Part shown: in pieces, positions 1-64,000 of the stretch | Layout: each line of letters begins with the position of its first letter | Position numbering within the stretch: the stretch's first letter is position 1 | Assembly: GCA_944326825.1 (NCBI GenBank) | Contig: CALVFL010000032.1 | Coordinates: 1-64,000 of the forward strand | Length of the DNA stretch: 64,000 bases | Direction of reading: 5' to 3' | From: an uncultured Erysipelotrichaceae bacterium | GTDB taxonomy: Bacteria > Bacillota_I > Bacilli_A > Erysipelotrichales > Erysipelotrichaceae | Notes under the pieces: generated by a model | Databases searched by the model: none | What the model was told of the DNA's origin: nothing | Seen by the model: the letters and a program-made list of their open reading frames with translations, nothing else | Made by a program: the position numbers and the translations under genes

Positions 1-1
1 A

Positions 2-142
2 GAAGAAAAGGCAATCTTTGAATGGGGATTTTTGCAATGTGTTTCCACAGGAATGGTGTTTTGGAATATCAATCGGAATGTTGGGAGAGAATTACTGAAT
101 ATTGCTGAAAGCTGGTGTGCATTTCCCTCTTACTTTTATTGA
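2..142 (+). other. Open frame entering from the left edge, end of an unrecognised gene
   Basis: The frame is open from base 2 to a TGA at 140-142 (46 codons), with no start in view. The product is rich in aromatic residues (FEWGFLQC, MVFWN) and I do not recognise it. It ends about 70 bases before a probable recombinase tail, so it may be a fragment of an integrated element and not a functional gene. The sequence to the left of the window is needed to decide. Confidence 0.3.
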
Positions 143-211
143 GAAGGGGGAACTTCCTTTTGTAGGCCGAACTGGACAAGTCACAGGCCGCCACCGTCAA
201 CACGGTGCAGC

Positions 212-292
212 TATGACAAGAACGGCACCCACAGGCGGGACATTGAGATTTATTACAGCTTTGTCGGCAAGATTGACTTGCCCGAAGCCTAA
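212..292 (+). pseudogene. Remnant of the C-terminal tail of a large serine recombinase (DUF4368-like)
   Basis: The frame 212-292 reads YDKNGTHRRDIEIYYSFVGK followed by IDLPEA and a stop. The block of basic residues, then DIEIYY-FVGK, matches the usual final residues of large serine recombinases of Tn916/Tn1549/TnpX-type conjugative or mobilisable elements (a DUF4368-like tail). The frame does not continue upstream: an adjacent frame (ELDKSQAATVNTVQL, stop at cta-tga) seems to precede it, as after a frameshift. Base composition at 170-330 is visibly GC-richer than the surrounding AT-rich DNA, which supports foreign origin. The call rests on pattern recognition of a short tail; no catalytic domain is present. 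Confidence 0.4.
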
Positions 293-356
293 CGGCCGAC
301 TTATCCGACCAATGGCCAAGTGCCAGATAGGAACGGCAAAATTTTTTACACTTCTA

Positions 357-1202
357 TTACTTCTTTATCGCACATAAGCAAAACATCCTGGCATATAAAG
401 TATCTTTCAGTCTTCTTCTAAGATAGACAAACTGTTTAGCCACTTCTTTGATATCTTTTTTCTCTAATAATCTGATGATCATAAAATGAAGACTTGCAAA
501 ATGAATGGTAAGCAAAGTTTTATTATTTCCATTACTGTGATCAACGACTGTGTCATACTCTACAAGATAAAAAGGTGAATGTCTTGATATATGGACTAAA
601 AAATCACTGCAGGTCCTGCCTGTAAAGATCCTGATATCTTTTTTATTCTTATCTTTTCTTTTGCGTCTTGGCTTTAATTTTACCTGTCTTCTGGTATCGA
701 TCCTTTGAGCTATCGTATTGCCGTTATTGATAAAGCGGTACAGAGTCGGTATGAGGTCTTTATTGGCATTATAGATATGAGCTATTGATTGTCCTTTATC
801 AAGACCTTCCTTCAAGATGACATCAACACGGCATTTATCGCTTAAAGTCATATCGATTCCTTCTCTTGCCTCTTTTAAGATCGTTTCATAGTTGATCTGA
901 GCTTCTTTGGCTTTATATTCAAAGAAGTATCCTTCATTACATTTCTTATATCTCTTACAGCTATTGCAGACATAAGGGAAACGGTTTATCTTCTTGCAGT
1001 TATTATCACGCTTATTAGAAGACAAAGAAAAGAAGCGGTGATTATTAAGTCTGATCCTTCTTTTCTTGATCTTCTTGGCTATCGTCCTTTCATCAGCATT
1101 TATAATAGCAGCTATGACTTTAAGCATACTGCCTTTTTCAAGTTCGGACTGGATCTTGATGCGATCACTTAGATCCAAGTGTGTTCCTCCTTTAACATTC
1201 AT
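357..1202 (-). pseudogene. Truncated IS30-family transposase
   Basis: The N-terminal part carries the IS30-type helix-turn-helix (DLSDRIKIQSELEKG, then a KKIKKRRIRL block), followed by a cysteine-rich segment (YVCNSCKRYKKCNEGYF) seen in a Firmicute IS30 subgroup. The first catalytic Asp of the DDE domain is visible in EYDTVVDHSNG, followed by LLTIHFAS. The protein then loses resemblance after LYARMF and stops, so the second Asp and the Glu, roughly 100 residues, are missing. The break lies near base 357-380, where the recombinase-tail DNA begins. A Shine-Dalgarno AAGGAG sits 8 nt before the ATG at 1202; a TTG 21 codons inside the longer frame also has AAAGGAGG. The product is not expected to transpose. 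Confidence 0.8.
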
Positions 1203-1303
1203 ATACATAACTCCTTTCAATAATCAAGAACACACATCTATCTAAATAATAAATAATAAGAGATGATAATAAAAAAACAATTTATGAATATGCACTATTC
1301 AAA

Positions 1304-1380
1304 GTAAAATACACTTCCGCAATCTAGAAACGGAATTTAGTTTGGAAAGAAACAGAATTATATATGTTGTAGTATTTTAC
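1304..1380. repeat. Nested inverted repeats upstream of the orphan antitoxin
   Basis: GTAAAATAC (1304-1312) is repeated inverted as GTATTTTAC (1372-1380). Inside lies a second inverted pair, TTCCG (1315-1319) and CGGAA (1331-1335). The stretch 1221-1429 between the IS30 remnant and the antitoxin has no reading frame and is very AT-rich. A TATAAT lies at about 1395-1400, between the outer repeat and the antitoxin ribosome binding site. The repeats may be operator half-sites or the tip of a small element. Confidence 0.4.
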
Positions 1381-1429
1381 GAATAATAAAGTTATAATAA
1401 TTACAGCAATGATGAAAGGAGTGTGTATC

Positions 1430-1684
1430 ATGCCAAATATTAAACCCGTGTCTGATTTAAGGAATTATACAGAAGTGTTGCGTGATATTACGGCAGGAGA
1501 GCCTGTTTTTTTGACAAAAAATGGCAGAGGCAAGTATGTCATTATTGATATGGAAGAATACGAAAAAACAAAAGCTGCGATTAAGCTGATAGGAGAGTTA
1601 TATAAAGGTGAAAAATCCGCACAGGAAAAAGGGTGGTCAGATGTTGCGGATGTAGAAAAAATACTTGGTGTTACAAATGAATGA
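1430..1684 (+). CDS. Phd/YefM-family antitoxin, orphan
   Basis: This 84-residue protein has the Phd/YefM fold signature: PVSDLRNYTEVLRDI, then the hydrophobic strand block EPVFLTKNGRGKYVIIDMEE, then a C-terminal toxin-binding helix. Antitoxins of this family bind DNA at their own promoter and neutralise a RelE/ParE RNase or gyrase poison. The ATG at 1430 is chosen because AAAGGAG ends 8 nt before it; the longer frame from 1409 has no such site. It closely resembles the antitoxin at 51824-52084 (shared PVSDLRN and LTKNG-G motifs), which still has its toxin. Here the toxin is reduced to a 14-codon stub, so the gene may act as a solitary repressor or anti-addiction factor, or be decaying. Confidence 0.85.
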   Translation: MPNIKPVSDLRNYTEVLRDITAGEPVFLTKNGRGKYVIIDMEEYEKTKAAIKLIGELYKGEKSAQEKGWSDVADVEKILGVTNE

Positions 1685-1725
1685 GATATAATTTTCACCA
1701 AAGGCAATACCCTGGCTTTTTATGA
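1681..1725 (+). pseudogene. Toxin stub overlapping the antitoxin stop
   Basis: The antitoxin stop codon forms ATGA with an ATG at 1681, the normal coupling for a RelE/ParE toxin. The frame reads MRYNFHQRQYPGFL and stops at 1723-1725. A toxin of about 90-105 residues would be expected. Nothing toxin-like continues in any frame before the lysR stop codon at 1763, so the gene was probably deleted, not merely frameshifted. Confidence 0.4.
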
Positions 1726-1762
1726 AGCATGATGACTTAAAAGATTGAAAAGTTAGTTCGTT

Positions 1763-2638
1763 CTATAATAATTCTTTAGCCAGATCGATAAAGTTTTTGA
1801 TCAAAGGATTATCATTGATAGATTTATAATAGATGCCAAAGGATAGTTTCTTGGTGTTTTTTAAAGGAACTTTGCAAAGATTGAATTCTTCAGAAACTAA
1901 ATTGTCCGGCAAGACAGAAATACCAAGACCCGCTTTGATCAAAGTTATTAAAGCTTCAATATTTTCGGCATAACAAATTTTAGAAACAGGTTTATCTTCA
2001 CCGATCACACTGTGTAAATGAGTGGCATCCTGTCTTTGAGAGTTTGGTCCGCATAAGACGACGCTTTCCTTTTTAAGGTCTGTTAAAGATACTTCTTTTA
2101 AATCAGATAAAGGATTATCTTTAGACATGACACAGACGATATTGACTTTAGTCAGTTCTAGATAATTGACTTTATAATTTAAGGTATCGTTTTCTTTAAA
2201 ACCTAAGATAATATCAAGATCTCCATCAATAAGCAATCTGAAGATCTGCCTGAAAGGGACGAATCTTAAAATGGGACGGAAGTTGTTGATGTCATGATTA
2301 AGATGATTTAAGATCGGGGCAATATATAAAAAGTTGGGAAGATTATAACTGCCTAATGATAAAAAGTGCAGCCTTCCTTCGTCCGGACTTTCAAAACGTC
2401 TGATCGCTCTTTTAGAGATACTGACGATATTGCGGGCATCATTTAAAAAGATCAGACCTTCATTGGTCAGCTTGACTAGTCTTGTCGTTCTTTTGAAAAG
2501 TTTGACTCCTAACTCTTTTTCAAGCGATTGGATCTGCATGGTGATGGCTGGCTGGGATACGTGCATCTCTTCGCTGGCTCTGGCAAAGCTGAGATTATCA
2601 GATACCGAGATAAAACATTCTAACTGAAAGATATTCAT
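1763..2638 (-). CDS. LysR-family transcriptional regulator
   Basis: The 291-residue product has the classic LysR layout. A winged helix-turn-helix covers about residues 1-60 (SFARASEEMHVSQPAITMQI, then LEKELGVKLFKR) and a two-lobed periplasmic-binding-protein-like effector domain covers about 90-290. The start is supported by an AGGAG 5 nt before the ATG. It is transcribed away from the ABC exporter pair at 2776; the shared 137-bp region carries a perfect 10-bp inverted repeat and a second short palindrome that are natural binding-site candidates. By the usual logic of divergent LysR genes it probably controls the exporter and itself. The inducer cannot be read from the sequence. Confidence 0.92.
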   Translation of the reverse strand: MNIFQLECFISVSDNLSFARASEEMHVSQPAITMQIQSLEKELGVKLFKRTTRLVKLTNEGLIFLNDARNIVSISKRAIRRFESPDEGRLHFLSLGSYNLPNFLYIAPILNHLNHDINNFRPILRFVPFRQIFRLLIDGDLDIILGFKENDTLNYKVNYLELTKVNIVCVMSKDNPLSDLKEVSLTDLKKESVVLCGPNSQRQDATHLHSVIGEDKPVSKICYAENIEALITLIKAGLGISVLPDNLVSEEFNLCKVPLKNTKKLSFGIYYKSINDNPLIKNFIDLAKELL

Positions 2639-2646
2639 AAGACTCC

Positions 2647-2673
2647 TTATTGATAATATTTACTTATCAATAA
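2647..2673. promoter_or_regulatory. Perfect 10-bp inverted repeat, probable LysR operator
   Basis: TTATTGATAA (2647-2656) and TTATCAATAA (2664-2673) are exact reverse complements separated by 7 nt. The left arm lies 9 nt upstream of the lysR start, so binding here would block lysR transcription, and the site sits just upstream of the -35 box of the exporter promoter. This is the usual geometry of a LysR autoregulatory site. Confidence 0.6.
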
Positions 2674-2687
2674 TAGCATATTTCTAT

Positions 2688-2743
2688 TTGAAATAATTAT
2701 TAAATTAACTATAATAGTTGGTACAGTCATATATCATTGATAT
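2688..2743 (+). promoter_or_regulatory. Promoter of the ABC exporter pair with a palindrome in the leader
   Basis: TTGAAA (2688-2693) and TATAAT (2710-2715) are 16 bp apart, giving a sigma-70-type promoter with a start near 2722. A 13-bp palindrome ATATCA-T-TGATAT (2731-2743) follows in the untranslated leader. It shares the ATCA/TGAT core with the inverted repeat at 2647-2673 and may be a second regulator site. The ribosome binding site AGGAGGT precedes the ATG at 2776. Confidence 0.6.
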
Positions 2744-2775
2744 GTGATTATTTTTAATTTAAGAGGAGGTAGAGA

Positions 2776-4515
2776 ATGCTTAAGAATTTGATAGCTCAAA
2801 TCAAACAATATAAAAAAGTTACCATTCTGACCCCGATATTTACGGCATTGGAAGTCTTTATGGAGATTTTGATACCTTTTGTAATAGCAGAACTGATCGA
2901 TAAAGGTATTGAGGCCGGCGATATGGGGCAGGTCTATTTTTATGGATCGATAATGGCCTTGCTGGCTTTGCTTAGTTTACTGTTTGGTATCTTAGCTGGC
3001 TTGTTTGCAGCAGATGCTTCATCAGGATTTGCCTGCAATTTAAGAAATGCCCTTTTTTCTAAGATCCAGACTTTTTCTTTTTCCAACATTGACCGTTTTT
3101 CAACGGCTGGACTTGTCACTCGTATGACTACTGATGTGACCAATATGCAAAATGCTTTCCAGATGAGTTTGAGAATCGCTGTCAGAGCACCTCTTACTTT
3201 CCTTTGCAGCATGTTCATGTGTTTGTTTATTGATGTGGAATTAAGCATGATCTTTTTTGCGGCGGTCATCATTTTGGGTTGTGTCTTGTTTTTTATCATG
3301 TCAAGAGCCAACAAGATCTTTACCAAGGTCTTTGAAGATTATGATGAACTGAATGCCAGTGTACAGGAAAATATCTCAGGCATTAGAGTTGTAAAATCAT
3401 TTGTCAGAGAAAAATTTGAAGATATTAAATTCAAGAAAGCTTCAGGCGGTCTATATAAGATGTTTATGAAAGCTGAATGTATTCTGGCTTTCAATAACCC
3501 GGTAATGATGCTTACAGTATATAGCTGCATCATTATGCTTTCGTGGTTTGGTGCCAATCATATCGTTTTCGGTTCTTTGACGACCGGTGAACTTACCTCT
3601 TTATTCTCTTATGTCATGAGTATGCTGATGTCGCTGATGATGCTTTCGATGATCTTTGTCATGATCTCCATGAGCAGTGCCAGCGCCAAGCGTATCGCTG
3701 AAGTTTTAAATGAAACACCAGACATCAGCGATCCTCAAGATCCGATCAAAGAGATCAAAGACGGCAGCATCGATTTTAATGATGTGAATTTCTCATATAA
3801 GCATGGCAGCGGCAAGAAGGTCTTAAAAGACATCAACATTCATATCGATTCCGGTGAAACAATCGGTATTATCGGTGGCACAGGAAGCGGCAAATCAAGC
3901 TTTGTCAATCTGATCTCAAGACTTTATGATGTCGATAGCGGTGAAGTAAAAGTCGGCGGCGTTAATGTCAAAGACTATGACTTAGAGTTATTAAGAGATA
4001 AGGTGGCAGTTGTTTTACAGAAAAACGTGCTGTTTTCAGGAACAATCTTAGATAATCTTCGCTGGGGTAAGGAAGATGCAACGCTTGAAGAATGCAAAGA
4101 GGTTTGTGCTCAAGCCTGCGCTGATGAATTTATTGAAAGATTCCCGGATGGTTATGACACCTGGATCGAACAGGGCGGAAGCAATGTATCCGGCGGCCAG
4201 AAACAAAGACTTTGTATCGCCAGAGCCTTGCTTAAAGATCCTAAAGTGCTGATCTTAGATGATTCTACAAGCGCTGTAGATACAGCTACAGATGCTAAGA
4301 TCAGGGAAGCATTCGCTAAAAAGATTCCTGGGGTTACTAAACTTATCATTTCCCAAAGGATCTCCAGTATCGAACACGCCGATAAGATCATTGTTTTAGA
4401 TAACGGTATGATCAACGGTTTTGATACACATGAGAACCTGATCAAAAATAATGCGATCTATAACGAAATATACGAAGCGCAGACCAGTGCCGGCGGCGAC
4501 TTCGATGAGGAATAA
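2776..4515 (+). CDS. ABC exporter half-transporter with degenerate ATP site
   Basis: The 579-residue half-transporter has a six-helix exporter membrane domain (about residues 15-300) and a nucleotide-binding domain (about 335-575). Walker A is GGTGSGKSS (367-375) and the signature is VSGGQ (471-475). Walker B reads ILDDS, so the catalytic Glu is Asp (496), and the switch His is Gln (527). These two changes mark the non-hydrolysing consensus-poor half of heterodimeric exporters such as BmrC/BmrD, LmrC/LmrD and TM287/288. The next gene, 12 bp downstream with its own AAGGAGG, supplies the competent half. Together they probably export drugs or lipophilic compounds across the cell membrane; the substrate cannot be inferred. 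Confidence 0.93.
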   Translation: MLKNLIAQIKQYKKVTILTPIFTALEVFMEILIPFVIAELIDKGIEAGDMGQVYFYGSIMALLALLSLLFGILAGLFAADASSGFACNLRNALFSKIQTFSFSNIDRFSTAGLVTRMTTDVTNMQNAFQMSLRIAVRAPLTFLCSMFMCLFIDVELSMIFFAAVIILGCVLFFIMSRANKIFTKVFEDYDELNASVQENISGIRVVKSFVREKFEDIKFKKASGGLYKMFMKAECILAFNNPVMMLTVYSCIIMLSWFGANHIVFGSLTTGELTSLFSYVMSMLMSLMMLSMIFVMISMSSASAKRIAEVLNETPDISDPQDPIKEIKDGSIDFNDVNFSYKHGSGKKVLKDINIHIDSGETIGIIGGTGSGKSSFVNLISRLYDVDSGEVKVGGVNVKDYDLELLRDKVAVVLQKNVLFSGTILDNLRWGKEDATLEECKEVCAQACADEFIERFPDGYDTWIEQGGSNVSGGQKQRLCIARALLKDPKVLILDDSTSAVDTATDAKIREAFAKKIPGVTKLIISQRISSIEHADKIIVLDNGMINGFDTHENLIKNNAIYNEIYEAQTSAGGDFDEE

Positions 4516-4527
4516 GGAGGTGTTTTA

Positions 4528-6405
4528 ATGGAAAAGAGAAAAATCGACTGGAAGTTAATGGGCAAAACGATCACCAGAACCTTTAAATACACTTTCAAAA
4601 AATATAAGTGGCATTGTTTGGTGGTAGTGATCTGTATTATCGCCACTTCCTTAGCTACTTTGCAGGGAACCCTTTTTATTCAGAAACTGATCGATGACTA
4701 TATCGTGCCGTTATTAAATTCGGAAACTAAAGACTTTACACCTTTAGCCCACGCTTTGATGGGTGTGGCTTCGATCTATGTCATCGGTATCGTCTGTTCT
4801 TATGGCTATAACCGGATCATGGCTACCGTTACCCAAGGAACGATGCGTGATCTCAGAGATGATCTGTTTGAACACATGGAATCTTTGCCGATCAAATATT
4901 TTGATACACATGCTCATGGCGACATCATGTCAATTTATACCAACGATATCGATACTTTAAGACAGCTGATCTCCCAATGCATACCGCAGATCGTCAATTC
5001 TTCAATTACGATCATCACGACTTTTACCAGTATGTTTATTTTAAATGTGCCGCTTACTTTATATACTCTGGCTATGATCGGCGTGATGCTTCTGGTGACG
5101 ACAAGGATTGCCGGACGTTCGGCCATCTACTTCAAAAAACAGCAGGCTGAACTTGGCCGGGTCAATGGTTATATTGAAGAGATGATGGAAGGACAGAAGG
5201 TCATCAAAGTATTCTGTCATGAAGATAAAGCGATCAGCGACTTTGAAGTTATAAACAACGAACTTCGAGAAAGTGCTAAAAAGGCTAACAGCTTTGCCAA
5301 TATTACGATGCCTATTAACCACAATATCGGCAATATCAGTTATGTCATCTGCGCCATTATCGGTGCGATCATGGCTCTTAGTGGTTTCAGCGGACTTACT
5401 TTAGGTACGCTGGTATCATTTATGACTTTAAACAAGAACTCCACTCAGCCAGTAAGCCAGATCTCTACCCAGACCAATGCGATCGTTATGGCGATGGCTG
5501 GTGCCAATCGAGTATTTGATCTTTTGGATGAAGAAAGTGAAGTTGATAACGGGTATGTTGAACTGGTAAATGCTAAAGAAGATGAAAACGGCAACATCAT
5601 TGAAGCAGATAAAAGAACCGGCATGTGGGCATGGCGACATCCTCATAAAGCAGATGGAACAGTTACTTATACCAAACTTGAGGGAGATGTTACCTTTGAT
5701 GATGTCGATTTCAGCTATGACGGCAAAAAGATGGTCTTACATAACATCAAGATGTATGCTACTCCTGGTCAAAAGATCGCCTTTGTCGGATCGACCGGTG
5801 CCGGCAAGACTACGATAACTAACCTGATCAACCGTTTTTATGATATTGCGGACGGTAAGATCAGATATGACGGCATCAATATCAACAAGATCAAAAAAGG
5901 CGACCTCAGAAGATCTTTAGGCATGGTCTTGCAGGATACTCATCTGTTTACCGGTACCGTTATGGACAACATCCGCTATGGTAAATTAGATGCCAGCGAT
6001 GAGGAATGTATAGCAGCTGCTAAATTAGCCAATGCCGACAGTTTTATTGAAAGACTGCCGGACGGTTATGATACGGTATTAAAAAATGACGGTTCCAACT
6101 TGTCGCAAGGTCAAAGACAGCTGCTTTCAATCGCCAGAGCAGCCGTAGCTGATCCGCCGGTACTCATCCTTGATGAAGCGACTTCTTCAATCGACACCCG
6201 TACGGAAAAACTGGTGCAGGAAGGTATGGATCGTTTGATGAAAGGAAGAACAACTTTCGTTATCGCTCACCGTTTATCGACCGTACAAAACTCCGACTGT
6301 ATCATGGTCTTAGAGCAGGGCAGGATCATTGAAAGAGGTACTCATGATGACCTGATCAATGAAGGCGGCAGATATTATCAGTTATATACCGGTAAAAAAG
6401 CTTAA
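4528..6405 (+). CDS. ABC exporter half-transporter with competent ATP site
   Basis: The 625-residue partner of the preceding gene has six membrane helices (about residues 20-320). An extra linker of about 55 residues (about 335-390, containing GMWAWRHPHK) precedes its nucleotide-binding domain, as in the longer member of heterodimeric exporters of the LmrD/BmrD type. Walker A is GSTGAGKTT (421-429), Walker B ends DE (549-550) and the switch His is present (581 in IAHRLS). The signature is LSQGQ (525-529) and not LSGGQ. In such heterodimers this altered signature faces the degenerate partner's Walker A, so the pair is mutually consistent. A strong terminator follows at 6469. Confidence 0.93.
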   Translation: MEKRKIDWKLMGKTITRTFKYTFKKYKWHCLVVVICIIATSLATLQGTLFIQKLIDDYIVPLLNSETKDFTPLAHALMGVASIYVIGIVCSYGYNRIMATVTQGTMRDLRDDLFEHMESLPIKYFDTHAHGDIMSIYTNDIDTLRQLISQCIPQIVNSSITIITTFTSMFILNVPLTLYTLAMIGVMLLVTTRIAGRSAIYFKKQQAELGRVNGYIEEMMEGQKVIKVFCHEDKAISDFEVINNELRESAKKANSFANITMPINHNIGNISYVICAIIGAIMALSGFSGLTLGTLVSFMTLNKNSTQPVSQISTQTNAIVMAMAGANRVFDLLDEESEVDNGYVELVNAKEDENGNIIEADKRTGMWAWRHPHKADGTVTYTKLEGDVTFDDVDFSYDGKKMVLHNIKMYATPGQKIAFVGSTGAGKTTITNLINRFYDIADGKIRYDGININKIKKGDLRRSLGMVLQDTHLFTGTVMDNIRYGKLDASDEECIAAAKLANADSFIERLPDGYDTVLKNDGSNLSQGQRQLLSIARAAVADPPVLILDEATSSIDTRTEKLVQEGMDRLMKGRTTFVIAHRLSTVQNSDCIMVLEQGRIIERGTHDDLINEGGRYYQLYTGKKA

Positions 6406-6468
6406 TAAATTTAATGCGATATAAAGTGAATCTGATTATTCAGACACGGTAATAGCTTTTCTTAATTC

Positions 6469-6511
6469 AAAGGACTGATTCTTATATTTTAATAGAGTCA
6501 GTCCTTTTTTA
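6469..6511 (+). terminator. Rho-independent terminator after the ABC exporter pair
   Basis: AAAGGACTGA (6469-6478) pairs with TCAGTCCTTT (6498-6507) and is followed by a T run. It closes the two-gene exporter operon. The rest of 6406-6673 holds no reading frame. Confidence 0.85.
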
Positions 6512-6620
6512 TTTGTATTTTGTTGTATTACATGTCTGCCGTATAGAATAAAACAATTATCGCTTACCCACTTATTTTAAAGTCAGTAGTTTACTTATAA
6601 AATATTCTTTCTTTGAAAAG

Positions 6621-6643
6621 AAAAAAACCGCTTTATAAAAAGC
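6621..6643 (-). terminator. Short hairpin with T run after the DUF4143 ATPase
   Basis: On the minus strand GCTTTTTATAAAGC is followed by GG and seven T. The stem is only about 5-6 bp, so this is a weak but well-placed terminator for the gene ending at 6674. Confidence 0.45.
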
Positions 6644-6673
6644 AAGTTCTACGATCGCTATATTCGTTTAGAT

Positions 6674-7969
6674 TCAGATACAAAATACAGCATAAAGAGG
6701 GATCGTCTTTATGTTGTGTTCAAAACCGAAGTTTTTTGTCGAGATCTTGATGGCGTAAGCAGGTTTATAGGTTTCCATATAAACTTTTAAGCTTTTGGCT
6801 TTAGTATTGTCTGCCGACTTTACTTCAAGAGGGATAAGCTGACCGTCACGCTGAATAACAAAATCTATCTCAGCTTCACGCTCTGACTCCCAATAATAAG
6901 TCTTATAGCTATTGACAGTAAGCTGCACATTGACATAGTTTTCGATCATGCCGCCCTTAAAATCATTCAGCTCCTTGGCCATATAAAGGACATCATTTGC
7001 CGCTAAGTCCTTCTTTGCACAAAGCAGTCCTAAATCAGAAACATAGATCTTGAATGCATCAATATCACGGTAATTTTCCAAAGGCTTTTTGATCTGCTCG
7101 ACCTTATATACCTTTGAAACGATGCCAGACAGACAAAGCCACTCAATAGCGTTTTCAAACTCGGCAGCCCGTCCACCTTTTTTTATCAGTTTATACTGAA
7201 AACGGGTATTCTTTTTTGAAAGCTGTACGGTAATATTGTCATAGACGAGTCTTGTTTTCTTGATCTCATTCAAATTGTTGTACTTGCTCATATCATCAAG
7301 ATAACTTGCCAGGATAGTGTCCTGAGTATGGCGTATAAGGATATGATCTTTGGTATTTTTAAACTGCAAAACACACTCAGGCATACCACCCACAACAAGA
7401 TACTGCCTGTAAAGCAGCATTGCCATATCATGCAGGGCAGAAGGCATCGGCGTATCGGTTTCAAAGCACTTTTTAATCTGCGCTACCAGAGCATCTTCTC
7501 CTAAAGCCAGCATGAATTCTTCCATATCCATAGGATACATCGTTTTCATATCGACCTTACCCACAGGAAAAGAGAACTTTGTCCTGCTTACTGCCACACC
7601 CAGCAAACTGCCAAGAGCTACGACATGATATTCTCTAGCATCCTCACAAAAATACTTCAAAGAGGTCAAAGCTCTTTCGCAAAGTTGTACCTCATCGAAT
7701 ACTATCAGCGTTTTTCCCTTTACTATCGTCTGTCCTGCAATGTGCGATAAAATGGGTATCAGATAATCAGGACTGATATTTTCCTCAAAGGTTTCATTAA
7801 GCTTGGGATTGGTTTCAAAATTGAAGTATGCTACATTTTCATAGTAATTGCGTCCAAACTCTAAAATCGAGTAGGTCTTTCCCACCTGTCTTGCGCCCTG
7901 CAAAATCAAAGGTTTACGGTATTTGCTTTCTTTCCACGCTTTTAAAAAGTTCATGATCTTTCTATACAT
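6674..7969 (-). CDS. AAA-family ATPase with DUF4143 C-terminal domain
   Basis: The 431-residue protein has an N-terminal P-loop AAA_14 domain with Walker A GARQVGKT (25-32) and Walker B TLIVFDEVQ. A winged-helix-like middle follows, then a DUF4143 domain ending in a PD-(D/E)XK-like core (AEIDFVIQRDGQ, then IPLEVKS). The start ATG at 7969 is chosen because AGGAG lies 7 nt upstream; the frame extends 11 codons further without a better site. Proteins of this family are common, multi-copy and mobile in anaerobes, and their cellular role is unknown. Two relatives lie at 23610 and 37079 in this window; the one at 37079 has the same long architecture. The gene stands alone, with no partner. Confidence 0.88.
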   Translation of the reverse strand: MYRKIMNFLKAWKESKYRKPLILQGARQVGKTYSILEFGRNYYENVAYFNFETNPKLNETFEENISPDYLIPILSHIAGQTIVKGKTLIVFDEVQLCERALTSLKYFCEDAREYHVVALGSLLGVAVSRTKFSFPVGKVDMKTMYPMDMEEFMLALGEDALVAQIKKCFETDTPMPSALHDMAMLLYRQYLVVGGMPECVLQFKNTKDHILIRHTQDTILASYLDDMSKYNNLNEIKKTRLVYDNITVQLSKKNTRFQYKLIKKGGRAAEFENAIEWLCLSGIVSKVYKVEQIKKPLENYRDIDAFKIYVSDLGLLCAKKDLAANDVLYMAKELNDFKGGMIENYVNVQLTVNSYKTYYWESEREAEIDFVIQRDGQLIPLEVKSADNTKAKSLKVYMETYKPAYAIKISTKNFGFEHNIKTIPLYAVFCI

Positions 7970-8120
7970 AGCGATTCTCCTTACAGCCACAGTATAACAC
8001 ATATTCGTGTAAATTTCAGCGAATTTTACTTAATTTATAACATTAAAACACACGAACTTTATTATAAATTTTGCATTATTTAACGCGAATATCGCAAGCC
8101 TTTCCTGTTGTAATAATGTT

Positions 8121-8756
8121 TTAGGTTGTGGTTATCGGTAATTTTATTATCTCATCGCAATTTTTTAAGATGTCGAGATCGTGGGTGGCGACAATGACGA
8201 TCTTGCCGTCGTCGGCAAATCTTTTGAGGATATTTATAATATTGACAGCGTTATCTTTATCTAAATTTCCGGTCGGTTCATCGGCCAAGATAACCGAACT
8301 ATCCCTTAGATAAGCCCGACACAAGGAAACGCGCTGCTGTTCCCCGCCGCTCAATTCGTAAATCGGCATCTTTAAAAAACTGTCGTCAAGCCCGACCATT
8401 TGTAAAGCGTAAGATAAGCGGTCTTTATATTTTGGATTGATCGTCGTGATCAGCTTTAAGTTCTCTTTGACGCTTAGGTCATCGATCAGGGCATAGTTTT
8501 GAAAGACATAATATATTTCCTGCTTATATAGTTTTCTGATTAAAGATTTTTGTTTGCCGGTTATTGCTTTGCCTTTAAATTTATATGTTCCCTGATAATC
8601 GAAGTCGATCAGCCCTAAAATATTTAAAAGTGTCGTTTTTCCCGAGCCGCTTTTGCCGCTGACGCCATACATCGCCCCCGGTCTAAAGATGAGATTGAGA
8701 TCTTTAAATATTTGTTTACTGCCAAAAGATTTTGTGATCTTACTTAATTCGAGCAT
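8121..8756 (-). CDS. ABC transporter ATPase, bacteriocin-immunity (lactococcin 972) type
   Basis: At 211 residues this is a minimal ATPase of the MacB/FtsE/LolD class. Walker A is GKSGSGKT (34-41), the signature is LSGGEQQR, Walker B is VILADEPTGNLD and the switch is ATHD. It starts one base after the stop of the permease gene, with AAAGGGG as ribosome binding site, so the two are translated together. Small ATPases paired with a roughly 700-residue FtsX-like permease occur in the putative bacteriocin export/immunity group named after lactococcin 972. It powers the neighbouring membrane protein; whether that is export, extrusion of a toxin or signalling is not known. Confidence 0.85.
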   Translation of the reverse strand: MLELSKITKSFGSKQIFKDLNLIFRPGAMYGVSGKSGSGKTTLLNILGLIDFDYQGTYKFKGKAITGKQKSLIRKLYKQEIYYVFQNYALIDDLSVKENLKLITTINPKYKDRLSYALQMVGLDDSFLKMPIYELSGGEQQRVSLCRAYLRDSSVILADEPTGNLDKDNAVNIINILKRFADDGKIVIVATHDLDILKNCDEIIKLPITTT

Positions 8757-8757
8757 A

Positions 8758-10851
8758 TTATTCCCCTTTCAAAGTTAAAGCAATCTGCTTATTGATGAAT
8801 ATAGCTAAAATGATATTGATATAAATGATTTCAATGGCCGCAACGATGAGACCGGCTTTGATCATAGAGAGATAGCTGACCCCTAAAATTTTGCCCATAA
8901 CCATCATACTGATAAGGAACGCAGCGAAGATGATAGCTAAAGATGAGATCAAATAAGGTGTCGCCACTCTTAAATAGCTATATCCGTACAAACGCTTTAT
9001 CGAGAGAACCTTGCGATCGTCTTCGATGAAGATGGTGTTGATGATATATTCCAATAATAAATACAGAATCAGACTTAAAAGCGTCATTGCGATCATTATA
9101 TAGAGATATTCTTTGGCTGCCCGCAGTTCTTCTTGATAAGGATAGGCAAACTGTTTCAGGTCATCAGAATCGAGATAGGCTTTGAGCTTCGGCAAAGAGG
9201 TCACTAAAGCGGAATATAACCGATAGTTGTCGCTGCCTTCAAAGAGTAAGGAGCCACTTGAGCCAAAAGAAGGCGAAAAGAAAGGATTGGCATTTTCGAT
9301 AGCGGTTTTTAAATAATCGTTCATAACGATCAATAAGGGATCGTTTATCATAAAGTTTTCTCGATTCGCCAATTCATAATCAAAAGACGGCAGATAAAGT
9401 TCTTCTTCATATTTTAAAAGGCGCAGTTTTTTATAATCCAAATCATAGCGTCTTGCTAAGCTTTTTAAGGTCTTCTCCACCTCGGGATCGTTTTGGTCTT
9501 TGGCATATACCAAAAAAACATCGTCATCATAGTTTTCATTGATAAGCAAAGAGCCGGCAAATTCATTGATATAATTGGCGTTGACGATGGCGTAGCCTGA
9601 TGATAGATAAGTATTATCATAGGCAAGACAGGGAACGTCGCTTGTATAACAATTATAATCAGCATAGATAGCATTATATTTATCACTGAAAATGTCATAG
9701 GCGTTTCTTGACAATTCGATTAATTCATCGCGCTGGCTTTCTAAGCTGGCGGGAGTATCAAACTTTAGATAAGACCCATATTTAGCGAATACTTCCCCCT
9801 TTTTGTAGATCCTCTCAAGATCATCGGCTTGATTTAGAAAATTAGCTAAGACATAGATACAAATAACGACCATCACAAATTGGAGACAACGCATCAAGAC
9901 CACAAAGGGAGTAGTGCCGCTTTTTCTTTTTATGACGGCGGCTATTTTGTTATTGCGGATAATAAAGAGTAAAATTACTAATAAGAATAGCGCGTCGATC
10001 ACAAACAACAATAAAGCTCTGCTCAGAAAGAAAAAGACAAAGCCCTGATCTTTAAATATTAAATAGAAGATGAGTGGCAAGATTAAAACAGAAATCAGAA
10101 AAATAATTCCCACGATCTTAAACTCATTGAAGATTATCCTGAGTTTGGAATAGCCGTTTAAACGTAAGATTGTTATTTTACGGGCGTTCGTACTCAAATA
10201 GTAGGCAAAGACAGCGCCAAAGAATACCATTATCACAAAAGTCAGCACTGTAAACAAGACCTCGATCAGTGTAAAGGCTGATTGATAATCACTTTTTAAA
10301 GTATTAATGCCCTCGGTCAGGGAGTCTGGATCGATATTATAATGCTCGGCAGTTTCATTGACAAAATTTTGCAAGTCGTCTGCATTATTATAATGGACGG
10401 CTATAGCATTTAGTTGATTATTGTTAATTTGGTAAAAATGTTCTAAGGTCGAATAACCGAAATCGTCGTTGTTTAAGAAATTTAGATAGGAACTTTCCCC
10501 GCTGTTCTCTCTTGGCACAATGTAGCAACTGCCGTCTTGGTGATTATAGTTTTCAAGATCAAGATTTAAAGCTATGTCGTTTAAGTTTGAAAGAGAGACA
10601 TATTTTATGCGGTATTCCTCGTCGGCGATCTTTTCGGTGTGTTCGCTCGAGAGTAAAACGTCATTCTGATCAGCTATTTCAATTATGTCATTGACTCCAT
10701 CTAAGGTAATACCATCAAACGAGAGATAGGTCAGATCGCTATGATCTAAATAAGAGAAAGCGGTCTTTTCTCTTAGGTCGTAATCGAATATTAAAAAAGA
10801 ACAGATACTTATAATAGTTAAGAGTGAAAGGAATAGTTTAGTCTTTTTCAT
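8758..10851 (-). CDS. FtsX/MacB-like permease, bacteriocin-associated integral membrane family
   Basis: The 697-residue protein has an N-terminal membrane segment (LFLSLLTIISICSFLIF), a large extracellular domain, three clustered helices at about 190-310, a second extracellular domain (about 345-570) and three C-terminal helices. This is the FtsX-like layout of the bacteriocin-associated putative immunity membrane family. The ATG at 10851 is preferred because AAAGGGTG lies 9 nt upstream; an earlier ATG 8 codons upstream has no site. No bacteriocin precursor was found on either side, so the system may act as immunity alone, against host-derived or competitor peptides. Confidence 0.75.
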   Translation of the reverse strand: MKKTKLFLSLLTIISICSFLIFDYDLREKTAFSYLDHSDLTYLSFDGITLDGVNDIIEIADQNDVLLSSEHTEKIADEEYRIKYVSLSNLNDIALNLDLENYNHQDGSCYIVPRENSGESSYLNFLNNDDFGYSTLEHFYQINNNQLNAIAVHYNNADDLQNFVNETAEHYNIDPDSLTEGINTLKSDYQSAFTLIEVLFTVLTFVIMVFFGAVFAYYLSTNARKITILRLNGYSKLRIIFNEFKIVGIIFLISVLILPLIFYLIFKDQGFVFFFLSRALLLFVIDALFLLVILLFIIRNNKIAAVIKRKSGTTPFVVLMRCLQFVMVVICIYVLANFLNQADDLERIYKKGEVFAKYGSYLKFDTPASLESQRDELIELSRNAYDIFSDKYNAIYADYNCYTSDVPCLAYDNTYLSSGYAIVNANYINEFAGSLLINENYDDDVFLVYAKDQNDPEVEKTLKSLARRYDLDYKKLRLLKYEEELYLPSFDYELANRENFMINDPLLIVMNDYLKTAIENANPFFSPSFGSSGSLLFEGSDNYRLYSALVTSLPKLKAYLDSDDLKQFAYPYQEELRAAKEYLYIMIAMTLLSLILYLLLEYIINTIFIEDDRKVLSIKRLYGYSYLRVATPYLISSLAIIFAAFLISMMVMGKILGVSYLSMIKAGLIVAAIEIIYINIILAIFINKQIALTLKGE

Positions 10852-11073
10852 ATTTTGCACACCCTTTTTTAACATTCAATTCTTTAAATGAAATTATGGC
10901 AACATTGATAAGTGATGATCAAATCAATCAATGCTACAAGGAATAACTCCTTCTCTTACCTGCAATTTAACACTAATTACTTAAAATGGCAATATCAAAC
11001 TTTCTTTGAAAATATTTAATGGATCGCATCGCGCTTTATGGCAGTTGATCGGAACATTTAAGCGGTTGATATA
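10852..11073. other. AT-rich non-coding stretch, possible IS110 left end
   Basis: No open frame or strong hairpin is visible between the permease start and the fragment at 11074. A promoter-like TTGATC (about 11045) followed 19 bp later by TATAAT (11070-11075) points to the right, a loose spacing. In IS110-family elements of the IS621 type the DNA between left end and transposase encodes the bridge RNA. If the fragment at 11074 is truly IS110, this stretch would be the decayed equivalent. That link is inference only. Confidence 0.25.
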
Positions 11074-11130
11074 ATGAAAAATAATAGCGATTATATTGGT
11101 GTTGATGTCTAAAGATTCTTTATTTAATAA
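11074..11130 (+). pseudogene. Possible N-terminal scrap of an IS110-family transposase
   Basis: The ATG at 11074 opens MKNNSDYIGVDV followed at once by TAA. Allowing one missing base, the text continues SKDSLFNK. The string Y-IGVDVSKD is the hallmark first motif of IS110/IS1111 (DEDD) transposases, including the first catalytic Asp. Nothing recognisable follows before the convergent gene at 11175, so at most 20 codons survive. There is no Shine-Dalgarno sequence. The match is short and could be chance. Confidence 0.35.
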
Positions 11131-11174
11131 AAGCTTATTATATTTTTAAATATTGGTACTGATTGTGTAAGAAG

Positions 11175-12077
11175 TCACCGGTCTAATTCGGTGATCATCA
11201 CTTTAGGATAATATTCTTTTATATCTTCAATTCTCGGCAATCCATCAGAGGTCACATTGGCATAAGCGCAAGCTATGCCTAAGTGGTAGGCTTTTAAGAG
11301 ATCGTTTGTATAATGATGCCCGGCTAGAAATCCGGCTATCAGACTATCGCCTGCGCCGACGGTGTTCCTTACTCTTAAAGTCGGTGGTTCTTCTTTATAA
11401 AGCTGACCTTTTAAAAGAGCGAGCGATCCTTTGTTTCCCAAGCTGGCAATGATGTTGACAGCTCCCCTTGCGCGCAGATCGAAAATGGCGTCGATTATTT
11501 CGCTTTCGTTTTTTAAAGTTTGCCGGCTTAGGCTTTCCAGTTCGGTGAGATTGGGTTTAATTAAAAAAGGGCTGTATTGAAGATCGTCTGCATTTATGTC
11601 GTAACTGTCTAAGACGTAAGGAAAACCACGCTTGTGAAGATAAGCCAATAGTTCTTTTAAAGTGTCCTCTTTAGCGTTGAGCTTTCCCGAAATAACTAAA
11701 AGGTCGCTTGGTTTTAAGTCGGATAACAGATCATAGAGCGCAGCCAGATCACCGTCGTTTAAGTATAGACCGCTTTGATTGATCTCGGTCGATGCAAATT
11801 TGATGTTGATCCGCGACAGACCGTCACTTTTTTCAAAGACGATCTTTTGATAGGGTTTAGCGTCTAAAAGCGTTTTTATCTCGCGTCCGACAAAGCCGCC
11901 GACATAAGTTACAGCGGTATTGGCTGTCTTTAAGGTAGAGAGGACTTCCGAAACATTTAAACCTTTGCCGCCAAGATGATAACACTCATTTAAAGTGCGG
12001 TTGGTCTTGCCGATCTTAAAATCATCGATGTCTATATAAAGATCCAATGAAGGATTGAAAGTTATAGTATAGATCAT
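11175..12077 (-). CDS. fruK: 1-phosphofructokinase (PfkB family)
   Basis: At 300 residues the protein has the size and motifs of the PfkB/ribokinase group. It starts TITFNPSLDLYID, has the substrate-binding LGGKGLNVS (about 36-44), and ends with the catalytic anion-hole block NTVGAGDSLIAGF with the base Asp near 245. The N-terminal sequence is typical of 1-phosphofructokinase or tagatose-6-phosphate kinase, which make fructose-1,6-bisphosphate or tagatose-1,6-bisphosphate for glycolysis. The usual partners (a fructose PTS and a DeoR regulator) are absent. Instead it starts 4 bp after a K+/H+ antiporter gene. Fructose versus tagatose substrate cannot be settled from sequence alone. Confidence 0.82.
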   Translation of the reverse strand: MIYTITFNPSLDLYIDIDDFKIGKTNRTLNECYHLGGKGLNVSEVLSTLKTANTAVTYVGGFVGREIKTLLDAKPYQKIVFEKSDGLSRINIKFASTEINQSGLYLNDGDLAALYDLLSDLKPSDLLVISGKLNAKEDTLKELLAYLHKRGFPYVLDSYDINADDLQYSPFLIKPNLTELESLSRQTLKNESEIIDAIFDLRARGAVNIIASLGNKGSLALLKGQLYKEEPPTLRVRNTVGAGDSLIAGFLAGHHYTNDLLKAYHLGIACAYANVTSDGLPRIEDIKEYYPKVMITELDR

Positions 12078-12081
12078 AGTT

Positions 12082-13692
12082 CTATTTTAGATTAGAAGTA
12101 CGATTTTTAGCAAACATGACTAGAATATCATTTTCTTTAATGATGGTATTGCCGCTGGGGATGACTGAATCATCACCGTTTTGGATCATCACGATCAAAG
12201 AGTTAGCTTTCAATTTAATATCACTGATCTTTTTATTGAGCCACTTGTGATTTTTATCGATCACTATCTCATTTAAAGAAAAATCATCACGATCTTCAAA
12301 CTCATGGCCGGCCATGACTAATATATCACCTTCTATGACCTGTGTGTCGCCGTCAGGGATAACGATCTCGTTTTTGCGGATGATCATGACGATCAAAAGA
12401 TCATTAAAGTTCATGATGTCTTTTATTAAACGCTGATTCCAGTAATGATCCTTCGTGATCTTCGTCTTAATGAAGTTGATGTCGGTCGTTTCTTCATAAT
12501 CATTGAAGGTCTTGGTGATGTCGTGGGTATCATCGATCATGGCTGCTCTTTTGGCGATGAGCGGTAAAAATGTACCTTGAAGAGCGATGGAAAACAGCAC
12601 CAGACAAAAGACGAGATTAAAGATGTCATATCTTAAAGAAACCCCGCTTAATATCGCTAAGATAGAAAAGACGATCGAAGCTGCTCCCCTTAGACCGGCC
12701 GCACTGACTACTAAAAGCTGTCTTAAATTAGTTTTAAAGAAGACAAGGATGCTGCTGATGGCTAATGGGCGGGCAATGAATGTTAAAAAGAGGACTAAGA
12801 TAAATGACGGTAAAAGTACTTCCGGCAATTCACTCGGCGTAACCAAAAGTCCTAAAAGGAAAAAGATTATTACCTGGGCAATGTCGCTTAATGAACTGAA
12901 GAAATGAGATAGATATGATTTATCGATGATCTTGGCATTACCGACGATGATCCCGCAAAGATAGACGCTCAAATAACCGTTTCCATCTAAAAGATAACAC
13001 AAACTGTAAGAAGTTATCGCAAAGGCAAAAAGCAGCAGAGTCTTATTCTCTTCACTTTTGATAAGATCGGTATTGACGAACTTCAGGATCATCTTAGCAG
13101 CTATATAACCAAACAGAAGACCGATAAATATCTGTTTAAAAAGCAAAAGCCCAATAGCGACTTCTTCCCCTTTCAGAAGTGATAAAAAGACGATAGTCAA
13201 AGTATAGGCGATCGGATCATTGGAACCTGATTCCATCTCTAAAAGTGAGTCAGTATGATATTTTAAAGAAAGTTTCTTGACTTTAAGAATATTAAAGACA
13301 GAAGCAGCATCAGTCGAAGAGATGATCGCTCCGACTAACAGTCCTTCAAGAAGCGGCAGCTTTAAAACATAATGCAAAAACAAGGCCACAAGACCTGTGG
13401 TAAAGACTACTCCCAAACTTGAAAGTAAGAGCGATGAGAGAATGATGGGCCTGGCTGTTTTGATATTGGTGTTAAATCCCCCATAAAACATGATGAAGAT
13501 CAAACTGATCGAGCAGACTGTTTCTGCCAAAGCATAATCATTAAAGACGATGCCGACAGGCCCGTCTTCACCAAAGACCATTCCTAAAAATAAGAAAAAG
13601 AGTAATGCTGGAACACCTATTTTATCTAAATATTTATTAAAGATCAGACAAATGATGATAACAATCCCCAAGATCAACAGTTCAATGTTCAT
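12082..13692 (-). CDS. CPA1-type K+/H+ antiporter with RCK_C (TrkA_C) domains
   Basis: The 536-residue protein has about 12-13 membrane helices (residues 5-375) with the transport-site motifs SSTDAASVF and GSNDPIAYT (the ND pair expected in CPA1 exchangers). The cytoplasmic tail (about 400-536) holds two tandem RCK_C-like modules, each with an IIRKNEIVIPDGDTQVIEGD-style pattern. This matches CvrA/NhaP2 K+(Na+)/H+ antiporters, in which the tail binds a regulatory ligand. A good ribosome binding site (AAAGGAG) precedes the ATG. It is divergent from marR-degV and is followed 4 bp later by fruK, an unexpected operon partner. Confidence 0.9.
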   Translation of the reverse strand: MNIELLILGIVIIICLIFNKYLDKIGVPALLFFLFLGMVFGEDGPVGIVFNDYALAETVCSISLIFIMFYGGFNTNIKTARPIILSSLLLSSLGVVFTTGLVALFLHYVLKLPLLEGLLVGAIISSTDAASVFNILKVKKLSLKYHTDSLLEMESGSNDPIAYTLTIVFLSLLKGEEVAIGLLLFKQIFIGLLFGYIAAKMILKFVNTDLIKSEENKTLLLFAFAITSYSLCYLLDGNGYLSVYLCGIIVGNAKIIDKSYLSHFFSSLSDIAQVIIFFLLGLLVTPSELPEVLLPSFILVLFLTFIARPLAISSILVFFKTNLRQLLVVSAAGLRGAASIVFSILAILSGVSLRYDIFNLVFCLVLFSIALQGTFLPLIAKRAAMIDDTHDITKTFNDYEETTDINFIKTKITKDHYWNQRLIKDIMNFNDLLIVMIIRKNEIVIPDGDTQVIEGDILVMAGHEFEDRDDFSLNEIVIDKNHKWLNKKISDIKLKANSLIVMIQNGDDSVIPSGNTIIKENDILVMFAKNRTSNLK

Positions 13693-13736
13693 GATATTCT
13701 CCTTTCCTGTTCTTTAATTTTAACATAAGAACTCGG

Positions 13737-13786
13737 TTGACAGAAAATAGATAACCGATATAATGGTAATGGTTCATAAAATGAAC
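13737..13786 (+). promoter_or_regulatory. Near-consensus promoter with MarR-type operator
   Basis: TTGACA (13737-13742) and TATAAT (13759-13764) are separated by 16 bp, essentially a consensus sigma-70 promoter. Just downstream, at the expected transcription start, is the palindrome GTTCAT-AAA-ATGAAC (13772-13786), a perfect 6+3+6 inverted repeat of the size bound by MarR dimers. A regulator bound here would block its own transcription. Confidence 0.75.
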
Positions 13787-13796
13787 TATATTGATT

Positions 13797-14219
13797 ATGA
13801 AAGATATTAACGAAGAAGTATTAAAAGCTTGGATAAGACTGACTTTGACGATAAACAAAGATCGTCTGGTCCCTGATCTTACCTTTAATGAATCGGTGAT
13901 CTGCCGCCTGCTTAAAGAGAGCACAAAAGGTTTTTTGACGGCCAGCGAACTTTGTGAGAGCACCGGTATCTTAAAATCACAGATGAATCAGATCCTAAAC
14001 AAGATGATTGAAAAAGATCTGATCATTAAAGAAAGATCATCGACAGATAAAAGAGAAGTGCTGATCTATTTAAAGGATGTAAAAAGTTTTGATCTTCAAC
14101 ATGATAAGATCATGACGATCGTTCAAAAGATCACTTCTAAATTAGGTGACAAGCGCAGCAAGGAAGTAACCGAGCTTTTTAATTTAGTAGCGGATATAGC
14201 CGCAAAGGAGAAATTATGA
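13797..14219 (+). CDS. MarR-family transcriptional regulator
   Basis: The 140-residue protein has a winged helix-turn-helix with FLTASELCESTGILKSQMNQ as recognition region and the wing KERSSTDKREVLIYL. Helical dimerisation segments flank it at both ends. It controls transcription as a dimer, most likely its own promoter through the palindrome at 13772-13786. The ATG at 13797 is used; an in-frame TTG six bases upstream is possible. No clear Shine-Dalgarno precedes either, although the untranslated leader of about 26 nt leaves room. It overlaps the next gene, degV, by 4 nt, so MarR and DegV are co-expressed and the signal may be a fatty acid; that last step is inference. Confidence 0.88.
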   Translation: MKDINEEVLKAWIRLTLTINKDRLVPDLTFNESVICRLLKESTKGFLTASELCESTGILKSQMNQILNKMIEKDLIIKERSSTDKREVLIYLKDVKSFDLQHDKIMTIVQKITSKLGDKRSKEVTELFNLVADIAAKEKL

Positions 14220-15049
14220 TCAAAATTGTAGTTGATTCATCGAGTGATTATACCAAAGATGAACTCAAAGAATTAAATTTAAAGATGGTGCCGCTAGAAG
14301 TAAGTATCGGCGGCAAACATTATTATGACGGTGTAGATCTTGATAAGGATACTTTTTATGAATTGCTTACAAGCAGCGAAGAATTCCCAAAAACTTCCCA
14401 GCCGTCACCAAATGAATTTTTAGAAGTCTTTGAGAAAGCTAAAGCCGATGGTGATGAAGTTATCTGCATCTTATTGTCAAGCGGTCTTAGCGGAACATAT
14501 CAAAGCGCTCTTTTAGCTAAACAGATGAGTGAATATGAAAATATCTATATTGTTGATACTTTAAGTGCTACGATCGGTATCAGGGTACTTGTCAATCACG
14601 CCGTCAAGTTATTAAAAGAAGGCAAAAGCGCTAAAGAGATCGCTGAAAAGATCAACAGCATCAAAGACCGGTTAAGGATCTTGGCCGGAGTTGATACTTT
14701 GGAGTATCTTTGCAAAGGTGGAAGAGTATCTAAAACGGCTGCCGCAATCGGAGGCATCGTCAACATCAAACCGGTCATTACCGTCACTAAAGAAGGCAAA
14801 GTCGATGTCGTTGCCAAAAAAAGAGGTACGCTGAAAGCTCTCAGCTATCTTGAAGATACGATCAACAGCTACAATATCGATGATGATTACGATATTTTCT
14901 CAGTCTATACCTATGGCGAAGAAAATACCGCTAAATTAGAAGAAAGACTCTCCAACATCAAAATAACCGACCGCATTCAGATCGGACCGACGATCGGTGC
15001 CCATGTCGGGCCAGGGGCCTTCGGCATCGTCTTTGTAGAAAAAGTTTAA
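14216..15049 (+). CDS. DegV family fatty-acid-binding protein (FakB type)
   Basis: The 277-residue protein begins with the DegV signature VDSSSDYTKDEL and has LSSGLSGTYQSA and GGRVSKTAAAIGGIVNIKPV, the lipid-pocket motifs of the EDD fold. DegV/FakB proteins hold a single fatty acid and present it to the kinase FakA for phosphorylation, feeding exogenous fatty acids into phospholipids. FakA is not in this window. The gene overlaps marR (ATGA) and is followed by a strong terminator, so the operon is two genes. Confidence 0.9.
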   Translation: MIKIVVDSSSDYTKDELKELNLKMVPLEVSIGGKHYYDGVDLDKDTFYELLTSSEEFPKTSQPSPNEFLEVFEKAKADGDEVICILLSSGLSGTYQSALLAKQMSEYENIYIVDTLSATIGIRVLVNHAVKLLKEGKSAKEIAEKINSIKDRLRILAGVDTLEYLCKGGRVSKTAAAIGGIVNIKPVITVTKEGKVDVVAKKRGTLKALSYLEDTINSYNIDDDYDIFSVYTYGEENTAKLEERLSNIKITDRIQIGPTIGAHVGPGAFGIVFVEKV

Positions 15050-15057
15050 TTAAAGAT

Positions 15058-15098
15058 AAAGGATGTGTAATCTCAAATGAAACTGCACATCCTTTTTC
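15058..15098 (+). terminator. Rho-independent terminator after degV
   Basis: AAAGGATGTG (15058-15067) pairs with CACATCCTTT (15086-15095), followed by a T run. It lies between the convergent degV and the ABC-2 permease gene. Confidence 0.85.
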
Positions 15099-15150
15099 TT
15101 AACCGCCTCAAACATGATCTCCAGCAAACTGAAACAATTCTTTGATAAGC

Positions 15151-16776
15151 TTACCAGATGCTCTCAAAACGTTTAACGCCCCAAGTATTTAATACATGAA
15201 GCAAAACGCTGTTTATAGCTATAAATAATATGGTAACAAAAGAAATATATAGATTGATCTTCAAACCGTTTAAAAGATAAACATAACCGCATACTAATAT
15301 TACCGGAATACCCATTGCCATAAAGACAGTGATCGTTGCCGACAAAGATTGTTTAACACAGACTGTTTCAGAGATCCAGTCAAATTTAGGTTTCCACAAA
15401 TTGATAAGCAAACCAAATATATCAATAAACAAAGCAAATACTATGGGTATTATAAGCAAAGCTAAAGATGACAGGATATCCAGTTTTAAGACAACGCTTA
15501 AGGCCAAAGATAAAACGATACCGCTTGGACAAGCTATCAACAAGTGTGTCAATAATTTAGAAGTCAAGATAGTTTTGGTCTTTAAAGGCAATGATTTTAA
15601 AAGATAGAGGGTGCTTCCTTCAAGAGAGATCATCGCTGAAGACATCACATTTATTGATGACATCGTGATCACAAAGATAAGAGCGATTCCCAAGGTATAA
15701 TCACTAAGATTAAATATTACTACGCCTTGAGAGATGATGGGCGCAGAGGAGATAAGATAGATATCTTCATGATAAATGATGATGGCGATAATGCAGATCA
15801 CGCTAAAGATCATACCGACCGCTCCATTTAAAATAACCATAACATTAGAGAAATAATGTTTGATCTCTCTTTTAATAAGTGATGACATTATGCTGTTCTT
15901 TTTTAACTTGCTGCCTTTGTAGATCTTTTTATTGTTTTTAGATTTGCTTGTAGAAAGCTTGATAAAGTTAAGCGATAAGATATAAACAGTTAAAATAAAA
16001 GGTAAGACAAATATCAAAACAGACAAGAACAAATTCAAAACATTGCCATCGCTTATAGCTGTACCGATATAATATAGCAGCGGAACGACTTTTTGAATGG
16101 CTTCAACTATTCCTGCACCATTTATAAGAAGCGCCAGTAAAATATCACCAAGTCTTGTACATAAATATAGATACAAACCAAATACTAAAATAAATACTAT
16201 AATGATAACCAAGTTTTTAAATTTACCTAAAAAGGTTAAAACCCCGGCTATCAAATAAGCCACTAAAGCTGACAAGGCAATCGATAATAAAGGCATCAAT
16301 AAATATAAAACAAGATAATTGACAACACCAATTATGCCAAGACTATAATTCCATAGATAAATGATTAAAGATGGAAATAAGACCATCGCCTGATAAATAT
16401 AGGTCAATAAAATGATAGGAAAGATCCTGCTTAAAAGAATGTCTGATTGTTTTAGCGGCATGGCCATTAAAAGATCGTTATCCTTGGCACGATAGATCTC
16501 TTGATAGACTAAAAAGACATTAAATAATAGACTTATCAAAAAAGCTGACAGAAAGGCCAAAGCGAAATAACCCCAATCCAGATTTAATATATGCATCGGT
16601 TTGACTAAAGAGTTAAAGGTCATGCCAAAGATGCCTATAAAGACGATTGCTGCATAAATTATAAGTAAACTATAAAGTATGATCTTGCCTTTGGAGTTTT
16701 TCTTTTCGTATTTAGATGAGCGTAAAGTCCTGCTTAAAAGACCTTTTAAGCGTATTCTAATCAGTTTCCCTAACAT
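15151..16776 (-). CDS. ABC-2-type exporter permease, large hydrophobic subunit
   Basis: A protein of about 541 residues with an N-terminal basic segment and roughly 12 hydrophobic helices. Between them lies a lysine-rich cytoplasmic stretch near residue 280-300 (KLSTSKSKNNKKIYKGSKL). Conserved pieces such as YRAKDNDLLMAMPL and SLEGSTLYLLKSLPL occur in large ABC exporter permeases of Firmicutes. The gene overlaps the end of its ATPase by 20 nt. The longest frame opens with TTG at 16791; ATGs at 16779 and 16776 lie 3 and 6 nt after AAGGTG, and 16776 has the better spacing. The substrate is unknown. Confidence 0.75.
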   Translation of the reverse strand: MLGKLIRIRLKGLLSRTLRSSKYEKKNSKGKIILYSLLIIYAAIVFIGIFGMTFNSLVKPMHILNLDWGYFALAFLSAFLISLLFNVFLVYQEIYRAKDNDLLMAMPLKQSDILLSRIFPIILLTYIYQAMVLFPSLIIYLWNYSLGIIGVVNYLVLYLLMPLLSIALSALVAYLIAGVLTFLGKFKNLVIIIVFILVFGLYLYLCTRLGDILLALLINGAGIVEAIQKVVPLLYYIGTAISDGNVLNLFLSVLIFVLPFILTVYILSLNFIKLSTSKSKNNKKIYKGSKLKKNSIMSSLIKREIKHYFSNVMVILNGAVGMIFSVICIIAIIIYHEDIYLISSAPIISQGVVIFNLSDYTLGIALIFVITMSSINVMSSAMISLEGSTLYLLKSLPLKTKTILTSKLLTHLLIACPSGIVLSLALSVVLKLDILSSLALLIIPIVFALFIDIFGLLINLWKPKFDWISETVCVKQSLSATITVFMAMGIPVILVCGYVYLLNGLKINLYISFVTILFIAINSVLLHVLNTWGVKRFESIW

Positions 16777-17485
16777 CATCTTCACCTTCAAGTTCCAAGA
16801 AAACTTCTTCTAAAGAATCATCGCCGACAATTTCTTCCATGACCCCTTCTTTTAAAAGTTTGCCGTTTTTAATGATCGCTACCCGATCGCATAACTTTTC
16901 AGCCACTTCTAAAACATGTGTAGAAAAGAAGATGGCCCCACCTCTATCGCAAAGATCACGCATCAATCCTTTTAAGATATGAGAGGCTTTAGGATCAAGA
17001 CCGACAAAAGGTTCATCCATGATGATCAGTTTAGGTTCATGAATAAAAGCGCTGATCAAAGCCAGTTTCTGTTTCATGCCATGTGAATAGGAACTGATCT
17101 GATTGGCTAATTCATCATACAATTCAAAATCACGGGCATATTTTTCAATTCTTTTTGTCCGTGTTTCGCTGTCGATCTCATAGACATCAGCGATAAAATT
17201 CAAATATTCGATACCTTTCAGATATTCATAAAGATCAGGATTATCCGGAATATAGGCCATATCTTTTTTAGCGCTGAAAGCGTCGCTTTTTATATCATGG
17301 CCATTGATAGTGATCTGTCCGCTTTCAAAAGGCAGGATACCGGCTACAGCTTTTAAAGTAGTTGTTTTGCCAGCGCCATTATGACCGATAAAGGCATATA
17401 TCTCTCCGCTTTCAATATTTAAAGTCAGATCATCAACAGCTTTATGATTTCCATAACACTTGGTAAGATGTTCGATCTTTAACAT
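16757..17485 (-). CDS. ABC-2-type exporter ATPase
   Basis: The 242-residue ATPase has Walker A GHNGAGKTT, an atypical signature (SSYSHGMKQKLAL, the SHGMKQ form common in CcmA/ABC-2 ATPases), Walker B LIIMDEPFVGLD and switch STHV. The start has a strong AGGGGG site 7 nt upstream. It drives the overlapping permease gene. A TTGACA hexamer on the minus strand (17539-17544) may be the -35 of this operon, but its -10 is poor. Confidence 0.9.
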   Translation of the reverse strand: MLKIEHLTKCYGNHKAVDDLTLNIESGEIYAFIGHNGAGKTTTLKAVAGILPFESGQITINGHDIKSDAFSAKKDMAYIPDNPDLYEYLKGIEYLNFIADVYEIDSETRTKRIEKYARDFELYDELANQISSYSHGMKQKLALISAFIHEPKLIIMDEPFVGLDPKASHILKGLMRDLCDRGGAIFFSTHVLEVAEKLCDRVAIIKNGKLLKEGVMEEIVGDDSLEEVFLELEGEDDVRETD

Positions 17486-17544
17486 ATAAATCCCCCTTCA
17501 AGATTAAACATTTTAAGCATGAACCAAACAGAGAATGTTGTCAA

Positions 17545-17573
17545 TAATAAAAAAGATCCTTTTTAAAAGGATC
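17545..17573 (-). terminator. Terminator overlapping the stop codon of the amino acid ABC ATPase
   Basis: On the minus strand GATCCTTTT-AAAAAGGATC is followed by a run of T. The hairpin begins inside the TGA stop of the gene ending at 17572, so the importer operon is closed with no spare sequence. Confidence 0.8.
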
Positions 17574-18306
17574 AATGTTCAAAGGAATGGATGAATTGTT
17601 TGGTGCGTTCTTTCTTGGGATCTTCAAAGATCTCTTTAGAAGTGCCTTCCTCAATTATTACCCCATCATCCATAAAGATAACTTTAGTGGAGATATTTTT
17701 AGCGAAGTTCATCTCATGAGTGACGATTACCATCGTCATTCCTTCTTTAGCTAATTCTTTGATGACATTTAATACTTCACCGATAAGCTCGGGATCTAAA
17801 GCACTCGTCGGCTCATCAAACAAGATGATCTCAGGACTTGAAGCGATAGCTCTGGCGATACCGACTCTTTGCTGCTGACCGCCGGAAAGCTGAGTGGGAT
17901 AATAATCGTAGCGATCAGAAAGACCGACTTTATCCAAAGCTTTTTTGGCGATGGTTTCAGCTTGATCTTTAGGCATCTTGCGGGCTATGATCAGACCTTC
18001 TGTAACATTCTGCAATGCTGTCTTATTTAAAAAGAGATTATAGTTTTGAAAGACAAAAGCGGTCTTTTTGCGGATCTCATTCATTTCCTTTTTAGAGGCT
18101 TCAGCCATATCTAAAGTCTTATCATCAAAGATCATTTTGCCGCTATCGGCAATAGTCAGAAAGTTGATACATCTTAAAAGCGTCGTCTTGCCGCTGCCGC
18201 TGGGACCGATGATCGTTATGACATCGCCCTTATCCACTTCAAGTGAAACATCTTTTAATACTTCTAAATCATCATATTTTTTATATACATGCTCTACCTT
18301 TAACAT
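17572..18306 (-). CDS. Amino acid (probably cystine) ABC importer ATPase
   Basis: The 244-residue ATPase is of the polar amino acid uptake class (GlnQ/TcyC type). It has Walker [11 protein letters not shown]-loop FVFQNYNLF, signature [10 protein letters not shown], Walker [13 protein letters not shown] and switch VTHEMNFA. It sits 1 bp after the permease gene and last in the operon 21183 to 17572. It energises uptake by the permease and the lipoprotein receptor upstream. Assignment to cystine comes from the operon partner at 19764, a C-S lyase, not from the ATPase itself. Confidence 0.92.
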
Positions 18307-18307
18307 C

Positions 18308-18976
18308 TTAAACCCCCTTGTAGGTACTCAGTTTTCTTTCACAGATCGCCTGCAGCTTAGTAAGGACGGTGCAAAAGAGCAGATATACCAAGGCCACTTC
18401 ACAATAAAGGGCAAAGGTTTCATAAGTGCGGGCAGCGATCCTTTGGGCTGCTAGAAACATTTCCAAGATAGTGATATTGGCGGCCAAAGAAGTATCTTTG
18501 ACAAGACCGATCAGGGAATTGCTTAAAGGCGGGAAAGCTGTTCTCAAGGCTTGAGGGATGATGATCCGATACATGATCTGAAAATAGTTCATGCCCACAC
18601 ATAAGCCGGCTTCCATCTGTCCGCCCGGCACTGCTTCAATAGCGGCTCTGATCGTTTCTGAAGCATAAGCACCGGTATTTAAAGAAAAGACGATGATGGC
18701 TGAAGGCCAGGCATCGATGATGATCCCTAAAGCCGGTAAACCATAAAAGACGATATAAAGCTGGACTAAAAGCGGCGTACCTCTAAAGATCCAGACATAA
18801 AACCTGGCCAGCTGTTTTAAGACTTTGAGATCAGCGATCTGGACTAAAGCTGTTATCAAGGCGATGATCAGTCCTAAAGTAAAGGAGATGATCGTCAAAG
18901 GAATTGTGACGATAAGCCCCTGCATAAAGATCTCGCCAAAGGAATTTATCAAAAGTTCAATTATTCTTTCACTCAA
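18308..18976 (-). CDS. Amino acid (probably cystine) ABC importer permease
   Basis: The 222-residue permease has about five membrane helices and the HisM/GlnP-type EAA loop ([20 protein letters not shown]), which docks on the ATPase. [11 protein letters not shown] is the conserved N-terminal family motif. The start is a TTG at 18976 with AGGGGG 9 nt upstream; no ATG gives full length. It lies 3 bp after the lipoprotein gene and 1 bp before the ATPase. Confidence 0.92.
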
Positions 18977-18979
18977 GAC

Positions 18980-19780
18980 CTATTCCCCCTGAGTTTCATT
19001 TGTCACATCGATGCCAAAGTATTTAATCGAGATTTCGGCCAATTCGCCGCTTTCCCTCATTTCATCCAAAGCTTCATTGATGGCATCCAAAAGTTCAGTT
19101 TCACCTTTAATGACTGGCACATAAGAAGAAGCAGTTGAATCGGTATAAGCGACGATCTTTACTTTTTCATCGGGATGGTTTTTCATGTAGTCGCCAAAAG
19201 CTGTTTCGGCATTCAAAGTTGCATCAGCCCGTCCGCTTTTGATAAGTTCCATCGTTTGATTCACTGAATCGACACTTACTAACTCAGCTCCATATTCTTC
19301 AGCCATCCTTCCCCAGCTGCTGGTAAGGTTTTGGGCAGCTTTTTTACCATCCAGATCTTCAAAAGATTTGATGTCATCATTATCTTCGGAAACTAGAAGA
19401 GCTCCTCTTACATAGGTGTAAGGTTCAGAGAAATCATATTTTAAAGCTCTTTCTTCATCATATTCCACTTCATTGATAACCGTATCGACTCTGCCGGCAT
19501 CCATTGCCGCAAATAAAGAATCCCATTCAGCTTCAAAGAATTCTACTTCTACTCCTAAGTGTTTGCCGATAGCTTTAGCTACATCGACATCAAAACCGAC
19601 CAGGTCGCCGTTTTCATCATGATAACTGTTAGGTGAATAAGTGCCTTCAGTACCAACGACTAAGACCCCTTTTTCTTTAATTGCTTCTAGGGCATTGGTG
19701 TTGTCGCTCGTTTCATTTTCCTTGCCGCAGCCCCCTAATACCAGCAAGCTTATAAGCATGATACTAATTATTTTTTTCAT
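18980..19780 (-). CDS. Amino acid (probably cystine)-binding lipoprotein
   Basis: The 266-residue protein has a lipoprotein signal ending LLVLGGC with the acylated Cys at residue 18. A type-II periplasmic-binding fold of SBP family 3 follows (GVLVVGTEGTYSPNSYHDEN, then LVGFDVDVAKAIGKHL and VEFFEAEWDSLFAAMDAGRVD). Anchored outside the membrane, it hands its ligand to the permease downstream. It resembles TcyA/FliY cystine receptors. AGGAGG precedes the ATG, and the first 17 bases overlap the end of the aminotransferase gene. Confidence 0.9.
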   Translation of the reverse strand: MKKIISIMLISLLVLGGCGKENETSDNTNALEAIKEKGVLVVGTEGTYSPNSYHDENGDLVGFDVDVAKAIGKHLGVEVEFFEAEWDSLFAAMDAGRVDTVINEVEYDEERALKYDFSEPYTYVRGALLVSEDNDDIKSFEDLDGKKAAQNLTSSWGRMAEEYGAELVSVDSVNQTMELIKSGRADATLNAETAFGDYMKNHPDEKVKIVAYTDSTASSYVPVIKGETELLDAINEALDEMRESGELAEISIKYFGIDVTNETQGE

Positions 19781-20948
19781 GGTCTTCCTCCTTTAGTGTT
19801 TCAATACTCTTTTTTAATCTTGTCATCGCCTCAGCTATTATCTTTTTAGGATAAGCGGTATTCATTCTTAAATAATCATAGCCATTGCCACGATAATGAT
19901 CGCCATCACTCAATATCAGGCCGCTGGTTTTTCTAATATACTCGCTGATATAACCTGCATCATGACCAAGAGCCCTGGTATCGATCCAAAGAAGATAAGT
20001 AGCCTTTGAATCCAATACTTTTAATTCAGGTATATTATGAGCGATATAATCTCTGATATAACATTTATTCTCATAAACATACGCTCTTAATTCATCCAGC
20101 CATCCTTCGCTTTCTTTAAAGGCAGCGATAGTGGCATCAATGGCAAAAGCGTTTGGCTCAGCGATCTCATCGGTATTGATGGCCCGATTGATCTTGTGAT
20201 AAAGATCTTTGTTTGGAATGATGATAGCCGAACTTTGAAGCCCCGCCAAATTAAAGGCCTTTGAAGGAGCTACACAGGTAATGGAATTATATTTGCAGGT
20301 ATCATCGACACTCGCAAACGGTATATAATGTTCGCCCGGATCAACCAGGTCACAATGTATCTCATCTGATAAGACTGTGACATGATGCTTGGCACACAAT
20401 TCCCCGACTTTAGCCAGTTCTTCCTTGGTATAGATCTTACCGATCGGGTTATGAGGATTACAGAAGATGAGCAGCGTGGTCTGAGGGTCTTTGAGTTTTT
20501 CTTCTAAATCTATAAAGTCGATCTCATAGCGGCCATCGATCTCTTTTAGTTTGCACTCGTTGATATAGCGGCCGTTGTTGTAGATCGAATTGAAAAAGAT
20601 ATTATAGACTGGCGTCAAGACGACGACCTTTTCAGCAGGCGTTGTGATCTTGCGCACCGTGCTTGAAATAGCAGGTACTACTCCGGTACAAAACATCAGC
20701 CAGTCTTTGGCGATCTTAAAGTTATGGCGTTTTTCCCACCAGTACATATAAGCTTCATACCAGGCATCTGGTACATCAGTATAACCAAAGATCCCGTTAT
20801 CAAGGCGTCTTTGGATGGCGTCCCTGATCTTTTTGGAACACTTAAAATCCATATCGGCTATTGAAAGCGGCAATTCCCCTTCGTTTACCTGCCATTTAGA
20901 AGCATAGGTACTCCTTCTTTCGATGATCGTATCAAAGTCATTTAGCAT
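19764..20948 (-). CDS. patB: MalY/PatB-type cystathionine beta-lyase (PLP enzyme)
   Basis: The 394-residue fold-type I PLP enzyme has the MalY/PatB family opening (RRSTYASKW, then PLSIADMDFKCSKKI). NPHNPIGKIYTKEEL contributes to substrate binding and VAPSKAFNLAGLQ contains the Schiff-base Lys. It cleaves the C-S bond of cystathionine or cystine to homocysteine or sulfide, pyruvate and ammonia. Being co-transcribed with a cystine-type importer points to cysteine/cystine catabolism. The ATG at 20948 has AAGGGTG 6 nt upstream, inside the overlapping end of the previous gene. A paralogue lies at 59895. Confidence 0.9.
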   Translation of the reverse strand: MLNDFDTIIERRSTYASKWQVNEGELPLSIADMDFKCSKKIRDAIQRRLDNGIFGYTDVPDAWYEAYMYWWEKRHNFKIAKDWLMFCTGVVPAISSTVRKITTPAEKVVVLTPVYNIFFNSIYNNGRYINECKLKEIDGRYEIDFIDLEEKLKDPQTTLLIFCNPHNPIGKIYTKEELAKVGELCAKHHVTVLSDEIHCDLVDPGEHYIPFASVDDTCKYNSITCVAPSKAFNLAGLQSSAIIIPNKDLYHKINRAINTDEIAEPNAFAIDATIAAFKESEGWLDELRAYVYENKCYIRDYIAHNIPELKVLDSKATYLLWIDTRALGHDAGYISEYIRKTSGLILSDGDHYRGNGYDYLRMNTAYPKKIIAEAMTRLKKSIETLKEEDHEKNN

Positions 20949-21183
20949 TTTTATCACCCTTTTCCTTTTCTATCTGATAGCACAAATAATCTAGACAATC
21001 TATCTTTTTATAGTTCTCATGGACCAGATCCAACAGTTCTTTACGATGTTTATTCAGTCTTTTGCGCATTTCTTCTTTATCGCTGGCTTCATAATCAGCC
21101 AAAATACATTCAATGAGATCACAGTCACAGCCGGCATCTTCCAAATTCTGTTTAATAAAATCTTCTGATAATGGTCTTTTCAT
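20938..21183 (-). CDS. Small acidic/basic protein leading the sulfur amino acid operon
   Basis: The 81-residue soluble protein (KRPLSEDFIKQNLEDAGCDC, then LIECILADYEASDKEEM and a helical basic C-terminus) contains four cysteines, two in a CDC motif and two in the C-terminal half. I do not recognise a characterised family. The ATG at 21183 is chosen because GAGGAGG lies 6 nt upstream; the frame runs 24 codons further up without a site. It overlaps patB by 11 nt and its first base faces the lysR gene at 21286. The position suggests a small accessory or sensor protein for the importer-lyase operon. Confidence 0.7.
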   Translation of the reverse strand: MKRPLSEDFIKQNLEDAGCDCDLIECILADYEASDKEEMRKRLNKHRKELLDLVHENYKKIDCLDYLCYQIEKEKGDKNAK

Positions 21184-21273
21184 GACAGCCTCCTCTTGAT
21201 TGTATCTTAACAACCTTTTTCCTAAATAACAAATACTTATATCAAATACCTTCATATTCAGGATATGGATAGT

Positions 21274-21285
21274 TATAATATAGAT
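21274..21285 (+). promoter_or_regulatory. -10 box 6 nt before the lysR ATG (leaderless geometry)
   Basis: TATAAT (21274-21279) is followed by 6 nt and ATG at 21286. The first ATG of the frame (21265) lies upstream of this box and so could not be in the transcript. No Shine-Dalgarno precedes 21286. Confidence 0.5.
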
Positions 21286-22176
21286 ATGGATCTAAGAGTA
21301 TTTGAATATTATCTGGCTATTGCCAGGGAAGAAACTATCTCAGGAGCAGCTGAAACTTTGCACGTATCGCAACCAACTCTTTCAAGACAGATGAAAGAGC
21401 TGGAAGAAAGACTTGGCAAAAAGCTTTTTATCAGGGGAAACCGCAAGATAATCCTGACTGAAGAAGGCATGATCTTAAGAAAAAGGGCTCAGGAAATTTT
21501 GGATCTTGTCAAAAAGACCGAAAATGAGATAAGCACAGCTGATGATTTCAGCGAGGGCGATATTTATATCGGCTGCGGGGAAACTAAGAACTTCTTATTT
21601 GTCAGCAACATCATGAAAGAGATGCAAAAAAGTTATCCTAAAGTCCGTTTTCATATCATCGCCGGCGACAGCAAAGATGTCTTAGAACATTTAGACAAAG
21701 GTCTATATGACTTCGGTCTTATTTATGATGATGCCGATCTCAACAAGTACGAAAGGATCATCCTGCCGGATTTTGACCGTTGGGGCATATTGATGGGCAA
21801 AGATGATGAATTGGCTAAAAAAGAATATATCGAAACTTCTGATATAATTGATCGACCTTTGATCGTCAACCGCAATCTGAAGGACGATGATATGATCATG
21901 AAATGGTTTAAGAGCGATCTGAATTCTTTAAAGATCGCCGGTACTTATAATCTTTTATATAATGCTTCATTGATGACGATGAGCGGCATAGGTTATTCTT
22001 TGGCTTTAGAAGGTATCGTTGATACTTCAAAGGATGCTGAATTATGTTTTAGACCTTTAAGACCGGAGCTAAGATCAAATCTGCGTTTTATTTATAAAAG
22101 ATACCAGATCTTTTCCAAAGCAGCCGAAAAGTTTTTGGAGATGGTCTATGAAAGGCTAGAAGATAAAGTGTTATGA
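21286..22176 (+). CDS. LysR-family transcriptional regulator
   Basis: The protein is 296 residues from the ATG at 21286. The helix-turn-helix is at the N-terminus (ISGAAETLHVSQPTLSRQMK, then LEERLGKKLFIRG) and the effector domain covers about 90-295. It begins MDLRVFEYYLAIA, the normal LysR start, which supports the downstream ATG over 21265. It diverges from the patB/cystine importer operon with only about 100 bp between coding starts, so it probably regulates that operon in response to a sulfur amino acid metabolite. It overlaps the next gene by 4 nt. Confidence 0.9.
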   Translation: MDLRVFEYYLAIAREETISGAAETLHVSQPTLSRQMKELEERLGKKLFIRGNRKIILTEEGMILRKRAQEILDLVKKTENEISTADDFSEGDIYIGCGETKNFLFVSNIMKEMQKSYPKVRFHIIAGDSKDVLEHLDKGLYDFGLIYDDADLNKYERIILPDFDRWGILMGKDDELAKKEYIETSDIIDRPLIVNRNLKDDDMIMKWFKSDLNSLKIAGTYNLLYNASLMTMSGIGYSLALEGIVDTSKDAELCFRPLRPELRSNLRFIYKRYQIFSKAAEKFLEMVYERLEDKVL

Positions 22177-22511
22177 AAGAGAAGTTTATCTTTAGAGTCA
22201 TGGGACCCTATTTTAAACACATTGAAAATGTCCATCCCTATAAACAAAAAGAAGTCTTTGAAATGCTGGGCTATTTGAAAGAGAATGCCGATATTACTAA
22301 AATATACCTGTATGGCTTAAGTATTACCCCAGTCTGTTTAAAAGACACGCCGTTAGAGCTATATGTTGAACTTGGCCGCAATGTATTTTTAAATGTCCAT
22401 CGCTATTTTAATTTCGCATATACGATCTTGACTAATTATGATACTGATCCAAAAACTAAAGAAGAAATATATGAAAATGGTTTATGTTTATATAAAAGGA
22501 AGGTGCTTTGA
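22173..22511 (+). CDS. Small protein resembling a nucleotidyltransferase fold, no catalytic motif
   Basis: This 112-residue protein has no firm match. The segment ITKIYLYGLSITPVCL followed by LELYVELG has the spacing of the helix-strand-GS...DxD core of minimal nucleotidyltransferases. However, the Gly-Ser pair and the DxD acids are replaced (YGLS and LELYVE), so enzymatic activity is unlikely. It overlaps lysR (ATGA) and the next gene (TGATG), and is therefore translated as part of a four-gene operon. Fold assignment is inference from one strand pattern. Confidence 0.6.
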   Translation: MKEKFIFRVMGPYFKHIENVHPYKQKEVFEMLGYLKENADITKIYLYGLSITPVCLKDTPLELYVELGRNVFLNVHRYFNFAYTILTNYDTDPKTKEEIYENGLCLYKRKVL

Positions 22512-23098
22512 TGTTTCCTGAAGGCATAACGACAGCTAAACTGATCATTGAAAGATCAGAGTTTATCGGTTATTTAAAAAGATGTGATACCCTTGATGAA
22601 CACCGGGAATTTTTAAATGCGATCAAAAAGAAACATCATGATGCCACCCATGTCGTAAGTGCCTATATCGCTAAAGACATCAAAAGATCAAGCGATGACG
22701 GCGAACCTTCTGGCACAGCCGGTATTCCGGTTTTGAGTGTCCTTGAAAGAAACAACTTAGAGAATACTTCGGCTTTGGTAGTAAGATATTTCGGCGGGAT
22801 AAAGTTAGGGGCTGGCGGACTTGTCAGGGCTTATTCCAATACGATCAGTGAAACGATCAAAAAAGCTGCTTTTTATAATGAAGAAGAAATGAAGGTCTTT
22901 GAATTGTCGCTTGCCTATGATCTAGCCAGCAAGATCGACCACTATATCAGAAACAATACGCTTTTGTTAGATGTGGAATATGTCGAGAAAGTAAATTACC
23001 GCTTTGCCGCCAGCGAGATAAGCGACAAGCTTTTAGAATATACCAAAGGAGAAAAGCCGAGCTTTTTAGGTTATAAAACTATTAAAAAACCAGTATAA
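22511..23098 (+). CDS. YigZ/IMPACT family protein
   Basis: The 195-residue protein has an N-terminal IMPACT domain with the signature DDGEPSGTAGIPVLSVLERN and LVVRYFGGIKLGAGGLVRAYS. A C-terminal ferredoxin-like DUF1949 domain follows (about 130-190). The family is widespread (YigZ, YvyE) and linked to translation or stress in eukaryotes, with no settled bacterial role. The ATG at 22511 has AAGGAAGGTG upstream and overlaps the stop of the previous gene by one base. Confidence 0.92.
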   Translation: MFPEGITTAKLIIERSEFIGYLKRCDTLDEHREFLNAIKKKHHDATHVVSAYIAKDIKRSSDDGEPSGTAGIPVLSVLERNNLENTSALVVRYFGGIKLGAGGLVRAYSNTISETIKKAAFYNEEEMKVFELSLAYDLASKIDHYIRNNTLLLDVEYVEKVNYRFAASEISDKLLEYTKGEKPSFLGYKTIKKPV

Positions 23099-23105
23099 TG
23101 AAAGT
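23094..23105 (+). promoter_or_regulatory. -10 box 6 nt before the ATG at 23106
   Basis: TATAAT (23094-23099) overlaps the stop codon of the YigZ gene and is followed by exactly 6 nt and ATG. A poor -35 (TTATAA, 23071-23076) stands 17 bp upstream. Confidence 0.5.
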
Positions 23106-23441
23106 ATGGAAGATATGATGACCTTGTTTTATCAGATAAGTTTATTTTTACTTTTAGGCGGCGTTATTGTGCTGCTTGGTTTTGCGATCGCCTTTATTAA
23201 GACTTATAACGATTTTAATAAGACGATGGAAGACACCAAGATGCACTTAGAAGATGCAAAAGCCGCTTATAGCGAAATAGAAGCCAAAAAAGCCAAGGTC
23301 AAAAGTTATTATCAAACCAAGTTCACCACACTTTTCAAGATAGCCGGAGTCATCCAGATCTTAAAGTTCTATAAAAAGAATCGTCATCTTAAAGATACCT
23401 ACCGCTACAATAAAGATAAGATCAAAAAGATCATCAATTAA
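23106..23441 (+). CDS. Small single-pass membrane protein with coiled coil
   Basis: The 111-residue protein has one N-terminal membrane helix (LFYQISLFLLLGGVIVLLGF). A charged helical region (about 30-75) with coiled-coil spacing follows (NKTMEDTKMHLEDAKAAYSE, then IEAKKAKVKSYY), and the tail is basic. The layout recalls DUF948/YtxG-like proteins but I cannot assign a family. It lies 7 bp after the YigZ gene, yet a TATAAT stands 6 nt before its ATG, so it may have its own leaderless transcript as well. Confidence 0.7.
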   Translation: MEDMMTLFYQISLFLLLGGVIVLLGFAIAFIKTYNDFNKTMEDTKMHLEDAKAAYSEIEAKKAKVKSYYQTKFTTLFKIAGVIQILKFYKKNRHLKDTYRYNKDKIKKIIN

Positions 23442-23609
23442 AGATATGACTGTTTGAGCTTGGATGGCAGCAGGATCAGATATGTATCAGCATCAGCCTT
23501 TAGGTTATAAAATTCAGAGGCTTTTTTCTGTTTGTTTTTGATTTGATATCGAATAAAACTTCGGCTATAATAAGATTGTATCGTGGATTAGCCGAAAGTG
23601 AGTGAAGTT

Positions 23610-24824
23610 ATGTATATAAAAAGACATATTGAATCTGTAATTACCGAATGCCTGCAACAATTCCCTGTGTTGCTGGTAACGGGTCCCAGGCAAGTTGGAA
23701 AAACAACACTGTTGCAGCATGTGTGCGATAACTTTGAATATGTAACATTTGATGATCCCTTGGTATTAAGAGAAGCAGTTGAAGAAACTAGTCTATTCTT
23801 AAAGAACAATGAACCTCCTTTGCTGATCGATGAAGTACAATACGCTCCAGAGATCTTTAGATATTTAAAGATGTATGTCGATAAAAACAAAGCAAAGGGA
23901 ATCTTTGCATTGACTGGTTCACAAGCTTTTGAACTTATGAAAAATGTAAGTGAAACATTGGCCGGAAGAATGGCAATAGTTGAATTAAAAGGCTTGTCAT
24001 TAAGAGAAATTCATAATATAGATTTTTACAAGCCCTTTATACCTAATGAAGAATATATAGAAGAAAGAAAAAAATATCTATCAGATTATAATGATCTTTG
24101 GAAAACGATCCACCGAGGTTCGATGCCTGAATTGCAGGATAAGACCATAAGTTGGGACAGATATTATTCATCTTATATAAAGACATATATCGAAAAAGAT
24201 GTACGGCAGATCATCAATATTTCTGATGAGCTTAAATTCATCAAGTTTTTAACGGCATTAGCGGTCAGATGCGGAGAATTATTAAATGTTAATGCGCTTG
24301 CAAATGAAGTTGAAGTAAGTGCAGATACAATTAAAAGGTGGTTATCTGTCTTGCAAACATCGGGAATCATTTACCTGCTTGAACCATATTCTAACAATAT
24401 TTTGAAAAGGGTCGTCAAAACACCAAAAGTCTATTTCTATGATTCAGGCTTGGTTTGTTACTTAGCGAGATGGACTTCTTTTGATGCCGCTAGAACAGGT
24501 GCGCAAGCGGGAAATATTTATGAGAATTTCATTGTGTCTGAAATACTTAAAAGTCATTTAAACGCCGGAAAAACGATTTCATCTGTTTACTATTATCGAG
24601 ATCGTGATCAAAAAGAAATAGATGTTGTGATCGAGGAAGACGGGAAGATATATCCTATTGAAGTAAAGATGACAGCTAACCCAACAAAAGCCATGGGTAA
24701 GCATTTCTCTGCATTAGATAACATACCAGGCAAAGTAAGACAACCCGGCATCATACTTTGTCAATACGATAAAAAACTATATCTTAAAGAGGACTTGATC
24801 GCTCTTCCGATAAGTTATATATAA
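23610..24824 (+). CDS. AAA-family ATPase with DUF4143 domain, short form
   Basis: The 404-residue protein has Walker A GPRQVGKT (25-32), Walker B LLIDEVQYAPEIF and sensor-like ALTGSQAFELMKNVSETLAGR. It ends in a DUF4143/PD-(D/E)XK-like domain (KEIDVVIEEDGKIYPIEVK). This is the commonest DUF4143 subgroup, clearly different from the longer forms at 6674 and 37079. The ATG at 23610 is chosen; a GTG at 23598 extends it by four residues. The gene stands alone and its role is unknown. Confidence 0.9.
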   Translation: MYIKRHIESVITECLQQFPVLLVTGPRQVGKTTLLQHVCDNFEYVTFDDPLVLREAVEETSLFLKNNEPPLLIDEVQYAPEIFRYLKMYVDKNKAKGIFALTGSQAFELMKNVSETLAGRMAIVELKGLSLREIHNIDFYKPFIPNEEYIEERKKYLSDYNDLWKTIHRGSMPELQDKTISWDRYYSSYIKTYIEKDVRQIINISDELKFIKFLTALAVRCGELLNVNALANEVEVSADTIKRWLSVLQTSGIIYLLEPYSNNILKRVVKTPKVYFYDSGLVCYLARWTSFDAARTGAQAGNIYENFIVSEILKSHLNAGKTISSVYYYRDRDQKEIDVVIEEDGKIYPIEVKMTANPTKAMGKHFSALDNIPGKVRQPGIILCQYDKKLYLKEDLIALPISYI

Positions 24825-24852
24825 AAAATATGCTATTAAAAAATCATCAATT

Positions 24853-24881
24853 AAAAATGCGACCGTTTGTGTCGCATTTGT
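24853..24881 (-). terminator. Terminator after divIC
   Basis: AAATGCGAC (24855-24863) and GTCGCATTT (24871-24879) form a 9-bp stem with a 7-nt loop. On the minus strand it is followed by TTTTTAATT, so it serves the divIC gene ending at 24896; it may also stop the convergent ATPase transcript. Confidence 0.8.
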
Positions 24882-24895
24882 TATAAGAGATGATG

Positions 24896-25327
24896 TTAAC
24901 TTTCGGCCTCTTCTTGAGAAGTGTCGCTTTCTTCAGGCGCAGCTTCGCTTTCAGCGGCTTCTTCGTCTTGAGCTTTATCGCTTGGCGTGCCGGTTGGAAT
25001 ATCTTCGCTGATGTCTTCGTCAGAATCAGAAGGCAAAAAGAAGATCTGTTCACCATCTTTAGAGAACATATAGTTATTTCTGGCATAGGATTGCACATAG
25101 TTATCATCTTCGAGTTTATCTTTCTGCGAGATCAGCTCGGCATTTTCGGCCTTCAGTTTTTCAAGTTCTTCAGCGGCTACTTCTGAACGCTGTCTAAGTT
25201 CAATCATGGAATATATATCCTGAATGACTCCGGCTAAAAGCCAGATCGATACACAGATCAAAATAATACCTACAACTTTAAAGACATCACTTCTTACTCG
25301 GTATTTCTTAGTATTTTTCTTGTTCAT
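24896..25327 (-). CDS. divIC: FtsB/DivIC-like septum formation initiator
   Basis: The 143-residue bitopic protein has a short basic cytoplasmic N-terminus, one membrane helix (VVGIILICVSIWLLAGVI) and an extracellular coiled coil (about 45-85, EELEKLKAENAELISQKDKL). The RNNYMFSKDGEQIFFLP motif is typical of DivIC/FtsB. The very acidic tail of about 40 residues (rich in Glu, Asp, Ser) is longer than in Bacillus. DivIC links with FtsL and DivIB in the divisome. The order mfd-rqcP-divIC matches the Bacillus block. A TATAAT stands 6 nt before the ATG, so it can be made from a separate, probably leaderless mRNA. Confidence 0.88.
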   Translation of the reverse strand: MNKKNTKKYRVRSDVFKVVGIILICVSIWLLAGVIQDIYSMIELRQRSEVAAEELEKLKAENAELISQKDKLEDDNYVQSYARNNYMFSKDGEQIFFLPSDSDEDISEDIPTGTPSDKAQDEEAAESEAAPEESDTSQEEAES

Positions 25328-25339
25328 GGATTTATTATA
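25328..25339 (-). promoter_or_regulatory. -10 box 6 nt before the divIC ATG
   Basis: On the minus strand TATAAT (25339-25334) is followed by AAATCC and the ATG at 25327. No Shine-Dalgarno is present. Confidence 0.5.
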
Positions 25340-25358
25340 CTACATTTAAAAAACTTAA

Positions 25359-25619
25359 TCACTCATCATTGCGCTTTTCATCAACGACTTCATAAAGAGT
25401 TAATGATTCTTCCTTGCGGATATGTTCTTTGATGTCTAAGACCCTGATCGTCAAATAACGATGGCCAAATCTGATTTCAATGATGTCGCCTGCCTTGACT
25501 TCACTTGAAGCCTTGGCACACTTCCCGTTTAGAAGCAATCTGTCTTCTAATGCTAATTCTTTGGCTACAGTGCGTCTTTTTAAGACCCTGGCCACTTTTA
25601 AATATTTATCGATCCTCAT
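25359..25619 (-). CDS. rqcP: S4-domain RNA-binding protein RqcP
   Basis: The 86-residue protein consists of an S4 domain (MRIDKYLKVARVLKRRTVAK, then LLLNGKCAKASSEVKAGD) with a short acidic tail. This is RqcP (YabO), which works with RqcH on stalled 50S subunits to add alanine tails to nascent chains in ribosome quality control. The position between mfd and divIC agrees with the Bacillus gene order. It overlaps the 3' end of mfd by 14 nt and is translated from it. Confidence 0.92.
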   Translation of the reverse strand: MRIDKYLKVARVLKRRTVAKELALEDRLLLNGKCAKASSEVKAGDIIEIRFGHRYLTIRVLDIKEHIRKEESLTLYEVVDEKRNDE

Positions 25620-28600
25620 CTTTTAAAACCTCATCTAAATTATCTAACAGTTCTATCAGTTTACTTTTATCGCCGTTTAAAGGATAACTGAATTCGATTT
25701 TGGCGTTGGTATAGCGAATGGCGATATCCTTAGACAGATCATTGCAGTATTCAAAGAGTTTAAGACCATTGATCCGATCAGAGATGTCTTTGGTCAGAGT
25801 GGTAATGATCTTCGTGTTTTTGACGACTACTTTTTCTAAACGGTCGCTGCTTTGCAAGAGTTCCAGTTTCTTCTTTTCAAAAAGAGCTTCTACTTCTTTA
25901 GGCAAACGCCCGAATTCATCAACGATCTTTAAATAATAAGCCAAAAGCTGATCTTTGCTTTCGATCTTTTCGAGTTTTTGATAGATCTCCAGTCTTTCAT
26001 AATCGTTGTCGGTAAATTCTTCCGGAATATAGGACTCTAAAGGGATCGGAGTCTTGGCTTTAGGTTTTGCGCTTGGTTTAAAGTTCGGGTCTTTCTTTCT
26101 TTTGATTGCTTCATCCAGCATTGCCAAATACAGATCAAGACCGACATTATCGATAAAGCCCGACTGTTTGGCCCCCAACATATCACCAGCACCTCTGATG
26201 GCCAGATCACGCATCGCTATTTTATAGCCGCTGCCAAGACTTGTGAATTCTTTGATGGAGTTTAAACGTTTCTGGCTGACTTCGCTTAATTCTTTTTTAG
26301 GCGGGATCATCAAATAGGCATAAGCTATCCAATCGCTTCTGCCCACCCGGCCTTTGATCTGATAGAGTTGCGAAAGACCGAAGTTTTGAGCATTATCAAT
26401 GATGATGGTATTGGCATTAGGGATGTCGATGCCGGTTTCAATGATCGTGGTACAGATAAGCACATCAGCCTTGCCTTCATAGAATTCCAGCATGATGTCT
26501 TCTAATTCTTCGCTACTCATTTTGCCATGGGCTACCAGCACTTTGGCATCTTTACAGAGTTCTTTGATCTTTCTGGCCAGACCATAGATCTCATCGGTGT
26601 TGTTGTGAAGGAAGAAGACCTGACCGCTTCTTGCCAGCTCTCTTTCAATGACCTCTTTGATCAGTCCCATATTTCTTTCAACCACATAGGTTTGGACAGG
26701 GAAGCGGTTTTTAGGCGGTATATCGATCGTGCTGAGGCCTCTTAATCCCACTAAAGACATCTGCAAAGTACGGGGGATCGGAGTCGCACTTAAAGATAAG
26801 ACGTCGATCGAAGCCTTTAATTCTTTGATCTTTTCTTTCTGTTCAACACCAAAACGCTGTTCCTCGTCAATGATCAAAAGACCCAGATCCTTAAAACGGA
26901 TATCTTTCGATAAGATGCGGTGCGTACCGATCAGAATATCGATCTTGCCTTCTTTGACATCGTTTGCAATCTCTTTATCGTTTTTGATATAGCGGTTAAG
27001 CAAAGCCACATTCACTGAATAATTCTTGAAACGTTCCTTGAAAGTCTTAAAATGCTGCATCGATAAAATGGTAGTAGGACATAAATAAGCTACCTGCTTA
27101 TGATCAAGCACGGCTTTCATGGCTGCTTCGGCCGCTACTTCCGTCTTGCCGAAACCGACATCTCCACAAAGCAGACGGTCCATCGGCTTTTCATCTTCCA
27201 TATCCTTTTTAACTTCTTTGATCGCTTTTTTCTGATCAACAGTAAGGTCATATATGAATTCTTCTTCAAATTCTTTCTGGATCTCATTATCTTTAGAAAA
27301 GGCAAAACCGATATTATCGTTTCTTTGGGCATATAAGGCTACAAGTCTTTCGGCCAGATCATCGACATCTTCATAGACTTTCTGTTTAGTCTTGCTCCAC
27401 TCTTTTGAACCTAAACGGTGCAGCTTTGGCACGACACCTTCTTTAGATACATACTTTCTGACCAAAGAAAACTGGTTTAACGGGACTAAGAGCTCATCGT
27501 TACCCCGGTAGATGATCTTCAGATAGTCTAAACTGATGCCGTTTACTTCTCTTCTTTCAATGCCGACATATTGACCGATACCGTACTGATCATGGACGAC
27601 AAAATCCCCTTTATGAAGTTCTTCGTATGAATTGAGTCTGGTCGCTTCTTCATATTTGCGGGCATATTTACCGATGGCTCTTCTTTTTTGAAACAGTTCT
27701 TTAGAAGTATAGACGACAAGATCATATTTCTTGATCTCAAAACCATGATTTAATTCATCGATGATGATATTGAAACCTATCTTTATCTCATCATCTATAG
27801 AGTAAGGGATATTTTTAGCTATCAGCTTTTCAATAACTTCTTCACATTCCTTGCCGTTAACACTTAAAACAATCTTTTTATCAGGTATATTGATAATATC
27901 GAGCAGTTTATCAAGCGGCAGCGAAGGAAGATCGACATCTTCAATAAGCGGGAATACTTCGCTATATGGCTTGGAGCGATAGAGTTTATTTCTTTCTAAT
28001 TCTTTTTGATATTCACCAAAGACATAAAAACGCAGCGGCAGTCCGTCATCTTCACTCATTTCCCTGACATATTCAAAAGTTTCATCTCTTAACAGTTTTA
28101 AATGTTCCAAGGTTTTGGCATGATCGGATTCATAGGCTTCATGATCATAAAGATAATCGCTTAAATGGCAGTTATGATCTAAAAAAGCATAGTAATAATA
28201 AAGATTGCCGCTAAAGACATGTCTTTTGATATAATCAAGATCTAAATCTTTACGGTATGAAGCAGAACTATCTAAGCTTTTACTTATCAGATCAGCTTCT
28301 TTTTCATCAAATAGAATATCGGAAGCAAAGATGATCGTACAGGTATCGACAGTTTCTTTAGAACGCCAGCTGTTGACATCATAAAAACGGATCGAATCGA
28401 TCTCATCATCAAAGAATTCGATACGCAAAGGTGATCCGTAATTAGGTGAAAAGACATCGACGATCGAGCCTCTTTTGGCATAAGTTAAAGGAGCATCTAC
28501 TCTTTGGGCGTGCTCATAACCGCTTTTTAAAAGCTTTTGACAAAGTTCATTCTGATCAATGACATCACCGACTTTTAGATCGATGATCAAAGAAGTCATC

Positions 28601-28983
28601 AGTTCTTTTTTAGGCAAGTGACGGATCATACCATAAGCAGTAGTGATGATAAAGCGTGGTCTTTCTTTGAGGATCTTGTAAAGAGCGTTTAAACGCATAG
28701 CCCTGTTTTCATAAGAAGCGACGATGGCTTCCGAGCGCATCGATTCTTCAGGAATATATAAGGCGATATCTTCTTCACTTATAAATCCTATAAGCATCTC
28801 GTAAAACTGATTAGCGCTATAAGGACTGTCTTTGATGATAAGCAGGGGTTTATTTGATTTATCTTCAAAGATAAGGAGTTTGATGACTTCTTCAATGTGG
28901 CTGTTGTATGAGAAAAGATCCGACTGGTCAAGGTCGGATTTTAAAAGTTCTTTTAAGTAATCAGTAAAACGGCTTTCTTCCAT
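25606..28983 (-). CDS. mfd: Transcription-repair coupling factor Mfd
   Basis: The 1125-residue protein has full Mfd length. The N-terminal UvrB-homology modules lead to the RNA-polymerase-interacting CarD-like domain (LHKGDFVVHDQYGIGQYVGI, near 460). The RecG-like helicase follows with Walker A GDVGFGKTE, the DEEQ box (LLIIDEEQRFG) and GRVGRS, then the TRCF C-terminal domain. It pushes stalled RNA polymerase off damaged DNA and recruits UvrA. The ATG overlaps the stop of pth (TGATG), so pth, mfd and rqcP form one operon. Confidence 0.97.
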   Translation of the reverse strand: MEESRFTDYLKELLKSDLDQSDLFSYNSHIEEVIKLLIFEDKSNKPLLIIKDSPYSANQFYEMLIGFISEEDIALYIPEESMRSEAIVASYENRAMRLNALYKILKERPRFIITTAYGMIRHLPKKELMTSLIIDLKVGDVIDQNELCQKLLKSGYEHAQRVDAPLTYAKRGSIVDVFSPNYGSPLRIEFFDDEIDSIRFYDVNSWRSKETVDTCTIIFASDILFDEKEADLISKSLDSSASYRKDLDLDYIKRHVFSGNLYYYYAFLDHNCHLSDYLYDHEAYESDHAKTLEHLKLLRDETFEYVREMSEDDGLPLRFYVFGEYQKELERNKLYRSKPYSEVFPLIEDVDLPSLPLDKLLDIINIPDKKIVLSVNGKECEEVIEKLIAKNIPYSIDDEIKIGFNIIIDELNHGFEIKKYDLVVYTSKELFQKRRAIGKYARKYEEATRLNSYEELHKGDFVVHDQYGIGQYVGIERREVNGISLDYLKIIYRGNDELLVPLNQFSLVRKYVSKEGVVPKLHRLGSKEWSKTKQKVYEDVDDLAERLVALYAQRNDNIGFAFSKDNEIQKEFEEEFIYDLTVDQKKAIKEVKKDMEDEKPMDRLLCGDVGFGKTEVAAEAAMKAVLDHKQVAYLCPTTILSMQHFKTFKERFKNYSVNVALLNRYIKNDKEIANDVKEGKIDILIGTHRILSKDIRFKDLGLLIIDEEQRFGVEQKEKIKELKASIDVLSLSATPIPRTLQMSLVGLRGLSTIDIPPKNRFPVQTYVVERNMGLIKEVIERELARSGQVFFLHNNTDEIYGLARKIKELCKDAKVLVAHGKMSSEELEDIMLEFYEGKADVLICTTIIETGIDIPNANTIIIDNAQNFGLSQLYQIKGRVGRSDWIAYAYLMIPPKKELSEVSQKRLNSIKEFTSLGSGYKIAMRDLAIRGAGDMLGAKQSGFIDNVGLDLYLAMLDEAIKRKKDPNFKPSAKPKAKTPIPLESYIPEEFTDNDYERLEIYQKLEKIESKDQLLAYYLKIVDEFGRLPKEVEALFEKKKLELLQSSDRLEKVVVKNTKIITTLTKDISDRINGLKLFEYCNDLSKDIAIRYTNAKIEFSYPLNGDKSKLIELLDNLDEVLKDEDR

Positions 28984-29537
28984 CAGTTAAATCTGTTCAT
29001 AACTTGATCAAAATCATGATCAAAGCTGTATTTTAAAGCATCTTTAGCCTTTGAGATACTTTCCTTAAAGATGACCATTTCATCTTTAGAGAATTTACCC
29101 AGGACATAATCGACAGTTTCGATAGTACGATCATGGCCGACACCCATCCGGATACGTTTTATTTCATCTGTCTTCAAAAGAGCGATGATGTTGCCCATGC
29201 CTTTTTGACCGCCGCTGGAACCTTTTTGTCTGAGCCTGATCTTGCCTAAAGGCAGATCCATGTCATCATGGATGACGATGATGTCTTCAGTTTCAATATC
29301 ATAATAATTCTTAAAGGCCAAGACGGCTTCCCCGCTAAGATTCATATAAGTTTCGGGTTTTAAAAGAAGGATCTTTTGACCGCTAAGATTATAAATATGA
29401 TATAAGGCATTAAATTTACGATCAGTTAAGGACACACCCAGATCTTTAGCCAATTCATCGATGACCAAGAAACCGGCATTATGTCTGGTGCGTTCATATT
29501 TTTTACCCGGATTGCCAAGTCCGACGATCATTTTCAT
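28983..29537 (-). CDS. pth: Peptidyl-tRNA hydrolase
   Basis: The 184-residue protein starts MKMIVGLGNPGKKYERTRHN with the catalytic His19 and substrate-binding Asn9. YMNLSGEAV and IVIHDDMDLPLGKIRLR (catalytic Asp) and SSGGQKGM follow. It releases tRNA from peptidyl-tRNAs dropped by the ribosome. The gene starts directly after the stop of the membrane protein at 29538 and ends in a one-base overlap with mfd. Confidence 0.97.
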   Translation of the reverse strand: MKMIVGLGNPGKKYERTRHNAGFLVIDELAKDLGVSLTDRKFNALYHIYNLSGQKILLLKPETYMNLSGEAVLAFKNYYDIETEDIIVIHDDMDLPLGKIRLRQKGSSGGQKGMGNIIALLKTDEIKRIRMGVGHDRTIETVDYVLGKFSKDEMVIFKESISKAKDALKYSFDHDFDQVMNRFN

Positions 29538-30422
29538 CTATTTGTCTTCCTTTGTTTCTTCGCTTTCAACGACTTTTATTTCAGCATCGATCACATCGTC
29601 TGTCTTTTCGTCTTCAAGAGTTTCTTCAGTGTGTTCGATCTCTTTTGTATCTTCGTCATTTGTTTCTTCGACGATCTCGTCGATAACTTCTTCTTCGTGA
29701 AATCTTTCATATAGATTCAGTTCTGTAAGCAGGATCTTGCCGGCTTTCAGTTTAGCAAACTCTTTGACCATCGTCAGATCATCTTCTTCTAACTCTTCAT
29801 TGAGATACACTAACATCGTAGCGGCCACATTTTTATAAAAACCGATCATTCTCTTGTCATAAGTATATTCTGAATATTCACCGCTCAATAACTTCTTGAA
29901 GAAGATCACGCCTTTATCGCCATAAGAACTCATCGATTTATCAACTTCATAAAGCAAATTGATGACGACATCTTTTTTAAATAGTTCGATCTCCTCATAA
30001 GGAGCATACTTTTCTTTAAGTCCTTCGATCACATCGGTACGGTTATGGTTATGAGCTTTGACCATGGCGATGACTGACCAGAAGAAAGAATCGGAATTGA
30101 ATTCAAACTTCTTTTTATCAAAAGCTCCTTTGGTAAAAACAATATCGTCATAGCTTAAAAAAGAGAGCGTATCTTTAGAATCCTCATCACGATCAACTTC
30201 AGCGATCAGCTTTAAGATTCTCGCTTTATTCTTAAGTTCATTGTTTTCTTCGTTGGCGATAAAATCAGCGATGATCTTATCGGCATCTTCATTGAAATTC
30301 AGGATGGCATCCGTACAAACAAAATATCTTTTCATATTCTTGTTTTGTTTGATAAGCTGGATATTCTTGAAGATCATAACGACCATTACTATCAATAAAA
30401 TAACTAAAAATATTTGACTCAT
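29538..30422 (-). CDS. Membrane-anchored protein with acidic tail, unknown function
   Basis: The 294-residue protein has one N-terminal helix (IFLVILLIVMVVMIF). An alpha-helical cytoplasmic body of about 200 residues, possibly repeat-like, follows. The last 55 residues are almost all Glu, Asp, Thr, Val and Lys (EEVIDEIVEETNDEDTKEIE). I recognise no family. It heads the pth-mfd-rqcP operon with zero bases between its stop and the pth start. A Shine-Dalgarno (AAGGAG) precedes its ATG. The acidic tail resembles that of DivIC in this window, which may simply reflect compositional taste. Confidence 0.75.
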   Translation of the reverse strand: MSQIFLVILLIVMVVMIFKNIQLIKQNKNMKRYFVCTDAILNFNEDADKIIADFIANEENNELKNKARILKLIAEVDRDEDSKDTLSFLSYDDIVFTKGAFDKKKFEFNSDSFFWSVIAMVKAHNHNRTDVIEGLKEKYAPYEEIELFKKDVVINLLYEVDKSMSSYGDKGVIFFKKLLSGEYSEYTYDKRMIGFYKNVAATMLVYLNEELEEDDLTMVKEFAKLKAGKILLTELNLYERFHEEEVIDEIVEETNDEDTKEIEHTEETLEDEKTDDVIDAEIKVVESEETKEDK

Positions 30423-30579
30423 TCTAAAATCTCCTTAAACATATCTATTTTAACACTAGATTATGTGATTAAAAAGTAGTATATTTGTGAACATCACAAA
30501 AAAGACAAAAGCATTTAAAAACTAATGATCAAAGGGTGTTGCAGAGATTTTATTTGCAAGGAGTTTTAAGACGTTTTAA

Positions 30580-31596
30580 CTAAAAATCCAAGGAAGCGAT
30601 GAACTTTTCATAGTTTAAGATCAGATCATCACACCATTTATCAAATTCCTCATCTTTTACTTTGCATTCAGGATGTTTATCAAGATACTTTAAATAAAGC
30701 TTAAGACCATCGCTTATTGAGATAGTATTCTTAAAATCGGTGACGACACTTTCGATCTTGCTGGTATCAAAGAGGTTGGAATACTGTTTATCACCCAGCA
30801 ACATCTCTTTATGATTATATTTTTGCGATCTGGCTAAAGCATCGCTGGCAATATGGACGATCTTAGGTTTTTTGTTTAAAAGGGCGTAAAGTTCCTGATA
30901 GATGATGTCCCAGCTTAAAGGTTCAGGATTCAGGTTGTGAAAAGCTTCGCCGATGGCTTTAGGATTATCGATAAGTTTTAAAAAGTTATAGGCAAAATCA
31001 AGATTGTGGGTAGCATGCCAGATACTTTTGCCATCACCATGAATGATAACAGGCTTATCATTCAAGATCCTCTCCACCACGCTGTAACAAGTCTTTCCCT
31101 TGACACTTAAAGGAATGCGGTCAAGACCATAAGTCTGTGCTGGTCTGACGATAGTGACTGGAAAGCCATGATCTTGATAAGCTTTAAAGAAGACATCTTC
31201 ACAAAGAGCTTTGTTTTGGCCATAAGAAATGTTGCTTTGTCTTTTGCTGTCTTCACTTATCACTATCGAAGCACCAAGATCATAAACGGCGACAGTTGAA
31301 ATAAAGATGTATTGTCTGATCTTGTCTTTGAATAATGCAATCTGATTGACAGCTTCTTCAGGTCTATAGATCAGAAAATTGATGACGACATCAAAAGAGA
31401 GGTCTTTAAGAAGATCGTCGATTTTTTCTTGATCTTTAAAATCACCTATGATCTGCTTTACACCTTCAGGCAAAGGGCGATGACCTCTATTAAAGACATA
31501 AAGATCAACGTTTGGATCTTCACTTAATAAAGCGGTTATCGGCATCGATATAGTTCCGGTTCCGCCGATGATGAGTATTTTTGTTTTGGCTTTCAT
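30580..31596 (-). CDS. NAD-dependent epimerase/dehydratase (extended SDR), atypical
   Basis: The 338-residue protein has an N-terminal nucleotide-binding motif GGTGTIS and the active-site pair YGQNK (Tyr-x3-Lys), with VRPAQTYG as substrate-side block. The extended SDR fold with IHGDGKSIWHATHNLDFA resembles the NAD-epimerase branch used for sugar nucleotides, though it could be one of the RNA-associated CSP41-like proteins. Last of a run with a HAD phosphatase and a glycosyltransferase, it may act in surface-sugar metabolism. The ATG has AGGGGG 5 nt upstream. Confidence 0.8.
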   Translation of the reverse strand: MKAKTKILIIGGTGTISMPITALLSEDPNVDLYVFNRGHRPLPEGVKQIIGDFKDQEKIDDLLKDLSFDVVINFLIYRPEEAVNQIALFKDKIRQYIFISTVAVYDLGASIVISEDSKRQSNISYGQNKALCEDVFFKAYQDHGFPVTIVRPAQTYGLDRIPLSVKGKTCYSVVERILNDKPVIIHGDGKSIWHATHNLDFAYNFLKLIDNPKAIGEAFHNLNPEPLSWDIIYQELYALLNKKPKIVHIASDALARSQKYNHKEMLLGDKQYSNLFDTSKIESVVTDFKNTISISDGLKLYLKYLDKHPECKVKDEEFDKWCDDLILNYEKFIASLDF

Positions 31597-31624
31597 AAAA
31601 TCCCCCTGAGATCAGATGTATGGT

Positions 31625-32407
31625 TTACAGATCATTTTTAAAGAGTTCTCTTAATTTTTTACACACTCCGCCTTCATTATTGGAAAGGCAAGTGAAATTA
31701 GCTGCTTCTTTTACTTCTTTAGTGGCATTGGCCATCGCATAAGAATAATATGCTTCTTTCATCATCGTCAGATCGTTATTATAATCACCAAAGACGATAA
31801 GATCTTGAGCATCTAAGTGATAGCGCTCTTTAATGGCTTTTAGAGCTTCTCCTTTAGATACCCCCAAGGCATTAAGATCGATCCAGTTTTCTGATGATGT
31901 TGCAATAGTAACCATATCTTTTAGACAAAGCAATTCTTTAACACTTTCTTTGGTGTTGGCTTTTTTATCATAGACAGCTATCTTTATGCATTTTTCTTCA
32001 ATCTTTAAAACATCATCTGTCAAGATGATCGCCGGTGAAAACCTGCTTACATCTTCAATGACTAAAGGATCATCAGACTTTAAGTATGTCTTGTCATAAG
32101 TAGAATAGACGATCGAAAAATCAGGTATCTTGTCAATGACATCACAGACAGTCTTGACTGTTTCTTTTGAAAGACAGTTCTCATAGATGATCTGGCCGTT
32201 TTCTTCTACGACCGCTCCGTTTTCGGAAATGTAGATCAGACTGTCATCATTAAACATGGCTTTTAATTTATTGAGATGACGCCCGCTGGCTATGGCAAAC
32301 TTTACTCCTTTAGGTTTTAAAAGAGCCATTATCTTAAAGAAATCATTATCGATCTCTTTATTGTCATTCAATAATGTGCCATCCATATCAGTAACTATCA
32401 GTTTCAT
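31625..32407 (-). CDS. Cof-type HAD-IIB sugar phosphatase
   Basis: The 260-residue protein begins VTDMDGTLLNDNKE with the nucleophile and acid Asp pair. Motif II is AIASGRH, the Lys motif follows, and motif IV is FGDYNNDLTMM. The C2-B cap of Cof proteins fills the middle. These enzymes hydrolyse sugar phosphates and pyridoxal or flavin phosphates in the cytosol; the exact substrate cannot be read. It overlaps the glycosyltransferase gene by 4 nt. Confidence 0.9.
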   Translation of the reverse strand: MKLIVTDMDGTLLNDNKEIDNDFFKIMALLKPKGVKFAIASGRHLNKLKAMFNDDSLIYISENGAVVEENGQIIYENCLSKETVKTVCDVIDKIPDFSIVYSTYDKTYLKSDDPLVIEDVSRFSPAIILTDDVLKIEEKCIKIAVYDKKANTKESVKELLCLKDMVTIATSSENWIDLNALGVSKGEALKAIKERYHLDAQDLIVFGDYNNDLTMMKEAYYSYAMANATKEVKEAANFTCLSNNEGGVCKKLRELFKNDL

Positions 32408-33324
32408 CTTTTTCTCCTGTATTTTAAATCGACTAAACTTTTGCCCAGATCTCTGACCTTTTTTAAGATAAACGGTATCTTGGAATCATCATATTCTTCA
32501 AAGACATAATCCACAGCTCCTTTTTCATGAAACAATAAAACATAGATCTTCATCATTTCACTGCGGTAAAGCTGCTGATAATTGGAATAAACATACTCAT
32601 CAAGAGTGTTTAGATAGTCTTCCTGTGCCTTAAAAGCTTTAAACATTTCATCGCTGATCTTATAGGTCATGTGATTGGTATAGGAACCCCTTCGCATCAC
32701 ATAGTGATAAAAACGCTGTTTTAAAGTGTATAATCCCTTACTTTTAGCAAAGATGCGAGGCATGATCTCCACATCTTCAAAACCACGGTAATCTTCTTTA
32801 AAACGCACTCCTTCAAATAGACTAAAGCGATACAGTTTGGCCCAAAGATAGTTGTTTATGCCGGTATTGATCTCTAAGCCTTTCAGTGTTTCATGGTTAT
32901 CATAAAAATGATCTTTATAACGTTTGCGGCAGATCTTGAAAGGTCCTTTTTCGATCACAAAAGCACATTCCACAATATCGACATCTTTGTTGATGATCGT
33001 TTCATACATTTTTTGGATCATATCTCTATCGATAAAATCATCACTGTCCACAAACATGACATACTCGCCCTTTAAGTGATCCAGACCAAAATTGCGGGTT
33101 TTGGCTATCCCTTCGTTATCTTTACAGTGATAGCTGATCCGCTCGTCTTTTTTAGCGTATTCAGCAAGTATTCTATTAGTTACAGGATCATCAGAACCAT
33201 CATTGATGACGATGATCTCTAAGTTTTGATAAGTAGAATTCAATATCGAATCCAGACATTTATACAAGTATTCGCCAGTATTATATACAGGGATGATAAT
33301 ACTGATCAAAGCATCTTTTTTCAT
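32404..33324 (-). CDS. Family 2 glycosyltransferase
   Basis: The 306-residue protein has a GT-A fold. The N-terminal donor site is ISIIIPVYNTGEYLYKCLDS, with INDGSDDP, and the metal motif is MFVDSDDFI (DxD type). A C-terminal helical region lies about 200-306. It adds a sugar to a surface polymer or lipid. The ATG at 33324 is chosen because the longer start (33333) overlaps the -10 box TATAAT; the distance from -10 to ATG 33324 is 7 nt and there is no Shine-Dalgarno. Confidence 0.88.
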   Translation of the reverse strand: MKKDALISIIIPVYNTGEYLYKCLDSILNSTYQNLEIIVINDGSDDPVTNRILAEYAKKDERISYHCKDNEGIAKTRNFGLDHLKGEYVMFVDSDDFIDRDMIQKMYETIINKDVDIVECAFVIEKGPFKICRKRYKDHFYDNHETLKGLEINTGINNYLWAKLYRFSLFEGVRFKEDYRGFEDVEIMPRIFAKSKGLYTLKQRFYHYVMRRGSYTNHMTYKISDEMFKAFKAQEDYLNTLDEYVYSNYQQLYRSEMMKIYVLLFHEKGAVDYVFEEYDDSKIPFILKKVRDLGKSLVDLKYRRKR

Positions 33325-33331
33325 ATAAATC

Positions 33332-33341
33332 ATTATATAAT
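33332..33341. promoter_or_regulatory. Symmetric -10 element ATTATATAAT shared by divergent genes
   Basis: ATTATATAAT is its own reverse complement, so TATAAT occurs on both strands: 33336-33341 (+) for the nitroreductase and 33337-33332 (-) for the glycosyltransferase. Symmetric -10 boxes are known to fire in both directions. Both -35 regions are weak. Confidence 0.5.
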
Positions 33342-33359
33342 AAAGAAGAGGTGAAAAAA

Positions 33360-33878
33360 ATGGAAAATGAAGTTACCAGAGCCTTAAAGATGAGGCGCAG
33401 CATCAGATCTTACAGTGATAAGACTGTAGATGATGAAGTATTGAAAGAAATACTGGAATGCGGCATGTACGCCCCAAGCGGCATGGGCAAACAGTCAGGA
33501 GTGATGGTCGTAGTTAAAGATGAAGAAGTGATCAGAGAACTTTCTAAAATGAATGCCGAGGTCATGAATTCTGACAAAGATCCTTTTTATGGAGCGAAGC
33601 TGCTTGTTGTGGTGCTGGGCGATACCAGGATCAGAACTTATGAAGATGACGGCGCACTCATAATGGGTAATTTAATGAATGCTGCCTACAGTTTGGGTGT
33701 TGGATCATGCTGGATCAATCGAGCCAAAGAGATGTTTAAGACACCAAGAGGAAAAGAATATCTTAACAAGTGGGGCCTAGATGATACTTATGAAGGAATA
33801 GCCGTCTGTATCCTTGGCTACGCCAACGAAGAGCCGACCCCTAAAGATCGCAAAGATAATTATGTGATCTACGATTAA
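33360..33878 (+). CDS. Nitroreductase family oxidoreductase (FMN)
   Basis: The 172-residue protein has the FMN-binding opening RRSIRSYSDKTVDDEVLKEI and ECGMYAPSGMGKQSG, with LGVGSCWINRA and ILGYANEEPTPKDRK at the end. It reduces quinones, flavins or nitro compounds with NAD(P)H as a homodimer. The ATG at 33360 has GAGGTG 7 nt upstream; the longer GTG start is within that site and unlikely. Confidence 0.92.
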   Translation: MENEVTRALKMRRSIRSYSDKTVDDEVLKEILECGMYAPSGMGKQSGVMVVVKDEEVIRELSKMNAEVMNSDKDPFYGAKLLVVVLGDTRIRTYEDDGALIMGNLMNAAYSLGVGSCWINRAKEMFKTPRGKEYLNKWGLDDTYEGIAVCILGYANEEPTPKDRKDNYVIYD

Positions 33879-33901
33879 GACGATTTAATGATTTTAAATA
33901 T

Positions 33902-33932
33902 TTAAAAACGCCCTGGCTGAAGGCGTTTTTAA
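33902..33932. terminator. Bidirectional terminator between nitroreductase and AlbA_2 regulator
   Basis: AAAAACGCC (33904-33912) and GGCGTTTTT (33922-33930) form a stem with A/T tracts on both sides, fit for both convergent genes. Confidence 0.8.
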
Positions 33933-33938
33933 GTAGAA

Positions 33939-35270
33939 TTAAAACAAAGTATATCTGGTATTTTTAGCTTTTCCCTCTTGTTTTAGCAGATTTTGTTCTA
34001 TCATTTTTTTGATCGTCCTGATAGCCGTTGAAGGACTGACACCTAATAAAGCAGCGACGTCATTTTTAGTGATCGTGCCGTTATCTTTGGTATATTTTAA
34101 GATCATGCCTTCTTCATCGTTCAGCCGTTTTTGTATATCTTCCCCAGCGTCTTCTTTGTGTTCATCATCGCTTTCACTTGGATATTCAGAGTTGATGTTT
34201 GGCAGGATGATCTTAAAAGCGTTTTTGGTAACTTCAATCTTTGGTTTGACTTTGGAATTATCGTATGCTGCCATGATCTTTTTTATGCCGGCACCATAAG
34301 CTTCGATCAGATGGAGCCGATAAAAGATATTGGCCAGATTTTGATTTCGACATATTGAAATGCCCATCATGACATCTTCTAACTCGATCTTAGGCATTAG
34401 TCCGCCGACTGATACAAATTCAATGCGGTCAGAAAAGATACTGATGAGGCTGCTGGCACTGAAAGAATAATCTCTATGTACCAATAGATTTAAAAGCGCT
34501 TCTCTAAGAGCGACTTCCGGATAATCTCTGCGATCGATCCTCAATAACTTTTCTATAGTTGCCTGAGTTTGATTGTGAAAGTCAATATAATCATAAACAT
34601 CATTCATTTGTTTTAAAAGCGATCCTGTAAATTCCCGCCGGTCTTTGAAAACTGTCTGATCGCTTTGAAAAACAGCGGCCTTTATCGTATGAAGGCACTG
34701 ATCAGATAAAAGCAATGCCAGATTGGTGTAAAGATCATTCTGGTCGATCAGTTTTAAGGTGCGCATTTGCTGATGACCGAAATCTAAACCTCTAAGTTCA
34801 AATTCTCTTTTGGCATCATTAAAAGTAAGTTCCTGATTTAAACTGCGCATCGTTTCAAAATCATCACCGTCAGTTTCTTTGATCATATAGCGGATCGCTG
34901 AATCTGAAGCAGGAGCACTGGAATAACCTTGTCTTACATATACACCTTCCGGACGCATCCCTTTTTTGGCGAGATAGTAAGGACGGTCAGTTCCTCGAGC
35001 CACATTTAAAACAAGAATGGTCTTATCATTTTCTTTGATGGTTTCATAATGAACGAACATAGTCAGATCAGGTTTGATCGCATCTCTTACCATGTTGCTG
35101 ATCTGAAATGCTGTGCTGTCGGCATCATTCAATCCGACTGCTTCACCTTCATCATTAACACCGATATATATTTTCCCGCCATCACAATTCGCAAAAGCGA
35201 TGATTTCTTTTTTGAGGTCATCAGTAACGATTTCCTTTAATTCGACGGTTTTACTTTCTTTAAAAAGCAT
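33939..35270 (-). CDS. AlbA_2/Schlafen-domain ATP-binding transcriptional regulator
   Basis: The 443-residue protein has an N-terminal AlbA_2 (Schlafen-like) domain (FANCDGGKIYIGVNDEGE, near 30-50). An HATPase_c_4-type middle (REALLNLLVHRDYS, near 245) and a C-terminal winged helix (NDVAALLGVSPSTAIRTIKK) follow. This is the common COG2865-type regulator, thought to bind DNA through the wing. The ATG at 35270 is preferred; it lies 9 nt after AAGGAG, whereas the earlier ATG abuts that site. Its own promoter region carries a striking inverted repeat (35310-35352), so autoregulation is likely. Confidence 0.88.
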   Translation of the reverse strand: MLFKESKTVELKEIVTDDLKKEIIAFANCDGGKIYIGVNDEGEAVGLNDADSTAFQISNMVRDAIKPDLTMFVHYETIKENDKTILVLNVARGTDRPYYLAKKGMRPEGVYVRQGYSSAPASDSAIRYMIKETDGDDFETMRSLNQELTFNDAKREFELRGLDFGHQQMRTLKLIDQNDLYTNLALLLSDQCLHTIKAAVFQSDQTVFKDRREFTGSLLKQMNDVYDYIDFHNQTQATIEKLLRIDRRDYPEVALREALLNLLVHRDYSFSASSLISIFSDRIEFVSVGGLMPKIELEDVMMGISICRNQNLANIFYRLHLIEAYGAGIKKIMAAYDNSKVKPKIEVTKNAFKIILPNINSEYPSESDDEHKEDAGEDIQKRLNDEEGMILKYTKDNGTITKNDVAALLGVSPSTAIRTIKKMIEQNLLKQEGKAKNTRYTLF

Positions 35271-35309
35271 TATCCTCATCTCCTTTATCTGAAATCTATA
35301 TCATATATG

Positions 35310-35352
35310 ATCGTGTCAATCGTGTCAGATATTTTGACTTGATTGACACGAT
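35310..35352 (-). promoter_or_regulatory. Inverted repeat over the promoter of the AlbA_2 regulator
   Basis: ATCGTGTCAATC (35310-35321) and GATTGACACGAT (35341-35352) are a perfect 12-bp inverted pair 19 nt apart. The core TCGTGTCA also repeats directly at 35320-35327. On the minus strand CTGACA, 17 bp, then TATGAT forms a promoter that overlaps these repeats, so a bound protein would compete with RNA polymerase. Confidence 0.6.
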
Positions 35353-35380
35353 TAATAAATAAATGTCACAAAGTCATATA

Positions 35381-35415
35381 AAAAGCAGAAACTTTAAAGA
35401 GTAGTTTCTGCTTAG
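35381..35415 (-). terminator. Terminator after the LCP gene
   Basis: On the minus strand AAGCAGAAACT pairs with AGTTTCTGCTT and is followed by a T run (TTTTATA). The stem is 11 bp (35383-35413), between the LCP gene and the divergent-side regulator promoter. Confidence 0.8.
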
Positions 35416-35439
35416 AAAGTGTTTATTTTAGAATTGATT

Positions 35440-36867
35440 TTATTCTTGAGCCATGATCGTGTAGATGCGGTCTTTAGCTTCATTGACACTGTCTTCATCA
35501 GGCCACATGACATAAGAGTTAAAGCCGTTGGCTGGCGAATATTCAGTAGCACCCGTGCCACCTACTGCCAGTGATTCAATATTCCAGTGAGCCATATCGG
35601 ATAACTGCATCTGAATCAGTTTATCGATGTCGCTGCTTGGCATGTTGGTTTCAATACATTCACTCAACACTCCCATAATATCCATGTAGTTAGTGATGAT
35701 GGCAGGACTTGTAACTTTATCAATGATACCTTTTAGTACTCTTGACTGGTTTTCGATCCGGTCACTATCACCGTTAGGCAAAGAGTAACGCTCTCTTGAA
35801 AACATCAGTGCTTCATCGCCGTTCAGATAATTGATGCCTTCTGAGTAACAGTAACTGCCGCTGCAGAAGTTATAAGCCGAATTGACTTCAATACCACCTA
35901 ATGCATCAACGATCTTGATAAGTGATGAGAAGTTTACACGAGCATAATAATCAATATCGATGCCAAAGTAATTGGAAACCGATTCAACAGTACAATCGAC
36001 ACCGAAGATACCGGTATGAGTCAGTTTATCAAGCTCGTTATACTGACAAGTCTGTGGAATGTAGTAATCTCTAGGAATATCGATCAAAAGAATATCTTTG
36101 GTATTAGGATTAACGACCATCAGCTTATTGACATCGCTTCTTGATACTAAAGAGATCGAACCATAAATATCAATACCGCTGATATAAACGATAAACGGTT
36201 CATTAGTTACATCAACTGTTGATAAAGTTTCTTCTCTTGGTCTTTCAAAAGAGTATTTGCCGATAACTTTCGTCGTTGAATCAAGATCATGTCCGGCTTC
36301 AATAAACATTGATCTTAAACCTTCATTCAATATCAAGACTTCGTTTGGATCATCCAGCAGACTCGTATAAGCGTCATTCAGCGAATTCATTTCACTTACT
36401 TCGGCTTCAAAACCCAGATCTTCATTCAAAGAAGCGACAGCCTGATCATTGAATTCAGTATCACCCAAAGTCATGATCTCAAAGACAGTGTCACTACTCA
36501 GGTCTTGGGCAGTTTCATAACTGGAATCATTGTTTACGACAAGACTATACTCGATAATATCGACATTGGCACCGCCGATCGTATCCAATACAGCGTTAGT
36601 GCGGTAAAGATAGTAGTTGCCAAAGTTGACGATGACCAGCATGATAGCAATCAAAACGATACCGATCTGCCTTACCTGTCTGTTTCTTCTGGTTACTAAG
36701 ATCCTTAAAAGCAGGATTATTAACAAGAAGATAAACAGCAAAGCGAAGAGATACAAGGTCGGCAGCTTGCTGTAAAGCATTACACAAAAGACGATCGCTG
36801 AGATCGTAAGCAGTAATATAAAGATCAATCCAAAATTTACGTTTACTTTTTTCTTATTCTTTTTCAT
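35440..36867 (-). CDS. LytR-CpsA-Psr (LCP) family glycopolymer ligase
   Basis: The 475-residue protein has a short basic N-terminus and several membrane helices (about 12-95). An accessory extracellular domain (about 105-230) comes before the LCP catalytic domain: SRSDVNKLMVVNPNTKDILL, IDIPRDYYIP, then LNGDEALMFSRERYSLPNGD and RIENQSRVLKGII. The Arg/Asp residues that hold the polyprenyl pyrophosphate are visible. LCP enzymes attach teichoic acids or capsular polymers to peptidoglycan. The ATG at 36867 is preferred; a 13-residue longer frame lacks a site. TATGAT ends 9 nt before the ATG, so the leader would be only 2-3 nt long. Confidence 0.9.
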   Translation of the reverse strand: MKKNKKKVNVNFGLIFILLLTISAIVFCVMLYSKLPTLYLFALLFIFLLIILLLRILVTRRNRQVRQIGIVLIAIMLVIVNFGNYYLYRTNAVLDTIGGANVDIIEYSLVVNNDSSYETAQDLSSDTVFEIMTLGDTEFNDQAVASLNEDLGFEAEVSEMNSLNDAYTSLLDDPNEVLILNEGLRSMFIEAGHDLDSTTKVIGKYSFERPREETLSTVDVTNEPFIVYISGIDIYGSISLVSRSDVNKLMVVNPNTKDILLIDIPRDYYIPQTCQYNELDKLTHTGIFGVDCTVESVSNYFGIDIDYYARVNFSSLIKIVDALGGIEVNSAYNFCSGSYCYSEGINYLNGDEALMFSRERYSLPNGDSDRIENQSRVLKGIIDKVTSPAIITNYMDIMGVLSECIETNMPSSDIDKLIQMQLSDMAHWNIESLAVGGTGATEYSPANGFNSYVMWPDEDSVNEAKDRIYTIMAQE

Positions 36868-36954
36868 AACAACCCAATCATACCACTTTATAAAAATAAA
36901 GACCACCCAAGCACTATGAATAAATTATTAAAAATGAACAATAAAAAATAAAAC

Positions 36955-37036
36955 TCCCTTGAAAAAGTTGTGAGTTTTCTCAAAAAGTCCCTTGAAAAAG
37001 TTGATGGTTTGGCTAAAAACTCCCTTGAAAAAGTTG
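36955..37036 (+). repeat. Three copies of a 16-bp motif at exact 33-bp spacing
   Basis: TCCCTTGAAAAAGTTG occurs at 36955-36970, 36988-37003 and 37021-37036, each 33 bp from the last. The spacers differ but are alike in composition. One frame reads a NSLEKVV-type unit of 11 residues three times (NSLEKVV, KSLEKVD, NSLEKVV) and stops at TAG 37057; it is closed upstream by TAA and lacks a clear start. The array lies 42 bp before the DUF4143 ATPase. It may be an array of regulator sites or the remains of a coding repeat. Confidence 0.7.
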
Positions 37037-37078
37037 TGATAAATCTTATATACTATTAGTGTAAAGGGTTAAACAACA

Positions 37079-38398
37079 ATGCTTAAAAGAAAGATCGAAG
37101 ATAAACTAATTGACTGGAAAAAAGATAAAAACCATAAACCACTAATAATTAAAGGTTGCCGTCAATGCGGAAAGACTTTTTCCGTCTTAAATTTTGCAAA
37201 AAATAATTATAAGAATGTAGTTTACTTAAATTTCTTCGAAAATCCTGATTATGTTTCAGTATTTGAAGGGTCTTTAGAAGTTGATAATATAACGATGCTT
37301 TTGTCGGCCTTGCTTGGCAATAAGGCGAAATTTGAAAGCGGGAATACTGTTATCATATTTGATGAGATCCAAGAATGCCCAGAGGCCAGAACTGCTTTAA
37401 AATTTTTTAATAATGACGGGCGCTATGACGTTATCGGTACCGGATCGCTTTTAGGTGTTAAAGGATACGGGAAAGAACCAAGATCGATACCTGTAGGATC
37501 AGAAACGGTGATGACCATGTATCCTTTGGATTTTGAGGAATATTTGTGGGCCGAAGGTATAGATGAGAAGATAATACACTTTTTAAGTGATTCTTTAGAA
37601 AAAGAAAAACCTATACCAAAGGCATTGCACGAACATTTAAGACAGCTTTTATTGCAATATACGATCGTTGGCGGAATGCCGGAAATAGTAAAAACCTTTA
37701 TAAGCAACAGACAGTTGAATCAAGTATTAAAGATGCAGCGAGATATACTCTATTCTTATGAAGATGATATGATAAAATATGCTGATAAAAGAGATAAATC
37801 ACATATTACAGAATGTTTCAGGTCCATTCCTAAACAACTAAGTAAAGAAAATAAAAAATTCCAATATTCACTCATTAAAAAGGGATCGACTGCTTCTAAA
37901 TATTTAGGATGTTTAAAATGGATAGAAGATGCCGGAATAATAACTCGTTGTTATAATTTGAATAATACAGAATTACCTTTAGAGGGCAACGCCAAAGAAG
38001 ATGTATTTAAGGTGTATATGTGTGATTGCGGGTTGTTTGTAAGTATGCTGGAAAACGGTACTCAATACGACATATTAAAAGGAAATTTATACGGTTATAA
38101 AGGGGCGATCTTTGAAAATCTGGTAGCTGATATTTTCTATAAAATGGGAAGAAAGCTGTATTATTTTCATAAGGATAGCGGTCTAGAGATAGATTTTGTT
38201 ATTAGATATAAAGGAAAGTGCACGCTTATTGAAGTCAAATCATCAAGCGGGAATATCAAGAGTACAAAAACAATATTAAAACATCCGGAAAAATACCATG
38301 TTGAAAAAGCGATAAAATTAGGTGATTACAACATAGGGAAAATGGATAATGTTTTGACATTGCCATTATACATGGCATTTTTGCTCAAAGAATATTAA
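37079..38398 (+). CDS. AAA-family ATPase with DUF4143 domain, long form
   Basis: The 439-residue protein has Walker A GCRQCGKT (26-33), with cysteines in place of Ala and Val found in its sister at 6674. Walker B is TVIIFDEIQECPEAR, and the DUF4143 end has LEIDFVIRYKGKCTLIEVKS. Length and internal motifs (IGTGSLLGVKGYGKE, DDMIKYADKRDKS, FRSIPKQLSKENKKFQYSLI) match the 6674 protein. It is AT-richer than its neighbours, as expected of a recent arrival. A weak AAGGG lies upstream. The role is unknown. Confidence 0.88.
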   Translation: MLKRKIEDKLIDWKKDKNHKPLIIKGCRQCGKTFSVLNFAKNNYKNVVYLNFFENPDYVSVFEGSLEVDNITMLLSALLGNKAKFESGNTVIIFDEIQECPEARTALKFFNNDGRYDVIGTGSLLGVKGYGKEPRSIPVGSETVMTMYPLDFEEYLWAEGIDEKIIHFLSDSLEKEKPIPKALHEHLRQLLLQYTIVGGMPEIVKTFISNRQLNQVLKMQRDILYSYEDDMIKYADKRDKSHITECFRSIPKQLSKENKKFQYSLIKKGSTASKYLGCLKWIEDAGIITRCYNLNNTELPLEGNAKEDVFKVYMCDCGLFVSMLENGTQYDILKGNLYGYKGAIFENLVADIFYKMGRKLYYFHKDSGLEIDFVIRYKGKCTLIEVKSSSGNIKSTKTILKHPEKYHVEKAIKLGDYNIGKMDNVLTLPLYMAFLLKEY

Positions 38399-38410
38399 AG
38401 GCATAGTTTA

Positions 38411-39769
38411 TCAACGTGCCACAGGATCTTTGTCAGTTATCTCCTTAAAGAAAGAAATAACTAACGGAATGCTGAAAGCTAAAGAAATAATATCGGCAAT
38501 GCTTTGAGATATTTCAAGCCCAAGGATGCCAAAGAGGTTAGATAAGATGATAACGGCAGGAATAAGGGCGATACCTTGTCTTAAAGCAGCCAAAAAAGAA
38601 GCTTCTTTCGTCTTGCCTACCACTTGCAGCATCATATTGGCTACCGTTACAAATACGGTCAAGAATAAAGTCAGACACTGAAAACGCAAAGTAGCAGAAC
38701 CGATATTCACAACATCGAGCGAAGCATCGCTTTGAAAAAGATGCAGTATATTATCGGCAAAGATAAAAGCCAAAAGCGAAATGATGATCGTAAAGATCGT
38801 ACCCGCTTTGATAGTATATTTAAAGGCTTCTTTTACTCTTTTATAACACTTGGCGCCATAGTTATAACCGCAGACCGGCTGGAAGCCTTGAGCGATACCG
38901 ATAACGACCGAGAAAGCAAACTGCATGATACGATTGACGACAGATACGGCAGCGATCGCCGCATCCCCAAAAGGCATGGCACAAAGATTGACACAGGCTG
39001 TCGATATGGAAGAGATGCCCTGACGGCATAATGACGGGAAGCCGCCTTTAAAGATATTGATAAGATGATACTTGTCTAAATGAATATCTTTAAAAGAATA
39101 AGTCAAAGAATCGCTTTTAATTATTCCCCAAAGCAACAATATAAAGGAGATGAATTGAGAAAGGATAGTAGCTATGGCAGCTCCGGCTATACCTAGATCA
39201 AAACCGAAAATAAACAAGGGATCTAAAACGATATTCAAGATACCACCGGCAGTAATGCCGATCATCGAGAAAAAAGAATTTCCCTGGAAACGTAATTGAT
39301 TGTTCATGACTAGCGAAGCCATCATGATCGGCGCTCCAAGCAGGATCCATGACATATAGGCAATACTGTAAGGAAGCATCGTTTCGCTGGAACCTAAAAG
39401 CCTGGCTAAAGGTTCAATGAAGATAAGACCAGTTACTCCTAAGATCGCTCCTAAGATAAAGGCTAACACAAAACCGGTCGTGGCCATCTTTTTAGCTTCC
39501 ATGATTTTATCAGCTCCAAGCATCCGGGATATAAAATTGCCTGAACCATGTCCGCAAAAGAAACCTCCGGCTTGGATCAAAGCCATGATCGCAAAGACGA
39601 TGCCGACAGCAGCCGTAGCAGAATCGTTGTTTAATTGAGCTACCCAATAGGTATCGGCCATATTGTATAAAGATGTTATGAGCATGCTGACGATCGTCGG
39701 TACAGCCAGTTTATTGATAAGTGACGGTATTGCGTCATGCAGCATTGAATCCCGTTTGGTATTTTCCAT
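38411..39769 (-). CDS. MATE-family multidrug/Na+ antiporter
   Basis: The 452-residue protein has twelve helices in two homologous halves, the NorM-type pattern (PSLINKLAVPTIVSMLITSL, VNRIMQFAFSVVIGIAQGFQ, PVCGYNYGAK). It exports cationic drugs or metabolites in exchange for Na+ or H+. The start has a good GGGGG site and the gene stands alone, convergent with the ATPase at 37079 with 12 bp between. Confidence 0.93.
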   Translation of the reverse strand: MENTKRDSMLHDAIPSLINKLAVPTIVSMLITSLYNMADTYWVAQLNNDSATAAVGIVFAIMALIQAGGFFCGHGSGNFISRMLGADKIMEAKKMATTGFVLAFILGAILGVTGLIFIEPLARLLGSSETMLPYSIAYMSWILLGAPIMMASLVMNNQLRFQGNSFFSMIGITAGGILNIVLDPLFIFGFDLGIAGAAIATILSQFISFILLLWGIIKSDSLTYSFKDIHLDKYHLINIFKGGFPSLCRQGISSISTACVNLCAMPFGDAAIAAVSVVNRIMQFAFSVVIGIAQGFQPVCGYNYGAKCYKRVKEAFKYTIKAGTIFTIIISLLAFIFADNILHLFQSDASLDVVNIGSATLRFQCLTLFLTVFVTVANMMLQVVGKTKEASFLAALRQGIALIPAVIILSNLFGILGLEISQSIADIISLAFSIPLVISFFKEITDKDPVAR

Positions 39770-39857
39770 TTCTATCCCCCTGACAGAACTTATTATAAAA
39801 CTATTTTTATAGATTAGTATCTGCCCGGATAGAAATAACCCCTAAAAATACCAAATA

Positions 39858-39888
39858 AATTAAAAGCCACTTTTTAAAGTGACTTTTA
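39858..39888 (-). terminator. Terminator overlapping the stop of the ABC-2 permease
   Basis: On the minus strand TAAAAGTCACTTT folds on AAAGTGGCTTTTA (one G-U pair) and then T-rich sequence follows. The hairpin begins within the TAA of the gene ending at 39886. Confidence 0.75.
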
Positions 39889-40785
39889 GCTTATATCCAT
39901 ATTATCATATCTTAATATCGAAGCCAGCATACTGAAGACAGTTATTGCGAGATAGACCGTCATGATGATCAAAGGGCCGATCTGATCTTTGAATGCTGAT
40001 CCAAAGCTGTTTCCGATGATGAAATCGGGATCATTAAGAGAATAGGTAGTCATCATAAAGGTACTGAAGGTTCCAGAATAAGTACCGATAACGGTATTTA
40101 AAGGTTCTGCAAAAGTTTTGATAAGCGTGAATAGTTGTGAACTCAGATCAAAACAGTATAAGTGCAGATCATAATAAGTATTGCTGGCGATATTTTCAGC
40201 GACAGGGATAACTCCGGCCCCGATAAAAAGGATAAAGATCATGAGTATCGTAAATAATACATTGTTTTTGATAAAGATCGCCAACATGCTCATAAGAGCC
40301 AGAATCGTTAAGATCTCGATCACTCCGCCTAAAAATATCGCTATATTGATCGTATAGATATTGATCGCCACATCGATGTCAAGATTGCCGATCGCAATAT
40401 ATAAAGATGAAGCCATCAAAAGACAAAACAAGAGATTGCTGAGTGAGCCTAAAAAGTTGCCTAAGACTTTGGCAAGCAGGATCTCTTTGCGGGAAAGCGG
40501 TTTGATAAAAAGCAGTTTTACCGTTCCGCTTTTGATTTCATTTGTAAAGGTATCAGCCGTTTTGATGATCAAAGAGATATTGGCTATACCAAAGATAAAG
40601 ACATAAGCACACATCGTCAGATAATCGACATTATAACGTCCGACAGTTTCTTCAAAGGAAAAGATCGTATCTTTTCCATAAAGATGCAGCGATAATGCTA
40701 CCACAAAACCGATGCCAAAGCCCATAAAGATCAGGTTGGAGATCTTCCAAAAAGAGCGGAAATTTCTAGCTATGATCTGTTTCAT
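39886..40785 (-). CDS. ABC-2 permease partnered with the beta-propeller protein
   Basis: The 299-residue permease has six membrane helices. ADTFTNEIKSGTVKLLFIKP followed by LSRKEILLAKVLGNF is the conserved cytoplasmic loop of ABC-2 exporters. The ATG at 40785 has AAAGGGG 6-7 nt upstream and overlaps the ATPase gene by 20 nt; the frame extends 25 codons up without a site. With the ATPase it forms a two-component exporter whose substrate is not known; the first gene of the operon is the extracellular propeller. Confidence 0.85.
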   Translation of the reverse strand: MKQIIARNFRSFWKISNLIFMGFGIGFVVALSLHLYGKDTIFSFEETVGRYNVDYLTMCAYVFIFGIANISLIIKTADTFTNEIKSGTVKLLFIKPLSRKEILLAKVLGNFLGSLSNLLFCLLMASSLYIAIGNLDIDVAINIYTINIAIFLGGVIEILTILALMSMLAIFIKNNVLFTILMIFILFIGAGVIPVAENIASNTYYDLHLYCFDLSSQLFTLIKTFAEPLNTVIGTYSGTFSTFMMTTYSLNDPDFIIGNSFGSAFKDQIGPLIIMTVYLAITVFSMLASILRYDNMDIS

Positions 40786-41686
40786 GTCTTTCCCCTTTCG
40801 TGATCGATTCATAAAGATCGTTGAGCGACATATTTTCATCGTACAGTTCCTTAAAGTCAATATCGTTTTCTACGATATACTTTTTAATGCTGCTCTTTGC
40901 ATCATTATCGACCTTTACTCTATAAACACCATCATTTAAAGTGTAAATATAAGCTTTATGATCTAAAAAAGCCCTCAGTCTTTGATCTTTAGAGTTGATG
41001 ATCAGCGTGGCATTATCAGATGTTCTTTGTACTTCTTCCATCGAGGCATCAAGCACCAGTTTGCCGTTTTGAATTATCAGTACATTATCGATAAAGGTTT
41101 CAAGCTCACTTAGCACATGCGAGCTGATCAGGATCGTTTTATTATCGCTGGCTAATTCTTTGATGATCTCGATGATCTCTAAACGGCTGTCAGGATCAAG
41201 GTTGGCGGTCGGTTCATCCAGCAAGATCAGCTTAGGATGATGGATGATGGCGGCAGCCAGTCCGACTTTCTTTTTCATGCCGGTTGAAAATGAGCTGACT
41301 TTTTTATTCTCAAAGCTGCTTAAAGCCAAACGGTCGATCAGATAGAGAGCTTCTTTATAAGCTTCTTTATAACTCATGCCGCAAAGCGTACCCATATAGA
41401 TCAAAAAGTCTAAACAGCCCATATCGTTATAAAAGACCGGAAACTCGCTGCTGAAGCCAAGATATTTACGGATATTTTTATTTGATACATCTTCATTCAA
41501 GATTGTAATAGTGCCGCTTGTCGCTTTAAGAAGACCGGCGATCATATTGATCGTGGTGGATTTGCCTGCCCCGTTTGGGCCGATAAAACCATAGATCTTT
41601 CCTTCATCTAAACTAAAGGACATATAATCGACAGCTTTAAATCTCTTAAAAGACTTGCTTACATTCTCAAGTTTTAAAACACTCAT
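40766..41686 (-). CDS. ABC-2 exporter ATPase of the propeller operon
   Basis: The 306-residue protein has an ABC domain of about 220 residues (Walker A GPNGAGKST, signature FSTGMKKKV, Walker B LILLDEPTANLD, switch SSHV). An additional C-terminal domain of about 80 residues (TLIINSKDQRLRAF, then KKYIVENDIDFKELYDENMS) matches the CcmA-type ABC-2 ATPases with an accessory tail. ATGA overlap with the propeller gene couples their translation. Confidence 0.92.
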   Translation of the reverse strand: MSVLKLENVSKSFKRFKAVDYMSFSLDEGKIYGFIGPNGAGKSTTINMIAGLLKATSGTITILNEDVSNKNIRKYLGFSSEFPVFYNDMGCLDFLIYMGTLCGMSYKEAYKEALYLIDRLALSSFENKKVSSFSTGMKKKVGLAAAIIHHPKLILLDEPTANLDPDSRLEIIEIIKELASDNKTILISSHVLSELETFIDNVLIIQNGKLVLDASMEEVQRTSDNATLIINSKDQRLRAFLDHKAYIYTLNDGVYRVKVDNDAKSSIKKYIVENDIDFKELYDENMSLNDLYESITKGERHETDHS

Positions 41687-44600
41687 CTTTTCTTGCCCCC
41701 CTTATATCTATTAAGCAAAGGTTTGCTGATCATTCCTATAGAAAGGATCAAAAGGATGACTACGACAGCCATAGCGATATAAGTAACGGTATCGCTTTTG
41801 TTGATGCTTAGATGCAGATTTTGGATGATGCCGGTAGCGTCAATATCCTTAAAGACTATTTCCAGATCATGTTCTCCTTTAAGCATTTTTAAAGTTAGTT
41901 CATTATCGGTGGTCTTGGCGATGACACTGCCGTTTTCAATGATCTCTACTTCGATCAGCTCAGGTTTTTGAAAAGACAGCTTTAGCAAAGATCCTTCCTC
42001 TTTTGCTTCAGTTATCTTCAGATCATTTTCAGGCCTGTATAGATAAAGTTCATCATTATTATCTTTTATAAATAGCTGATCCATACTGCTAAAGACATCT
42101 TTAACAGCTATATCGAAGCTTACTTCTTTTAAAGAAGTATTGATGTTGTAGATATAGGCCCCGCCTTCCCCATAAAACAAGATCCTTTCTTCATCCAAGA
42201 CCTTTATTTCAGGAACAGAACGTATCGAAGAACTGACAGCATCTTTTTTAATGATCTCAAAAGTTGCGCCATCCACATAACATAAATAGGGATCTCTACT
42301 GTAAGGATCTCTTTCAAAATAGACGAGATCATCTTTGCCATCGTTATTCATATCATTGATCTTAACGATATAATTATTTTCATCAGCCGTTTCAAAAGGC
42401 ATGATATGATCAAAGGCGACAGGTTCATAACCATAGTAGTCGATATAGGAATCACTGGTTTCGCCATAGGAATAATAGTTATAGAAGTACAATAATGTAC
42501 CGTCTTTACCGCTGTATATCTCCCCTTCACCATCGCCGAAGCTGAAGATGATGTCATTTACGCCGTCATTGTTGTAATCGGTATCAGTAAAAGTATAGCG
42601 GCCATTGTTTATATCAAGCACGCCGTTTTCAGGAATGGCAAATAGTCTTTCAAGGTCTTTGCCTGAAAGGATCTCATAGACCTGGATATCTTTATCGTTA
42701 TAGCCGTTCACGACGATTTCGGCTATGCCGTCAGAATTGAGGTCTTTGACGATCGTGGCCGAAGTCTGATTTTCCAGTTTCTCGCTTTCAAATTCATAAA
42801 CGGTCCTGGTCTTTTGATAGCTGACATAGTCATAGCTGATCTTAGAAGTATAAAGAGTCGCGTTTTTATCATTCACATTGACTAGATCACTGATGCCGTC
42901 TTCATTGACATCGCCGATATAAAGAAGTTTGCCGTTATCTTTGATATAAGTATCGATGGTATATAAGATCTTCACTCTGACAGGATCAATAATCAAATTG
43001 TCAATGAGCAGCTCTTTATAGCCATCACCATTCAGGTCAGCAATGAAAGAGAGATCGTTAAAGGTGTAATAGAGGGTATGGCGTTTACCGTTTTCGTAAT
43101 AATAACTGTTTACAAGAGGTTCTTGACTTATAAAGGCATCTTCATCAAGATCAATGAGGATAATATCGCTGCGGTAAACACCGTCTTCATTTTTATGATC
43201 GACGATGCCGGCTAAGGTATTGCTTTCTTTATCATATTTCAATAATTTATAACCGGAAGTATTCTTGTATTCTTTGCCTAAAGTAAGCTTGGTATAGGTA
43301 AGATCGTCATTATATTCAGCGATGCCGTCAAGTCCGAATCTGACGATGAGTTTATCTTCATCGTGATATAAAAGTTTAGCCTGACTGTAATCAAAAAGCA
43401 CAGCGATCTCATCTAAACTTTCATCAACAGTATATAGACCTTCATTTATGATCGTAACCAAGATCTCATCGTTTAGATAATTCAGATCTATTTTGGTATT
43501 AGAACCATTATAGGCCAGATCAAAAGTAACCTGTTTTATAATGGAAAGATCATCTTTAGAAAAAACTCCTAAAGTCAAAGTGTTTTCTTTAGTACTTAAT
43601 GGAGCGATGATCGTCTGATCATCTTCTTGATATAAGGTATTGCCGCTTAAGACATTGCCGTTTGCACTTGTCAAAGCAGTGATTTCTAAAGATACTGGAT
43701 CTAATAAAGCCAACCCTTTAGAATTGGGTGCTTCATGAGCGGCAATACAGTGTTCATCGCCAAAGTTGCCTAAGACAAGGATCTTGTCGCCAAGATCTTC
43801 CAGTTTGTAATTCTTGAAATAAGAAAACTGAAGATTGTTTAAAGCGATCTTTTCGCCAGAATAGAGATAATAATTGAGATCGGCATAAGTTCTCAAGAGT
43901 TCATCAGGATCATATAATCCGACTTCAATGTCTTTGATCTTGACGCCATCATCCCCAAAAACGCTGATCAGATCGTTTTCAAGGGCAACAAATAATCGGC
44001 CGTCTTTATATAAAAGATCAAAAGCGCTCCATTTAAAAGGATATGTTTGATATTCAAGATCGATGATATCTTCAGATGTCAAGTCAAGATCATGCTGGAG
44101 CTCGCCGTTATTATCAAGATAATAAAGATGACCGTCTTGAGAGATAAGTGCTATTTGATCATTGTCTAAAAAAGCGATGTCCCAAAGATTGTCATTAGCT
44201 TCAAAAGAGAAGATCTCGCTGGCATCCATATCGAAAACGACAAGTTTATGATCGGCTAAAACATATAGTCTATCATCTTCATAAGTCAGCTGATAGATAT
44301 AGGCATTGGAATAGGTTTCGATCGTTCCCTGGTATGAAGTTCTTTTAAGAGCCGCCGACTTTATGATCTCACCGTTTTTTCCATCAAGATAAGCGATATT
44401 GTCATAAGAGTCAAAAGTATCAAAAACAACAGCAATATCTTTAATACCATCGCCACTTAGATCATCGATGACTTCAAAATCATAGACAGGAAAAGAAGTA
44501 GTGATCTTATGATCAGTACCCAAAAGGACTAAACCTTCATCATGAGCGACCATGACGCCTTTAAGATCATCAGCAAGCTCGACTTCTTTAGAAACGGTCT

Positions 44601-44703
44601 TTGGCAAATAGCGATCACCGTCAAAAAGATCTTCTAAAGAATCAGCTTCGATACTCGTGATGGCTAAAGTCATAAACACGATCAGAAATATTATCTTTTT
44701 CAT
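41683..44703 (-). CDS. Secreted, membrane-anchored FG-GAP/VCBS beta-propeller protein
   Basis: The 1006-residue protein opens with a signal peptide (MKKIIFLIVFMTLAITSIEA). A long extracellular region of repeated beta-strands follows, and the C-terminus carries a membrane helix (TYIAMAVVVILLILSIGM, about 974-992) with a basic tail (RYKGGKKR). Calcium-loop motifs recur: DLSGDGIKD near 79, DLNGDGYKE near 554, DVNEDGISD near 594, DLNSDGIAE near 652, DYNNDGVND near 709, DMNNDGKDD near 782. This matches FG-GAP/VCBS/integrin-alpha beta-propellers, probably two (one PQQ/WD-like N-terminal, one FG-GAP C-terminal). A short Ig-like domain comes before the anchor. Translation is coupled to an ABC-2 ATPase. 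A binding or sensing role at the exporter is inference. AAGGAG lies upstream. Confidence 0.82.
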   Translation of the reverse strand: MKKIIFLIVFMTLAITSIEADSLEDLFDGDRYLPKTVSKEVELADDLKGVMVAHDEGLVLLGTDHKITTSFPVYDFEVIDDLSGDGIKDIAVVFDTFDSYDNIAYLDGKNGEIIKSAALKRTSYQGTIETYSNAYIYQLTYEDDRLYVLADHKLVVFDMDASEIFSFEANDNLWDIAFLDNDQIALISQDGHLYYLDNNGELQHDLDLTSEDIIDLEYQTYPFKWSAFDLLYKDGRLFVALENDLISVFGDDGVKIKDIEVGLYDPDELLRTYADLNYYLYSGEKIALNNLQFSYFKNYKLEDLGDKILVLGNFGDEHCIAAHEAPNSKGLALLDPVSLEITALTSANGNVLSGNTLYQEDDQTIIAPLSTKENTLTLGVFSKDDLSIIKQVTFDLAYNGSNTKIDLNYLNDEILVTIINEGLYTVDESLDEIAVLFDYSQAKLLYHDEDKLIVRFGLDGIAEYNDDLTYTKLTLGKEYKNTSGYKLLKYDKESNTLAGIVDHKNEDGVYRSDIILIDLDEDAFISQEPLVNSYYYENGKRHTLYYTFNDLSFIADLNGDGYKELLIDNLIIDPVRVKILYTIDTYIKDNGKLLYIGDVNEDGISDLVNVNDKNATLYTSKISYDYVSYQKTRTVYEFESEKLENQTSATIVKDLNSDGIAEIVVNGYNDKDIQVYEILSGKDLERLFAIPENGVLDINNGRYTFTDTDYNNDGVNDIIFSFGDGEGEIYSGKDGTLLYFYNYYSYGETSDSYIDYYGYEPVAFDHIMPFETADENNYIVKINDMNNDGKDDLVYFERDPYSRDPYLCYVDGATFEIIKKDAVSSSIRSVPEIKVLDEERILFYGEGGAYIYNINTSLKEVSFDIAVKDVFSSMDQLFIKDNNDELYLYRPENDLKITEAKEEGSLLKLSFQKPELIEVEIIENGSVIAKTTDNELTLKMLKGEHDLEIVFKDIDATGIIQNLHLSINKSDTVTYIAMAVVVILLILSIGMISKPLLNRYKGGKKR

Positions 44704-44835
44704 AATCCTTTTCTCCTTGTAAGGTCATTATAGCATATTACCGCCTTGAAATAATGAAAGTTCAGAAATATGTAAGGAATATATCATAGCCTTGTCATAA
44801 AGTGATTTGAGGTAGTTAAAATAAAGTATAAGTGT

Positions 44836-44847
44836 TATCATTTAAAC
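44836..44847 (+). promoter_or_regulatory. -10-like box 6 nt before the ATG at 44848
   Basis: TATCAT (44836-44841) is followed by TTAAAC and ATG. It matches TATAAT at 5 of 6 positions; no Shine-Dalgarno is visible. Confidence 0.35.
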
Positions 44848-45348
44848 ATGAATCACTTTCATATCGGACTTAGAACTGTTAAAACCTGTTTGGCAGTCTT
44901 TATCTGTTTTCTGATCGATTATTTAAGAGAAGCAGGAGTGCCGTTTTATGCAGCAATAGCCGCTATCCTTTGTGTGCAGAAAGATATGGACAAGAGTTTT
45001 AAAGTGGCTAAAAACCGTGAGATCGCCACCGTTATCGGCGCCTTTGCCGGAGCGCTGTTTCTTTTTATTGAGCAGAATATCTTAGGCTTTGATGAGATGC
45101 TTCTAAGGTATCTTGTCTTATCGCTTTTATTGATACCGGTCATTCATTTTTCGGTCATGATCCATCAGGAGAATTCGACCTTTCTCTCTTGTGTCGTCTT
45201 TTTATCGGTGACGATCAATCACATGGATGAAAGTCCGCTCAGTTTTGCGATCAACAGGCTTGTCGATACGACGATCGGCATCATCGTCGCTTTGAGTGTG
45301 AATTATCTGTTGTTTTATCTTGTCAGGCATTTAAAAAAGAGTCGTTAG
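44848..45348 (+). CDS. FUSC/aromatic-acid-exporter-like small membrane protein
   Basis: The 166-residue protein has five or six helices and the ArAE_1 hallmark opening (HFHIGLRTVKTCLAVFICFL, then FYAAIAAILCVQKDMDKSFK). AKNREIATVIGAFAGALFLF follows, and INRLVDTTIGIIVALSVNY is the end motif. Full FUSC/ArAE proteins have an extra cytoplasmic C-terminal half, absent here. It may move aromatic acids or amphiphiles out of the cell. Its ending shares a terminator hairpin with the convergent PTS-like gene. Confidence 0.82.
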   Translation: MNHFHIGLRTVKTCLAVFICFLIDYLREAGVPFYAAIAAILCVQKDMDKSFKVAKNREIATVIGAFAGALFLFIEQNILGFDEMLLRYLVLSLLLIPVIHFSVMIHQENSTFLSCVVFLSVTINHMDESPLSFAINRLVDTTIGIIVALSVNYLLFYLVRHLKKSR

Positions 45349-45380
45349 AGAAGATTTAATTCTCTTTATAGACTCTTTTT
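45333..45380. terminator. Bidirectional terminator covering both convergent stop codons
   Basis: AAAAAAGAGTC (45333-45343) pairs with GACTCTTTTT (45371-45380), and an inner AGAGAA/TTCTCT pair extends it. The stop codons of the genes ending at 45348 and 45356 both lie inside the hairpin. Confidence 0.8.
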
Positions 45381-46906
45381 GATTCATTGATGATCTTTTG
45401 AATATTTTTACGCAGGATAGTGCTGGAAGAACCGAATTCCAAGACTAATTCATCACGGGTTTCCCTGACTCGCCAGGCCCCGACCTGTTTTAGTTTTTCA
45501 TAGGATACATCTTCTAAACTTTCGATCCGTATTTCTAGGTTGTGCGGCGTACTGTTTAAAGTAGTGATGTTGCCGATACCGCCGACAGCGTCGATGACTT
45601 TGCGGGCGATCGTCTTAGAACGGTTGGAACTGACGATATCATAGGCAGCAAACTCAAAATAACCTCGTGTAAGCAAGAAGTAGATAATAGCGTAGATAAG
45701 TCCGATGACAACGATGACTAAAAGCGAGTGGATGTATTGGGGAGTCCGGGCATTGATGATGAAGTCCGGGAAAGCTCCAGGCATCGCACTGACGGTAGAA
45801 CCGGAATAGCTGAAGCCTAAAAAGGCATTGTTGGCAAATAAGATGCCAAAGAGCGAACCGCTCAGCAACAAGTGAATGATCAATAAAAGAGGGGCATTGA
45901 ATAAAAGAAGCAGCTCCATCGGCAAAGGATTGCCGCAGATAAATGACAAGATCATGGCTCCGGCCGTATAAAGGATCATCTTATGTCTTTCTTTGCGGTC
46001 GCTGTAACTGAAATAGTAAGCTAGATAGACCGAAGGACATACAAACATATTGATGACATAATAAGGCGTGATGAAACGTCCGGCACCACTAAACGAAGCC
46101 AGGGCACCAGGCATCTCTTTCCAGATATTGACATCGCCAAGGATCGTCTGACCGGCCAGTGATGAATAGGTGCCGCCTTCAATGCCATACCAGAAAGGAT
46201 AGCGCACGATGTTGCCAAGACCTAAAACAGAGGTCACTCTGTCTAAAATACCGTAAGCACTTAAATGTAAGGGATCAGAAATATCGCTGGCGATCCAGGC
46301 GATCAGATCTAAGATCATATCCACAACATACGGCCAGACATAAGCCATAGCCACACCAGCCAAAGCACAAAGGATGATGTTGTAGATAAGACCGGCAGTA
46401 TCTTTGTGAGTAAAACCAAGCAGACTATAGATGCTGCGGTGTCTTGATTTGATATAGCTGTATCTTGTGATCATGGCGACGATGAATGATCCCACCATGC
46501 CGGTCTGCATTGGATAGAGAACACTTGAGCCGGATTGGCTTTGCATAGCATAGGAAATACCCAGATTATTGGTATAGACCTGTGCAGAATAATCATTCGG
46601 CCCCAATAACATCAATACCACAAGATATGTGATATAACCCGCTATCGCAAAAAGGGCCGGAGCACCGCTGTTGGCTCTTTTAGCCACGATCCCGATCATA
46701 AAGATCAGCGGCATGTTCATGATGATGACATGACCTATCTGCGAAGATATTCTGGCAATGATCAGGATGACCGGATTAGTTATCGTATAGAAAGTATTGA
46801 CATTATCGTTAGTTATTAAATAACCTATTGCCAATAAGACCCAGCCGAAAACGACGATCCTGATCGGCAATTTAGTGTTTTCATAAAGTATATTCCATCT
46901 TTTCAT
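45356..46906 (-). CDS. PTS IIC-like permease with IIB-like tail lacking the phosphocysteine
   Basis: The 516-residue protein has a glucose-family IIC-like domain of about ten helices (about residues 15-420) with PLPMELLLLFNAPLLLIIHL in place of the usual TEPIEF loop. A C-terminal IIB-like fold (about 430-515) follows: ARKVIDAVGGIGNITTLNS, then LEIRIESLEDVSYEKLKQVG. In true IIB the NI-block leads into CaTRLR, whose Cys is phosphorylated. Here the text is NSTPHNLEIRI, with no Cys. The IIC His motif (GLHH) also seems lost. The protein may be a non-PTS transporter or sensor. A TAGAAT box ends 6 nt before its ATG. Confidence 0.8.
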   Translation of the reverse strand: MKRWNILYENTKLPIRIVVFGWVLLAIGYLITNDNVNTFYTITNPVILIIARISSQIGHVIIMNMPLIFMIGIVAKRANSGAPALFAIAGYITYLVVLMLLGPNDYSAQVYTNNLGISYAMQSQSGSSVLYPMQTGMVGSFIVAMITRYSYIKSRHRSIYSLLGFTHKDTAGLIYNIILCALAGVAMAYVWPYVVDMILDLIAWIASDISDPLHLSAYGILDRVTSVLGLGNIVRYPFWYGIEGGTYSSLAGQTILGDVNIWKEMPGALASFSGAGRFITPYYVINMFVCPSVYLAYYFSYSDRKERHKMILYTAGAMILSFICGNPLPMELLLLFNAPLLLIIHLLLSGSLFGILFANNAFLGFSYSGSTVSAMPGAFPDFIINARTPQYIHSLLVIVVIGLIYAIIYFLLTRGYFEFAAYDIVSSNRSKTIARKVIDAVGGIGNITTLNSTPHNLEIRIESLEDVSYEKLKQVGAWRVRETRDELVLEFGSSSTILRKNIQKIINESKRVYKEN

Positions 46907-46918
46907 AAAATAATTCTA
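46907..46918 (-). promoter_or_regulatory. -10-like box 6 nt before the ATG of the PTS-like permease
   Basis: On the minus strand TAGAAT (46918-46913) is followed by TATTTT and the ATG at 46906. It faces the equally placed box of the ThrE gene across a 49-bp divergent region. Confidence 0.4.
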
Positions 46919-46943
46919 CCACAAAAATATGACATATAGATGT

Positions 46944-46955
46944 TATAATCAAGTC
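46944..46955 (+). promoter_or_regulatory. -10 box 6 nt before the GTG of the ThrE gene
   Basis: TATAAT (46944-46949) is followed by CAAGTC and GTG (46956). The in-frame ATG at 46929-ish lies upstream of the box and could not be in the message. Confidence 0.5.
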
Positions 46956-47720
46956 GTGGAAAAAGTATTCGGGAATAAGTTAGCTAAGATATTGACTAAA
47001 GTAGGGATCATTCTGACTAAAAGCGGAGCGGAAGTCCATAGAGTAGAAGATACAATGGAAAGGATCTGTAAAGCTTATGGAGCCAGTGTTATTGATGCCT
47101 ATGTGACCCCGACTCTTTTAATAATCTCTTTCTCTTTTAAAGATCAAAGTGAACTTTATCATAATATCAAAAGAGTTTATTATTCTTCCTATGACCTCTT
47201 TAAGATCGATAAGATCAATTCTTTATCAAGAGAAGTATGCAGCAAACCGATTGATTTAGATCTTTTTGATGAACTTTTAGATAAGATCGATAACGAAAAA
47301 GGCTATTCGACATGGATGCTTTGTCTGGCGGGGGCTTTGTGTGCTTTTGGCTTTGCCTTCTTTTATAAAGGCGATCTCTATGATGCGCTGGTGGCAATAC
47401 CGGTAGGTTTTTGTACAAAATTGCTGACAAGCCTTTTAGAAAAGATAGAATTCCCGGTCTTTTTTAAACATCTCTTATCAGGGGCCTTTTTAACAGCTTT
47501 AAGTATTGTATTGGCAACTATATTTAAAGTTGACAGGGACATCGTCATCATTGCCAGCATAATGTTGCTGGTGCCGGGGCTGGCGATAACCAATGCCATC
47601 AGAGATAGCGTCAGCGGTGATCTGGTATCGGGGATCACAAGAGCGATCGAAGCGATCTTTATCGCTATCGCTATCGCTTTGGGAAGCGGTATCGTTTTAT
47701 CGCTTTTAGGAGGTATGTAG
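46956..47720 (+). CDS. ThrE-type threonine/serine exporter, N-terminal half (DUF1212)
   Basis: The protein is 255 residues from a GTG start. A cytoplasmic head (GIILTKSGAEVHRVEDTMER, with ICKAYGASVIDAYVTPTLL) resembles ThrE/YjjP, and five membrane helices follow (YSTWMLCLAGALCAFGFAFF onwards). MLLVPGLAITNAIRD is the conserved loop. Together with the next gene it forms a split ThrE that exports small amino acids or dicarboxylates such as succinate. The GTG at 46956 is chosen by the -10 geometry. Confidence 0.85.
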   Translation: MEKVFGNKLAKILTKVGIILTKSGAEVHRVEDTMERICKAYGASVIDAYVTPTLLIISFSFKDQSELYHNIKRVYYSSYDLFKIDKINSLSREVCSKPIDLDLFDELLDKIDNEKGYSTWMLCLAGALCAFGFAFFYKGDLYDALVAIPVGFCTKLLTSLLEKIEFPVFFKHLLSGAFLTALSIVLATIFKVDRDIVIIASIMLLVPGLAITNAIRDSVSGDLVSGITRAIEAIFIAIAIALGSGIVLSLLGGM

Positions 47721-48161
47721 ATGTTTGAAGGACTGATGACATTCTTTGCTTCCTTGGGTTTTGGGATCATCTTTGATCTAAGAGGTACTAAATTATTAGT
47801 AGCAGCCTTAAACGGCATGATCGGCGGCGTCGTTTATAATGTCTTATTGACTAACAACAGCTCGACCTTATCTTTGTTTGTTGCCAGCGTGGTCATTTCC
47901 ATCATCTCCGGCATCATGGCCAGGATCTTGAAATGTCCGACCACTACTTTTTTGATAGCTGCTCTTATTCCGCTCGTTCCTGGAGGACAGATGTATTATA
48001 CGGTCCTCGATATTATTAATAACGATATTACAGCAGCAGTAAATGATGGTTTAAAGACTGTTGTCGATGCTTGTTCGATCGTCATCGGCTGTGTATTTAT
48101 ATCAGGACTTGAATTAGCTTTAAACAGTCTGCAAAGAAGATACTTAAATAAACATTTCTAA
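47721..48161 (+). CDS. ThrE-type exporter, C-terminal half (DUF3815)
   Basis: The 146-residue protein has about four helices and the ThrE C-terminal motifs TTTFLIAALIPLVPGGQMYY. It starts with zero bases after the stop of the N-terminal half, the usual arrangement of YjjP/YjjB partners. The terminator at 48165 closes the operon. Confidence 0.88.
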   Translation: MFEGLMTFFASLGFGIIFDLRGTKLLVAALNGMIGGVVYNVLLTNNSSTLSLFVASVVISIISGIMARILKCPTTTFLIAALIPLVPGGQMYYTVLDIINNDITAAVNDGLKTVVDACSIVIGCVFISGLELALNSLQRRYLNKHF

Positions 48162-48164
48162 AAC

Positions 48165-48210
48165 AAAAAAGCCATAAAGCCTCCAAACGAGGCGATATGG
48201 CTTTTGTATT
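48165..48210 (+). terminator. Rho-independent terminator after the ThrE pair
   Basis: AAAAGCCATA (48167-48176) pairs with TATGGCTTTT (48196-48205), with an inner GCCTC/GAGGC stem. Confidence 0.85.
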
Positions 48211-48335
48211 ATTCACAGCTAGCTAATTAAACAAAGGGGAAAAGTGGGGTATTAGACTAACTGTACGGTTATATTGTTGCATTTGTTTGTGTTAGAATGA
48301 TGTGAGATTTCTGAAATCTTTGTGAACTAAACTTT

Positions 48336-48535
48336 TTAAATTTTATAATTCTTGATGTAACTAAGATAATCTTTACTTAACTCATCTGGCCTTGAGGGAA
48401 CTCCATTCTTTAAGATCAGAGATAACAGCTTCTTTTTTCTAATTCATCAACCAATCTGTCAATAGACAACAATCTGTTTTTTTAAGAATATCAACTTAAG
48501 ATGTGATGATCTTTTTATGGATAGCCATTCAAGTT
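48336..48535 (-). pseudogene. Decayed gene of unknown family
   Basis: On the minus strand scattered protein-like stretches appear in different frames: LEWLSIKRSSHLKLIFLKKQ, then SIDRLVDELEKR, then KNGVPSRPDELSKDYLSYIK with NYKI before a TAA at 48336-48338. Frameshifts and stops separate them. Together they look like the last 60 or so codons of a gene. I do not recognise the family; the text around it (48211-48590) holds nothing else. Confidence 0.35.
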
Positions 48536-48593
48536 TCTAGCTTGTTTGTTGGTTCGTATAATAAGCAGACATACTGAATTAGTTGCTTTTTAA

Positions 48594-48616
48594 TATAATG
48601 TACGCTATAATGTACA
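48594..48616 (+). promoter_or_regulatory. Promoter/operator of the YefM-YoeB pair
   Basis: TATAATGTAC occurs twice, at 48594-48603 and 48606-48615, 12 bp apart; the second extends to the palindrome TGTACA (48611-48616). E. coli YefM-YoeB represses through sites with a TGTACA core, and each repeat here contains a -10-like TATAAT, so bound antitoxin would cover the promoter. Confidence 0.7.
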
Positions 48617-48634
48617 TGAAGAAAGGAGCAGAAA

Positions 48635-48883
48635 ATGCTTAATATTAACGTTACTAATTTCAGAAAAAATATTTTTGGCATATTGGAGCAGACAATTAAA
48701 TTTAATGAACCTGTAAATATTACCACCAAGGAAGGGAACGCCGTAATTTTAAGTGAAGAGGAATATAACAGTATGATGGAAACTTTATATTTATATTCTA
48801 TGCCTGCGACAAAAGAAAAAATAGTAGAAGGATTGAATACATCTATTGATGATTGCGTTCCTGAATCTGAGGTAGAGTGGTAG
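48635..48883 (+). CDS. YefM-family antitoxin
   Basis: The 82-residue protein begins MLNINVTNFRKNIFGILEQT with the Phd/YefM DNA-binding domain. EPVNITTKEGNAVILSEEEY follows, then a C-terminal helix (TKEKIVEGLNTSIDDCVPES) that wraps the toxin. AAGGAG lies 8 nt upstream. It neutralises the following toxin and represses the promoter at 48594. Confidence 0.93.
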   Translation: MLNINVTNFRKNIFGILEQTIKFNEPVNITTKEGNAVILSEEEYNSMMETLYLYSMPATKEKIVEGLNTSIDDCVPESEVEW

Positions 48884-49131
48884 TGTATAAAATCGTCTAT
48901 ACAAAAAAGGCAGTAAAAGACATTGCAAAATTAGATGAAAAGGCAAGGTCGCTTATAGAACTTGTCAGAAAAGACCCGTTCCAAACTCCGCCACCGTATG
49001 AAAAACTGCTGGGAGATTTAAGCGGGGCATACTCAAGAAGGATCAATGTTAAACATAGATTTGTGTATGAGGTTTTAGAAAAAGATAAGATCATAAAAAT
49101 ATTGAGCATGTGGACACATTACGATTTTTAA
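48883..49131 (+). CDS. YoeB/Txe-family mRNA interferase toxin
   Basis: The 82-residue protein has the RelE-like fold of YoeB: YKIVYTKKAVKDIAKLDE, PPPYEKLLGDLSGAYSRRIN with the catalytic Glu and Arg region, then HRFVYEVLEKDKI. The ending SMWTHYDF carries the catalytic His-Tyr. It cuts mRNA in the ribosomal A site. The GTG at 48883 is chosen; it shares one base with the antitoxin stop (TAGTG), and GAGGT lies 9 nt upstream. A GTG at 48877 is the alternative. Confidence 0.93.
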   Translation: MYKIVYTKKAVKDIAKLDEKARSLIELVRKDPFQTPPPYEKLLGDLSGAYSRRINVKHRFVYEVLEKDKIIKILSMWTHYDF

Positions 49132-49147
49132 GAGAATAATCTAATTT

Positions 49148-49206
49148 AAAAAGAGCTATGCAAACTCATGATCATTGATCAGAGAGTTGTTACACAGCTC
49201 TTTTGT
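49148..49206. terminator. Bidirectional terminator between the toxin and the flavin oxidoreductase
   Basis: AAAAAGAGCT (49148-49157) pairs with AGCTCTTTT (49196-49204), with an inner AACTC/GAGTT stem. T runs lie on both outer sides. Confidence 0.75.
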
Positions 49207-49225
49207 TTAGAGAGTTTAAATTTGT

Positions 49226-51238
49226 TTAGATCTCGTTAGCTGCATGATATGCACTTCTGATAGCTGAAGCGATGTCAGCTGTTCTATCACCAGAGCAGTC
49301 GCCCACATAATAGACAGGTTTATTGACGCCTTCAGTATCAAAGAGATTCTTTTTAGAACCTACGGCCATCACTACAGTATCGCCTTCAATTACCAGATCA
49401 GTATTGTTGGCGGTATCGGTAGCCAGTACCTTTTTGCCGTCATCTTCGATCTTGTTGACTTTAGTGTTGACATACTGTTTGACATTGGCTTTAGCGAAGT
49501 CTTTCATGATGAGCGGCAAGATCGTTCCAGATTCGCCGTTTGCGATCTTATCCATCATTTCAACGATTGAAACTTCATGTCCATTGGCGACAAGGTATTC
49601 AGCCGTTTCTGTACCTACCAGACCGCCGCCGATCACGATGCAATGACCGTTTGGTTTAACTTTACCGCTTAAGACATCCCAGCTTGACACGACATTAGCG
49701 CTATCAGCTCCTTCAACTTTAAGTTCAATATCATGTGCACCAACCGCTACGATAACGGCATCAGCTTCATTCATAGCTTCTTTTGTGCATTCTTCACTCA
49801 GATGAACATTAACATTTAAAGTCGGTAAGATCTTTTCGTAATATTCGACCGAGCGCATGATCTCGCTTTTGCGTGGCGGGATAGCTGCGATATTGATCTG
49901 ACCGCCTAAGCGATCTTCTTTTTCATATAGATCGACACTATAGCCACGTTTAGCACATACTCTGGCTACTTCAAGTCCGCCAATACCGCCGCCGATGACA
50001 ACGACATGTTTATGTCCGTTGCCTTCTTTGATAAAGACAGTGCCTTCATCGCCGTTTTCAGCATTCAAAACACAAGAGATATAGCGGCGTCCCTGAATGG
50101 CATCGACACAACCTTTGTTGCAGTTAAGACATTCTCTGATCGGCTCGCCTCTTTCGGCTTTTAAGGCAATGTCCGGATCACATAGCAGGGAGCGTCCATA
50201 ACCGATCATATCGGCATCGCCATCATTCAAGATCTTTTCACCAGCTTCAACACTGACTACTCTTCCTACGGTTGCGATCGGAATATTAACAGCGTCTTTT
50301 ACTTTTCTGGCGATCGGCAAAGTCCAGTTATATGGCACATCACCCATCGGCGGGATCGTGTCGCCCATGTTGCCGGTATGGTTAGCTTGTGCTACCTGGA
50401 TCATATCAACGCCGGCTTTTTCAAGAAGTTTGGCAAATTCAACGCCTTCATCTTCATAAAGACCGCCTTTGCCACGATCACTGCCATCATTATTTTTAGT
50501 GATGAACGGCAATTTATATTCGATCATCAGCGATGGTGCCGCTTCTTTAATAGACTTTACTACTTCTAAAGCATAGCGGGTCCGGTTTTCAAAACTGCCG
50601 CCGTATTCATCGCTGCGGTGATTTAAAACACTTGAACAAAGCGAGCCAAGCAAGCGGTCGCCATGAACTTCGATGGCATCAACACCAGCTGCCATCGCTC
50701 TTTTAGCACATTCAGCGATCGACTTTTTGATTTCTTCCAGTTGTTCTTTAGTGGCTTCATTCACGAAATGCTGCATATCATGATGCAGTTTGCCATAGGC
50801 TTCTTTTGTAACCTTTTGAGATTCAGCCATCTTGGCATTAAAGGTTTCCATATCGCCGGCTTCTTTGGCTTTTTGAGCTTCCATGCCTGCCATTCTTGCC
50901 GCCATTATCATCTTGCCTACACCTGGCACATCATATTCCGGATGGAAGATCTGTAAAGCCAGTTTTGCGTCATATTCATGTAAAGAATCAGCCAGTTTTT
51001 TAAAAGTCGGGATCTGACGATCGTCACAAAGTTTAGGCGTAGGTGAAGCAGTATTGACTGGCGCCACATCACCGATAACGATATAAGCTACTCCGCCTTT
51101 AGCTAAACGAGTATAGAAATTTAAACTGCGTTCTCCGATCGAGCCATCTCTTTCTTCATAGCCGGTAGTTAACGGCGGAAACATAATGCGGTTCTTGAGT
51201 TCGAGATTGCCCACTTTAATCCGTTCTAATAATTTCAT
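49226..51238 (-). CDS. Old-yellow-enzyme/2,4-dienoyl-CoA reductase-type oxidoreductase (FMN, 4Fe-4S, FAD)
   Basis: The 670-residue protein fuses an N-terminal TIM-barrel OYE domain with an Fe-S motif and an FAD/NAD(P)-binding module. The Fe-S cysteines lie in CLNCNKGC and ISCVLNAENG (about 358-378). The FAD motif is VVIGGGIGGLEVARVCAKRG (about 395) and the NAD motif CIVIGGGLVGTETAEYL (about 530). The layout is that of FadH and BaiCD/BaiH. The OYE domain carries an extra helix-rich segment (about 112-190) and reads EVHGDRLLGSL where EAHGAHGYL-type text is usual, so the active-site pair differs. The substrate is an enone or enoate, identity unknown. The gene stands alone with AAGGAGG upstream. 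Confidence 0.9.
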   Translation of the reverse strand: MKLLERIKVGNLELKNRIMFPPLTTGYEERDGSIGERSLNFYTRLAKGGVAYIVIGDVAPVNTASPTPKLCDDRQIPTFKKLADSLHEYDAKLALQIFHPEYDVPGVGKMIMAARMAGMEAQKAKEAGDMETFNAKMAESQKVTKEAYGKLHHDMQHFVNEATKEQLEEIKKSIAECAKRAMAAGVDAIEVHGDRLLGSLCSSVLNHRSDEYGGSFENRTRYALEVVKSIKEAAPSLMIEYKLPFITKNNDGSDRGKGGLYEDEGVEFAKLLEKAGVDMIQVAQANHTGNMGDTIPPMGDVPYNWTLPIARKVKDAVNIPIATVGRVVSVEAGEKILNDGDADMIGYGRSLLCDPDIALKAERGEPIRECLNCNKGCVDAIQGRRYISCVLNAENGDEGTVFIKEGNGHKHVVVIGGGIGGLEVARVCAKRGYSVDLYEKEDRLGGQINIAAIPPRKSEIMRSVEYYEKILPTLNVNVHLSEECTKEAMNEADAVIVAVGAHDIELKVEGADSANVVSSWDVLSGKVKPNGHCIVIGGGLVGTETAEYLVANGHEVSIVEMMDKIANGESGTILPLIMKDFAKANVKQYVNTKVNKIEDDGKKVLATDTANNTDLVIEGDTVVMAVGSKKNLFDTEGVNKPVYYVGDCSGDRTADIASAIRSAYHAANEI

Positions 51239-51519
51239 TTTAGGCCTCCTTTAATTATTATCTATAGATCAAGCGAAAGTATTTTGTCATTTTACCCATT
51301 CATGGTAACACAGTTTGTTTATTTTTTCACTAGTCTATAAAGCTTATTGTATAGCTTTGATTTTGGATATAAAAACCACAGGTTATATTGCGACTTTTAA
51401 TAGATTCTTAGTTTAAATGAGAAGATATACCAAAAAATACATTTGATCATTAACTTCTCATGTTTTATAGCTACATGGTTTGATCGTGCAGATCTTGGCT
51501 GATCACTTACCTGTAACTT
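51239..51519. other. Intergenic stretch without a gene
   Basis: No convincing frame. ATGAGAAG (51417-51424) and CTTCTCAT (51454-51461) could pair across 29 nt; no strong T run follows on either strand, so it is not called a terminator. Confidence 0.4.
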
Positions 51520-51834
51520 TTATAAATATTTATCTCTGTCCCTTGCTCCATAAAGAAACCTTCGAACTTCCATCACATCTTCAATCACGACATAATAAAC
51601 CACATAATTTCGTACATAGATCCGATAGTATGGATATTTTCTCTTTCTTATGGATCGATATGGTTCAAAAATAGTTGGATTATTTAAGCGTTCCAGTATT
51701 GCTGCTTCCACATCGTTGGCCAGCTTTTCTGCTGCATCCGGATTTTTTAATACATTTGTGATGTAAGCAAGTGTTTCTAATAGATCCTCTTTAAACAAAG
51801 GCAGATATTGAAGCTTATATTTTTTATTTGTCAT
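51520..51834 (-). CDS. RelE/ParE-family toxin
   Basis: The 104-residue protein is basic with the RelE/ParE fold pattern: LQYLPLFKEDLLETLAYITN, AAEKLANDVEAAILERLNN, then SIRKRKYPYYRIYVRNYVVY and EVRRFLYGARDRDKYL at the end. It could be a ribosome-dependent RNase or a gyrase inhibitor; the C-terminal RRFLYGARD favours the ParE/RelE-like group without settling it. It overlaps the antitoxin gene by 11 nt and is translated after it. Confidence 0.9.
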   Translation of the reverse strand: MTNKKYKLQYLPLFKEDLLETLAYITNVLKNPDAAEKLANDVEAAILERLNNPTIFEPYRSIRKRKYPYYRIYVRNYVVYYVVIEDVMEVRRFLYGARDRDKYL

Positions 51835-52084
51835 GGATCTCGCTTCTTATATTCCGGAACACATCTTCATGACTTAATCTTTCTTTAGTGGTTTCTGCTG
51901 CTTTGTCTGCTTCGTCTAGTTTCATTTCCACATTATCGACAAGACTTGCATATTCCTCAAGACTAAGCACGACCATTGCTCCATAGCCGTTTTTAGTCAA
52001 ATAGACCGGCTGTCCTTCGTTGACGAGTGCTTCGATTTCTGGAAATTTATTTCGTAAATCTGAAACAGGTCTGATCTGTATCAT
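51824..52084 (-). CDS. Phd/YefM-family antitoxin
   Basis: The 86-residue protein begins MIQIRPVSDLRNKFPEIEAL, then QPVYLTKNGYGAMVVLSLEE and a long C-terminal helix (DEADKAAETTKERLSHEDVF). It is the intact relative of the orphan antitoxin at 1430. It sits first in the operon with GGAGG upstream and neutralises the toxin at 51520. Confidence 0.92.
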   Translation of the reverse strand: MIQIRPVSDLRNKFPEIEALVNEGQPVYLTKNGYGAMVVLSLEEYASLVDNVEMKLDEADKAAETTKERLSHEDVFRNIRSEIHDK

Positions 52085-52199
52085 TGTGTTACCTCCGTGT
52101 ATAGTTATCTAAAATTATTTATCTTAATTTTATCATTATTTTATCATATCCTGCAACTGATCAAAATAACTGTTTGATCATCTAAAGACATTAAAGCCA

Positions 52200-52238
52200 T
52201 AATAAAAAGTCATATACTGAAGATCCAGTATATGACTC
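52200..52238 (-). terminator. Terminator after the hydrogenase
   Basis: AGTCATATACTG (52208-52219) and CAGTATATGACT (52226-52237) form a 12-bp stem; on the minus strand a T run follows. Confidence 0.85.
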
Positions 52239-52244
52239 GCTAGT

Positions 52245-53711
52245 TTATTTTTCACGATGCAAGTGAAGATCACGATTTTCAAAGTTTACTTTATCCAAGA
52301 CTTCGTTGATCGTTTCCTTCTTGTTTATGTTTTCCTGATTCATGCGCTTTCTTACATCAGCAGCATCGGAAATGCCGCATGGACCATTGATACAGCCGCC
52401 ATCACAGCACATACCTTCTAAGATGTCAAAGTTGAAGCGTCCCACTTTCATAAGGAGCAGCTGTTTCTTACATTCCATCGCTCCATCGGCATAATAAGAT
52501 GTGATGCCCTCTTCGCCAGCTTCTTTGGCTGCTTCAACGACAGCCTTGGAAACACCGCCGCCTTGAGCGAAGTTACGGCCATGTACTGATGCTTCCCATG
52601 TAGTATCATCAGTTGTGTAATCTTTCAAATAGATGTGTCTTGAGATAAACATGGCAGCCAGTTCTTCAAAAGTCAAGACATAATCGACATTGGTATGCTC
52701 TTCCATGGCTTCCTGCTTTTTAGCGAGGCATGGTCCGATAAAGACGATCTCGGCATCAGGATCTTCATCTTTGATCATGGCAGCTCTGGCCATCATTGGC
52801 GATACCATCGTGGAAACATTTTTCTCATAGACAGTCGGGAAGTGGATCTTGGCCATATTGACAAAAGCTGGACAACAGGATGTCGTCATCGGTACACCGG
52901 CTTCTTTATGTTTTTTAAGTTCTTCGTATTCTTTTTTAGCTACCGCATCAGCTCCTAAAGCTACTTCTACACAATCAGCGAAACCAAGTTCGATGATGCC
53001 TTTTTTGATCTGGTCTAAAGTAACTCCTTCAAACTGGCCTTGGATCGATGGAGCGACCATGGCGATCAGTTTCTTGCCTTCTCTGATGTCATCAATGACC
53101 GGCACGATCCACGAAATATCTTCGATAGCTCCAAACGGGCAAGCGGCAACACAACGGCCGCAGTTGATACATTTCGTTTCATCGATAACGGCAATATTGT
53201 CTTCATTCCAAGCGATCGCATCGACAGGGCAGGCACTCTTGCATGGTCTTTCTGTCACCACGATAGCGTGATAAGGACAGTTTCTGGCACAGGCTCCGCA
53301 TTCTTTACATTTGTCATAATCGATGACGGCTCTGTTTTCACCCATCGAGATAGCTCCAAAGTTACAAGAAGCCATACAGCTTTTAGCCATACATTTACGG
53401 CAGTTGTCAGTTACTAAGATCTTTCTGATCGTACAGCCGTCACAAGCAGCTTCAATGACCTGAACGATCTGTTTAGGATTATTCTTTTCGACATCGTTGG
53501 CCATCAAACCTCTGACTAGGCGGCCCCTTTGTCTTAATATTTCTCTTTCTTTATAAACACAGCAGCGATAATTTGCTTTAGTGCCGGGAATAAGATCTTT
53601 GTAGTAAGCATTCATCTTTTCCTCGGTCAATTCTCCTGCATAAGCCAGATCAGCAGCTTTACGCAGTACATCAAACTTTATCACTCGTGCATCATGTTTA
53701 AATAGACCCAT
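52245..53711 (-). CDS. Monomeric [FeFe] hydrogenase, group B type
   Basis: The 488-residue protein has an N-terminal cysteine-rich segment (CDGCTIRKILVTDNCRKC), three further ferredoxin-like clusters (CKECGACARNCPYHAI, CKSACPVDAI, CINCGRCVAACPFGAI) and the H-cluster domain. L1 is TSCCPAF, L2 is GPCLAKKQE and L3 is EGMCCDGGCINGPC, each with the needed Cys. TSCCPAF, where group A has TSCCPxW, and the changed L2/L3 fit group B. It would couple ferredoxin oxidation to H2 production. The maturases HydE, HydF and HydG are not in the window. AAGGAGG lies upstream; the two membrane genes before it are 17 bp away. Confidence 0.9.
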   Translation of the reverse strand: MGLFKHDARVIKFDVLRKAADLAYAGELTEEKMNAYYKDLIPGTKANYRCCVYKEREILRQRGRLVRGLMANDVEKNNPKQIVQVIEAACDGCTIRKILVTDNCRKCMAKSCMASCNFGAISMGENRAVIDYDKCKECGACARNCPYHAIVVTERPCKSACPVDAIAWNEDNIAVIDETKCINCGRCVAACPFGAIEDISWIVPVIDDIREGKKLIAMVAPSIQGQFEGVTLDQIKKGIIELGFADCVEVALGADAVAKKEYEELKKHKEAGVPMTTSCCPAFVNMAKIHFPTVYEKNVSTMVSPMMARAAMIKDEDPDAEIVFIGPCLAKKQEAMEEHTNVDYVLTFEELAAMFISRHIYLKDYTTDDTTWEASVHGRNFAQGGGVSKAVVEAAKEAGEEGITSYYADGAMECKKQLLLMKVGRFNFDILEGMCCDGGCINGPCGISDAADVRKRMNQENINKKETINEVLDKVNFENRDLHLHREK

Positions 53712-53728
53712 ATTTCCTCCTTAATAGT

Positions 53729-54160
53729 TTATATATTAGCTAAATACAAGATTATTTTACCTAAAAGCGGAATATTTACCAAGTAGTATTTATACGCTTT
53801 AAGCAGACAATAGATCCCGCTTATAAACATTGCCGGTATAAAAATGAGCGAAAGACCCACCCCGATATAATACATTCCCATTTTCGCAAATAAAAGATAC
53901 AGGATATTTAAAATGATCGGAGCCAGCCATAAAATCATCAAACACATAAAGGAATGAAAGCGGATGAATTCACTGTCCTTTTCAAAGATGAGGGCGATGA
54001 TCGGCACTAAAGCCAAAAGATAATAGTATTTTAGATCAAAGTCGGCATAAGAAACCAGAACGATTCCGACAAGTCCGATAAAATAGCTCAAGACACATAA
54101 AAGATTGGCTTCTATTTTAAAAAGTTTACTTTTCTCTTTGGGATATTTAGTATTGAACAT
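53729..54160 (-). CDS. Small DUF4870-like membrane protein
   Basis: The 143-residue protein has four helices and the DUF4870 landmark EKDSEFIRFHSFM at about 69-81, between helices two and three. Function unknown. AGGAG precedes the ATG. It is the second of two similar genes (54163-54669 is the first) and ends 17 bp before the hydrogenase gene. Confidence 0.8.
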   Translation of the reverse strand: MFNTKYPKEKSKLFKIEANLLCVLSYFIGLVGIVLVSYADFDLKYYYLLALVPIIALIFEKDSEFIRFHSFMCLMILWLAPIILNILYLLFAKMGMYYIGVGLSLIFIPAMFISGIYCLLKAYKYYLVNIPLLGKIILYLANI

Positions 54161-54162
54161 TT

Positions 54163-54669
54163 TTACTCCTTAACACATTTCTTAGCGAAAAAAGACAAGA
54201 ATTTAAGATCGATCCTGATACTTAGTGCAGCGTGATAGATGGCCATAAAGTTCAAAGCCATCAATATAAGTTCTAAAAGACCGAAGATGATGACGATGAT
54301 AACGATCATGAAATAACTTGGTATAAACGCCAACCCAAAGCTAAGCAAGGCGATAAAAAGCGGCAAAAAAAGATCGATCGTGAGATAGATCAGCATATAA
54401 TATTTGACCAGTCGGGAACTTTTTTCTAAAAAATAGAAACAGAGAGTTATCAAAGCGATAACGAGATCGACAAAAGAAAAACAGTTATTGATGTAGATAA
54501 ACAAAGTTTCAAAAAGATCGATATTTGAAGTGGTAACGCTTAAAAAGAAGATGAGTGATGACATGAGATGGTAGATCAGCCACACCCCAAAAGGCAAAGC
54601 GGCCACCACCCTTTCATCAAGCGAGAGGATCGAAGAGAAGTTTTTGTCTTTGTTTAAACCTTTTTTCAC
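54163..54669 (-). CDS. DUF4870-like membrane protein
   Basis: The 168-residue protein has four or five helices and the landmark FLEKSSRLVKYYM, the counterpart of EKDSEFIRFHSFM in its neighbour, so the two are probably ancient duplicates. It starts with GTG; TATAAT ends 6 nt before it. Function unknown. Confidence 0.75.
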   Translation of the reverse strand: MKKGLNKDKNFSSILSLDERVVAALPFGVWLIYHLMSSLIFFLSVTTSNIDLFETLFIYINNCFSFVDLVIALITLCFYFLEKSSRLVKYYMLIYLTIDLFLPLFIALLSFGLAFIPSYFMIVIIVIIFGLLELILMALNFMAIYHAALSIRIDLKFLSFFAKKCVKE

Positions 54670-54681
54670 AAAAATATTATA
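54670..54681 (-). promoter_or_regulatory. -10 box 6 nt before the GTG at 54669
   Basis: On the minus strand TATAAT (54681-54676) is followed by ATTTTT and GTG. No Shine-Dalgarno sequence is present. Confidence 0.5.
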
Positions 54682-54734
54682 CTATTATTAAGGTAAAAAG
54701 ATATGGTAGAATTATAAAAAAGAGGGATGAAATT

Positions 54735-55889
54735 ATGACTGAAAAACAAACTGAAGAGATCACTTTAACGCTTGATGGTAAAGAGAGTGAAGAAGAAAAA
54801 AAAGAAGAAGTAAAAGAAGAAGAGTTAGTCAAGTTAGAAGATACTAAACTGACTGACAGTGAAAAGAAGATGGTTGACGATTTTTCCAAGAAGATCGATG
54901 TGATGGAAACGAATACCATTTTAGAATACGGCAGCAGCGCTCAAAGAAAGATCGCTGATTTCAGCGAGAGCGCTTTAAAGAATGTCCGCACCAAAGATTT
55001 AGGCGATGTGGGTGATATGCTTACGGAACTGATCGGAGAATTAAAAGGTTTTGAGATCGAAGAAAAAGAAGACAACGGCTTTTTCGGTTTCTTTAAAAAA
55101 CAGGCTAACAAGATCACTAACTTAAAGACAAGATACGATAAGGCAGCCGACAATGTCGAAAAGATCACGAAAGCTTTGGAAGATCACCAGATCACTTTAA
55201 TGAAAGACATCGCTTTACTGGATCAGCTATATGATAAAAACCTGCTCAATTTTAAAGAATTGACAATGTATATCCTGGCCGGCAAGAAGAAACTTGAAGA
55301 AGTTAAAAATAAAGACCTGGTCGAACTCAAAGAAAAAGCGCAGACTTCTAAACTGCCGGAAGATGCTCAGGCAGCCAGCGATTTAGAAAATGCGATTAAC
55401 CGTTTTGAAAAGAAACTGCACGATTTAGAACTCACCAGAGTCATCGCCATTCAAATGGCTCCGCAGATCCGTCTTGTCCAAAACAACGATACTCAGATGG
55501 TCGAAAAGATCCAATCGACTTTAGTCAATACGATCCCGCTTTGGAAATCACAGATGCTTATTGCGATGGGCATCTCACATTCTAAAGAAGCTATCAAAGC
55601 CCAGAATGAAGTTACAGAGATGACCAACAAGATGCTCAATCAGAATGCTGAACTTTTAAAGACAGCTACTGTTGATACAGCTAAAGAATCTGAAAGGGCC
55701 ATTGTGGATATTGAAACGCTTAGAAGCACTAATGCTAAACTGATCGAAACCTTGGATGAAGTAAAACGAGTTCAGGAAGAAGGACGTGCCAAGAGAGCAC
55801 AAGCTCAGATCGAGTTGCGCAAGATCGAAACGGAGCTCAATGAAAAGATGACCGGTCTTAGCGACGATCTTAAGAAAGAGATGCAATGA
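54735..55889 (+). CDS. telA: TelA-family toxic anion resistance protein
   Basis: The 384-residue protein has an acidic N-terminus (SEEEKKEEVKEEELVKLEDT) and then long coiled-coil helices throughout, including the TelA signature TNKMLNQNAELLKTATVDTA. TelA/KlaA proteins are tied to tellurite resistance and to lipid or phage-related stress; the mechanism is not known. Here it is followed at once (ATGA overlap) by a phosphatase gene. GAGGG lies upstream. Confidence 0.92.
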   Translation: MTEKQTEEITLTLDGKESEEEKKEEVKEEELVKLEDTKLTDSEKKMVDDFSKKIDVMETNTILEYGSSAQRKIADFSESALKNVRTKDLGDVGDMLTELIGELKGFEIEEKEDNGFFGFFKKQANKITNLKTRYDKAADNVEKITKALEDHQITLMKDIALLDQLYDKNLLNFKELTMYILAGKKKLEEVKNKDLVELKEKAQTSKLPEDAQAASDLENAINRFEKKLHDLELTRVIAIQMAPQIRLVQNNDTQMVEKIQSTLVNTIPLWKSQMLIAMGISHSKEAIKAQNEVTEMTNKMLNQNAELLKTATVDTAKESERAIVDIETLRSTNAKLIETLDEVKRVQEEGRAKRAQAQIELRKIETELNEKMTGLSDDLKKEMQ

Positions 55890-56542
55890 TCAAAGGTGTC
55901 ATATTTGATCTTGACGGTACTCTTTTAGATACGATCAGCGACATTGGCGACAGCGTCAATGCCATGTTAGAGGACTATGGCTATAAGACTCACAGTTATG
56001 CTGAATATAAATTGTTAGTCGGTCATGGTTTTAAAGATCTTGTCAAAAAGAGCCTGCCGGCTAAATGTTCCTTTGATATTGAAGATGAAGCTTTAAATAA
56101 ATTCGTCTATTATTACAGTCAGAATTATCTGAACAATTCTTATCCTTATGAAGGGATCGTGGCGATGCTTAAAAGTTTAAGTGAAAAAGGCATCAAACTG
56201 GCCATCAATTCCAATAAAGATGATGAATATGTAAAGAAACTGGCCAAGATACGCCTAGAGGGCATTGAATTTATTGATGTTTACGGGCATGTTGAAGGGA
56301 TAGAGAAAAAGCCTGATCCGACTTTGGCTTTAAAGATATTAAATAAAATGGATCTTGATCCTAATGAAGCGGCTTATATCGGAGATTCAAATACCGATAT
56401 TAAGACTGGCCAGAACGCTGGTATGATCACGATCGGCGTTGACTGGGGCTTTAGAGGAGCCAAAGAGTTAGAAGACTGCGGCGCCGATCATATCGCTTAT
56501 AAACCAGAAGATATAATAAAGATCGTTCAAGAATCTCTTTAA
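55886..56542 (+). CDS. HAD phosphatase, phosphoglycolate phosphatase-like
   Basis: The 218-residue protein has motif I DLDGTLLDT, the helical type-1 cap (15-80), motif II INSNKD, the Lys motif in KKPDPTL and motif IV GDSNTDIKT. It matches PGP/Gph enzymes that remove phosphate from 2-phosphoglycolate, but substrate range in this family is broad. It overlaps telA by 4 nt. Confidence 0.9.
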   Translation: MIKGVIFDLDGTLLDTISDIGDSVNAMLEDYGYKTHSYAEYKLLVGHGFKDLVKKSLPAKCSFDIEDEALNKFVYYYSQNYLNNSYPYEGIVAMLKSLSEKGIKLAINSNKDDEYVKKLAKIRLEGIEFIDVYGHVEGIEKKPDPTLALKILNKMDLDPNEAAYIGDSNTDIKTGQNAGMITIGVDWGFRGAKELEDCGADHIAYKPEDIIKIVQESL

Positions 56543-56557
56543 TAGAGGTTCTTTTTA
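56529..56557 (+). terminator. Terminator overlapping the phosphatase stop
   Basis: AAGAATCTCT pairs with AGAGGTTCTT (one G-U) around a five-base loop, followed by T-rich text. It contains the TAA stop. Confidence 0.75.
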
Positions 56558-56647
56558 TATGGGCAGTCTTTAGTTGCAATTAATGATAAAGGATGATAGA
56601 ATACTATAAACTGATACTAATTGATACTAGTTTATATCGGGGCAATT

Positions 56648-57799
56648 ATGGAAATACAGAAGTTTATTGAAATATCAAAAGATAAGCATATAGATGATTA
56701 TCAAAAAATGGACAACAAATATAAAAAAGATTTCAAAGAATATTTGAATATTTTGAAAGCGTTTTATTATAAGCAGCTGCCTTTAAAAGATTTTAAAGGA
56801 AATAAACTGGTCTATACCGATCTAAACGGCCATTTTAGTTATGATCTTTTTAAAAAGATGTATAAAAAAAGAGATGACGGTTATGGCATCAAAAATATAG
56901 AAGAAGAGATGATAGCTACTGCCAAGATCGAAGGTATCGATTTCAGCAAAGACAGTGTCAGAAGCATCTTGAGCGGGAATGCTCCAAAAGAAAAAGCAGA
57001 AGAAAGGATCTATGGTTTAAAAAAGGGTTTTGAGTTTATCTTGGCTCACAATACGATCGATGAGGTCAATATCTACAAGCTCTATCAGTTGAGCATCGGC
57101 AATTATTTGGATGACGATCATAAACTTTTGAATGATGAACATTACCGTCACGATGCTGTCTATGTTGTCGGCTCAAAACTGGAACATACCGGCATTGAGC
57201 ACACAAAATTAAACCATTATATGAATGATCTGATAGCTTTCATCAATGCCGATGATGAAATCGACGATCTGACTAAAGGCATAATCATCCATTTTTATTT
57301 GGCGTATCTGCATCCTTATTTTGACGGTAACGGCAGGTTTGCCAGATTGATGCATTTATGGTTTTTGTTAGAAAGGGGTTATGGATCAGCGCTTTTTATG
57401 CCTTTTTCTTTATATATTGAAAAAAGTCGCAAAGAATATTATGCCGCTTTTAAAAGAGTTGAAAATAATCAAAGATATTCTGGTATCATCGATGTAACGC
57501 CCTTCATCAATTACTTTAAAAATAATGTCTATAACAAGATAGAAGATAGATTTGATGATCTTTTTGATAAATATGGATATTACCTGGATGAAGGAAATAT
57601 CACTCCCAAAGAAGATAAACTGTTTAAGTACGTCATCTCAAAATATGGAACGAGTGAATTTTCGACTAAACAGCTGGAAAAGGATTATAAAGATGCCGCT
57701 TATGCTACGATAAGAGGCTTTGTGCTTAAATTTACAGACTATGGATTATTAAAAGTCAGAAAGTATAAAAACAGAATGAGATACAAAGTAGTTGAATAA
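56648..57799 (+). CDS. Fic-domain AMP-transferase-like protein with N-terminal inhibitory helix
   Basis: The 383-residue protein has the Fic core HPYFDGNGRFAR (222-233) with the catalytic His222. TAKIEG (91-96) upstream fits the class II inhibitory motif (S/T)xxxE(G/N), whose Glu blocks ATP. A C-terminal winged helix (about 320-383) follows. Such proteins transfer AMP to targets when relieved. The ATG at 56648 has GGGGC 5 nt upstream; the longer frame has no site. It stands alone, without a Fic antitoxin beside it. Confidence 0.9.
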   Translation: MEIQKFIEISKDKHIDDYQKMDNKYKKDFKEYLNILKAFYYKQLPLKDFKGNKLVYTDLNGHFSYDLFKKMYKKRDDGYGIKNIEEEMIATAKIEGIDFSKDSVRSILSGNAPKEKAEERIYGLKKGFEFILAHNTIDEVNIYKLYQLSIGNYLDDDHKLLNDEHYRHDAVYVVGSKLEHTGIEHTKLNHYMNDLIAFINADDEIDDLTKGIIIHFYLAYLHPYFDGNGRFARLMHLWFLLERGYGSALFMPFSLYIEKSRKEYYAAFKRVENNQRYSGIIDVTPFINYFKNNVYNKIEDRFDDLFDKYGYYLDEGNITPKEDKLFKYVISKYGTSEFSTKQLEKDYKDAAYATIRGFVLKFTDYGLLKVRKYKNRMRYKVVE

Positions 57800-57823
57800 A
57801 CAGATCGATAGATCCCTTACCGA

Positions 57824-58180
57824 TCAATGTTCTTCATCTAACTTTTGATATTCTTCTTCTTTAAAACCGACTAATACTTTATCTTTGCTTATCAAAAGCG
57901 GTCTTTTCACAAGCATCCCATCAGTGCTTAAAAGTTTCAGTATCTCATCATCACTCATATCTTTGAGTTTATCCTTGATGCCAAGCTCCCGATAGAGTTT
58001 GCCAGAAGTGTTAAAGAATTTATTTATGGGCAAGTTACTCATTTTGACCCACTTTTTCAGTTCATCATAAGTGGGATTATCAGTATTGATAGCTCTTTTG
58101 GTATAAGTGATTCCATGATCATTTAGAAACTTTTCAGCCTTCTTGCAGGTTGAACATTTTTCATAACAGATAAATAACAT
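57824..58180 (-). CDS. ArsC/Spx-family protein
   Basis: The 118-residue protein has a thioredoxin-like fold with CSTCKKAEKFL (CxxC at about 10-13), the Spx/ArsC insertion and the conserved RPLLISKDKVLVGF. Lone family members (YffB, MgsR, Spx relatives) act in arsenate or redox stress, or with RNA polymerase. Last of the six-gene operon that begins at 62134. Confidence 0.85.
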   Translation of the reverse strand: MLFICYEKCSTCKKAEKFLNDHGITYTKRAINTDNPTYDELKKWVKMSNLPINKFFNTSGKLYRELGIKDKLKDMSDDEILKLLSTDGMLVKRPLLISKDKVLVGFKEEEYQKLDEEH

Positions 58181-58181
58181 C

Positions 58182-58910
58182 TTATCCCTCCCTTACAAAG
58201 ATATATTCTTTATCATCTGATAATTCATCACTAAATTTATAACCCAGTTCTTTAAATCCCTTTAAAGTTATAGGATCACTAATCTTATTGACAGCCATAT
58301 ATCTGACCATCGCTCCTCTGGCTACCTTGACATAGATGCCCTTTTCTAAAAGTTTATTGCCGCTCTTTTCTTTAAAACGGATATTTATGACGTTATTTAG
58401 ATAAGGGGTCACTGCTTTAGAATATTCATCACTGGCTAAATTGATCAAAAGTTCATCTTTAAAGAGTTTATAAAGATCATGCCAGTAATCATAGAGATCT
58501 TTATGATCGTTTATAGAAAGCTTACTGCCCATCTCTAAACGATAGGGAACGATAAGATCAAATGGTCTTAAAGCTCCATAAAGACCAGACAGGATATAAA
58601 GATGCTCGTTCAGATAAGCCAGCTCATCATCATTCATGACATCAGGAGCCATATATTTATATTGGATGCCATCATAAGCGAAAAGAGCTGTCAAGTATGG
58701 TCTGGTTATATCAGTATTTCTTATCGTTTGATACATCTTTTCAGTAATGGCCATAGAAGTTTTATAGAGTTCTTTAAGTTTTAAAAGATCAAGACTTTTA
58801 AGATGATCATAAAGAACGGAAGCTTCTTTCAGATATAAAGGATAAGAGTTTTGATATTCAAAATCATTCTTATCAGTGATCTTTTTGGCTGGCGAGATGA
58901 TGATCTTCAT
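58182..58910 (-). CDS. yaaA: YaaA peroxide-stress protein
   Basis: The 242-residue protein has the DUF328 signature MKIIISPAKKI and LSGLYGALRPFDLIVPYRLE, then RGAMVRYMA. YaaA lowers free iron and protects DNA from peroxide in E. coli. Starts overlapping the previous gene by 4 nt and ends 1 bp before the next. Confidence 0.95.
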   Translation of the reverse strand: MKIIISPAKKITDKNDFEYQNSYPLYLKEASVLYDHLKSLDLLKLKELYKTSMAITEKMYQTIRNTDITRPYLTALFAYDGIQYKYMAPDVMNDDELAYLNEHLYILSGLYGALRPFDLIVPYRLEMGSKLSINDHKDLYDYWHDLYKLFKDELLINLASDEYSKAVTPYLNNVINIRFKEKSGNKLLEKGIYVKVARGAMVRYMAVNKISDPITLKGFKELGYKFSDELSDDKEYIFVREG

Positions 58911-59380
58911 TTAAGTTTAAAATCCTTTTTGAATTTAGTTAAAGCATCTTTAAAACTATAAAAGATCTCAATGTCATTGGCTTTTAAAGAACCCACTACA
59001 AAAGAATTATAGCCAAGTGATGATTCCAGACCTTTTAGACCGTTGCGTTTAAGACGGGAATCGGAGAATACCGGATAGATCCTGACATCTTCATGATCCA
59101 TATATCTTTTAATGGCTACACCAAGACAAGTGCAGGTGCCGCTGTCTTCAGTAGCCAGATCATAGAAAATGGCGTTGGCTTCTTTGATGTATCGATAGTC
59201 ATTCAAAAAGATGTCTTTAGAGGCATAAGGAGTATCATCATCAGGATTGAGATCGATCGGACTGATCAGTCTGGCGTTTAGATCATTGTCACTGATGATC
59301 TCGCTTATCAGCTTTCCTTCCAGTCTTCTTTGAGCCTGATCAGCTTCGGTAAATAAAGGTCCGGCAATATAGATGATCAT
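58907..59380 (-). CDS. Nucleoside 2-deoxyribosyltransferase-like protein
   Basis: The 157-residue protein begins IIYIAGPLFTEADQAQRR, the family opening, with FYDLATEDSGTCTCLGVAIK carrying the nucleophile region (here Glu/Asp-rich) at about 75-95. It swaps bases on deoxyribonucleosides in salvage. In the stress-type operon it may also clear damaged bases; that is inference. Confidence 0.85.
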   Translation of the reverse strand: MIIYIAGPLFTEADQAQRRLEGKLISEIISDNDLNARLISPIDLNPDDDTPYASKDIFLNDYRYIKEANAIFYDLATEDSGTCTCLGVAIKRYMDHEDVRIYPVFSDSRLKRNGLKGLESSLGYNSFVVGSLKANDIEIFYSFKDALTKFKKDFKLK

Positions 59381-59383
59381 TTC

Positions 59384-59890
59384 TTATTCCTCCTTCAGCC
59401 AGTCTAAGATTGCATCACGGCTTTCATCGACTAAAGAACCTTTCAAAGCTAAAGGTTTTTTGATGATCGCACTATGGCAAACACTTTCAAGACCCTTGAC
59501 ACTGTTGGCCAGACCGCTTCCTTCATGAGTGCAGAAAGGGTGAATGATCTTGTTAGTAAAGTCAAAACTTTCAAGGAAAGTATAGACGACTTTTGGCATA
59601 TCACCGCAATAGTTAGGATATCCTAAATAGATCTCATCGTATTTATCGATACTTTCAAGATTTTCTTTAAGTTCAGGACGGGCATTGTTTCTAAAATCAG
59701 CTACGACTTCCCTGACACATTCGTCATAATTTTCGCTGTATGGTACAAGCGGCTCTATCTTGAAGGTATCAGCCCCCAGTTTATCGGCGATCAGTTCGGC
59801 CACTTTTTGTGTGTTGCCTTTTTCTAAATATATCTTCTGTCCTCCAAAGTGGTTTTCGCCGCCTCTTGAGTAATAAGCTACAAGTTTCAT
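59384..59890 (-). CDS. Flavodoxin
   Basis: The 168-residue protein has a flavodoxin_4 layout: YYSRGGENHFGGQKIYLEKG, with GNTQKVAELI for the FMN phosphate, then IYLGYPNYCGDMPKVVYTFL and THEGSGLANS. It carries electrons as FMN and can stand in for ferredoxin. It sits between patB-like and deoxyribosyltransferase genes with 3-4 bp gaps. Confidence 0.88.
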   Translation of the reverse strand: MKLVAYYSRGGENHFGGQKIYLEKGNTQKVAELIADKLGADTFKIEPLVPYSENYDECVREVVADFRNNARPELKENLESIDKYDEIYLGYPNYCGDMPKVVYTFLESFDFTNKIIHPFCTHEGSGLANSVKGLESVCHSAIIKKPLALKGSLVDESRDAILDWLKEE

Positions 59891-59894
59891 AATA

Positions 59895-61067
59895 TCATCC
59901 TTTCAAGATCGCATCTAAGCGATCAAATACTTCTTTGACTGTTTTATCAGAAGTAGCTAAATTAAGTCTTACCCAGTTTTGATAGTTTTTATCAAAAGCT
60001 TCGCCAAAACTTGGCAATACTTTCCATTTCTTCAGCATGAATTCTTTGATGTCCATGCCGTTTAATACTTTTTCGAGGTTGATAAAGATCAGATAAGTTC
60101 CTTCTAGAACCGTATATTCCAGGGCATATTTATCAAGGATTTTTTGAGCGATCCGATAATTATCTTCAATGACTTCGATCAGGTCGTCTAACCATTCATC
60201 GGCATATTTAAAGCCAAAGTAAGAGGCGTAAGCGTTAAAGACCAAAGGCATTCCTAAATGATGGATCTGATTATAGGCATCAAATCTTTCTTTTAATTCC
60301 TTAGCAGCAATAACGACCTGTGTATGGGCAAAAACAGCCAGATTCAGCGTCTTTGATAAAGCGGTGATCGTGATGATGTGATCGTTGTACCCAGGATCGA
60401 TCCCTAAAGCTGGCTGGTGTTTAAAACCTTTCATGATCAGATCGCTATGCACTTCATCAGAGATGATCAAAACATCGTGGCTTATAAGCAGATCAAAAAG
60501 TTTAGAAAGCTCTTCTTTTGTGAAAACTCTTCCGACAGGGTTATGAGGATTGCACAAGATAAAAGCTTTGATGTGATGTCTGGCGAGTTTGTCTTTGACA
60601 TTTTCATAATCGATCGTGAAATAACCGTTATCATTGATAAGCGGCGATTCAACAACTCTTCTTTTAGAAGTCAGGATCGCATTTTTAAACTGATGATAGA
60701 CCGGCGTTAAGATCAGGATCTCATCATCTTCTTTTGTAAAACAGTTTAAAAGATCAAAGATGGCGGTTACGGCTCCATTTGTGAAAGAAAGCCACTCCTT
60801 TTGATAAGTGATGCCATGATGGCGTTTATGCCAGTTTATAAAGGCATCTTCATAATCTGAAGGAAGATAGGTATAGCCAAAGATGCCTCTCTTGGCGATC
60901 TTTGCAAGGTTTTCGGTTATCTTGTCGCAGGTCTTGAAATCCATGTCGGCGATCGATAAAGGCAGGATCTCTTTGTCATGATAGGTGTTATAAGTCTGAT
61001 CATACTTGCGGGAATCAGTATTATAACGGTCGATATAATACTTTTGGATAAATTCTTGAGCGTTCAT
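59895..61067 (-). CDS. MalY/PatB-type aminotransferase/C-S lyase, second copy
   Basis: The 390-residue PLP enzyme has LPLSIADMDFKTCDKITENL, NPHNPVGRVFTKEEL and TALSKTLNLAVFAHT with the Schiff-base Lys. It is a paralogue of the enzyme at 19764 and probably also a beta-lyase acting on a sulfur amino acid. Unlike that copy it is not beside an importer but inside an operon of redox and stress genes. Confidence 0.88.
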   Translation of the reverse strand: MNAQEFIQKYYIDRYNTDSRKYDQTYNTYHDKEILPLSIADMDFKTCDKITENLAKIAKRGIFGYTYLPSDYEDAFINWHKRHHGITYQKEWLSFTNGAVTAIFDLLNCFTKEDDEILILTPVYHQFKNAILTSKRRVVESPLINDNGYFTIDYENVKDKLARHHIKAFILCNPHNPVGRVFTKEELSKLFDLLISHDVLIISDEVHSDLIMKGFKHQPALGIDPGYNDHIITITALSKTLNLAVFAHTQVVIAAKELKERFDAYNQIHHLGMPLVFNAYASYFGFKYADEWLDDLIEVIEDNYRIAQKILDKYALEYTVLEGTYLIFINLEKVLNGMDIKEFMLKKWKVLPSFGEAFDKNYQNWVRLNLATSDKTVKEVFDRLDAILKG

Positions 61068-61069
61068 CT

Positions 61070-62134
61070 TTACTCCTGATACTGGATCTGCTTTAAAACG
61101 GCATCAGCAGTTTCTTTATCTTTTAAATAAGCGATGATGGCATGGGCAAATTCAAAATCAGCCCCTAAGCCTTTAGCGGTGATGACGTTATCCTTGATGG
61201 CGACTTTGCCTGTCTTTGGTTTTTTAGAACATTCAAAGCCTGGGAAGCAGACAAATTCTTCATCGCTCACAAAGCCTTCTTTAATGAAGATACTGGGAGC
61301 GGCACAGATAGCAGCGATCAGTTTTTTGGCTTCATAGAACTCGTGCAGTTTGGCAATTAGCGGTTTGAAAGCGTAAAGGTTATCAGTTCCCGGTAAACCG
61401 CCCGGCAGTACTAAAGCCTGAACTTCGCTGAAATCAACATCTTTGAATAAACGGTCTGTCTGATAGGTAAGACCATGGGAAGAAGTTACCAAAAGATCAT
61501 CGCTGATCGAAACTAACTCCACTTCCATCTTAGCTCTTTTTAGTAGATCATAGACGATCAATGCTTCGCACTCTTCATGCCCTTGGGCACAGAATATCAA
61601 TGTTTTCATTGCGGACCTCCTTTTTAGAAAACGAGTATATTTGCTGACATCACTGATGTGAAAGGCGATGCCATGGTTTTGCAAGAGAGTTTTAAAGGTC
61701 TTGATGTCATCTTTTTTGGCATCATACAGTTCATATTCGATCTCATGATCTTTAATGCCCAAATATGCTGATTCATCAATGCATAACTCGCCTTTAGGAT
61801 ATTTCTTCAGATAACGGACAGTTTTAAGATCGCCCAGATATTTAGGATCTTCAATGGCCAGTTCATTTAAGACTGCTTTGATCTTAGGATCGTTGATGTC
61901 GTTGTCTTTAATGGTGAATTCATATTCTCTTACTTCATTGTTTATGAAATGTTTTAAAGTAAAGGTGAACTTGTTATCGATCTCTCTGATCCGCATCCCC
62001 ATATTATCTTTAGCACTATAATAATGATTGGTCTGTTTGATGATCGAATCAAACTCTATATTATTGACAAGTCTTGTGAATTCTTCTTTATTTATCAAGA
62101 TCTTATACTCTTTTTCAACATGGTATTTATTCAT
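61070..62134 (-). CDS. CYTH-domain protein fused to a DJ-1/PfpI protein
   Basis: The 354-residue frame joins two domains. Residues 1-174 form a CYTH fold (EKEYKILI, the ExExK entry of triphosphate tunnel enzymes, with RYLKKYPKGELCIDES). Residues 176-354 form a DJ-1/PfpI domain (LIFCAQGHEECEALIVYDLL, nucleophile elbow AAICAAPS). No stop codon separates them. At the junction lies AAAAGGAGGTCCGCAATG, an ideal ribosome binding site 6 nt before the ATG at 61609 (residue 176). So the DJ-1 half can be made alone, while the full frame would give a fusion. TATAAT ends 6 nt before the first ATG. The operon continues through five more genes. Confidence 0.85.
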   Translation of the reverse strand: MNKYHVEKEYKILINKEEFTRLVNNIEFDSIIKQTNHYYSAKDNMGMRIREIDNKFTFTLKHFINNEVREYEFTIKDNDINDPKIKAVLNELAIEDPKYLGDLKTVRYLKKYPKGELCIDESAYLGIKDHEIEYELYDAKKDDIKTFKTLLQNHGIAFHISDVSKYTRFLKRRSAMKTLIFCAQGHEECEALIVYDLLKRAKMEVELVSISDDLLVTSSHGLTYQTDRLFKDVDFSEVQALVLPGGLPGTDNLYAFKPLIAKLHEFYEAKKLIAAICAAPSIFIKEGFVSDEEFVCFPGFECSKKPKTGKVAIKDNVITAKGLGADFEFAHAIIAYLKDKETADAVLKQIQYQE

Positions 62135-62146
62135 ACCTATATTATA
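62135..62146 (-). promoter_or_regulatory. -10 box 6 nt before the ATG at 62134
   Basis: On the minus strand TATAAT (62146-62141) is followed by ATAGGT and ATG. AGGT could act as a weak, too-close Shine-Dalgarno. Confidence 0.5.
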
Positions 62147-62382
62147 GAATAAATTTAGACGAACGATTAAGGTTTATCCTTTAAAGAATGTCAAACAGGA
62201 CAGTTAAGATCAATAAGCGGTCATTTTAGATCGAAAGGGTCAGAATACTTTTAAATGCTTCACGCTTAGTTCACATTGCTGTTATAAGATTGGGGCAAGT
62301 GATTGGGGTTATATGCGATGAACGAGAGCTGTTTTTAGTATATAATATAGGCGGACAGTTACTTGTTCTTTTGAGGTAGTAA

Positions 62383-64000
62383 ATGAAAAATGAAGTAATA
62401 AAGATTAAGGGAGCGAGAGTCAATAATTTGAAGAATATCGATCTTGAGCTGCCCAGAAATAAAATGATCATTATGACCGGTCTTTCAGGAAGCGGCAAGA
62501 CTTCTTTGGCTTTTGATACGATTTATGCCGAAGGACAAAGAAGATATGTTGAATCTTTAAGTTCGTACGCCCGCCAGTTTTTAGGCGGCATTGAAAAACC
62601 GGATGTCGATGAGATCGAAGGATTATCGCCAGCCATCTCCATCGATCAAAAGACCACTTCCAATAACCCCCGCTCGACAGTGGGAACAGTTACCGAGATC
62701 TATGATTATTTAAGGCTGTTATATGCGAGATGCGGCGTACCGTATTGCCCTAAACACAATGAGCCGATCGAAGCGCAGACTATCTCGCAGATGGTCAAAA
62801 GGATCATGAGTTTAGATGACGGCATCAGGCTTGAGATACTCTCTCCGATCGCTACCCGGGAAAAGGGTACTTTTAAAGATGTTTTTGAAAATCTTAAAAA
62901 AGAGGGTTATTTAAGAGTTTATGTGGATGGTGTGATGATGATGCTCGATGAGGCTAAACCGCTTGAAAAGAATAAAAAACATACGGTATCAGTAGTAGTT
63001 GACCGTATTAAAAAGAAAGCCGACATTGAATCAAGACTGAGCGATTCTTTGGAAACGGCATTAAAATTGGCAGATGGCTTGGCTGTCTGCAAGACTTCAG
63101 AAGAAGAGATCCTTTTTTCAAGTAATTATGCCTGTCCTAAGTGCGGATTCTCCCTGCCAAGACTTGAGCCGAGATTATTCAGTTTCAACTCGCCTTTAGG
63201 GGCTTGCGATAACTGTAAAGGTTTAGGCATCACTTTAGAAGTCGATAGGGATCTGCTCATCCCTGATGATTCTTTATCGATAAGACAGGGCGGCATTAAA
63301 TACTATAAGAACTTTGTGGACAGTGATCGGGTAGAGTGGCAGAATTTTAAAGCTTTATGCGATCATTATCGCATCGATCTTGATAAACCTTTAAACAAGT
63401 TTACCAAAGAAGAGATGGATATCATCTTATACGGATCTAAAGAACCGATCAAATACGAGATAAATACCAGCGGCGGTACTAAATATACCAAGAATACTTT
63501 TATTGAAGGTATTAAAGTGATGATCGAAAGAAGATATGAAGAAACTACTTCCAATATGATCAAAGATTATTACCGCAGTTTTATGAAAGAATCTACCTGT
63601 ACCAAGTGTCATGGTTCAAGACTTAATGAGCTGGCGCTATGTGTAAGACTTGGCGGTTTGAATATCTATGAATATACGACGATGTCGATCGAGAAAGCTT
63701 ACGAGTGGACAAATAACTTGAAATTAGACAAGATGCACGCTGAGATAGCCCGTTTGCTTTTAGAAGATATTAAGAATCGTTTGAAGTTTTTGATCGATGT
63801 CGGACTGGGCTATTTGACGCTTGATAGAATGGCAATGACTTTATCGGGCGGGGAAGCCCAAAGGATCAGACTGGCTACCCAGATCGGTTCGGGATTGACA
63901 GGCGTTTTATATGTGCTTGATGAGCCTTCCATCGGTTTACATCAGAAAGATAACGGTAAACTGATCCGCTCGCTTAAGAATATGCGTGATCTTGGCAATA
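62383..64000 (+). CDS. uvrA: Excinuclease ABC subunit A, N-terminal 539 codons, cut by window edge
   Basis: The frame opens MKNEVIKIKGARVNNLKNID and has Walker A GLSGSGKTS. The zinc finger has CPKCGFSLPRLEPRLFSFNS and CDNCKGLG. The first signature is LSGGEAQRIRLATQIGSGLT, with VLYVLDEPSIGLHQKDN as Walker B. UvrA finds bulky lesions and loads UvrB. GAGGTAG precedes the ATG. A TATAAT lies at about 62341-62346 with a poor -35. UvrB is not adjacent on this side. The rest of the gene lies beyond 64000. Confidence 0.97.
   Translation, partial: MKNEVIKIKGARVNNLKNIDLELPRNKMIIMTGLSGSGKTSLAFDTIYAEGQRRYVESLSSYARQFLGGIEKPDVDEIEGLSPAISIDQKTTSNNPRSTVGTVTEIYDYLRLLYARCGVPYCPKHNEPIEAQTISQMVKRIMSLDDGIRLEILSPIATREKGTFKDVFENLKKEGYLRVYVDGVMMMLDEAKPLEKNKKHTVSVVVDRIKKKADIESRLSDSLETALKLADGLAVCKTSEEEILFSSNYACPKCGFSLPRLEPRLFSFNSPLGACDNCKGLGITLEVDRDLLIPDDSLSIRQGGIKYYKNFVDSDRVEWQNFKALCDHYRIDLDKPLNKFTKEEMDIILYGSKEPIKYEINTSGGTKYTKNTFIEGIKVMIERRYEETTSNMIKDYYRSFMKESTCTKCHGSRLNELALCVRLGGLNIYEYTTMSIEKAYEWTNNLKLDKMHAEIARLLLEDIKNRLKFLIDVGLGYLTLDRMAMTLSGGEAQRIRLATQIGSGLTGVLYVLDEPSIGLHQKDNGKLIRSLKNMRDLGN

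Follow-up and report, generated by a model that had tools for sequence, protein, structure and literature searches.

NosD, a protein with a beta-helix fold, belongs to the described system whose layout comes closest to that of the locus considered here. NosFY and NosD are required for assembly of CuZ in nitrous oxide reductase (PMC7558416), and ABC-2-like exporters with large outer domains have been described in Bacillus subtilis (PMC11466899). The literature searched, which covered few subscription papers, held nothing relevant on an operon that joins a beta-propeller protein to an ABC-2 pair; WalA of Clostridioides difficile, a beta-propeller lipoprotein (PMC9210968), was set aside as a member of a two-component operon without an ABC pair. 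The preliminary description of this locus stated that its author knew no characterised system of such a makeup, and this was too strong, as NosDFY shares the layout and NosY is the one solved protein to which the permease is related by sequence. The layout is thus already known from NosDFY; a propeller as the partner is new and is undescribed in the literature searched.

The locus lies on the minus strand of the window, by which we mean the whole stretch of 64,000 nucleotides that was analysed (contig 32 of a 1.38 Mb assembly, 83% complete). Its features are as follows.

41683..44703, minus strand: propeller gene, 1006 amino acids; signal peptide, probable N-terminal PQQ/WD-like propeller, probable C-terminal FG-GAP propeller with calcium loops, Ig-like domain, one C-terminal transmembrane (TM) helix, short basic tail
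40766..41686, minus strand: ABC-2 type ATPase gene, 306 amino acids with a C-terminal extension; Walker A GPNGAGKST, signature STGMKKK, Walker B LILLDEPT and H-loop SSH all intact
39886..40785, minus strand: ABC-2 permease gene, 299 amino acids; six TM helices, NosY-like core, enlarged extracellular TM5-TM6 loop, D252-x-D254
44713..44718, minus strand: Shine-Dalgarno AAGGAG of the propeller gene, read directly, a few bases 5' of the ATG
44727..44732, minus strand: candidate extended -10, TGcTATAAT, picked by eye; weak, with no convincing -35 and absent from a consensus scan
39861..39888, minus strand: intrinsic-terminator-like hairpin, 12-bp stem and T-rich tail, at the end of the three-gene unit

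The three reading frames agree in position with those given in the preliminary description, and the coupling it reported can be read in the sequence: ATGA holds both the propeller stop and the ATPase start, the latter preceded by a G-rich stretch, and a permease start at the ATG at 40785, which follows AAGGGG, gives an overlap of 20 nt between the ATPase and permease genes. This is the likely start; the TTG at 40860 that the ORF finder listed probably reflects mechanical extension of the frame. As the hairpin ends the three-gene unit, the MATE-type transporter gene downstream (38411-39769, minus strand) is probably separate. MATE-type genes also follow the unit in two other genomes of the family (L021:12148-13512 and L078:10616-11980), with weak similarity (21%). 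Elsewhere in the window, 45356-46906 (minus strand) encodes a 516-residue membrane protein without a Pfam match, which by eye resembles a PTS EIIC permease whose C-terminal EIIB-like domain lacks the usual phosphorylated cysteine, and a small overlapping gene pair at 48635-49131 (plus strand) looks by eye like a YefM/YoeB-type antitoxin-toxin module.

The propeller protein begins with a hydrophobic signal (residues 4-22) and ends in one TM helix (974-992) and a basic tail, and so is, as first described, a 1006-residue secreted protein with a C-terminal anchor. It matches Pfam FG-GAP_3 at 37.7 bits against a cutoff of 26.9; FG-GAP/PQQ-like propeller families matched all 12 relatives scanned, FG-GAP_3 being found in every one, and no beta-helix family was matched in these 12. 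The claim of at least six DxDxDG loops stands in a relaxed form: six loops fit D-x-[DNS]-x-DG (residues 81, 556, 598, 654, 709 and 784), but just five of them satisfy the stricter pattern D-x-[DN]-x-DG. Shuffled sequences gave a mean of 0.41 loops and a maximum of 4 (n=2000). Across 22 diverse members the Asp positions of the calcium-type loops are mostly conserved, and the N-terminal half, which is PQQ/WD-like, has invariant positions at N172, W174, Q189 and E242. In the C-terminal propeller some 190 residues, calcium loops included, match integrin alpha-V (E=2.6e-10), and alignment and model together place a small Ig-like domain ahead of the TM helix, at residues 900-967 or so. The earlier proposal of two propellers fits the PQQ/WD-like N-terminal half and the FG-GAP C-terminal half and is likely to be right, with the number of blades left unsettled by an AlphaFold model that was built from four sequences and is confident only at residues ~41-260. 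A Foldseek search with this model returned TM-scores near 0.2, with BT4663 among the top matches; these were dropped as proof of kinship, and propellers all match each other.

The search for propeller relatives took in whole genomes at the level of family, order, class and phylum. Once spurious partial matches had been removed, it gave 38 full-length genes in 32 genomes from four families, all in the class Bacilli; none was seen outside this class in 392 phylum genomes. A scan of genome contigs with the single sequence gave no propeller relatives, while a profile scan gave three true loci, the remainder being generic FG-GAP proteins of other phyla that were rejected as domain-level matches. 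Also rejected were a match in G149 (E=6.6e-4), which overlaps an unrelated 571-residue ORF that by eye resembles a PTS enzyme I, and weak partial domain matches in G041, G367, G428, G446, G660, G663 and G759. Two of the 38 loci (G188 and G439) could not be read, as the contig ends before the next gene. In all 36 others, one of them split over two contigs (G145), one with a broken reading frame (G187) and one with the ATPase cut by a contig end (G755), the propeller, ATPase and permease genes lie together in one cluster and point the same way, nearly always with overlaps; propeller homologues lying mostly apart from ABC-2 genes, which would have spoken against the coupling first described, were therefore not what the genomes held. 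The ATPase gene comes directly after the propeller gene in 33 of the 36 and the permease gene does so in three, all within one expanded cluster (G643), where the gap from propeller to ATPase is 13 nt; in each of the 28 triads with a measured junction, propeller stop and ATPase start overlap or adjoin. In the broken locus (L075; G187:C203) the propeller gene is spread over three frames with ATPase and permease intact downstream, through recent decay or an assembly error. Within the genus of the window, two of nine sampled genomes carry the unit (G000 and G145, but not G045, G085, G110, G131, G224, G227 or G284), and their ATPases are only ~45% identical, as for a unit that is patchy and old in the genus.

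Gene order is kept over four families at propeller identities of about 20%, and all other neighbours change: by eye, the flanking genes include dusB in some members of the window's family, V-type ATP synthase genes in the majority of a second family and ligA or other genes in a third. Since the flanks vary by lineage, the three-gene unit is self-contained; no neighbour outside it is conserved, so there is no pointer to the substrate. The reciprocal comparison agrees. Full-length homologues found with a permease profile (E<=1e-54) are confined to propeller-bearing genomes (9 of 142 in the family set and 9 of 218 in the class set), and the best other matches are partial, at 38 bits in the family set and 52 bits, to a frame with three stops, in the class set. 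In the f19 genomes with an intact locus the copy numbers of permease and propeller are equal (5/5, 2/2, 2/2, 1/1, 1/1 and 1/1). The gene trees of propeller, ATPase and permease agree in the main, as expected of a unit inherited together. In a mirror-tree analysis the correlation of propeller and permease distances vanished once the ATPase was controlled for (partial r=0.02), leaving no pair-specific signal of co-evolution, and this correlation is thus not independent proof of contact.

The permease matches Pfam ABC2_membrane_2 (30.2 bits, cutoff 27.2) and has six hydrophobic segments; no FtsX family was among its Pfam matches. NosY is its only solved relative by sequence (E=1e-4), the match covering the membrane core and not the loop. 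By simple hydropathy the predicted extracellular TM5-TM6 segment spans 72-90 residues in propeller-linked permeases, and about 24-36 residues in other ABC-2 permeases of the same family with six helices detected. A D-x-D motif before TM6 (D252 and D254) occurs in all 20 distinct propeller-linked permeases, including those at 15-28% identity, and in one of 26 control ABC-2 permeases. We infer that this segment is a natural docking candidate for the propeller; a permease model predicted from too few sequences (pLDDT 44) was unusable. The ATPase matches Pfam ABC_tran at 102 bits, and its Walker A, Walker B, signature and H-loop are conserved in 10 of 10 sequences. Its best relatives are nucleotide-binding domains of ABCA lipid transporters, followed by NosF (E=2.9e-43), with PmtC among others. 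A PADLOC search for anti-phage defence genes returned no match for propeller or permease and only generic hits for the ATPase.

The expanded cluster (G643:C3, ~209000-228200, loci L111 and L147) has four propellers and four permeases, paired 1:1, with one ATPase, in the order p4-m4-p3-m3-p2-m2-p1-ATPase-m1 on one strand, between genes read as murD and ftsW. Propellers p2 and p4 are 46% identical and p1 and p3 36%, and the permeases pair likewise (m2/m4 52%, m1/m3 50%), so that the cluster seems to have grown by duplication of a two-pair block. This arrangement suggests that the permeases form heterodimers, every permease with a propeller to itself, and that one ATPase serves them all. Two of the cluster propellers start in a lipoprotein-like manner (SSC and SGC motifs). 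A fifth triad in the same genome, of the ordinary kind, follows ligA. Stoichiometric assembly, which the preliminary description had read from the gene overlaps, gains indirect support from the 1:1 pairing kept in this tandem locus. Propeller, ATPase and permease are an obligate, co-inherited three-gene unit. That they also act as one assembled unit, as first suggested, is well supported by clustering at every readable locus, absence of the full-length permease without the propeller in the sampled genomes, matching trees and the pairing in the tandem cluster.

We propose that the products of the three genes work together as a single dedicated machine of the cell envelope. A pair of ATPases would drive a permease dimer, the anchored double propeller would sit outside on the long TM5-TM6 loops, probably with one propeller per permease, and, as in NosDFY, ATP hydrolysis would move a substrate outwards and hand it over to the propeller, which would hold or present it there. 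As a whole, a NosDFY-like machine that exports to its propeller is the account we lean towards, by a small measure. Its parts differ in strength: it is very probable that propeller, permease and ATPase form a physical complex, and reasonably probable that the propeller docks at the TM5-TM6 loop of the permease, and export to a propeller that acts as receiver, not as sensor or lever, is a tentative reading that we place just short of an even call. By analogy, the ABC core may move or energise something that the propeller accepts or holds on the outside. We suggest, still more tentatively, a class of ABC machine in the Bacilli with two propellers, two permeases and two ATPases, in which a calcium-dependent double propeller would be anchored per permease and docked through the TM5-TM6 D-x-D, and in which some lineages may build heteromers of several pairs that share one ATPase.

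Another explanation for the data is that the propeller binds an extracellular ligand, such as an antimicrobial peptide, a glycan or a metal ion, and thereby activates a transporter that clears the compound out of the membrane, after the manner of lantibiotic-immunity or Bce-like modules. Lantibiotic-protection and PSM-export families are among the best NCBIfam matches of the ATPase, although these are generic resemblances that fall short of the curated cutoffs; a double propeller with an Ig-like domain and a TM helix resembles ectodomains such as BT4663, but the low fold scores given above apply here too; and the patchy distribution in the genus is what accessory resistance genes would show. 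Neither a regulator nor a two-component system is conserved beside the propeller loci, and we regard this form of sensing and self-protection as unlikely, though it is the foremost of the rivals.

Less likely again is a mechanical role, in which ATP-driven shape changes of the permease would tug at or turn the propeller and so make it act on the cell wall or another surface protein, in an FtsEX-like or gliding-like manner and with no substrate crossing the membrane. The very large anchored outer part would suit such a role, as would the placing of the expanded cluster between murD and ftsW, within a division and cell-wall gene cluster, but this placing occurs in one genome only; the NCBIfam matches are headed by GldA and GldF, at scores far below cutoff, and the permease is of ABC-2 and not of FtsX or MacB type. 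It might finally be argued that three unrelated genes merely share an operon, as small genomes are tightly packed and overlapping starts are common in them. The order kept at such low propeller identity with changing neighbours, and the want of a full-length permease in genomes that have no propeller, make chance or purely transcriptional neighbourhood very improbable.

The NosDFY-like machine that we favour would be a three-part envelope system, undescribed in the literature searched, for which a parts list, a reciprocal pattern of presence and absence and concrete residues are at hand. Were the propeller to dock on the permease, the pairing of an ABC-2 transporter with an extracytoplasmic partner of its own, as known from NosDFY, would reach to the Bacilli with a quite different outer protein. 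The loci with differing numbers of pairs are natural variants from which stoichiometry could be worked out.

Set beside other systems that unite some of these parts, the locus shares most with NosDFY. Both have an extracytoplasmic partner, an ABC-2 ATPase and one permease in a single operon. The permease here may be of the NosY type, and NosY and NosF are both found by sequence, although ABCA domains score better for the ATPase. The partner here is instead a calcium-loop double beta-propeller with its own TM helix, in place of the beta-helix of NosD; propeller and permease genes are paired 1:1, the match to NosY leaves out the TM5-TM6 loop, and neither nosZ nor nosL was noticed adjoining the three-gene unit. 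The ABCA-type and other type V (ABC-2) exporters, such as ABCA1/ABCA3, PmtCD and the LnrLMN/NatAB hybrids, are alike in the ATPase, whose C-terminally extended form is nearest to ABCA domains and also matches PmtC, but they carry the outer domain within the permease, whereas here it is a separate anchored protein of 1000 residues. From the type VII mechanotransducers (MacB, FtsEX and BceAB) the locus differs in a permease without an FtsX-like domain in Pfam. The FG-GAP propeller of integrin alpha chains is matched by the C-terminal propeller with its calcium loops, a kinship at the level of the fold only; the protein here is bacterial, has two propellers and is coupled to an ABC transporter. 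BT4663 consists of two propellers, a beta-sandwich and one TM helix, and hybrid two-component sensors of this type, which were among the top Foldseek matches, are thus similar in plan, to the extent that the quality of the model allows comparison; the protein described here has no kinase, and Pfam recognised no Y_Y_Y domain in it.

Follow-up and report, generated by a model that had tools for sequence, protein, structure and literature searches.

A CYTH-DJ-1 gene fusion in Erysipelotrichaceae with a conserved internal Shine-Dalgarno sequence suggests two products from one transcript

If two genes of an operon come to share one reading frame, is the second protein still made on its own? This question is raised by a locus of an uncultured Erysipelotrichaceae bacterium, in which a CYTH and a DJ-1 domain are encoded in a single frame with a ribosome binding site and an ATG at the seam. 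We analysed the locus within a stretch of 64,000 nucleotides, here called the window, and in related genomes. The claim of the original prediction that two unrelated domains share a frame without a stop was borne out by the 354-codon frame and by matches in Pfam and NCBIfam.

61070..62134, minus strand: CYTH-DJ-1 fusion ORF, 354 aa, 40.8 kDa, single frame without a stop
61628..62116, minus strand: CYTH domain, residues 7-169 (PF01928, 58.7 bits, cut-off 23.2; fold match to BH2851, 2gfg)
61070..61609, minus strand: predicted separate DJ-1 product of the internal start, 179 aa, 19.8 kDa (TIGR01383, 140.3 bits, cut-off 131.25)

The Pfam profile DJ-1_PfpI matched residues 176-335 of the fusion above its cut-off, and the second half also passed the equivalog cut-off of the NCBIfam model TIGR01383 (DJ-1 family glyoxalase III). 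Nine fused genomes were aligned: the CYTH N-terminus reads EKEYK, an instance of the ExExK pattern that is the CYTH signature, in the window and six further genomes, and EKEYA in G182 and G183, and the Cys in AICAAP of the DJ-1 half, the conserved Cys of the DJ-1 nucleophile turn, is invariant in all nine. An AlphaFold model built from 52 aligned sequences, used here in place of a model without alignment (mean pLDDT 33.3), had a mean pLDDT of 95.6 and a pTM of 0.82. In this model the last CYTH helix (residues 165-174) extends into the seam, and the first strand of DJ-1 starts at 177; a Foldseek search with it returned DJ-1 structures (best 4xll) as well as the CYTH protein BH2851 (2gfg). Judged from these matches, the window fusion is a CYTH (YjbK-like, triphosphate-tunnel) protein joined to a DJ-1/YajL-type protein, and it appears genuine and evolutionarily kept.

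The seam contains four elements that bear on a second start:

61610..61627, minus strand: six-codon junction LKRRSA, mostly within the last CYTH helix (165-174)
61616..61621, minus strand: internal Shine-Dalgarno (SD) sequence AGGAGG, translated as Arg-Arg, with a 6-nt spacer to the internal ATG
61607..61609, minus strand: internal ATG (Met176), in frame with CYTH
61606..61608, minus strand: latent TGA inside ATGA, +1 frame, the kind of stop that most unfused neighbours use

The junction AAAAGGAGGTCCGCAATG was present as described, the codons of the seam being CGT TTT CTA AAA AGG AGG TCC GCA ATG AAA, and a start at Met176 gives the 179 residues that had been expected for free DJ-1. The ATGA of the window locus is not a stop/start overlap: both domains lie in the same frame and no stop separates them. 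That the seam holds an internal ribosome binding site was likewise confirmed. In the 47 window ORFs of at least 150 codons, with their ends trimmed, AGGAGG occurs once in 47,898 interior nucleotides, counted in any frame, and this is the seam site; of 23 Arg-Arg pairs in window ORFs, the one at the seam alone is encoded by AGG-AGG. Its predicted pairing with the 3´ end of the 16S rRNA (-12.5 kcal/mol) is surpassed by one of 51 window ORF starts, each scored at its own best SD, and the anti-SD GGATCACCTCCTTTC has one exact copy in the genome. At the fusion's own ATG the SD energy is -3.0 kcal/mol, effectively none. RNA folding predictions found the SD partly or largely paired in G000 (the window species) and G183, and the ATG likewise in G001 and G183, with no clear pattern around the seam. 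The internal SD may also be masked by elongating ribosomes. Other in-frame combinations of AGGAGG and ATG inside ORFs were seen at codon 88 of a 412-aa ORF (loci L175/L176, G183) and at codon 206 of a 247-aa ORF (L179/L180, G002).

How the fusion itself could be started is suggested by a candidate promoter element directly in front of it:

62141..62146, minus strand: TATAAT as candidate -10 element for leaderless transcription, 6 nt from the fusion ATG, no SD

With the last T of a -10 box at -7, transcription begins at the AUG itself. The fused clade and its near neighbours comprise 13 genomes, of which 11 have TATAAT upstream of the CYTH ATG, at a distance of 6 nt (8 genomes) or 7 nt (3 genomes); G006 and G008 lack it. 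None of five more distant unfused genomes has this box, and the CYTH start carries a recognisable SD in four of them and a weaker one in the fifth (G262). With TATAAT and no SD at the first ATG and a strong SD at the internal one, the two starts thus seem to use different modes. The fusion's own start is probably leaderless, to judge by this spacing, and we infer that the internal start would be the stronger of the two in the cell. According to the accessible text of a survey of leaderless genes (PMC3160421), these carry a TANNNT signal about 12 bp before the start, which the TATAAT of the window, 6-7 nt before the CYTH ATG, fits. The Firmicutes leaderless genes given there sit in Lactobacillales and Mycoplasma, and a search of the main text for words beginning with Erysipelotri- gave nothing; our literature search for leaderless genes in Erysipelotrichaceae turned up no paper that looked relevant. 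In the window, leaderless-like starts make up 7 of 113 ATG candidates (CYTH-DJ-1 included) compared with 61 of 2,614 ATGs overall, which suggests that leaderless initiation is no rarity here. TATAAT-like boxes 6-7 nt before an ATG with almost no SD are found at the window ORFs 46906, 12077, 44848, 25327, 33324 and 21286, and TATAAT- or TATCAT/TAACAT-like boxes at the same distance from a CYTH ATG at L202, L212, L214, L258 and L265, which belong to a Solobacterium sp. UBA1789 record, Breznakia, Erysipelothrix and other Erysipelotrichaceae records.

Genomes were scanned at the level of the genus (9), the family (272) and the order (315). Ten of the 315 genomes of the order have the fusion, confined to three genera: seven of the nine genomes in the window's genus (G000, G001, G002, G003, G004, G005 and G008), G182 and G183 in a second genus and G207 in a third. 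The records of the relatives are uncultured Erysipelotrichaceae or Firmicutes MAGs, and those with the fusion are MAG or draft assemblies. Among named genomes relatives were recovered by an alignment-based scan, a single-protein scan giving none; DJ-1 was present in 10 of 79 CYTH loci of named genomes, all ten belonging to the fused clade, and nearly all g3 loci retrieved had DJ-1 with no adjoining CYTH match. In G006 and G007, also of the window's genus, CYTH and DJ-1 lie in separate frames that overlap as ATGA. The loci retrieved from the family-level set contained unfused adjacent pairs in G038, G052, G054, G260, G261 and G262, with TGA of ATGA as the CYTH stop in four (G038, G052, G260 and G261) and TAA in two. 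In the split relatives L015 (G054), L061 (G038) and L078 (G052), the end of the CYTH coding sequence already contains the SD of DJ-1; in G038 and G052 this SD is read in the Arg-Arg frame that the fusions use.

The fused genomes differ at the seam. AGG AGG, a 6-nt spacer and ATG AAA are found in G000, G001, G005 and G183, and in G207 the motif is weaker, a GGAGG placed 11 nt before ATG AAA. Both the SD and the Met are gone in G002, G003, G004 and G182, the latter encoding Arg-Arg as CGG-CGC and having Leu (CTT) where others have ATG; G008 has no SD and an ATG a few codons away. SD and ATG are thus retained in five of the ten fused genomes and the SD is gone in the other five, the two elements being nearly always kept or lost together. 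Six codons lead from a conserved R-F/C to the Met position in G000, G001, G005, G182, G183 and G207, and this stretch is about one codon shorter in the clade of G002, G003, G004 and G008. The relatives therefore display three states: split with a stop/start overlap, fused with the SD, and fused with no SD, where the fusion would be the only product. Since half of the fused genomes have no SD, free DJ-1 is not essential everywhere.

Is the SD kept for its own sake where it persists? AGG accounts for 13.1% of 633 Arg codons in G000, 13.0% of 414 in G001, 10.1% of 414 in G005 and 5.5% of 437 in G183, so that AGG-AGG in all four by chance has a probability of about 9e-9; this value assumes Arg-Arg as the sole constraint and independently equilibrated codons, and it is a lower bound as the sequences share ancestry. 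Where two of these four species share a residue, its codon is the same in only 47-53% of cases. As controls we used rpoB, ileS and both domains, in which nine columns have Arg in every row present (three or four rows; rpoB without G001) and AGG in one row or more: none of the nine was AGG throughout, compared with both columns at the seam, a contrast whose weight hinges on there having been one old fusion and not several young ones. G001 and G005, which very likely share one fusion, give a weak test when taken alone, with AGG in both at two of six control sites. The Arg-Arg pair may partly be retained for the sake of the protein (compare G182). Overall, AGG-AGG conserved across four diverged species suggests dual products, as does the contrast between the first start, with TATAAT and no SD, and the strong internal SD.

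We therefore favour, with a probability of about 0.68, one transcript with two modes of starting, which would yield a kept fusion and in addition free DJ-1 from the second gene's original start. Transcription from TATAAT would produce an mRNA beginning at or beside the first AUG, on which the fusion would be initiated with no SD; ribosomes would also load at the AGGAGG of the seam and make the 179-aa DJ-1. Cells of the window species then probably hold the 40.8-kDa fusion together with a 19.8-kDa DJ-1, and the two could mix as DJ-1-type dimers. We infer the use of both starts, like the ratio of the products, from the sequence. Of the two explanations offered originally, a programmed pair of isoforms or a recent stop-codon loss, the first is better supported (SD and ATG in five of ten fused genomes, AGG-AGG in four) and the second was not sustained: most unfused neighbours stop at the TGA within ATGA, in the other frame, and the fused state spans three genera. 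A junction stop, proposed as a check in relatives, is present in the unfused ones, mostly out of frame, and absent in the nine other fused genomes. Because the TGA of the neighbours mostly lies in another frame, fusing requires an indel and not a change of the stop. Two other routes to a second product were considered. A separate DJ-1 promoter is not proposed: the sigma-70-like site that precedes the seam (61662-61634) falls within chance numbers, 13 such sites having been found where 16.9 were expected. Programmed frameshifting was rejected since both domains share a single frame.

Compatible with two products from one transcript is a history of repeated independent fusions, up to five, in which one indel would have sufficed each time, the ATGA overlap and the SD inside CYTH being already in place. 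We constructed a species tree from RpoB and IleS (G001 without usable RpoB, G003 without RpoB and with partial IleS, G004 without IleS; the final tree omits the outgroup G058 and the long-branched G039). It groups G007 with G000, G001 with G005, and G002, G003, G004 and G008 with each other (100/100 each), and places G006 outside these groups with modest support (83/75); the DJ-1 tree conflicts with this, G006 joining the SD-less clade (98/95). G007, the closest sampled relative and sister of the window species, is unfused, and the split tails of G006 (KDRLKEVKE) and G007 (KNRLEEIK) are alike, as if inherited unfused. A replacement of the G007 DJ-1 from elsewhere left no sign, as this DJ-1 groups with that of the window (98/95). 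Between G007 (locus L008) and the window, CYTH is 55% and DJ-1 76% identical, CYTH having diverged faster there. With G007 unfused, the window's lineage may have acquired its fusion on its own, which would then be one of several. Against repeated fusions, parsimony on this tree requires a minimum of three changes (one fusion and two re-splits) compared with five if fusions alone are allowed, and the six-codon junction is identical in the six genomes listed for it above. We would give repeated fusion somewhat less than even odds. If the fusions were independent and recent, the conservation of the SD would mirror the earlier split state.

It might also be that the SD is a relic of the split state: the fusion would be real and functional, only the full-length protein would matter, and the SD would be about to decay as in five relatives. 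Its loss in half of the fused genomes, for which two changes are needed on the RpoB/IleS tree, the unfused sister G007, which means that the fusion of the window species may be young, and the weakness of the test on G001 and G005 speak for this. The retention of AGG-AGG in four genomes despite their low codon sharing and the nearly joint fate of SD and ATG speak against it, and we regard a mere leftover as unlikely. A further, speculative and in our view rather improbable extension of the two-start reading is a reversible switch, in which one indel toggles between fused and split provided that SD and ATG-A persist, since the TGA in ATGA at once becomes a stop; free DJ-1 would be made either way, and loss of the SD would lock the fusion. 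Finally, two genes joined by a missed indel in a single MAG contig, as the split sister species might suggest, are very improbable, given the fused frame in nine other genomes including two MAG series (CALU/CALV and CASE accessions), the same six-codon junction in several of them and neighbouring genes that are intact and recur in relatives; the missed frameshift near 61610-61640 that was to be checked for is thus unlikely.

Downstream of the fusion lie genes that hint at its role:

59895..61067, minus strand: PatB-like C-S lyase (best NCBIfam match, below its cut-off)
59384..59890, minus strand: flavodoxin
58907..59380, minus strand: nucleoside deoxyribosyltransferase-like (28.9 bits, cut-off 28.8)
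58182..58910, minus strand: peroxide stress protein YaaA (over cut-off)
57824..58180, minus strand: Spx/MgsR-type regulator (over cut-off)

They recur in members of the genus in varying subsets and in a similar operon context, the flavodoxin gene not being found in the loci of relatives. The YaaA, Spx and C-S lyase neighbours suggest a role in oxidative or thiol stress. In the accessible text of PMC10602874, the pneumococcal CYTH protein YjbK is a competence regulator with biochemistry not known. According to the part of PMC10666635 available, subunits of complexes are over-represented among ATGA gene pairs, which would fit a cooperation of CYTH and DJ-1 that predates their fusion. The accessible part of PMC3711429 held nothing specific to the CYTH-DJ-1 locus.

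In-frame nested genes are a known class, and a CYTH-DJ-1 fusion with a credible second start would belong there, the states of the relatives being informative; the seam has the SD (AGGAGG) and, at the proper spacing of 6 nt, the in-frame ATG by which such genes are recognised. According to the available text of PMC11899642, Cas11 comes from an internal start inside cas8/cas10 of type I CRISPR-Cas. There too one ORF gives a long protein and its C-terminal part by in-frame internal initiation, here as a prediction; unlike in Cas11, the two halves are unrelated families and are separate genes in sister species. The overlapping, coupled hsdM and hsdS genes of EcoKI, described in the accessible part of PMC3510504, were fused by removing the frameshift, remained functional and were proposed as an evolutionary intermediate. 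Overlapping genes were brought into one frame in both cases, by engineering in EcoKI, whereas the CYTH-DJ-1 fusion is natural and found in several species. CR.NsoJS138I is a natural joining of neighbouring genes for a C protein and a restriction enzyme, of a kind that has probably arisen more than once; in the text available of PMC3850674, the host tested showed the full-length protein only and an internal SD is not discussed. Our literature searches found no paper combining CYTH domain, DJ-1 and fusion, or gene fusion, internal Shine-Dalgarno and operon.

For operon genes, fusion is as a rule deduced from its start and end states, but here split, fused with an internal start and fused-only loci coexist in one small clade, making the middle stage, and selection for the old start after fusion, directly testable. 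If the reversible switch were true, living species would show each step from operon to two-domain enzyme, and the relative amounts of fusion and free subunit would be set by the leaderless start against the SD start. More generally, domain fusions called from genomes may conceal a separately made second protein.
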